Shown here: one piece after another, positions 1 to 27,890 of the stretch | Layout: each line of letters opens with the position of its first letter | Numbering within the stretch: the stretch's first letter is position 1 | Position numbers and translations under genes: made by a program | The notes under the pieces: generated by a model | Told to the model about the DNA's origin: nothing | The model's input: only the letters and a program-made list of their open reading frames with translations | Databases searched by the model: none | Origin: a virus | Length of the DNA stretch: 27,890 bases | IMG/VR virus record: IMGVR_UViG_3300031603_000023 | Span: 1 to 27,890 of that record | Reading direction: 5' to 3' (one strand)

Positions 1-1319
1 GATCCCCCACCTATTGATGACGGTTCCACGTTGTCAAGGAATAACACTCCAAATAAATTGGTTGCTAAAATTTCTGTATTGTTTGTTGCTGTGTCAATTA
101 TGGAGCCATCTCCATCAACAGCAAAACCGTCACCCTCTTCTGTTTCCGAATTGGATCCACTATACAAATCATAATAAAATAATACTGCATTGAAACTGAA
201 ATCTTGGGCATCCCGGCTTCTTGCTACATCTATCAACCATGTTGTTTCGTCCCCAATGTGCGTATATGCGTTTGGGTTCCACTCAATTTCAAGTGCTTCT
301 AATTGTGATCTCCTAAATTTTGTCCACTGCAATGGAACACTGTCACCACTAATATATCGAGAATCTCCAATTAATAAATCTTCATTTGTTATTCCACTTG
401 TATTTCTTGGTTGTGTGTGATAGCAATGCTTGTCACTTGTTGCCAGGTGCCACCATTTGTCAACTTCATATTCAGCCAGTAAATTTGTTTCGGCTGGTGA
501 ACCAGGTAACTTTTTCCACTGCTGAACGCCTGAACTTACTGCCTGTTCCTCTTGTCCCAGGCCAGATGGATTGTCATAGAATGCCCGAATGTCAAAGCCT
601 CCAATTGGATGTGAATCCGCGTAGGTTCTTCCGGCAATATAAAAATTGTTTGATGCTACACTGTCGTTTCTACACAGGGTCATTCCTGTAGAGTAATTAT
701 CATCCTCTCTACTCTTGAAATATACATCCTTAAAATCGCCGGCCTCCGTGGGGATATGTGCCATTATTTCGGAATATGTATTTGTCAGTCCACTGTAATT
801 ATTTATGAAATCAATTTCACCTAAATATTTGACCACTCGGCTATACTTACTACTATCCTCAGCTTCTTCTTTGTATAGTGGTGTCGGCCACGAGGGCTGA
901 TCAGATGAGTTGACAAACCTTAATCCGCCCATCTCCTTCAACCACTTAAAGAACACTCTCTCGGATACTGTGCTGGGATCCGCGTGATTGTAATTTGGCT
1001 GAGAAATTAGCATGGTTTCCATGTTCAAACAATAATTTTGAAAACTCTGGGAGAAATCTAAATTTATATTATTGTTTGTAAGTTTGTTATATGCCCCTGC
1101 AATGGCGTCCAATTTCAATGTATTCGAATATGGCTCGTTGGCTATATCCGGAATGTCAAGTAATGCAAATTTGGAGAACTTGAATTTAGTTGCCGAATTT
1201 TCGTTGAAGCTGAGCGTAAAATCTTCTGATGCCGAGCTGAACGAATAGAACGTTCCTCCCTGGACAGCAACTGGCCGGACGTATGGGCATACTTTTGTTA
1301 GTTCTGATTGTGAAGCCAT
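1..1319 (-). CDS. Large virion structural protein, unknown, C-terminus outside window
   Basis: An uninterrupted minus-strand frame runs from ATG at 1317-1319 to the left edge, giving at least 439 residues with no stop, so the 3' part of the gene is missing. It begins MASQSELTKVCPYVRPVA. An AAGGAC ribosome-binding site lies about 7 bases upstream of the ATG. I see no signal peptide or membrane segment. The composition is rich in Asn, Ser, Tyr, Trp and Phe (for example WKKLPGSP, DKWWHLATSD), as in beta-rich virion proteins. It is the last gene visible in a leftward series of baseplate genes, so a baseplate-periphery, fibre or adhesin role is likely by position. I do not recognise the family. 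Confidence 0.8.
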   Translation of the reverse strand, partial: MASQSELTKVCPYVRPVAVQGGTFYSFSSASEDFTLSFNENSATKFKFSKFALLDIPDIANEPYSNTLKLDAIAGAYNKLTNNNINLDFSQSFQNYCLNMETMLISQPNYNHADPSTVSERVFFKWLKEMGGLRFVNSSDQPSWPTPLYKEEAEDSSKYSRVVKYLGEIDFINNYSGLTNTYSEIMAHIPTEAGDFKDVYFKSREDDNYSTGMTLCRNDSVASNNFYIAGRTYADSHPIGGFDIRAFYDNPSGLGQEEQAVSSGVQQWKKLPGSPAETNLLAEYEVDKWWHLATSDKHCYHTQPRNTSGITNEDLLIGDSRYISGDSVPLQWTKFRRSQLEALEIEWNPNAYTHIGDETTWLIDVARSRDAQDFSFNAVLFYYDLYSGSNSETEEGDGFAVDGDGSIIDTATNNTEILATNLFGVLFLDNVEPSSIGGG

Positions 1320-1338
1320 TATTTATAGTCCTTATTTT

Positions 1339-1956
1339 TTATTTTTCATAGAAAATACCATGGAATTTATCCAACTTATTCATTTCCGCTGCAAATTTTT
1401 TCTTGTTGCCCTTTGCTCGTAATGCCCCATTTATAATCTGTGTCTCCAGATATTTTTTTAATTTATCGGACATCTTGCTCCAGTCTTTTATTTGGTTTGA
1501 TACGGCTCCGGCCATATGACCTGGACTATTTATACTTTGAAACTTATATCTTCCCTCTTCGTCTATTGAGAAATAATTATCATATGTTTGAGAGGTATAC
1601 AGAATTCTCACAGGTTTCACATATAATATTTTCTTTGGCTTTGCTAAGGAGAACATCGACATCTCTTCTCTCTCATCCATAAGATCTATAAATTTCTGGG
1701 GATCACCTTTTGCATCTTTGAAACCTTTATTCAAGGCTCGTTCCAAATATTTTCTGTCCGACTCATATTGGAAGAACTTTTCAAATGGTAGTGATACCGG
1801 GTTGTCATATGTTCTTACCCATCTCATCACATATGCCCCAGAATACTTCATGGCCAGTAAATATGGCCCCCGAGCCAGTGCAAAATCATCACCTGAAAAC
1901 TCCACTATGATCATATCTTTGTCGGCCTTTGCTTCAAATATTTTAAAATGTTTCAT
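1339..1956 (-). CDS. Small basic protein with MKHFKIFE N-terminus, function unknown
   Basis: A 205-residue protein starting MKHFKIFEAKADKD. The frame opens three codons earlier at a TTG (1965), but the AAGGA at 1966-1970 is directly adjacent to that TTG and nine bases from the ATG at 1956, so the ATG is the likely start. The protein is charged, with many Lys and aromatic residues, and has no clear membrane segment. Two lysine-rich segments resemble each other: around residues 80-92 (LERALNKGFKDAKGDPQKF) and 170-185 (LETQIINGALRAKGNKKKF). This hints at a small duplicated helical module. The first eight residues end in I-F-E and resemble the N-termini of the products at 9632 and 13237. Family not recognised; it sits between two putative virion genes. 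Confidence 0.75.
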   Translation of the reverse strand: MKHFKIFEAKADKDMIIVEFSGDDFALARGPYLLAMKYSGAYVMRWVRTYDNPVSLPFEKFFQYESDRKYLERALNKGFKDAKGDPQKFIDLMDEREEMSMFSLAKPKKILYVKPVRILYTSQTYDNYFSIDEEGRYKFQSINSPGHMAGAVSNQIKDWSKMSDKLKKYLETQIINGALRAKGNKKKFAAEMNKLDKFHGIFYEK

Positions 1957-1965
1957 TATTTTCAA

Positions 1966-1970
1966 TCCTT
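1966..1970 (-). promoter_or_regulatory. Ribosome-binding site that fixes the start of the 205-aa gene
   Basis: AAGGA on the minus strand, nine bases before the ATG at 1954-1956. It touches the upstream in-frame TTG, which therefore cannot be the start. Confidence 0.6.
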
Positions 1971-1976
1971 ATATTT

Positions 1977-2807
1977 TTATTCGTATGTTGCACCGTTCAA
2001 ATTCGTGACCACCCAATTTGAGTTAGTGTAAATTAAACGAGCTGATTGGTAACGTTTCGTAAATACAATTCCTTTGGTTGGTGCAGTCACTTCAGGATGT
2101 TTGACACTGTCGGATGAAATTATAAATTCAGATCCTGCTGTTGTTGCCGCGTCACTTATCATTGCAACTATTTCAACGACCTGTCCTTCTAATACATCAG
2201 TCGTAAGAAGTCCAATTGTATAGAGATCCAATAATGCATCCAATGAATTAAATTCAGGAGTTTCCCAATTCAAAACAATACCATTACGACCTTTCATTGT
2301 CAACCATCCACCTATTGGAGTCACTCCATCTAAAATCAACATCGATGTTCCACCGGATGCCAAATTTGTAAAATATGACCGCTGGGCCGCCGGAATTACT
2401 CCGTCAACCTGAAAATCTTTCAGTACCAATTCCCCGCCAATGTTCATGTTGCCGGCCAGATTAAAATCTGTCAATGAGGAAGATATATCAATGTTCCCCT
2501 CCGTAACGATCAAGCCTGTGCTAAATTGACCATAATTTACAGTCAATTGTCCGCCAGCTGTGATGTTCCCAAGAGACCGAATTGATCCATTCGTATCAAT
2601 TAAAATCTGTGTGGGGACTGCAGTATCCTTGTCTCCTTGATAAAATGAAGCCTTCTCGAATCCTGTGAACTCAAGAGTTTCCATATCCAAATAAAGTTGA
2701 ATTTGGTTAATGACATCTGCCGCCAATCCAAAATTATTATTTATTATTTCTCGTGAGCTGGACATACTATTTCCGCCCGCAATGCTTTGTGTTGTAATTT
2801 GTGCCAT
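1977..2807 (-). CDS. Putative phage structural / tail-fibre-like protein
   Basis: A 276-residue protein starting MAQITTQSIAGG. The frame is open 30 codons further upstream, but that stretch overlaps the previous gene and is low-complexity. An AAGGAA site sits seven bases before the ATG at 2807, which decides the start. The N-terminus has the pattern SSSREIINNNFGLAADVINQ, a short helical motif often seen at the start of phage virion proteins (family recall, not searched). Residues about 75-140 alternate Gly and hydrophobic residues (GSIRSLGNITAGGQLTVNYG; GNIDISSS; GNMNIGGELVL), which suggests stacked beta strands or beta-helix. The C-terminal third (ITRY-like, SARLIYTNSNWVVTNLNGA) resembles a compact beta tip. 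By position after the gp7-like wedge gene, a baseplate-attached fibre or plug is plausible. Confidence 0.7.
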   Translation of the reverse strand: MAQITTQSIAGGNSMSSSREIINNNFGLAADVINQIQLYLDMETLEFTGFEKASFYQGDKDTAVPTQILIDTNGSIRSLGNITAGGQLTVNYGQFSTGLIVTEGNIDISSSLTDFNLAGNMNIGGELVLKDFQVDGVIPAAQRSYFTNLASGGTSMLILDGVTPIGGWLTMKGRNGIVLNWETPEFNSLDALLDLYTIGLLTTDVLEGQVVEIVAMISDAATTAGSEFIISSDSVKHPEVTAPTKGIVFTKRYQSARLIYTNSNWVVTNLNGATYE

Positions 2808-2821
2808 TATTATTCCTTTTT

Positions 2822-2853
2822 TTGTTTGTTTATTTTTATAAATGTATATATCA
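2822..2853 (-). promoter_or_regulatory. AT-rich promoter-like element upstream of the 276-aa gene
   Basis: Minus strand contains GATATATACATTTATAAAA in the only gap before the 276-aa gene, overlapping the stop codon of the giant upstream gene. Nearly the same string (ATATATACATTATAAAA) occurs before the gene at 9632-10345. TATAAAAATA also resembles the T4 late promoter core TATAAATA. This is inferred only from similarity and position. Confidence 0.3.
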
Positions 2854-5800
2854 CAATTCGTTCTTAACGTAAATCCACCCACGCTTCTCGTAAACATTCT
2901 TCTGGTTCCCCTTGGTTGTGACTGTCAGTTTGACAGAATATGCCCCCGGATCAACGAAATTAAAATTCATGTAAGATTTTTTTGATCTCATTACCAATTT
3001 TTCACGTGAAGATTCCCATAGTTCCCACTCAAATGTTGCGTCCCCATCTATTTGATCAAATCTGTCAAATACTATGAAGACGGTCGTGTTGGTTGGTATC
3101 TTGAAGTCTTCTCTCTTTATGAACGTGTCACTGAAGTTGAAAGTTCCGGATAATATGTCTTCGTATGGATCCGCCAATGTTATGTCCCCATCCGGATTGA
3201 CATATGAGGCCCCTGTCTCCTCCCAAACTCTCTTGACTGGTTTGTTCAATGCCGGATTATTATAGCCGTCAAAGAATCTTTCTTTCCAATAAGGGAAATT
3301 GCAGTTTGGATAGCTATTGGCAGATACCAACATGCCCACTCCACCAACCAAACTTACCAGTGACGAGGATGCTCCGATTTTCGCAACTGCCTGTATATAT
3401 TCATTTCGTATATTGTAGTATTCAAATCTTCCAACTTTTTCCAATGATGATTTATTCAATAATTCAGCCCCCTTGGATATCCAATTGTTGGGTCCAGTAT
3501 TACCAAATTCAAATGTAAATATCTGTTCATCAAATGCTATTGTGCCCATGTCAGTCACCTTAGGAATTCTAAAGCCGGATCGTGGAGCTCCTGTATATTC
3601 AAGCATGTTCCAGGTCTGATGATATAGCTCATCCCAAGTCACATTGTCATAATTATCCCAGAAGAGTTTTTGACTGCTACCAAATCTGGTTGCGTAATCG
3701 ATGTCAAAATCTGCATACTGAAAATCAAATGATGGAGTGATACTACAAATAGCGTCCGTGCATTCCAATGTCAATACTGTATTATTTGATGAGTCTAACC
3801 CTGTCACCAGGATTGGGAATACGAACCGGCCTGAACTCATTACCGTGGCCGCCCGATACTCAGTCAAATCTTCTAACTTCAAATATTTGATATTTTTATC
3901 TTTATCCGTCACCGTTATTTTTGTCTTCTGCGTACTTTCATCATATACAAATGAATTAATTGTGAACATATAATGATCACTTCTTAGTTCCAATTCATCA
4001 TATCGACTAAGGTTACCAAATTCATTTGCGAATGGGGTATATGTCAAAGATCCGTCATCTATGACAGTCACCTTGACGAGTCCGGATATAAAATCGGCCT
4101 CGACAGCCTTAATAATATACTCTTCTGTTAGTGTTCTATCCGTATAATTTCCAATTAATTTAATGCTCTTGCCAACCTCAAATGCAGAAATGTTGTTCGT
4201 CTTACACCAAATTGCATCACCCTCAAAATAAAAATCTGATCCTGTGAGAGACAGATATTTATAAACATTCAACTCCTCCCCAACACTAAATTTATAATTT
4301 CCCTGGATTTCTACTATTCCTGCCACTGCATTAGTCACCACCATATTATCAATCAATGGAATATTAGTGGATGGCTTATAGAATACAGCTCTATTATCCC
4401 ATTTTTGGTCTCTGTAAGCCTCTGTGTGGTTATAAAACGAAGACCCTGACAACGTAACCTTGCATTCATCTTTGTCAACACTGAGTATCTTATTGGTCTT
4501 AATATAGGGTGATACATAGTCCTGATTAATGTAATTTTTATAATCCACACTATCCCATGCAATATCCGCTTCATCCCAAGTGGATGCCAATTCACAGTGG
4601 CCTCCCTGATCCCAAGTTCCTGTTGCCTGATCCCAAGAAACATCCGTCATTTCATCAAATGTGCCGTATGGCTTTATGAATCTACCAAATGCAACAAAAT
4701 CTAATGCGGGCGGTTTCACCTCAATATAGTCATCCCGACGCGTAATATTAGGAAAGTTTGTAATATCTGTCACTGCCAGTGTCACATCATATTTTCCAAC
4801 TGCCGGAAGGAATATTAATATTTCTTTTTTATCATGAATGAAACCATCTGTCGTATAGCAATATCCGTCATTGTTATGTCGTACTCTCCAACTGATTTTC
4901 CAACCCTCATAATCTCCAAGGCCATCCCAGGTATACAGTCTGTGTGCGTTGTCGTCTACCAGGCTGGGCGTTTTCGGATCCAACATATCCCAGGAGACCC
5001 TCATGTCATCCCACGTTGGCTCCGTTGGTAAATACCGTAGCAAACAAGGGGTTCCTAACATTTTAAAATTTGTTCTTGGGGCTATATTTATTGCCTCCCA
5101 CTTGCTAAATCCAGCTTCGTCAAGGACTTCTTTATAGCATGGCATGTTCAATAAGTGATTAAGAATGGTTGCTTTCAGTTCTTCATATTCCGGGTAGAAT
5201 TCCATTATCTTCTCTAACGTCAATTCCTTATCGAACGGGAAATCAATCTCCCCTCCAGGTTCAAATTCCTCCAATGTTCGATTTTCAATTTCCTTGATAA
5301 TTGTGAACTCTGTTAATTCCTCAACATCATCAATTCCTTGATTCTTTCTGTATAGGTTCAAAAGTTTATTAAGTTCCTTGATCTCCATTGACAATGGAAT
5401 GGCCTCGAAGTTTGGTGAGTTACCTTCTTTGAGTGCAATAATTCTTAGATTGTCCTGCCAATTGTTAATTTCATATTTGCCAAAATAAATTCCTTCGCCT
5501 GTGATATCCACGATACGCGCATGATGAGGTAAAAATCTTCTTTCCAAGATCTGTTTCAGTCCATATAGTTTTATGAGAACTTCTTCATTTGTATAGAGAT
5601 ACACATCCTCCACAATCGGGGAGCCAAATTCATCATAGGTCCCACTTAGTTGATTGAGGGCGTAATATAAACCAAAGCGAGAGGTCTTCTTGTGATCCTC
5701 ACTATTCATCAAGTTACCAAATACAAATTCATTGTATTCGTAATCGTCATATGACTCATCGGGCACCTTCAAATCCAACGGGATTTCGACGGCCGTATAT

Positions 5801-7179
5801 GATATTTGTTTTGTGCCCGGATCACTCAGTCTTACATTATAAAAATATTCTTTTATCTGTAAATCCGAATATCCAAAATATTTTATTGCATTCGTTAGGG
5901 CCTTATATGATCCGAGATATGGGTAAATATCTTCACCCTCTAAGAACAACTCTTTTCGCTTCTCGTTAATTTTTATGTAATCCGGATTATCGTCATTTAT
6001 ATCATAGTCCCTGGCAATGAAAAATTCCGAGTCGTCTATGTCCCTACCAAAATTATTTAGGGTTTTTTCAAGGCGCTCATCCTTGCCAATGACTTCTGCA
6101 TTAAACGAAATCTCCGCAAATTTATAAAAGTTTTGATAATATTTCTTATATTGTCTACCTTCACTAATTTCACTCTCTTCCTCAATTGTCTTACGAACCA
6201 TATAAACTTCAAGGGTTCTGTTAAACTCCCCCTCTATGTCTGAATTGATAGCAATGTTTAGCTGAAATGGATCATTAAGATATGTAGCCTGGGTTCCCAA
6301 TTTTCTACGCATCTTGGTGCGTTCAACCTCGTTCACATTGATCTGAGAATATGCTCCCGTGTCGTCGTCAATTATTGTCTCCAAATGATATGGAGGATCC
6401 TCAAAATCGTCACTTGATCCTGGCTCAAAATTATATTGAGAAAATAAAACTTTCCAATCAGGATTTTCAAATTCATTTGTGATTAAATATTTGTCTCGTA
6501 TTGGAACAATTGACGGGTACTTTATTCCCTCGTCCTCACATACAGCCTTATCTCCTCTAAAATATGTTCGGGGATCCTCCATATCTATCATGAATGTAAA
6601 TAACTTCTCATCCAGGTCCACATCAGATGGCTTCCATCTATAATATAAAAATGTCTCTTCGTTATTATTGATATCGTAACTCGCACGAGGTCGAGACAAT
6701 ACTGGTTTCCAGTCATCCCCCTGAAGGATATTATCCCTCTCTTTTATTTCATAAGTCTTTAAATATTGACTGCCGTATGCTGTGTTCTCTGCATAAAAAA
6801 CAGATCCCGTTATCGTACGATCAAAAAGTTTGGCATGATTACGTATGAAATCCCCCGTCAAATCGTCCCCAATTTTTTGTATGGCGAAGAATTGGTCCAG
6901 GTCAGTCATTATAGTTTTACCATGATCCTCTAAATATTTCAGAATTCGGATCTCTGTTGACTGCCAGACATTCACGGCTTGTTGCTTTTTTAATGATGTT
7001 TGGGAGGGGAGGAACTGTTTGAGAATTTCTTCATATATGAATATATGCTCAGTTTCAAATAGCCCAACACTGACCGAATCCAATTGCATATTGATTCTAA
7101 AAAAGTTATCAATTGGATCCAGCACGGGAGTGCAGTTGTTTCCGGCTTTGTCAAAAAATTGTAAATGATTTAGTGCCAT
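2851..7179 (-). CDS. Giant baseplate wedge protein, gp7-like, with PKD-like domains
   Basis: A 1442-residue protein starting MALNHLQFFDKAGNNC, with an AAGAGAC site before the ATG. Its position directly after the gp6-like gene matches T4 gene 7, although T4 gp7 is about 1030 residues. Around residue 420 the segment YLGSYKALTNAIKYFGYSDL followed by QIKEYFYNV resembles the P2 gpI / gp7-type wedge domain. Residues about 745-820 end in GKYDVTLAVTDI and DYIEV, and the last ~100 end in GAYSVKLTVTTKG and WIYVKNEL; both look like PKD/Ig-like beta sandwiches. Repeated (S/T)WD motifs occur around 705-880 and 1180-1205. These extra parts may be receptor- or fibre-binding decorations. The gp7 assignment rests mainly on synteny; membership of the wedge is more certain than the exact homologue. 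Confidence 0.7.
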   Translation of the reverse strand: MALNHLQFFDKAGNNCTPVLDPIDNFFRINMQLDSVSVGLFETEHIFIYEEILKQFLPSQTSLKKQQAVNVWQSTEIRILKYLEDHGKTIMTDLDQFFAIQKIGDDLTGDFIRNHAKLFDRTITGSVFYAENTAYGSQYLKTYEIKERDNILQGDDWKPVLSRPRASYDINNNEETFLYYRWKPSDVDLDEKLFTFMIDMEDPRTYFRGDKAVCEDEGIKYPSIVPIRDKYLITNEFENPDWKVLFSQYNFEPGSSDDFEDPPYHLETIIDDDTGAYSQINVNEVERTKMRRKLGTQATYLNDPFQLNIAINSDIEGEFNRTLEVYMVRKTIEEESEISEGRQYKKYYQNFYKFAEISFNAEVIGKDERLEKTLNNFGRDIDDSEFFIARDYDINDDNPDYIKINEKRKELFLEGEDIYPYLGSYKALTNAIKYFGYSDLQIKEYFYNVRLSDPGTKQISYTAVEIPLDLKVPDESYDDYEYNEFVFGNLMNSEDHKKTSRFGLYYALNQLSGTYDEFGSPIVEDVYLYTNEEVLIKLYGLKQILERRFLPHHARIVDITGEGIYFGKYEINNWQDNLRIIALKEGNSPNFEAIPLSMEIKELNKLLNLYRKNQGIDDVEELTEFTIIKEIENRTLEEFEPGGEIDFPFDKELTLEKIMEFYPEYEELKATILNHLLNMPCYKEVLDEAGFSKWEAINIAPRTNFKMLGTPCLLRYLPTEPTWDDMRVSWDMLDPKTPSLVDDNAHRLYTWDGLGDYEGWKISWRVRHNNDGYCYTTDGFIHDKKEILIFLPAVGKYDVTLAVTDITNFPNITRRDDYIEVKPPALDFVAFGRFIKPYGTFDEMTDVSWDQATGTWDQGGHCELASTWDEADIAWDSVDYKNYINQDYVSPYIKTNKILSVDKDECKVTLSGSSFYNHTEAYRDQKWDNRAVFYKPSTNIPLIDNMVVTNAVAGIVEIQGNYKFSVGEELNVYKYLSLTGSDFYFEGDAIWCKTNNISAFEVGKSIKLIGNYTDRTLTEEYIIKAVEADFISGLVKVTVIDDGSLTYTPFANEFGNLSRYDELELRSDHYMFTINSFVYDESTQKTKITVTDKDKNIKYLKLEDLTEYRAATVMSSGRFVFPILVTGLDSSNNTVLTLECTDAICSITPSFDFQYADFDIDYATRFGSSQKLFWDNYDNVTWDELYHQTWNMLEYTGAPRSGFRIPKVTDMGTIAFDEQIFTFEFGNTGPNNWISKGAELLNKSSLEKVGRFEYYNIRNEYIQAVAKIGASSSLVSLVGGVGMLVSANSYPNCNFPYWKERFFDGYNNPALNKPVKRVWEETGASYVNPDGDITLADPYEDILSGTFNFSDTFIKREDFKIPTNTTVFIVFDRFDQIDGDATFEWELWESSREKLVMRSKKSYMNFNFVDPGAYSVKLTVTTKGNQKNVYEKRGWIYVKNEL

Positions 7180-7192
7180 TTATTTGTCTCTT

Positions 7193-7426
7193 TTAATTAA
7201 AATCTCTGAAGTTTTTTTCGTGTGCATAGTGGAACGTCTTTTTTATATGTTTAACCTGGTCTATCAAAAATATCAACATTGTCTCCATTCGTAATAATAT
7301 TGATGATCGTTTTTCCTCAAGGAAGAATGCACTTGAGAGGGAATTCTTGAATATATTGCCTCTGTAGTCATATCCTCTATGTTTCAAGTCATCTTTTCTG
7401 TGCCTTACACTGTCTCTGAAACTCAT
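7193..7426 (-). CDS. Small basic protein between the gp6-like and gp7-like genes
   Basis: A 77-residue protein, MSFRDSVRHRKDDLKHRGYD onwards. Its ATG overlaps the TAA stop of the upstream gp6-like gene by one base (TAATG), so translation is probably coupled. It ends 13 bases before the gp7-like ATG. It is rich in Arg, Lys, His and Phe, with a hydrophobic helix around residues 44-58 (LLRMETMLIFLIDQV) too short and charged at its ends for a confident membrane segment. No family is recognised. Its tight packing between wedge genes suggests a small baseplate or assembly factor. Confidence 0.65.
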   Translation of the reverse strand: MSFRDSVRHRKDDLKHRGYDYRGNIFKNSLSSAFFLEEKRSSILLRMETMLIFLIDQVKHIKKTFHYAHEKNFRDFN

Positions 7427-9261
7427 TATGATTCTCTTATATTTGTAATATGATCTCTGTTCATTGTTGCATATGTTGTCTCTTCCGACTCCCTAACGAT
7501 CCCGACATTGACAGACGAAAGTTTGTTCTTGTCCAATACATCCGAATAGTAATTACCATTTCGATCCAGCCAGCCACCCCGAATCAGGGGTATTTCATTT
7601 TTGGCCAATACAATGTCCCCATTTATATCCAATTGTGAATTCACAAATGAATTGAAAGTTTGAAACTGTAAAATTTCGTTTATTTTCATGTCGTTGGTCA
7701 GGACCCCAGCCTCCGAAAGGGTTTCGTATCTTGTAAGGAGTTGCGTCCGCTGGGTCTCTGTCAATGAAACTGAATACTTGACCGTTTCACCACTCATCAA
7801 ATTTCTGAGTTCCGTTTCAATTAATTCCGAAATGAAATGAAAACTCACAGAATCTATCCCCTCAATGGTTTCCAATATTGCAATTAGGTCTGACTTGGGG
7901 AGAAAATCTTTCCTCTTAAATTTACTAAAATATTCCGATAAATTTGAGACTATTTTCTCATATATGACATCTTTGCTATAGCCTTCCCAGACAGAAAGAT
8001 TTATGTTAATTCCATATTTCTTGAATGTTGGTTCCACAAATGAAACTACCGTACTGACAATCTTTTGTCCCGATTCCTCTAATAAGGTTTGTACTTTCCA
8101 TTTTTCAATGTCACTTAATTTGAAATATTCTACGGGAATTGTAAAATAATTTTCCCCGGCACGAAACCTTGTGTTAATATCCGGAATCAATAATAAATAT
8201 ATAACATTGTCAATCCAGGGATCAAATTCATTGTACTCTGTATATGCATTGATATAACTGAACAATTGAAACTTTTCAAAGAAGTGAACATAGTTTGTGG
8301 GATTGGCCAATACATAGGATCTGCTCGTTTTGGGTGCCAACAACCTTGTCAGATATGTAGACTCCGGATCACTACCAAAATTGATTTGGTTTGAAATGCC
8401 AATATTAAATATCTCGTTTAGATTTATTTCATTGCCATCAATATCATAGCCTGCGTCCACAAATTCAAACTGAACACCCTCAACCTCTCGGATATTCCCT
8501 GTAAGTCCAGCCGTTATTAAATACTGAACTTCAATTATGTTACCACTTTCTGGTATCTTTCCAAAGTTACTATTTCCGAAAAATACATCAACTCCGCCTG
8601 TGATTCCAGTCTTAACCAAGTAGCCTTCTGCGTCTAATGGGATGTCCAATAGACTATCATATTTCTTCCACTTCTTACCATTTACATAGACATTGACGAA
8701 CCAATTATCGATCATTGTACCCGTGGGCACTGCCACAGGAAATGATTGCAGCGAAGCGCCTGTGCCAGTGAACGTTTGATTTTCTATGGTGCCTTGTAAG
8801 ATTTTAAAAAATGTTCGTTCTCTGTTCCCATATAAATCAACCTTGATTTCATCCTGACCAAACGCAATTACATATTCTAAGCCATTGTCCTTGCACTTCA
8901 TAACATTATAATTTGGTATGATAACGTGCGTGCCTGTCATCTTTGGAATGACTCCGTTATATGACAAATAAAGATCCCCATTAGCTGCTACAGCGCGGGT
9001 GACATCATGGCCAGCAAGTTGCGCCAACCCTCTGATTGAGTCCGGACGGCTGGCAGTATTGATATTCAGTTCCGTCTGTGCATCCTCAATATAAAATAGT
9101 ATCATCTGTGATAGCCTTCCCAAGACCATCTGAATTTGTCCCCAGGGACTTGACACTTGATATAATTGTTTAGCCTGCTTATATACATCTTGAGTATATG
9201 TGCTAATATCCTCTAATATTTCTTCGGCCTTGATGCGACCAAGTTTGAATAATTCTTTCAT
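7426..9261 (-). CDS. gp6: Baseplate wedge protein, gp6-like (BaseplateJ family)
   Basis: A 611-residue protein close to the length of T4 gp6 (about 660). The N-terminal 90 residues are helical (KAEEILEDISTYTQDVYKQA), followed by NINTASRPDSIRGLAQLAGH, a typical BaseplateJ/gp6 opening in which the chain commits to the wedge dimer. A beta-rich middle (GTGASLQSFPVAVPTGT; VYVNGKKWKKYDSLLD) and GLTGNIREVEGVQFEFVDAG match the J-like domain. A late alpha/beta segment (NINLSVWEGYSKDVIYEKIV; LIAILETIEGIDSVSFHF) is also typical. It follows the gp25-like gene with a three-base gap, the usual order of sheath-initiator then wedge gene. There is no clear ribosome-binding site before its ATG, so coupling with the gp25-like gene is likely. 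Confidence 0.82.
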   Translation of the reverse strand: MKELFKLGRIKAEEILEDISTYTQDVYKQAKQLYQVSSPWGQIQMVLGRLSQMILFYIEDAQTELNINTASRPDSIRGLAQLAGHDVTRAVAANGDLYLSYNGVIPKMTGTHVIIPNYNVMKCKDNGLEYVIAFGQDEIKVDLYGNRERTFFKILQGTIENQTFTGTGASLQSFPVAVPTGTMIDNWFVNVYVNGKKWKKYDSLLDIPLDAEGYLVKTGITGGVDVFFGNSNFGKIPESGNIIEVQYLITAGLTGNIREVEGVQFEFVDAGYDIDGNEINLNEIFNIGISNQINFGSDPESTYLTRLLAPKTSRSYVLANPTNYVHFFEKFQLFSYINAYTEYNEFDPWIDNVIYLLLIPDINTRFRAGENYFTIPVEYFKLSDIEKWKVQTLLEESGQKIVSTVVSFVEPTFKKYGININLSVWEGYSKDVIYEKIVSNLSEYFSKFKRKDFLPKSDLIAILETIEGIDSVSFHFISELIETELRNLMSGETVKYSVSLTETQRTQLLTRYETLSEAGVLTNDMKINEILQFQTFNSFVNSQLDINGDIVLAKNEIPLIRGGWLDRNGNYYSDVLDKNKLSSVNVGIVRESEETTYATMNRDHITNIRES

Positions 9262-9264
9262 TTT

Positions 9265-9624
9265 TTATAATTGTATATTAATTTGTGGATCTCCCTGGAG
9301 TGTTATGTATAGGTATCCCACATCCCGGAGTCCGTCTGTTTTTATCTGAACGCTACAATCAATATCAAAATCTCCTGCTTCCGGAATATATTTAGCGACC
9401 TGAGCCTGAAATTTTTCCCTGACAGCTCCCTCATTCAACCCGAAGTCAAATAAATGTTGTTCTAAGCTCATACCGAATTCTGGTTCCCCAAGAACATCCC
9501 CTCGATTGGTATACAAAATCATTCGTATTTTTGAAAGGACTGCCTCAAGTTTTCCCGTTTCGTCCATTTTCGAACGAGAATATTTCGGGTCAGATGGATC
9601 TCGAAAATATAGCTCTCTTAGCAT
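9265..9624 (-). CDS. gp25: Baseplate wedge / sheath-initiator protein, gp25-like (GPW/gp25 family)
   Basis: A 119-residue protein, near the family length (T4 gp25 about 130). Residues about 26-60 contain LEAVLSKIRMILYTNRGDVL followed by GEPEFGMSLEQHLFDF. This fits the family signature of a helix, Arg-Gly, then a PEFG motif and a C-terminal Leu-Phe-Asp segment. In contractile systems gp25-type proteins join the wedge to the first sheath ring. A later ATG at residue 20 exists, but the upstream SDPKYSRSK segment aligns with the family's usual N-terminus, so I keep the first ATG. It starts seven bases after the stop of the 237-aa membrane protein and has no strong ribosome-binding site. Confidence 0.88.
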   Translation of the reverse strand: MLRELYFRDPSDPKYSRSKMDETGKLEAVLSKIRMILYTNRGDVLGEPEFGMSLEQHLFDFGLNEGAVREKFQAQVAKYIPEAGDFDIDCSVQIKTDGLRDVGYLYITLQGDPQINIQL

Positions 9625-9631
9625 TGTATTA

Positions 9632-10345
9632 TTATGTTATGTTTCTTGCTGACTTATCACTAAAGGTGAAATCCGCATCCGTGGGACTCGGTGGAATCCA
9701 TTTTATTTTCTTGTGTTTTTTCTTGAGTGTTGCTATTATCATCTGTAACACATTCTTGCCACCAATTGTAAATATCCCGACAGCAAATGTCGCCAACAGA
9801 CCCTGCCAATTATCAATTGACCAGTTCTGTTTAACCATTACCTCTGTTAGTATCTTGACAAACGGAATTAGGAGTAGGGTAAATGATAGCATATCCCACC
9901 ACGACTCTATAACCTTCCCAGTCAATTCGGCAATTTTACTAAATAAATGCTGAACTGATTTGAATGTCTTTGCCAGGTTATCCAGGATTCCGGACCAATT
10001 TTTGTCATTTGAAATAAGTCTTTGCCTGAAGTGTGCTATGGATGTTTTTTTCTCTCCCATTATCATCGATAATGTGGCCACTGTCGCAAAGATTACATTT
10101 TGGGGAGTAAGATCCACCACCACAGTAGAATTTGCAATAAGGTTCTCTACCAGTGGAAATAGAATTGGTATTACCAATCCAAATGTCGTGACAAATTTGA
10201 AATGATTTTTGAACTCAGTAACACTCTTCTTAAAAATACTCTTAAATTTAGCTATGTCAAGACCTTCATATAATTCATATATGTATTCCTCTGTAATAAT
10301 AGTCGGTTCTGGTGTTTCGTATTCAAGCACATTGAAATATTTCAT
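9632..10345 (-). CDS. Polytopic membrane-like protein with CTS-like N-terminus
   Basis: A 237-residue protein beginning MKYFNVLEYETPEP. Four hydrophobic stretches are visible, at about 51-71, 82-97, 149-170 and 182-206. A charged amphipathic region lies between the pairs and a Lys-rich tail follows (LKKKHKKIKW). The first eight residues end in V-L-E and match the pattern at the start of the 205-aa and 327-aa proteins. A membrane-active protein inside a tail operon could be a holin, an inner-membrane channel or an ejected protein. The holin idea is weak because the size and four segments are unusual and no endolysin lies nearby. The gene follows a 36-base AT-rich gap after the AAA+ regulator. 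Confidence 0.72.
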   Translation of the reverse strand: MKYFNVLEYETPEPTIITEEYIYELYEGLDIAKFKSIFKKSVTEFKNHFKFVTTFGLVIPILFPLVENLIANSTVVVDLTPQNVIFATVATLSMIMGEKKTSIAHFRQRLISNDKNWSGILDNLAKTFKSVQHLFSKIAELTGKVIESWWDMLSFTLLLIPFVKILTEVMVKQNWSIDNWQGLLATFAVGIFTIGGKNVLQMIIATLKKKHKKIKWIPPSPTDADFTFSDKSARNIT

Positions 10346-10350
10346 TCTTC

Positions 10351-10378
10351 ATTTTATTATTTTATAATGTATATATAG
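10351..10378 (-). promoter_or_regulatory. AT-rich promoter-like element before the 237-aa membrane protein gene
   Basis: Minus strand reads CTATATATACATTATAAAA within the 36-base gap between the AAA+ regulator gene and the downstream gene. It shares ATATATACATT(T)ATAAAA with the element at 2822-2853. It is similar enough to suggest a phage promoter class, but high AT content makes chance similarity possible. Confidence 0.3.
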
Positions 10379-10381
10379 AAA

Positions 10382-11446
10382 TTAAAAATTTGGGACAATC
10401 TTTTTATTCTTGATTTCAATGTCGTACCTCTCGAGCTTACTCCTTAGTGAATCCACTGAAATACTCAAATATCTGGCCGTCTTAGCTTTGTTGTTGCTCG
10501 TTAGTTTCAACGTCTTCAATAATAAATCCTTCACAATATCATCATATCCTATCCCCATGTCCGGAATCTCTAATATATATTCTCCCTCAGAAAGATTGAG
10601 GGGAGGTGGCCCTGGGTCTGCATCAGGATCAATTTCAATGGGAACATCTGTGAGAAATCGTAACGAAGCTGAAGTAATTTCTTGACCATGTTTTCCGGCA
10701 ACACTTTGTTGACGAATAATAACTGCCCGTTCTATTGCGTTTCTCATTTCCCTGAGATTTCCGGGCCAGGGGTGTTCCTCGAGAATGAGAACAGCATTTG
10801 CACTGATAATGTCAGTACGAAATACAATTCTTCTGCGATATCTGACATTGAATTCACGGAGAAAATTTCTGGCGTATCGTATAATATCAAATCCACGATC
10901 CCGGAGAGGTGGCAACAATATTATCCCATTCCTCAACGCATAATAAAAATCTTCTCTAAATAATCCTATATTTGCCATAGATCTCAGATCTCGTGTGGTG
11001 GACGCCATTATCCGAACATCCACAGACACTAAGTCGGCTCCCCCTACCCGATACATTTTCTTGGTCTGGAGTAATCTTAAGACCTTACTTTGAAATTCCA
11101 GGGGTAAAAGATCTAAATTTTCAATGAGAACTGTCCCTCCAGAAGCTTGTTCAAAGATTCCAGATCGAACCTTGCCTCCAATTTCACTTCCAAACAGGTC
11201 AGCCTCCGATATATTGTATGGTTCCGGGCGGCAATGTGCGATCAGAAACGGAGCAGATGAACGAGGGGAAATATTATGCATATACCGTCCATAGAACTTT
11301 TTTCCTGTTCCAATTTCCCCTGTCAATAACACCATTGCATTAACATCTGTCATATAGTGAGCCATCTCTATTGCATATTTCATTACTTCTGTTTTGCCAA
11401 TCATGTTATCACGATACCCATCCGCCGTCATTATTGGATATGTCAT
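10382..11446 (-). CDS. Sigma-54 enhancer-binding-protein-like AAA+ regulator lacking GAFTGA
   Basis: A 354-residue protein with the NtrC-type AAA+ core (about 15-265) and a Fis-type helix-turn-helix at about 318-341 (KAKTARYLSISVDSLRSKLE). There is no receiver or GAF domain. Walker A is intact (GEIGTGKK, 43-50). DLFGSE at 83-88 corresponds to the family ELFGHE, but only IGGKV separates it from RSGIFEQASGGTVLIE. The family has about ten residues there containing GAFTGA, the loop that contacts sigma-54. The Walker B position reads IEN instead of LDE. Sensor I reads STTRDL, and FREDFYYAL lacks the second arginine of FREDLYYRL. PWPGNLREM (sensor II) is kept. It is therefore probably a DNA-binding AAA+ regulator that does not use sigma-54 in the standard way. 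GGAGGAG precedes the ATG. Confidence 0.88.
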   Translation of the reverse strand: MTYPIMTADGYRDNMIGKTEVMKYAIEMAHYMTDVNAMVLLTGEIGTGKKFYGRYMHNISPRSSAPFLIAHCRPEPYNISEADLFGSEIGGKVRSGIFEQASGGTVLIENLDLLPLEFQSKVLRLLQTKKMYRVGGADLVSVDVRIMASTTRDLRSMANIGLFREDFYYALRNGIILLPPLRDRGFDIIRYARNFLREFNVRYRRRIVFRTDIISANAVLILEEHPWPGNLREMRNAIERAVIIRQQSVAGKHGQEITSASLRFLTDVPIEIDPDADPGPPPLNLSEGEYILEIPDMGIGYDDIVKDLLLKTLKLTSNNKAKTARYLSISVDSLRSKLERYDIEIKNKKIVPNF

Positions 11447-11667
11447 TACACTCCTCCATTATTCAATAAATATTTTGCGTTTCCACTATTATATATCTTA
11501 TTATATCCTCTACTGCTCATAATTTCATTTTCTGTTTTGGTCAAATCAAAGCCCTCTCGGACTAATTTATGCTTCATGTATTTCTGTCTTGATTCCCGTA
11601 CCCCATTGACCACCCATGAATAGCCGGATGCCGTGTTCCCAATAAATTTAAATCCGTTCGATTTCAA
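11446..11667 (-). pseudogene. C-terminal fragment of a repeat-type (Vsr-like) phage endonuclease
   Basis: A 73-codon frame starting only at a TTG with no proper ribosome-binding site. GFKFIGNTASGYSWVV, then SRQKYMKHKL, TENEIMSSRGYNKIYNSG and AKYLL match, from memory, the C-terminal module of large phage proteins that carry YGVENP repeats, a zinc finger and a Vsr-like nuclease core (usually GFKxIGET..NYxY, SRQKFQKHKL, TExEIMxxxGYxKIWDCG). The N-terminal part of the same family lies immediately upstream in another frame (11648-12421). This is therefore the remnant tail of one broken gene. Its last codons (GGA GGA GTG TAA) double as the ribosome-binding site of the AAA+ regulator, which may explain why this end is retained. 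Confidence 0.65.
11451..11457 (-). promoter_or_regulatory. Strong ribosome-binding site of the AAA+ regulator
   Basis: GGAGGAG on the minus strand, four bases before the ATG at 11444-11446. It is the best Shine-Dalgarno match I see in the window. It lies inside the last codons of the endonuclease remnant, whose TAA overlaps the ATG by one base. Confidence 0.65.
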
Positions 11668-12421
11668 CTCCCAAACTTTTTACAAAATTACTAAGATCCT
11701 TTTCGCCCCCCAATTCCTGTGTATCAATTGGATTACAATGAGTGCATAATTCAACTTTCGACACGACCATTCTCTGGCGTAAAAAATCACGGGATTGAGT
11801 AAATTCCTGGTTGCAGGTGGGACACTGTAATGTGAATATTTGACCATTGGTATGTGAAATAAATAGATATCCTAAGACTTTAAAATCCTCTATGATCTTG
11901 AGTCTATTTCGTAAATTAAATAACTTACTTTCCAATCTTGCAGCCTCTGTCTTTGCAGGATGATCCGCACCATATTTTTCTATCCAAACTTTTCGTATTT
12001 TTAATTTTATATCCTCAGACTGGCCAATATATTCCACGTCATATCGATCAAGATTTGTAGCCACCATTTTATTCATAATTGACGTTGATTGGAGGGGATG
12101 TTTCACTCCGTATCGTTCCAAATTGGTGTCATATGTCCTGTTCCGTATTTCCTGGCATTGTTGGGGATTTTCAACTCCGTAATTTTTTAGGGTAGTTTGA
12201 CGACTCTTATTGCGACATTCCTCAGATTGAAATGTATACTCAACTCCGTAATTTTTTAGTGTCGTTTGTACCTTTTTATCTTTTATGGAAGCCGATTGGC
12301 TGGGATTTTCAACTCCGTAATTTTTTAGGGTGGTTTGACGTTTTTTATCTTTTATAGAGGGGGACTGGCTGGGATTTTCAACTCCGTAATTTCTCGAACT
12401 TGTCTTTGAAGAAACAAACAA
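11648..12421 (-). pseudogene. N-terminal fragment of a YGVENP-repeat phage endonuclease
   Basis: A 257-codon frame from a TTG (12421). The frame is open further up to 12472 with an in-frame ATT at 12457 and an AAGGAC at 12469-12474, so the native start may have been there. Seven 23-residue repeats of the type TTLKNYGVENPSQSxSIKDK are followed by a zinc-ribbon-like CPTC...CTHC pair. The opening of a Vsr-like domain (ELGGEKDLSNFVKSLGVEI) follows, and then the frame stops. In the related proteins I know, the catalytic PD-(D/E)xK core comes exactly here. Here about 150-250 residues are missing and the C-terminal module resumes in another frame at 11667. Both pieces look like one mobile endonuclease gene broken by internal deletion plus frameshift. 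Confidence 0.7.
11950..12400 (-). repeat. Seven in-frame 69-base repeats (YGVENP type)
   Basis: The Tyr-Gly-Val codons recur at exactly 69-base spacing (anchor bases near 11967, 12036, 12105, 12174, 12243, 12312 and 12381). Each unit encodes 23 residues with consensus T-x-x-K/E-x-Y-G-V-x-x-P-x-Q-S. The three rightmost units (N-terminal in the protein) are nearly identical at DNA level, sharing AACTCCGTAATTTTTTAG, while those further left diverge. This suggests repeat growth at the N-terminus. They are coding repeats of the broken endonuclease gene. Confidence 0.8.
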
Positions 12422-12487
12422 TCGGTAATTTTCTCGTGAGGTTAATTTATATTCAATTTTTTTATTAAGTCCTTAAAAATCAACAAC

Positions 12488-13225
12488 TTAATGGTATTGC
12501 AGAAACCAATCTACCGTATTTTCTGAATCTATTCTCTCCAGAATCCAATCAACTTCTTCTTTGCCCTCATCCCGTATCATATCTGCATTAATTGGAACTC
12601 CTCCGGGCATTGGAAATGGATATGTGCTCAGCATTCTGCCCAATGCGATCTTTGCCTTACCAGTTATATACTTCAAGAAATATGGATCCCCGAATAAATC
12701 TTCCAATGGTATTTTAACTAAAGCCTCGATATACAGATCAAACTTTGGATCTCTACCCTTAACAGTCAATCTCTTCGTATTTATATTGAAATCGTATGCA
12801 ATTTGTTCCAAGAAGAAAGCCTTTGCAAGATCAAAATACTGATATTGAGCGGTTCTCATTACAAGGTCATCCCCATGGAAAGAACTCAGGAATATCTCGG
12901 AGGCCATCAGGCGATCCTCGGCAAAATCTCTATCAATATTTCCCAAACGACCAACGCCGTTAATTTCCTGGAATTTCACAACAGATATCACACAATCAGG
13001 CAAATCCAATCTTCTACTTGCTTTAAATTGTGCATTATTTATTGACGCCTTGGTCACCACATACTTAGTGCTTTCCACGGCCGGACCATATTCCCTGTAG
13101 AAAAATTCCGCCTCATTTTGGATCAATCTTTTAATTTCAGGTTCCTCCAGCACCACAGGCAAACTCCCGGACGCCGTCATCTCTCTCTGAACATTTTCTA
13201 TGAAATCCGCTTCTGACATTGACAT
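12488..13225 (-). CDS. Phage structural protein, possible neck / head-tail connector
   Basis: A 245-residue soluble protein starting MSMSEADFIENVQREMTASG, with an alternative ATG two codons later. Features are an N-terminal helix, SLPVVLEEPEIKRLIQNEAE, a middle beta section with LDLPDCVISVVKFQEINGVG, and the segment FLSSFHGDDLVMRTAQYQYF. A C-terminal PMPGGVPINADMIRDEGKEE helix and an acidic tail follow. I have a memory of similar proteins in T4-like environmental phages annotated as neck proteins, but I cannot verify it, so the call is tentative. It ends just upstream of the endonuclease remnant. It begins 11 bases after the stop of the 327-aa gene, with only a weak ribosome-binding site. Confidence 0.65.
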   Translation of the reverse strand: MSMSEADFIENVQREMTASGSLPVVLEEPEIKRLIQNEAEFFYREYGPAVESTKYVVTKASINNAQFKASRRLDLPDCVISVVKFQEINGVGRLGNIDRDFAEDRLMASEIFLSSFHGDDLVMRTAQYQYFDLAKAFFLEQIAYDFNINTKRLTVKGRDPKFDLYIEALVKIPLEDLFGDPYFLKYITGKAKIALGRMLSTYPFPMPGGVPINADMIRDEGKEEVDWILERIDSENTVDWFLQYH

Positions 13226-13236
13226 AATTCTATGAC

Positions 13237-14220
13237 TTATTTTTCTTCTTCTGCTATTAAAATTACCTTTCTGGTAATGTCAATATATTTAGCCATTCCG
13301 GCAAAGGCAAGCCAACCTGCCATTCCAGGAACAAATGCCGCCAATAATCCTTTGTATACTTTTTTTCCTCCGGCCTTCAATGCAGATTCCGTATCCCTGC
13401 GCCATCTGGCCGAGATTATTGTGGGCTTTAAAAAATCTCGAACTCTCCAGAACACCTTCCCCATTAAATTGAACTTTGGGGCTTTGGGACCTCCCATTAC
13501 GGCAACAGTTTTTGCGGCGGATAACAACGCGATGTCCGCAACTTTGCCCGTCCATTTTTGTAATATTCCATCCAGAAAACGGAAGAACTTGAGTATGGCT
13601 TCCCCGGGCGTAGTTTTTCTAATTTTAAGCACAAGATCATCGACATCTTTTTGTTCCCCCTGTAAAATCTTATCGAAACTCCCATTGATTTTATAATACT
13701 TCAAGGTTCCTTCATATCCGGCCTTGCCAAACAAGGCTTTAATCTTGTTGACACTTTTTGCAGTTAGCCACAACCAAGTGTCCTCAAACCACTCCTTCTC
13801 TGCGGGGCCTGCCTGTTTCACATATTCTCTAACCTCCGGAAATCTGGTAACAATCTTGACGGCATCATTTAAATTCATTGCACTTGACTTTTTTGTTATC
13901 ACTGACAACGTGCCATAACAATCTTCGGATAACTGTTTCACCAAGGTTACCAATAAGTCTTTCACATGCCCAATTTTTGCACCAAGACTCCTAATCATAT
14001 CCCCAATCTTATGGCCAAAGGCGGAAATCCCTTCATTTAAGGACCCGACATAATATTTATAGATCAGTTGTTCATCTTCATTGACCACCCCAAATAGATC
14101 AACAAGGAATTCATAATTTGCAAAGTCCTCTTCTATTTTGGCCAATACGTCAATTTCCGGCCCCAAATATTTTTGGTCCAACAACTCAACAGCTTCTAAT
14201 ATTGTTTCATATTCCATCAT
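13237..14220 (-). CDS. Membrane-associated protein with CTS-like N-terminus, unknown
   Basis: A 327-residue protein with two adjacent ATG codons; starting at the second (14217) gives MEYETILEAVELLDQK, whose first eight residues end in I-L-E. The body is mostly helical and Lys-rich. A Gly/Ala-rich hydrophobic segment near the C-terminus (about 290-312, GLLAAFVPGMAGWLAFAGMA) could be a single membrane helix. A weaker hydrophobic stretch is at 226-243. Lys/Arg-rich stretches around 245-290 suggest contact with nucleic acid or membrane. It starts one base after the amidoligase stop codon and so is probably co-translated with it. Family not recognised. A virion-internal or ejected protein is one possibility. 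Confidence 0.7.
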   Translation of the reverse strand: MMEYETILEAVELLDQKYLGPEIDVLAKIEEDFANYEFLVDLFGVVNEDEQLIYKYYVGSLNEGISAFGHKIGDMIRSLGAKIGHVKDLLVTLVKQLSEDCYGTLSVITKKSSAMNLNDAVKIVTRFPEVREYVKQAGPAEKEWFEDTWLWLTAKSVNKIKALFGKAGYEGTLKYYKINGSFDKILQGEQKDVDDLVLKIRKTTPGEAILKFFRFLDGILQKWTGKVADIALLSAAKTVAVMGGPKAPKFNLMGKVFWRVRDFLKPTIISARWRRDTESALKAGGKKVYKGLLAAFVPGMAGWLAFAGMAKYIDITRKVILIAEEEK

Positions 14221-14221
14221 A

Positions 14222-15604
14222 CTATACTTTTATGCAATTTTTAATAACGGCCAATTCTCCAATGGTTCCTTTTCTTATGATACAATCTTCCAATTCTCCA
14301 TTTATGACATCTTTTTCATTCTCGACATAACATCCCTCCAATCTATTTGAAAACTGAATTGGGGTGGATTTCACTTTTGAATCCATAACCAGATTCCCCC
14401 CCACTATTTCAGAGTCTTCAATATGACTATTCTTGATTTCACAATGCAAAAAACTACAATTATCCAAGAGTCCGTCAATCTTACAATTGACCATCTCAAA
14501 TTTCGATATATTGTTACAGCTTTTGAGTGTTGCGTCTTTTATTTGAAATAACGCCGTGTCGCTGTCATAATTGAAATACCCCTTCTCTACCCCGGCATTT
14601 ACAATTAAATCATAGAGTCCTTCTCGAAGAACGGACCAAAATGTCTTTGTGATTCCAATGTGACTCTGGAGGTTCACCATAACAACGAAATCAGGATAAT
14701 TATAAATAAACTTTTCCACATTCGAAAACGAGGTCGCTATTTTTTTATGTGATTCCAGCAACTTTTTTAATTTGAATGTATCTGATTCCGTGAACTCCGG
14801 ATATTCAACCACATGTTTTATTGACTTACAAAAAATGTCCTGACAATCCAAGATCTTCTGTGTTTTCTTTTCGTAGTCCGCTCCGCCCAAATATCGAAAC
14901 TCCAAATAATTGTTCTCAACTTTTAAAAAATTGATCCCGTAGTATTTTGTGGTTGGCCATATATAATTATTTTTATTTAATAACGCTCCTGAGGTCTCCC
15001 TGAACATGAACTTATTTGCGGGGCGAATTTCTTTGACGCTCCGTGCATATGTATTCCCCCTGCGCCCAGGAAACTTATTATAAATTGTATTTTCATCAAA
15101 AGACAGACACATCTTCAAAATATTCATGTTTGAAATGTCCGACTGCCGTCTTTGCTTACTCATCGGGCTCAACGATATGTTGATATGGACCCCAGCCCTG
15201 TCCGTAGTCCAGCCATTTCGTTGTATCCACTGAAGTACCTTGATTAATATAATACGAGCCTCAGACTCACCGAGTGGGCCTGTAATGAGCTCTCTCATGT
15301 TGGGGCCGCCCGAGTAATCCGGCTCAAGGATAAATTCATCGCCGGATATATGTGCCCCGGAATGAACAGTGTATGATTTCTTCTTCTTATCCCCAAAACC
15401 GACTGTCTCAAATGGAACGGTAACTTTTTTTGCCAGAGCTTTTGTGAGTCCGGCAGCCGTTTCATCTTTAGATAGTTTTGTGAAGAATTCAAACTCATAT
15501 CCAATTAAAAATTCATCGGTTGGCACCACCTGTGAACTTGGTGCCAACTCTGTGAATATTTCGTTATTATGAAATTTTGGATTTATTCCTTTTTTGTCTC
15601 CCAT
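14222..15604 (-). CDS. Amidoligase-like enzyme (Amidoligase_2 type) with beta-helical C-terminus
   Basis: A 460-residue protein. The N-terminal ~270 residues carry the ordered motifs of the amidoligase (COOH-NH2 ligase) family. They are GYEFEFF (35-41), EPDYSGG (94-100), RELITGPL (104-111), AGVHINIS (137-144) and YLEFRYLGG (233-241). Such enzymes join an amine to a carboxylate with ATP; the substrate here is unknown. Residues about 355-460 form irregular five-residue steps (CKIDGLLDNCSFLHCEIKNS and onward), like a pentapeptide or right-handed beta-helix, perhaps for binding. GGA five bases before the ATG serves as ribosome-binding site, next to the stop of the S1 gene. Possible targets are a virion protein side chain, peptidoglycan peptide or a small metabolite; none can be chosen from sequence. 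Confidence 0.78.
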   Translation of the reverse strand: MGDKKGINPKFHNNEIFTELAPSSQVVPTDEFLIGYEFEFFTKLSKDETAAGLTKALAKKVTVPFETVGFGDKKKKSYTVHSGAHISGDEFILEPDYSGGPNMRELITGPLGESEARIILIKVLQWIQRNGWTTDRAGVHINISLSPMSKQRRQSDISNMNILKMCLSFDENTIYNKFPGRRGNTYARSVKEIRPANKFMFRETSGALLNKNNYIWPTTKYYGINFLKVENNYLEFRYLGGADYEKKTQKILDCQDIFCKSIKHVVEYPEFTESDTFKLKKLLESHKKIATSFSNVEKFIYNYPDFVVMVNLQSHIGITKTFWSVLREGLYDLIVNAGVEKGYFNYDSDTALFQIKDATLKSCNNISKFEMVNCKIDGLLDNCSFLHCEIKNSHIEDSEIVGGNLVMDSKVKSTPIQFSNRLEGCYVENEKDVINGELEDCIIRKGTIGELAVIKNCIKV

Positions 15605-15605
15605 T

Positions 15606-16820
15606 TTATCCGTTTTCGTTTTTACTTACTTCTGGCAGTTGCTCCACAAATCTCGTGAAGATCTTATTGTTGTCAACATCCACCTCCGTTATCTCTATTT
15701 GTAGTTTCATTCCCATAGCAGGAACAAAGCCTTCCGGATATTCTTTGTTGTGAAAAAGTCCAATAAACGAATTTTCATTTAATCTGAACTTGACAAAACT
15801 TCCAATTTCTCGAATTCCTACAATTTCACATTCCTGTATGGTATCCTCACAGGCATCTCTGAAATCTTCAAATGTGGTCACAACCGAGCAGCCCTTATTC
15901 TCCGATAAAATAATTCTATTATTTTTGGCCACCTCTTTAACATAGAACGAAATCTCCTCTCCGGATTGAAAATAGACGAAGTTTTCTTTGGTCTCGGGTG
16001 TCATTTCCGACACATGGATAAGACCCGTGAAAATTTCATCGAATTCCACAAAAATTCCAAACTTTGAAACCCCTGTGATCGTTCCCGTATACTTCTCGTC
16101 ATGTGCCAATAGATGTATTTTTTCTTCTAATATGTGACGGATATATTTCTTATTCGATACTATAAAAGTATCTCCTGCGTAAATATAGTCCTCAAACATA
16201 ACAAAGATATCTGTGCCGATCAAATCATCAAAATTTGATATCTTGTTAGCACTTGCCAAACTCCCTGGTATGAACGTTTCCAGGCCATCAATACTCGCAA
16301 TAAACCCACCCGCATTCTTATCAATCACTCGGGCCGTATATACTTTGTCCGCGTTCCTTGCCTGCAGTAAAAATTCTTGTTTCTTGTCATTCAAAAATGA
16401 ATGAAGTAAACTGACATTTATAATGTGATCCTCTATTTCAACAAATAGTGTACTTTCGTTTGATTTGAACCATTCATTCCCGTCATCTCTTAGCCATTCC
16501 TGCAATTCTTTCGTGGTGTCAAATTTCACCCCCCGCATTTCAAAAAACAGTCTTTCCTTCTTGATGCTAATGCTAAATTCAATTCCGTTGTCACACAATA
16601 CATCAAAATATGTGTTCCCTACGTCCCTAATCCCTATTACTTTCAATACATCACCATCCGATACATCTTTTTTGACGAATCCATAATTCATCCAATTGTC
16701 CATTGCGTGGGGTTGTTCAAATGTGAAGTCATCTTGATCCATTATATCAACGAGATCCGAGACTGTGTTTGCTTTGTAAAGCGTTCCCAAAATTTCAACT
16801 TCGACGTTAATTGCGTCCAT
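15606..16820 (-). CDS. S1-domain RNA-binding protein (ribosomal protein bS1-like)
   Basis: A 404-residue protein. At least one canonical S1 OB-fold is clear at about 242-308 (EKYTGTITGVSKFGIFVEFD, then GLIHVSEM and SFYVKEVAKNNRIILSE). A second S1 repeat at 157-228 (KVYTARVIDKNAGGFIASID, GLETFIPGSLA) resembles the ribosome-binding type repeats of bS1. A more divergent third lies at 328-392 (ECEIVGIREIGSFVKF). The first 150 residues are not clearly assigned, though 55-90 could be another OB-fold. The likely role is to bind mRNA, or to bias or replace host S1 in translation. It is the first gene after the promoter-like motif at 16871-16887, with AGGT eight bases before its ATG, and it is followed directly by the amidoligase gene. 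Confidence 0.85.
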   Translation of the reverse strand: MDAINVEVEILGTLYKANTVSDLVDIMDQDDFTFEQPHAMDNWMNYGFVKKDVSDGDVLKVIGIRDVGNTYFDVLCDNGIEFSISIKKERLFFEMRGVKFDTTKELQEWLRDDGNEWFKSNESTLFVEIEDHIINVSLLHSFLNDKKQEFLLQARNADKVYTARVIDKNAGGFIASIDGLETFIPGSLASANKISNFDDLIGTDIFVMFEDYIYAGDTFIVSNKKYIRHILEEKIHLLAHDEKYTGTITGVSKFGIFVEFDEIFTGLIHVSEMTPETKENFVYFQSGEEISFYVKEVAKNNRIILSENKGCSVVTTFEDFRDACEDTIQECEIVGIREIGSFVKFRLNENSFIGLFHNKEYPEGFVPAMGMKLQIEITEVDVDNNKIFTRFVEQLPEVSKNENG

Positions 16821-16870
16821 TATTTTACCTATAAAAAATTACTAAAAAATTTTAATTATTTATTTTTTTG

Positions 16871-16887
16871 TTCCGTAGTTATATATA
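16871..16887 (-). promoter_or_regulatory. Promoter-like motif TATATATAACTACGGAA (copy 1)
   Basis: On the minus strand this 17-base string lies in the 76-base gap after the gp5-like gene, about 50 bases before the S1-gene ATG. The same 17 bases occur at 27533-27549 before the 364-aa gene. TATATATA resembles the T4-like late promoter core TATAAATA, and ACTACGGAA would be an extra conserved part. I infer a phage promoter for the leftward operon; no start site has been measured. Confidence 0.55.
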
Positions 16888-16896
16888 TCATTTATT

Positions 16897-17652
16897 TTAA
16901 TCTGCAATTTTCACAATTGCACTGCAAGCCATTGCCTCACCCGCATCAACCAATCCTTTGGCCACGCCGGGGGTTGGAGGAACTTTCGAATCTATCATTG
17001 TTCCTAAGGTTCCTAATAACTGAAAAAGCATGTCACATTTTGTTGCCGGGTGTGAGGCTCCATTACCGATTTTACAGACAGGGGCGTCCATATAATGCTG
17101 CGTATCCGAGAACTGTGTCGTTACTCCCTCTATCATTGTCATCTTACTTGAGCCGCCTTTATGTTCTAAGGTTATGTGCTTAGCCGGATCAATTGTCAGA
17201 TGAGAATCATCAAAAAACACTCGAAGTCCTCCATCTTTTGTATATAGTACCTTTACTTTTTCATCAGAATCCCATAACAGAACCTGGGCATTTTCATAAT
17301 TGTTTCCAACTGACAATTCCTCACGCATTTCCATATTTAAATTTTCTATGACAAAAAACTCAGGAGAATATATATCCCCGGACTCAAAGGTTACCCTCAC
17401 GATTGAAGATTTCTTTGGGCAGCTAAATGATCCGGCACCAAAGTTGCCTCCTCCTCCAAAAATTGTACTCTGGGCCGGAGACGCCCATGGCAATACGTCA
17501 TCATCTAATTCGTCAAACTTTTCGAATACTCGAATTTTAGCCCGGCCTAATTTTTCGGGGTCATTAATATCCACAATTTCCCCCAACCAAACAGTACCAA
17601 CGAGGTCTTCATTTATCACTTTATTTGTAAGATAATTATTGTAATTAGTCAT
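16897..17652 (-). CDS. gp5: Baseplate hub/spike protein, gp5-like OB-fold, without lysozyme
   Basis: A 251-residue protein. Residues about 17-105 form a gp5/gpV-type OB-fold (GTVWLGEIVDINDPEKLGRA, then KIRVFEKFDEL, LPWASPAQ, SIVRVTFESGD, SPEFFVIENLN). A beta-strand-rich stretch at about 120-195 (VLLWDSDEKVKVLYTKDGGL, HLTIDPAKHITLEHKGG) fits the start of a triple-stranded beta-helix needle. The C-terminus (CKIGNGASHPATKCDMLFQL and on) is helical with no lysozyme domain and no PAAR-like tip. The T4 gp5 lysozyme is therefore absent from this protein. The ATG overlaps the previous stop by eight bases, indicating coupled translation. It is the last gene before the promoter-like motif. Confidence 0.82.
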   Translation of the reverse strand: MTNYNNYLTNKVINEDLVGTVWLGEIVDINDPEKLGRAKIRVFEKFDELDDDVLPWASPAQSTIFGGGGNFGAGSFSCPKKSSIVRVTFESGDIYSPEFFVIENLNMEMREELSVGNNYENAQVLLWDSDEKVKVLYTKDGGLRVFFDDSHLTIDPAKHITLEHKGGSSKMTMIEGVTTQFSDTQHYMDAPVCKIGNGASHPATKCDMLFQLLGTLGTMIDSKVPPTPGVAKGLVDAGEAMACSAIVKIAD

Positions 17653-20002
17653 GTATGTTCTTAGGAGTTATTTTTTCATCTATTTTTAATATGTCAAATC
17701 CAACTTGATCCACGGCCCTTGACGGTTCATATCCTGATAAATCAACTTGATCCACGGCCCTTGACGGTTCATATCCTGATAAATCAACTTGATCCACGGC
17801 CCTTGACGGTTCATATCCTGATAAATCAACTTGATCCACGGCCCTTGACGGTTCATATCCTGATAAATCAACTTGATCTACACCTTTAGACGGTTCATAT
17901 CCTGATAAATCAACTTGATCTACACCTTTAGACGGTTCATATCCTGATAAATTAACTTGATCCACACCTTTAGACGGTTCATATCCTGATAAATTAACTT
18001 GATCCACACCTTTAGACGGTTCATATCCTGTCAAATTGACCTGGTCCACACCCTTAACCAGTTCATATGTTGTTAATTTATAATGGTCAATTTTTCCGGA
18101 TGGTGTATAACTTATAGCATTTGTATGTATATTACTTCCGAGGCCTCCTCTACTGATACTGAAATCGTTTTTAGGCGTTGCGTTTTTCCAGTTTCCTGAC
18201 GGACTCTTGCTATTATCAGCAAGAGGATTTTCTCCAATTTTTGCTCGGCGAATATAATTGGCCATCATTTCCTGGTCCTGTAAATGTTTTGTCCATGAGG
18301 CGCCGGCGGCGGATGACCTGGAAATTGTCACCGGAAGTCCACTCCCCGAAGCATGAATTATTTTGGCCCCAAATATATTTTTAAAATTGTTAGGATCAAT
18401 AGGAGGCTTGGTGTAATTTTTACTCTTGTTTTTACCTGTCAATTCATCTTTAATTGCAATACCATATGTGATTAAATCACTTGGATCTGTCAAGTCTAAC
18501 CCTCCGGGATTATAGGGACTTGAAGAAATGTCCATCATTTTTTTCTTCCACGCTTTCTCGGCCTCTGCCAAATAATTCTTTCCAGTTGCCGCTCCCACAA
18601 CACGACTGATATCATTAATGACATCCATGTTTTCTCCAACGATGTCCGGGCCCATACCATATGTCCAGCGTTCCCATTTTGCCGCCATTGTGTCCATAAA
18701 ACCCTTACCAAAAGAGTCGACACTTTTTTTTGCTTCCATTTCGGCATAGGTATCTTGAAGTGTCCCACTTGATGATCCCGGAAAATGCAAAGCTCCGTAA
18801 TTATGTTTCTGTGAGGAATATTTTGATAAGGGCTCTGTACTTTCATCTGGGACCGCACTATGTATCTTTAAATCATCCAATACCCAATTGAAAAAGCCAT
18901 ACTGATTAATCTCATATGCATCTCCGACGTTAATTTTGAACCTCATTGTTGCCGGAGTTGAGACATCCGCATTTGACACGGTTTCAATCCACGGACTGGC
19001 CCCAAATTCAAATTCACAATCCAAACAACGAATGACATGATAGCTTATATCATTCTCTAAATGTTGTATCTCTAAATCCCCCGACACGTTGGTGAAAGGA
19101 GTGCCGGCCCCCTGATTAGGATCATCTGTAAATGCAGAGAAGAAATCATCCACGGCCTTGACACCTGTTGTAGAATCTTTTGATCCTCCATAATATGCAT
19201 CGTCATTTGTCTCCTCAGACTTACCAGCTTGTTTTTCTTCATTCTCTGCTGCAATTCTTTCTGCTTCTGCATTGGTCTGTGTGTTTCCTGCCGCATCATC
19301 TTCACTATATGTTGATTGATCTTCAGGAGGGCCATGTTGTTCACTGGCTTCTCCGGTCTGTGGATCTGTACTCGTAGAATCTGCAGTTTGAGCAATTGGC
19401 TCAGTGAGATCCCAACTACGAAGATTTCGTATTTCCGCTACAATTATATCAACATTAAATCTCCTCTTCTCTACTGGCAACAGATTCCGTTTCCAGACCA
19501 TATCATAGGTTCCCTTCTTGTGTAGATCGGCAAGGAAAGACATTCGCATGTCCATCGATTCCAGACATTCAAACTCCAATACAGACTCGTGTGCCCGAAT
19601 ATTTTTTCCATCTTTCAGGGGTTCCATCAAGGACGCCAGCCCAGAAATTGACTGTATATACCAAGATTTTCGGGTCTGTAAATCCGATAGAACATGATTA
19701 AATTCTTTGATAAATATTGACTCCTGCTGATGCCCAGTCCTTACTAAATAATTTGCAGCCGAATCAATGTCATCAGGTGGCAATAAAAGTCCACACATTG
19801 AAGATGCAGGATCTATAAATCCTCTACCGACTCGGGGTTCATACATTCTGTTAAACCAAAACCTAACCGTAAATCCCATGAATGTTGGGTCTCCCCAGCC
19901 ATCGTCAACAAGATCTCTAAAATTTTGTCCATCACTATTTACTCGACGATTCTGGCCCATACCTAAAAAACCGCGAACTATTCTGTCCTGAGTGTTATTC
20001 AT
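17645..20002 (-). CDS. Large tail-tube/baseplate initiator-like protein with C-terminal repeats
   Basis: A 785-residue protein. Residues about 110-200 (SWYIQSISGLASLMEPLKDG, FECLESMDMRMSFLADLHKK, FNVDIIVAEIRNLR) resemble a tail-tube-type fold as in tube-initiator proteins such as T4 gp48/gp54. The assignment is by pattern and context and is tentative. An acidic low-complexity linker spans about 203-280 (Gln/Glu/Ser/Thr/Asp). Residues 320-480 resume beta-rich structure (HVIRCLDCEFEFG, FKINVGDAYEINQYGFFNW). The final part, about 642-767, is a 14-residue tandem repeat (VDQVDLSGYEPSKG). It lies between the gp27/gpD-like hub gene, which it overlaps by eight bases, and the gp5-like gene. At roughly twice the size of the T4 counterparts it looks expanded by insertions. 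Confidence 0.68.
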   Translation of the reverse strand: MNNTQDRIVRGFLGMGQNRRVNSDGQNFRDLVDDGWGDPTFMGFTVRFWFNRMYEPRVGRGFIDPASSMCGLLLPPDDIDSAANYLVRTGHQQESIFIKEFNHVLSDLQTRKSWYIQSISGLASLMEPLKDGKNIRAHESVLEFECLESMDMRMSFLADLHKKGTYDMVWKRNLLPVEKRRFNVDIIVAEIRNLRSWDLTEPIAQTADSTSTDPQTGEASEQHGPPEDQSTYSEDDAAGNTQTNAEAERIAAENEEKQAGKSEETNDDAYYGGSKDSTTGVKAVDDFFSAFTDDPNQGAGTPFTNVSGDLEIQHLENDISYHVIRCLDCEFEFGASPWIETVSNADVSTPATMRFKINVGDAYEINQYGFFNWVLDDLKIHSAVPDESTEPLSKYSSQKHNYGALHFPGSSSGTLQDTYAEMEAKKSVDSFGKGFMDTMAAKWERWTYGMGPDIVGENMDVINDISRVVGAATGKNYLAEAEKAWKKKMMDISSSPYNPGGLDLTDPSDLITYGIAIKDELTGKNKSKNYTKPPIDPNNFKNIFGAKIIHASGSGLPVTISRSSAAGASWTKHLQDQEMMANYIRRAKIGENPLADNSKSPSGNWKNATPKNDFSISRGGLGSNIHTNAISYTPSGKIDHYKLTTYELVKGVDQVNLTGYEPSKGVDQVNLSGYEPSKGVDQVNLSGYEPSKGVDQVDLSGYEPSKGVDQVDLSGYEPSRAVDQVDLSGYEPSRAVDQVDLSGYEPSRAVDQVDLSGYEPSRAVDQVGFDILKIDEKITPKNIHD
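17701..18078 (-). repeat. Tandem array, 9 units x 42 bases, in-frame
   Basis: Units begin at 17701 and every 42 bases after, nine in all, with no spacers, each encoding 14 residues of consensus VDQVDLSGYEPS[KR][GA]. Units 1-4 (17701-17868, the C-terminal end of the protein) are identical in DNA. Units 5 and 6 are identical to each other. Units 7 and 8 differ slightly and unit 9 is the most diverged. The gradient points to recent expansion from the C-terminal side. Confidence 0.9.
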
Positions 20003-21404
20003 TGTTTGAAATTAATGTTTTTTTCCTTGGTAAATTCTCATCTGGCATGGTCCATTCTCTACGACTAACTGTTATATATTGTGTATATTTTCCGCCATGT
20101 TGTTGATCCGGCTCACTTGCCCCCTTTTGCCACTCAAAATCAATACCTGTTATTATATATTGACCTGTTAAAAACCTATCTAAACCCCAGTCATTATTTG
20201 CAGGATCATCGTCTTGAGTTCCAGCCTCCCTTACACGATTCGGCTCTTGGGAAACTATAAATGTGACAGGGACCACCTGCCCCTTATAAAAATTAAAGTT
20301 CACATTCGGTAAACTTAGTTCCATTTCTAACTTATCCAGGGCAGTATTATTCTGTAAGTTTTGAAATTTAGAATGCTTGAAAAAATTATGGGTGTTGTGA
20401 ATTGGTAAGGCATACTGAATTCCTGCCCATACAGATTTTATCTCTTTTTGATACCAGTCCTCATTTTTTCTTCCCTTCATTACCACCTTCGTCTTCTGTG
20501 AATCCTTAGTAATAACCGGATCAATTTTCCATTGCTTGGACTCCTCCGCAATCTTCTCATAATACTGAAAGTTCCTGCTGTATCCGTTTTTGATGTTCTT
20601 TACCCCCGAAGTATTCACTATAGAAGCCGAGTCAAAATAATAATTGGTAGACATCTGGTCTTTTTCATTACTCAGTAGAATTTCCGACTTCGTGTGTGCA
20701 GTTTTTGAGGCGGCATCAAAATCATTTTTATATACGCCTCGAGTCAGTCCCTTCTTTGGTTCTAATTTATCATCAACTGCTGCCAATGTATTCATATTTA
20801 TAAAAGATAAATTATAATAATAATCAATCCACACCTCATAAAATGAATCATCATCGCTGTATGCATGATTTGCTATTTCCTGTATCCATTGTTTGTATGT
20901 GATGTATGGGGCAATCCATGTCTGTTTGTCATCCATTTTAGCCATAACTTGATTGCTTGAAAATCCAAGTTTCAAATCTTCCGCTATGGAAAGTAAAGCC
21001 TCATATGAACTTTTGTCCTTCTTCGCCTTACAGACATCCGTATATAACATGGGGACTCTCAATACCCCATTTAGTTCTATTTTCATTTTTCCAACTTCAG
21101 AATCTGATGAGGCGTCGGTGTGTATTTGAGTGATATAATAATCGTTCTTGATTGGCTTGAAAGTATCCTCTCGGGACCTAATAAATAAATTTATAAGATC
21201 TCCATCTTTTGGGAAATGCTTTGTAATAAATAATCCAGATCCTGGTTTTATTACCAGGCGTATTGTTGGCAAAAAATCTGTGCATTCTATTTGCAAAAAT
21301 ACAATCTCATCTACTGTAAATGGCCCATATCCGTTAATTTCAATAAACGGATATCCACCACCAATAGATCCTATATTTTTCCCAAGCGGAGCTTTGTCTG
21401 CCAT
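19995..21404 (-). CDS. Baseplate hub protein, gp27/gpD-like (late control D)
   Basis: A 469-residue protein in the size range of hub proteins. The N-terminus is beta-rich (YPFIEINGYGPFTVDEIVFL, then CTDFLPTIRLVIKPGSG, DGDLINLFIRS), matching the first hub domain. Residues about 132-195 hold SYEALLSIAEDLKLGFSSNQ and QWIQEIANHAYSDDDSFYEV, the typical helical step of gpD/gp27-type hubs. The C-terminal section (FYKGQVVPVTFIVSQE, QYIITGIDFEWQKG, YTQYITVSRREWTMP) closes the beta barrel. The hub trimer joins tube and spike, and the gene lies within one gene of the gp5-like spike gene. It overlaps the next gene by eight bases and starts two bases after the previous stop. Confidence 0.72.
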   Translation of the reverse strand: MADKAPLGKNIGSIGGGYPFIEINGYGPFTVDEIVFLQIECTDFLPTIRLVIKPGSGLFITKHFPKDGDLINLFIRSREDTFKPIKNDYYITQIHTDASSDSEVGKMKIELNGVLRVPMLYTDVCKAKKDKSSYEALLSIAEDLKLGFSSNQVMAKMDDKQTWIAPYITYKQWIQEIANHAYSDDDSFYEVWIDYYYNLSFINMNTLAAVDDKLEPKKGLTRGVYKNDFDAASKTAHTKSEILLSNEKDQMSTNYYFDSASIVNTSGVKNIKNGYSRNFQYYEKIAEESKQWKIDPVITKDSQKTKVVMKGRKNEDWYQKEIKSVWAGIQYALPIHNTHNFFKHSKFQNLQNNTALDKLEMELSLPNVNFNFYKGQVVPVTFIVSQEPNRVREAGTQDDDPANNDWGLDRFLTGQYIITGIDFEWQKGASEPDQQHGGKYTQYITVSRREWTMPDENLPRKKTLISNNE

Positions 21405-21406
21405 AC

Positions 21407-21949
21407 TTAACTATTATTTTTAGAGATGTCATTTCCTAAATATACCACCCCACCTATAACAGTCGCTTCTTTGTCTCCTGGCTGTGACAGATTTGGAGGT
21501 AAATACATTGAATTTTCATTTGATATGGATACAGACTTATGTAAATTTTTAACGAACTCATTATACTGTTTTTTTCGTATATCCACATCCTGAGTCTTGT
21601 TCTCGTCCACATATTGGCTACGAATGTCTTTACTGTCTTTGGTTATTGGCTTATCATTTAATTTACTCATTAACCAATTTAACTCCGGAACTGCAATTAA
21701 ATCGTCCTCAGCAATTGAAAAGGGGTTCGATATACCATTGAATTTACAGAGTAGATCCCAATTATCAATATTCCCAAACGCTCTATGACTTATCATATCC
21801 GGGCGCATTTGCATGTCCCCTCCCACATAGAACGCATCTACAATGTAACTCGTCTCTGCGTCGAAACGTAAAGAGGCTGGAGTGAGATCAACAATCTCTT
21901 GGCCATTCTTTGTAATTTTCGGCTTATAATCTAATAAAGTTAGTCTCAT
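21407..21949 (-). CDS. Baseplate wedge protein with LysM-like domain, gp53-like
   Basis: A 180-residue protein. Residues about 50-92 read PDMISHRAFGNIDNWDLLCK, then FNGISNPFSIAEDDLIAVPE. This is the usual LysM/tail-X pattern in which a Trp-containing helix precedes a Pro-rich strand, as in T4 gp53 and P2 gpX. The LysM fold here is likely for binding inside the baseplate rather than for cell wall. The C-terminal third is Lys/Asp-rich and probably extended, ending in a Gly-rich strand (ATVIGGVVYLGND). It lies between the large tail protein at 21965 and the hub gene, as expected for a wedge or hub accessory protein. Confidence 0.65.
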   Translation of the reverse strand: MRLTLLDYKPKITKNGQEIVDLTPASLRFDAETSYIVDAFYVGGDMQMRPDMISHRAFGNIDNWDLLCKFNGISNPFSIAEDDLIAVPELNWLMSKLNDKPITKDSKDIRSQYVDENKTQDVDIRKKQYNEFVKNLHKSVSISNENSMYLPPNLSQPGDKEATVIGGVVYLGNDISKNNS

Positions 21950-21964
21950 AAAAATTTAATTATT

Positions 21965-24736
21965 TTACTTTCCGGATTTGAATCCCATTTTTTGTGACAG
22001 TTCAAATGCCTGTTTCGAAGACTCCCCATACAATTTTCCGGTATTTCGAATCGTGTTGTCTACCGCTCCATCACTGTTGGTTGGAGGAGTTTTACCAATT
22101 CCGGATCCTGCATCTGTACCATCTCTCTTCCAAGAATTGTCAATTTTTGAATTTGATGTCGAACTTGCTGTATTCCATAAATCATCCGCCTGGCCAAATG
22201 GTGCATAATGAAGTCTGCCCTCACCTCTATTGAACATCGATTCTAAATCTCCCTTGTCCCTTGGGCGTGCATGATCTAACTGAATTTCAATTTCCATGTC
22301 CTCAGGAAAATCGTCATTTCCTAACTGATTACTGAAAAGAACCTTTGAATCTGTGACCACCAAATTTCCAATCATTGCTATGGGATTAAATGGATTACCA
22401 ACGGTTAAATGCCATTCTCCAATTGGATCTCCTGTCAACAGAGCCTTAAATTTTAATATGTCCGGACGGTTCTCTTTTGACTTCGATGCCATGAATACGG
22501 AAGATGCCCCTTCTGCAATTTCCTTTAATGCCGCCGCGGGATTGTTCATTAAATCTTTCAATGTCCCTGCAAGGCCGGAGACTGTTGATGTTAGCTGCTC
22601 ACCCATAGAATCAATAAATCCTGTTACGTCTCCGCTATACCATGCATCTTGACCCTTTTTCTTTCCTGGGAACGGATATTGTGGCTTATTTGGAAAATAT
22701 CTGTTCGCTCCACCCCAGAAGTCTGCATTGTTGTATGTCATTGCCAATGAATTTGCAAATATATCCAGCATGGCCGCTTTAGGATTCACTCCACCAATCG
22801 ATTTTAGTGAATAATGAAATTTTAATGTTATTGGGTGGGTGGATTCAATTCCCTGTTCCCTTGCCTTTGTCTTTACAATTGAATTTACGGGACCATATAC
22901 CCTATTGGCATATGCACCGCCGTCATAGGGGTCAAACTTTGCTCTCTGATCATCCCATCCTGAAATGGCACCAAAGTTACCACCGCTTGTTGCAGCACCG
23001 GCAACTCCAAGCCATTTTGAAACTCCTTTGAATGGCCCAGATTCTGAACCCTGCTCTTGACCATTAACTATACTGGTTTCGGATGAAATATCCTTCCAAT
23101 TTAATTTCCACGATACACCAAGTATATCCTGCAGAGGATTTCCTTCAACTTCACCTGCCCAGCATACCATGGTGGAAATTGGCAGGACACTCTTTAATGA
23201 TGTGTCTTGGCCAAATATTCTTCCATTGTCCATTGTCGGCATTGGGTATCTGCGTAAGGTAAGTAAATAGTTATTTGGCACAATTCCAAAATTTTTGGAA
23301 TACAAGAAATCTGTCCATCTATAAATGAACTGTTCTTTGCCCATGAAATTTTCAATGTTCGTCAGGTTTTCAAATGTCGGATCAAGGGCCTCCGTATTCA
23401 CTGCTGTCAATGTATCTTCTATCAAAAATCGTTTGACAATTACAAATCCCTTTGATTTCCAAACTCTTTTAACCTGTGCGTCAATTTTTGCATTGTCGGT
23501 GGTTCTTCTCTTTATCAGTGAGGCCTTGTCCTCGGCCGCCATGTCTCCACCAATGGAACTACCTGTACCATCCTTATTCTTTTGGCAATGCACTTGTAGC
23601 ACCCATAATTTATTCTTTGATCCGGGAGCGTCTGCACATTCCACCCAGCCAAAATAATTATACCAAAAATCCTTGTTATTTGGATCATTTTGCTTAGGGG
23701 AATCCTCGATCTTGTCTACTGTCACCTCCGCCGGATCAAGAAGAGGCTTCCCATCAAACTGCACATCTTTCTTTGTGGCTTCCCAAATTTCCTGATTCTC
23801 ATCTTCCGATTCTACATATAAAGCGGAGGAACTGTCCTCAAAGACATCCTGATTTCCCCCCACACCATACTTTTCCTTGTCCCCCTGACTCAAATATACA
23901 ACGTTTCGACCTCCGCCGTCTTCGCCTTTGCCATAGTCCTTATTATCGATGCTATCCCATCTGACAACAGCTCGACTGAGACCTCCAGTTTTGAAACTAT
24001 GATTCCCCTCATTGTCAAGAAGTAATGAATGATGGTGTTTGCTTGCAACATGGCCAAACCTTATCAATGTATTGACGTTCATTATCGAGGGACTACCTAC
24101 CCATTCTGCACCCTTTGGCATATGATTACCAATCGATTCAGAGTATGTATATGCGTTCCCTAATCTCCAATCCCAAGGGACCTCAAATCCTTTTATTCCG
24201 CCATTTTTTGCATATGACTTTCGAAGAGAATCAAGTTTTTTTGCTGCGTCAGCATTAGTTGCCAAATGGCCACTCCATAGACGATCATTTTTGTCCCCCT
24301 CATCAAACTCAAGTAGGGGAGGCGGAGGCTCCTTTTCTGTTCCCGCGTTATCAACATTCTTGCCGTCCTCTGGGCTACCAGATTCAACCTCTGTATCACG
24401 AGATCCGGGATTCGCTGATTCATAACACGCATCAAATTCAGCATCCAACTTCGTTTGGAGACGTTCTTCTTCAGCTTTAGATTCTGCCTCCAGCTCGTGC
24501 AACTTTTTCATCTCATCAAGCATGGCCTGTTCCTCAGGAGTAAAAGGAACGGTATAATTTTTTCCACTTCTTAGAACCTCAAAGTCCCGCCGTTTATCAA
24601 GGATATCGTTGGATGCCGTATATTTAGATCTTGTTGCTGCTTGAACCGCCTTCATACCTTTATTATATAGGTCAAAACACTTCTGCTCTTCTTCAGTTAA
24701 TTCAATAAATTCAGTTTCTTCAGTTTCTTCACTCAT
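21965..24736 (-). CDS. Very large tail/baseplate protein, probable tube-cap or initiator
   Basis: A 923-residue protein. The first ~160 residues are acidic and coiled-coil-like (EEQKCFDLYNKGMKAVQAAT, AEEERLQTKLDAEFDACYES) with a Pro/Glu-rich linker. Residues about 455-560 contain YRWTDFLYSKNFGIVPNNYL and LTLRRYPMPTMDN, then CWAGEVEGNPLQDILGVSWK. Residues about 630-670 contain ITLKFHYSLKSIGG and MLDIFANSLAMTYNNADFWG. Residues about 770-830 have GEWHLTVGNPFNPIAMIGNL and FPEDMEIEIQLDHARPRDKG. The latter resemble a tail-tube fold, so I suggest tube initiator or cap, uncertain as to T4 homologue. Its ATG overlaps the stop of the 70-aa gene (ATGA). Confidence 0.65.
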   Translation of the reverse strand: MSEETEETEFIELTEEEQKCFDLYNKGMKAVQAATRSKYTASNDILDKRRDFEVLRSGKNYTVPFTPEEQAMLDEMKKLHELEAESKAEEERLQTKLDAEFDACYESANPGSRDTEVESGSPEDGKNVDNAGTEKEPPPPLLEFDEGDKNDRLWSGHLATNADAAKKLDSLRKSYAKNGGIKGFEVPWDWRLGNAYTYSESIGNHMPKGAEWVGSPSIMNVNTLIRFGHVASKHHHSLLLDNEGNHSFKTGGLSRAVVRWDSIDNKDYGKGEDGGGRNVVYLSQGDKEKYGVGGNQDVFEDSSSALYVESEDENQEIWEATKKDVQFDGKPLLDPAEVTVDKIEDSPKQNDPNNKDFWYNYFGWVECADAPGSKNKLWVLQVHCQKNKDGTGSSIGGDMAAEDKASLIKRRTTDNAKIDAQVKRVWKSKGFVIVKRFLIEDTLTAVNTEALDPTFENLTNIENFMGKEQFIYRWTDFLYSKNFGIVPNNYLLTLRRYPMPTMDNGRIFGQDTSLKSVLPISTMVCWAGEVEGNPLQDILGVSWKLNWKDISSETSIVNGQEQGSESGPFKGVSKWLGVAGAATSGGNFGAISGWDDQRAKFDPYDGGAYANRVYGPVNSIVKTKAREQGIESTHPITLKFHYSLKSIGGVNPKAAMLDIFANSLAMTYNNADFWGGANRYFPNKPQYPFPGKKKGQDAWYSGDVTGFIDSMGEQLTSTVSGLAGTLKDLMNNPAAALKEIAEGASSVFMASKSKENRPDILKFKALLTGDPIGEWHLTVGNPFNPIAMIGNLVVTDSKVLFSNQLGNDDFPEDMEIEIQLDHARPRDKGDLESMFNRGEGRLHYAPFGQADDLWNTASSTSNSKIDNSWKRDGTDAGSGIGKTPPTNSDGAVDNTIRNTGKLYGESSKQAFELSQKMGFKSGK

Positions 24737-24945
24737 ACAATTTTATTCTTTTTAATCAGTTTTTTCATCCGACTCAACTCAGGATCATATTCCCACTTTG
24801 CCATTTTATATTTCTGTTTATATGTATTCAATTCAACCAATATTCTGGCCTTCTGGGCAGGAGTTGTTGCATTGTCAAAGTCCTGTTGATACTTATCAAT
24901 CATCCTGGAGATTGATTCGATGTCTGTATCTTTGTTAATTTTCAT
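24733..24945 (-). CDS. Small helical protein, unknown
   Basis: A 70-residue, Lys-rich protein (MKINKDTDIESISRMIDKYQ onward) predicted from composition to be nearly all helix, with a coiled-coil-like middle (QQDFDNATTPAQKARILVEL). Its TGA overlaps the ATG of the 923-aa tail gene (ATGA), so its translation is coupled to that gene. It may be a small assembly factor for the large tail protein. No family recognised. Confidence 0.7.
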   Translation of the reverse strand: MKINKDTDIESISRMIDKYQQDFDNATTPAQKARILVELNTYKQKYKMAKWEYDPELSRMKKLIKKNKIV

Positions 24946-24957
24946 ATGATTATGTTT

Positions 24958-25323
24958 TTAAATTACATCACTAAAGAATTTATAAATCTTGCCATCCAAA
25001 ACTTGTTCGTAATCGACCAATATAAATTTCTCAATAAAAATGTCGTTTTCTCGGAAATACGTTTGTAGCTGAAAAATTACTTCTCTATCCAATACATCCA
25101 CAATATACAACAGAGAATTAAATCTCTTGCTATTATGTATTGACCTGAATTTCTTCATGATCTCCTGCATTAATATATATCCTTCGAATGGATCTTCTTT
25201 GTATTTATCAAATGCCGCAGCTTCAGCAATGGCCGGAACATCCAGCACCGCCAAAGAATCTGTCAATATCTTATAATTCTTCTTTATAGATTCTCTCGAA
25301 TCTTGACTGAGGAAAACTTTCAT
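24958..25323 (-). CDS. Small protein of unknown function in the tail operon
   Basis: The frame opens at 25392, but the stretch 25323-25392 lies over the end of the preceding gene and looks like its shadow. The ATG at 25323, nine bases after that stop, gives a 121-residue protein (MKVFLSQDSRESIKKNYKIL onward) and is my preferred start, although no clear ribosome-binding site precedes either ATG. The protein is mixed alpha/beta in pattern (SLLYIVDVLDREVIFQLQTY, FIEKFILVDYEQVLDGKIYK). Family not recognised. It ends 12 bases before the 70-aa gene. Confidence 0.68.
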   Translation of the reverse strand: MKVFLSQDSRESIKKNYKILTDSLAVLDVPAIAEAAAFDKYKEDPFEGYILMQEIMKKFRSIHNSKRFNSLLYIVDVLDREVIFQLQTYFRENDIFIEKFILVDYEQVLDGKIYKFFSDVI

Positions 25324-25331
25324 GTTATGGG

Positions 25332-25757
25332 TTATTTTTTTGTATTTCTTGCCACTTTTTTGGCAAACCTTTTCTTCTGTTTCCTCTCCCATTTTTCGTG
25401 CATTTTCAAGCCTTTTTCCTCACCATGCAATTCACACAATGTAGATTTATAATCCGCAGATTTCTGTATATCATATTCCCTGTGGGAATTAAATTCATCC
25501 GATCGATTGCGTTGGGCAATTATTCGACCCTCTGTCTGTGTTGCCTTGATACGCTCCAACCACTTGTCCCTGTTGTTGCGTTCTATATTCATTAACTCCC
25601 GATATCCGTTGCTTGCCCGCATGTTGTCTCCGCCTTTTTGGTTCTTCATTGTATACTTAAATGCTTCACGCCTCTGGCTATGAACACCCATATTATTAAT
25701 AAGATTTGAAGGAACTTTTGGAATTTCGGATTCATCAAATTTTAATTCTTCGGTCAT
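25332..25757 (-). CDS. Highly charged small protein, unknown
   Basis: A 141-residue protein, rich in Arg, Lys, Glu, Asn and His (SQRREAFKYTMKNQKG, NIERNNRDKWLERIKATQTE) with a strongly basic C-terminus (KWERKQKKRFAKKVARNTKK). Its ATG overlaps the stop of the Nudix gene (ATGA). I see no metal-binding motif or membrane segment. It may be an assembly or nucleic-acid-associated factor; composition alone does not decide. No family recognised. Confidence 0.7.
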   Translation of the reverse strand: MTEELKFDESEIPKVPSNLINNMGVHSQRREAFKYTMKNQKGGDNMRASNGYRELMNIERNNRDKWLERIKATQTEGRIIAQRNRSDEFNSHREYDIQKSADYKSTLCELHGEEKGLKMHEKWERKQKKRFAKKVARNTKK

Positions 25758-26302
25758 TTTAGATCTTTCTGTTGAATGTTAAAAACTTTGCTGTATTTTG
25801 TTACGAAGTATTTCATGATCATTGATAATATATATGCATCTGGAAATTTCATGGCCCTGTTCAATGTCACCATCTCAAACTTTGAATTTGCCTCGAAATC
25901 TGAACCATCCCCCTCTTTTTCTTGGGGTTCCATGTCTGTAATATTCACTATGTAGCAAGGCTGTTCCTGTTTTAGTAACTTTGAGGTGGTCAGTTGCCCC
26001 ATATATTCCCACTTTGTATCGTCAGTGACATCGTAGCCAGTCTCCTCCAGAAGTTCTCTCTTGGCCGCATCAAATGATGTGGAATCACTGTCGTCCACAT
26101 CCCCCGTGACGGCTGTATATGAATATCCACCATCTCGAAGGGGGTTGTTTTCATAATTAACGCCAATTTTATTCATTATTCCATAATTATTCACCGTGTA
26201 TGGAACGACAATCACATTTTCATTCTGTGGCTCCACACCAAGAAACTTATCGATTTCTACTACGGCAAAATAGTCATTTTCGTATTTTACATCCTTCACC
26301 AT
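25754..26302 (-). CDS. Nudix hydrolase
   Basis: A 182-residue protein. The Nudix-box second half RELLEETGY lies at 82-90, with the metal-binding Glu residues of the RELxEExG core in place. The first half is atypical: the G-x5-E segment reads GDVDDSDSTSFDAAK, so the first Glu is replaced and one residue is inserted. VIVVPYTVNN (about 30-39) and GQLTTSKLL (103-111) fit the surrounding fold. Nudix enzymes hydrolyse nucleoside diphosphate-linked compounds; the substrate is unknown. An AAGGAA site lies seven bases before the ATG. It is the second gene in the leftward operon and is coupled to the next gene by an ATGA overlap. Confidence 0.82.
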   Translation of the reverse strand: MVKDVKYENDYFAVVEIDKFLGVEPQNENVIVVPYTVNNYGIMNKIGVNYENNPLRDGGYSYTAVTGDVDDSDSTSFDAAKRELLEETGYDVTDDTKWEYMGQLTTSKLLKQEQPCYIVNITDMEPQEKEGDGSDFEANSKFEMVTLNRAMKFPDAYILSMIMKYFVTKYSKVFNIQQKDLK

Positions 26303-26327
26303 TTTTATTCCTTTTTTATTTTATAAA

Positions 26328-27422
26328 TTATTTCCAAAAAGATCTACTTTTTGGTTGCCCCTTTGTTTTCCACGAATCCGACTTCTCAGGAAGATTTGTG
26401 TCGAAACTCAAAGCCAAGTTTATTTTTTTTGAAATATCTTTCGCCTTTGTGATATCCTCTTCTTCTACAACTTCTTCTTCCACCACCACCTCTTCAACTG
26501 GTCTCTCCTCACCATTATAAAAGAAATATAGGGCATCTTTCATTTGCTCCTTAAATGTCTCCAGGTGAGATCCCTGAAACAGATATTCAATGACTGCATC
26601 TCCCCCATCCTCAAATGAATCATATATCATGTTATATAATTCCTTGCTTGGAATTGGCAATGCCAATTCTAAATGAACTTCACGATTCACCTTTTTCATC
26701 TTATTTAATAATTGTAGAACTGGGTCATTTGCATCCACCACAGGCACCACAGCCTGATTCATCTTAGCTTGTTGTTGTGGGGCCGAACTTCCAACTCGTT
26801 CAAATCCTTCCGGTAACGCACTTTCAAATTGAGTCCGAACTGGAAGAATATCCGGGGCCACTGGAGCTGATGCCCCATGGTCCTGGTTATATTGTGTGGG
26901 CCTGATATTTAATGGATCCGGCTCATCGTCAAATCTTAATCCGTCAACTTTATGTTCTTTCATTACATCAACTTCTCTCATCTGTTGCATCACTTCCGAC
27001 GTTAGCATTCGATTTCCGGACTCAAAGAGAAAATAATATTTCTCTCCCTGTTGCTCAGTATGTTTGACCGTTTCTCTTCTTCCTGTATTAGTCCCCGATA
27101 TATACTTATACATCTTACCAACGCCACCATCCTCGTTCTTTGGTATGACTCGGACGGATCCCGCATGTTGCACCAGGGGCTGGGTGCCAGGAGCCGCAGC
27201 CTGAATTCCTGGAGATGATCCCGAATCTTTACCATACAACGTTCTACTCACCTGTTGCCCCGCGAACATTGGAGCGGCCCCGGTAGTGGGATCTACTCGA
27301 TTTGGATTAAATCCGACATTTTCCGCCGATGATATTGGGGATGGATTGTTTTGTTGCACCAGCCCAGAACCAGCGAAATCGTTGTTGACTTGTCCGTTCT
27401 GTTGATATACTTCTTCACTCAT
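26328..27422 (-). CDS. First gene of the leftward tail operon, disordered N-terminus, unknown
   Basis: A 364-residue protein. The first ~95 residues are Gln/Asn/Pro/Gly-rich (SGLVQQNNPSPISSAENVGF) and look disordered. A small folded part at ~103-160 (KMYKYISGTNTGRRETVKHT, YYFLFESGNRMLTSEVMQQM) could be a small beta/alpha motif. A second folded part at about 235-310 (VHLELALPIPSKELYNMIYD, EQMKDALYFFYNG) is helical, followed by an acidic Glu/Val tract and a Lys-rich tail. AGAAGGAAG lies before the ATG. It is the first gene after the divergent control region with promoter copy 2. By position it may be an assembly or hub accessory factor, but no homologue is recognised. Confidence 0.7.
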   Translation of the reverse strand: MSEEVYQQNGQVNNDFAGSGLVQQNNPSPISSAENVGFNPNRVDPTTGAAPMFAGQQVSRTLYGKDSGSSPGIQAAAPGTQPLVQHAGSVRVIPKNEDGGVGKMYKYISGTNTGRRETVKHTEQQGEKYYFLFESGNRMLTSEVMQQMREVDVMKEHKVDGLRFDDEPDPLNIRPTQYNQDHGASAPVAPDILPVRTQFESALPEGFERVGSSAPQQQAKMNQAVVPVVDANDPVLQLLNKMKKVNREVHLELALPIPSKELYNMIYDSFEDGGDAVIEYLFQGSHLETFKEQMKDALYFFYNGEERPVEEVVVEEEVVEEEDITKAKDISKKINLALSFDTNLPEKSDSWKTKGQPKSRSFWK

Positions 27423-27576
27423 CGTTTTCTTCCTTCTAAAAATTTAACATTAAATTTGTAATTTATGTTGTATTTTTGTTAAATTTCATTAAATATTGTT
27501 AAAATTTTATATAAATTAATATTGTTATGGGTTTCCGTAGTTATATATACAATATAAAAAATGAACCCAAAAAAAT
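27423..27576. promoter_or_regulatory. Divergent control region between leftward operon and rightward gene
   Basis: A 154-base, very AT-rich gap between two divergent genes. It holds the minus-strand motif TATATATAACTACGGAA (27533-27549) and a ~110-base leader to the leftward ATG with AT repeats. On the plus strand a TTGTTA box 16 bases from TATATAC could drive the rightward gene; this is only a possible sigma-70-like fit. Confidence 0.5.
27533..27549 (-). promoter_or_regulatory. Promoter-like motif TATATATAACTACGGAA (copy 2)
   Basis: Identical 17 bases to copy 1 at 16871-16887, on the same strand, about 110 bases before the 364-aa gene that begins the leftward operon. Two exact copies in two of the few real gaps make a shared promoter likely. 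The bidirectional position here leaves open that it also serves the rightward gene. Confidence 0.55.
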
Positions 27577-27890
27577 ATGAATATTGAATATATATGTGGT
27601 TTTGATAAATTTATCAACAAGGCACACTCCAAATTTTATTTCATCCACGATCGTGAAGATATTGAATATATTCCAAGTGACAATATAAATACGGAGCCAT
27701 TAAATACGGCCCTCATGAATTATGTTCTCAATGTTCTTATTGATAAATTTATCAATATCGATAAGATTAAAAACCCAAAAGAATTTGTAAATACTATTCC
27801 AAAAAATTCTACCATATATTGCTTCCAGCCAGCCGGGCTTGAAGACCCACCCAAACCTGTGGATTTATTATTTACTGCGCTTAGAGATAG
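27577..27890 (+). CDS. Rightward gene, truncated at window edge, unknown
   Basis: The only plus-strand gene I support. An open frame runs from ATG (27577) to the right edge, at least 104 residues, starting MNIEYICGFDKFINKAHSKF. The N-terminus contains the same pentapeptide twice, DKFIN, 46 residues apart, coinciding with two DNA palindromes. There is no Shine-Dalgarno match, and a short 8-codon frame from ATG at 27561 overlaps the start. It is divergent from the tail operon and therefore possibly belongs to another transcription unit. No family recognised. Confidence 0.65.
   Translation, partial: MNIEYICGFDKFINKAHSKFYFIHDREDIEYIPSDNINTEPLNTALMNYVLNVLIDKFINIDKIKNPKEFVNTIPKNSTIYCFQPAGLEDPPKPVDLLFTALRD
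27602..27617. repeat. 16-base perfect palindrome, copy 1
   Basis: TTGATAAATTTATCAA reads the same on both strands. It lies 25 bases after the ATG of the rightward gene and is repeated exactly at 27740-27755. It may be an operator or simply the codons for the repeated DKFIN. Confidence 0.5.
27740..27755. repeat. 16-base perfect palindrome, copy 2
   Basis: Same TTGATAAATTTATCAA string as at 27602-27617, 138 bases downstream (46 codons, in-frame). Confidence 0.5.

Follow-up and report, generated by a model that had tools for sequence, protein, structure and literature searches.

A phage-encoded NtrC-type AAA+ protein that lacks the sigma-54 contact loop and key catalytic residues

We analyzed a 27,890-base stretch of viral DNA (the window; IMG/VR record IMGVR_UViG_3300031603_000023) in which an open reading frame (ORF) on the minus strand, at positions 10382-11446, encodes a 354-aa protein resembling the bacterial enhancer-binding proteins (EBPs). 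The protein consists of an NtrC-type AAA+ domain, a lid, and a Fis-type helix-turn-helix (HTH) without a sensory domain. What is new is a phage EBP without the sigma-54 contact loop, the catalytic Glu, the switch Asn, and the second arginine finger. In our best explanation, to which we give about an even chance, it would bind DNA as a regulator that is locked with ATP, cannot hydrolyze it, and does not depend on sigma-54, comparable to VpsR and R. capsulatus NtrC. What we observed directly, and what this reading builds on, is the fold, the loss of the motifs, the fact that an orthologue shares these losses, and purifying selection. The gene and its product have the following features.

10382..11446, minus strand: EBP-like protein of 354 aa, with AAA+ (about residues 14-181), lid (182-249), linker (250-304), and Fis HTH (305-345)
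11451..11457, minus strand: Shine-Dalgarno sequence GGAGGAG, 4 nt 5' of the EBP-like gene's ATG (sequence read directly)
10424..10531, minus strand: Fis-type HTH, residues 306-341 (HTH_8; modelled helices 301-315, 320-326, and 331-340)

An earlier note on this DNA had recognized an NtrC-type AAA+ core and a Fis HTH, and Pfam confirmed both: Sigma54_activat (PF00158; 1.5e-37), AAA_lid_14 (PF25601; 6.6e-13), and HTH_8 (3.4e-6) all exceeded the Pfam cutoffs. Pfam detected no further domain in the protein, and thus no REC, GAF, PAS, or ACT sensory domain, and the AAA+ domain starts at about residue 14. Among PHROG profiles, phrog_7998 matched residues 14-247 (E 1e-21). The ATG of the gene overlaps the stop codon of the preceding ORF (TAATG). 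An AlphaFold2 model of the whole protein, based on a 43-sequence alignment, reached a pLDDT of 87, with most of the AAA+ core above 90, a well-defined HTH, and a poorly modelled linker at residues 270-300. The best match among solved structures was NtrC1 (Z 28.1; rmsd of 1.8 over 246 residues), followed by FlrC, NtrX, FleQ, PspF, and VpsR (Z 25 for VpsR). The structural matches included trap-type mutants, namely, PspF E108Q with ATP (4qnr), an NtrC1 Walker-B mutant (3m0e), and PspF R168A (2bjv). None of the 50 best matches in the BFVD viral library was EBP-like; all were other AAA+ proteins, with 10 to 16% identity.

The loop and the nucleotide-contact residues map to the following positions.

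11171..11188, minus strand: shortened L1, SEIGGK, residues 87-92; GAFTGA gone; modelled as a tight beta hairpin (strands 87-89 and 92-94)
11297..11320, minus strand: Walker A, GEIGTGKK, residues 43-50; intact in the alignment, with K49
11234..11236, minus strand: switch-Asn position (PspF N64), aligned with His71
11117..11131, minus strand: Walker B, VLIEN, residues 106-110; relative to the norm hhhhDE, D107 is E109 and catalytic E108 is N110
10934..10960, minus strand: arginine-finger segment FREDFYYAL, residues 163-171; R162-type finger kept as R164, R168-type finger position A170

An alignment to E. coli PspF, NtrC, and ZraR showed DLFGSEIGG-----KVRSGIFEQ to be exactly five residues shorter than its counterparts, which bears out the earlier estimate of about five missing residues and no GAFTGA. 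A displaced but intact GAFTGA-like loop was looked for in the same alignment and was not found. Judging from this alignment, the sigma-54 contact loop is truly absent from the phage protein. In TyrR of E. coli, which also has an HTH and no GAFTGA, L1 is shortened at the same place, by seven residues in the same alignment. Unlike the phage protein, TyrR has the Walker-B DE, the switch Asn, both fingers, and a long N-terminal sensory region. Loop loss alone therefore does not imply a dead ATPase, because TyrR keeps its catalytic residues without the loop.

The readings of Walker-B DE as EN and of FREDLYYRL as FREDFYYAL, with Ala170 in place of the second arginine finger, likewise held. Two losses came in addition to those listed in the note: the switch Asn (His71) and the sensor-I Asn (N149), which is Thr151 in the phage protein. 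The loop deletion and the losses at D107/E108, N64, N149, and R168 were read against PspF, NtrC, ZraR, TyrR, and about 170 EBP domains. Walker-B variants sometimes retain activity, and the D107 position is still acidic (E109). A normal ATP-driven machine is nevertheless unlikely, because the catalytic Glu, the switch Asn, and the R168-type finger are lost as well. Relative to PspF, NtrC, and NtrC1, the phage protein shares the AAA+ fold, lid, Fis HTH, Walker A, R162-type finger, and sensor II (with PspF also the two-domain layout) but has no GAFTGA, an L1 shorter by five residues, EN, a His at the switch position, and no R168-type finger.

One phage orthologue with the same short loop, of the kind that the earlier note had suggested searching for, was found. 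It is a syntenic protein (P0002) with 63% identity to the window protein, encoded by contig L002 (IMGVR_UViG_3300035698_018609). Chance or sequencing error as the source of the motif losses was ruled out, since this independent orthologue has the short L1, EN, H71, and T151 in common with the window protein. The second arginine finger position is Ala in the window protein and Met in the orthologue; Walker A K49, the first finger R164, and sensor-II R232 are kept in both. The EBP-like genes of both phages have an open frame and a ribosome-binding site, and the orthologue also matches HTH_8 (5.8e-6). The dN/dS ratio was about 0.16 at a dS of about 1.6, where synonymous sites are near saturation; neighboring genes had ratios of 0.03 to 0.21. 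The gene is intact and under purifying selection, and we take this ratio to mean that it is maintained. From the pair comparison and dN/dS, the odd Walker-B and L1 residues are held and the arginine-finger position is free. Identity across the pair was 46% in the HTH, which is among the fastest-changing parts, versus 76 to 77% in the AAA+ core.

Among EBP domains fetched by pattern, the Walker-B DE was kept in 90 out of 90 bacterial domains and 78 out of 80 viral hits; of the two viral exceptions, one was the orthologue from L002 and the other (L247) a gene of bacterial type at the edge of a prophage. Outside the phage pair, none of the about 90 bacterial and 80 viral EBP domains combined these losses, although both sets had been selected for similarity and conserved peptide patterns, which under-samples degenerate EBPs, so that the comparison shows rarity and not absence. 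Searches with P0001 alone against viral contigs and with P0001 and P0002 against viral and genome contigs returned only L002 or nothing. A degenerate DNA pattern for GGTxxIEN gave 102 matches in viral contigs, and L002 was the sole true relative among the 80 loci listed. A protein search of Lak phages and uncultured phages of 460 to 735 kb gave no homologue; PF00158 matches there were weak and fell in other, mostly larger, AAA+ ORFs. The best tblastn matches in the "phages" collection were mostly bacterial contigs labelled as phage.

In a tree of 157 core domains, the stem branch of the pair was 2.1 changes per site long. The tree grouped the pair with GAFTGA-less NtrX-type proteins (SH-aLRT, 84), which may be long-branch attraction; the pair is not placeable by this tree, which therefore does not identify a bacterial source. 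L247 was considered as a second degenerate viral EBP and was rejected as a bacterial-type gene beside a prophage edge. Its product (L247 1-1287) is a bacterial protein, which we call VpsR-like, that lacks GAFTGA, the Walker-B Glu, and both arginine fingers. By sequence, decay of this kind took place independently in that bacterial protein, affecting different residues.

The minus strand of the window carries a tail and baseplate cassette encoding adaptor, gp25-like, gp6-like, and baseplate hub-type proteins. The nearest named records for the gp6-like protein were a 462-kb uncultured phage (39%) and Prevotella Lak phages (about 33%), and the source is a giant-phage-like virus. The EBP-like gene has these neighbors.

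12488..13225, minus strand: head-tail adaptor Ad2-like protein, left border of the insertion junction
11446..12421, minus strand: remnant of a DUF7487 homing-endonuclease-type gene (257 aa, plus 73 aa in another frame), directly upstream of the EBP-like gene
9632..10345, minus strand: 237-aa lineage-specific protein with no assigned function, co-occurring with the EBP-like gene in both phages (232-237 aa)
9265..9624, minus strand: gp25-like baseplate wedge protein, right border of the insertion junction

The suggestion that the gene is kept inside a tail operon did not survive this comparison: the gene, known from two phages, does not belong to the core of the tail operon but is an accessory one inserted between those for the adaptor and gp25. 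In most cassette relatives, the adaptor and gp25 genes are adjacent or near each other. In the window and L002, the EBP-like gene, the 232- to 237-aa protein, and DUF7487-type sequence lie between them, with further insertions at the L002 junction. The DUF7487 counterpart in L002 is a single 613-aa ORF (L002 3300-5141), compared to which the window copy is split and shortened, its middle, nuclease-like part being gone. Other relatives have DUF7487-type genes at this junction, and the next closest one, L119, has DUF7487-type and GIY-YIG genes (3-980 and 1747-2616). For genes of the homing-endonuclease type (DUF7487 and GIY-YIG), the junction between adaptor and gp25 is a hotspot. No EBP was found in 50 related records, an absence that is provisional because the records are fragments; three of the 50 had PF00158 matches, all of them weak (16 to 20 bits; 24 to 25 with neighbors in frame). 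Elsewhere in the cassette, an S1 RNA-binding-domain protein is encoded at 15606-16820, as it is at the same place in most relatives. The C terminus of a 785-aa ORF for a baseplate-region protein (17645-18000) has about nine tandem copies of the peptide repeat GYEPS[KR][GA]VDQV[ND]LS, the copy number of which may vary between phages.

Motifs near 16871 and 27533 had been put forward as binding sites of the protein. They are exact copies of a 17-mer, TATATATAACTACGGAA, that occurs twice in the window (16871-16887 and 27533-27549, minus strand; 0.14 expected), both times upstream of structural-region genes. This proposal was not supported, and we rejected the motifs as EBP sites: they are nonpalindromic and of the TATATATA type, the complete motif does not occur in the searched stretch of the contig with the orthologue (L016), and ATATATA cores precede one and the same S1-domain gene both there and in relatives that have no EBP-like protein. 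On these grounds, the 17-mer fits a promoter element better than an EBP site. No binding site for the EBP-like protein was found, and the window had no excess of sigma-54 -24/-12 sites, matches being at chance level.

In PspF, E108 is the gamma-phosphate sensor and touches the switch Asn, by which L1/L2 is held; the trans finger is R168 (R299 in NtrC1) (PMC7175178). Given these roles, losses at E108, the switch Asn, R168, and L1 fit one story, that of a protein without a power stroke. The sequence suggests that the phage protein is probably an ATP-bound DNA-binding protein and not a motor. We propose that a bacterial NtrC/PspF-type EBP gave rise to a phage-borne descendant that would have lost sigma-54 interaction and ATP hydrolysis while retaining the nucleotide-binding fold and the DNA-binding HTH. 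Such a protein would bind ATP without turnover, oligomerize in the ATP-bound state via its AAA+ platform, contact DNA through the Fis HTH, and repress or activate non-sigma-54 promoters of phage or host by occupancy. Because there is no sensory domain, control would be mainly through its own expression level.

Published EBPs without GAFTGA work at sigma-70 promoters: NtrC of R. capsulatus, a sigma-70 regulator, needs ATP binding but not hydrolysis, and VpsR, also with sigma-70, needs no ATP (PMC10274813). As in the phage protein, a deletion in L1 removes GAFTGA from the R. capsulatus and Caulobacter NtrC proteins, for both of which sigma-70 regulation has been published. Unlike the phage protein, they have REC domains, and Caulobacter NtrC needs its Walker A and B residues, whereas the phage protein has no intact Walker B. 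VpsR is, like the phage protein, a degenerate EBP, but it has an N-terminal receiver-like domain, is not phage encoded, and has independent losses with different residues. Weighing against a DNA-binding regulator, no binding site was found, and the low identity of the HTH relative to that of the core fits conserved DNA targets poorly. The fast-changing HTH leaves room for a decoy or a nontranscriptional role.

In the first of these, a dead protomer would join host EBPs or occupy their enhancers as a dominant-negative decoy, blocking sigma-54-dependent host genes during infection. We regard this as unlikely. The changes do resemble the EBP-trapping mutants matched by the model (PspF E108Q, NtrC1 Walker-B, and PspF R168A), the AAA+ core is the best conserved part and the HTH far less so, and a sensory domain is lacking. 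However, the identity of the phage protein to bacterial and other viral EBPs is only about 26 to 36%, so that mixed rings are not obvious, and a gene among late structural genes would come late for host takeover. It is similarly doubtful that a permanently ATP-locked, sigma-54-blind viral ring poisons or occludes host regulatory circuits, as a natural version of the engineered Walker-B/arginine-finger trap mutants.

A use of the AAA+ fold outside transcription, e.g., as a DNA-coating, assembly, or virion-associated protein, is rather improbable. Such a use would suit the position between adaptor and baseplate genes and a core more conserved than the HTH, but the HTH is recognizable in both orthologues and has high confidence in the model, and relatives build the same tail cassette without the gene. 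We find it distinctly improbable that the protein still hydrolyzes ATP by displaced chemistry and regulates sigma-70 promoters in the manner of TyrR or Caulobacter NtrC. In favor of this, the protein keeps Walker A, an acidic residue where PspF has D107, R164, and R232, but both orthologues have Asn in place of the catalytic Glu, the R168-type finger is gone and its position varies freely, and Caulobacter NtrC requires its Walker-B residue (PMC10274813). Finally, a functionless, decaying bacterial EBP captured at a homing-endonuclease hotspot is very unlikely, for although the gene is limited to two phages, the junction has DUF7487-type and GIY-YIG genes in relatives, and the window has a broken DUF7487 gene, both phages have open frames and ribosome-binding sites, dN/dS is about 0.16 (at near-saturated dS), and the degenerate residues E109, N110, H71, and T151 are conserved and not drifting.

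Degenerate EBPs are already known in bacteria, and phage EBPs, most of them with an intact GAFTGA-like loop, are present in PHROG 7998 and dozens of IMG/VR contigs. No published account of phage-encoded EBPs was found in the literature searched. Members of PHROG 7998 and other phage EBPs (MT121960.1 and many of L228 to L283) have an NtrC-type AAA+ domain, as does the window protein, but most of them, unlike it, keep G[AS][FY][TS]GA, DE, and both fingers; many are 237 to 273 aa long and show no evident HTH, and the two inspected are encoded near replication-type genes. The bacterial EBP machine is thus present in phages in apparently functional and in disarmed form, and a maintained disarmed phage EBP is a natural test of how an NtrC-type AAA+ protein can be used without sigma-54 and hydrolysis.

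Human gut phage MT121960.1 (L202) encodes a 304-aa EBP (7842-8756) with GAFTGA intact, adjoining primase- and helicase-like genes; its best PHROG match is 7998, a family without known function. Many phage contigs (L228, L237 to L240, L242, L243, L248 to L261, L263, L265 to L269, and L272 to L283) encode stand-alone NtrC-type AAA+ proteins of roughly 216 to 273 aa, with G[AS][FY][TS]GA, DE, and both fingers intact and with no sensory domain or evident HTH. Their sequences make them possible sigma-54 activators that are widespread in phages. In L251, the stand-alone AAA+ gene lies among replication-type genes.
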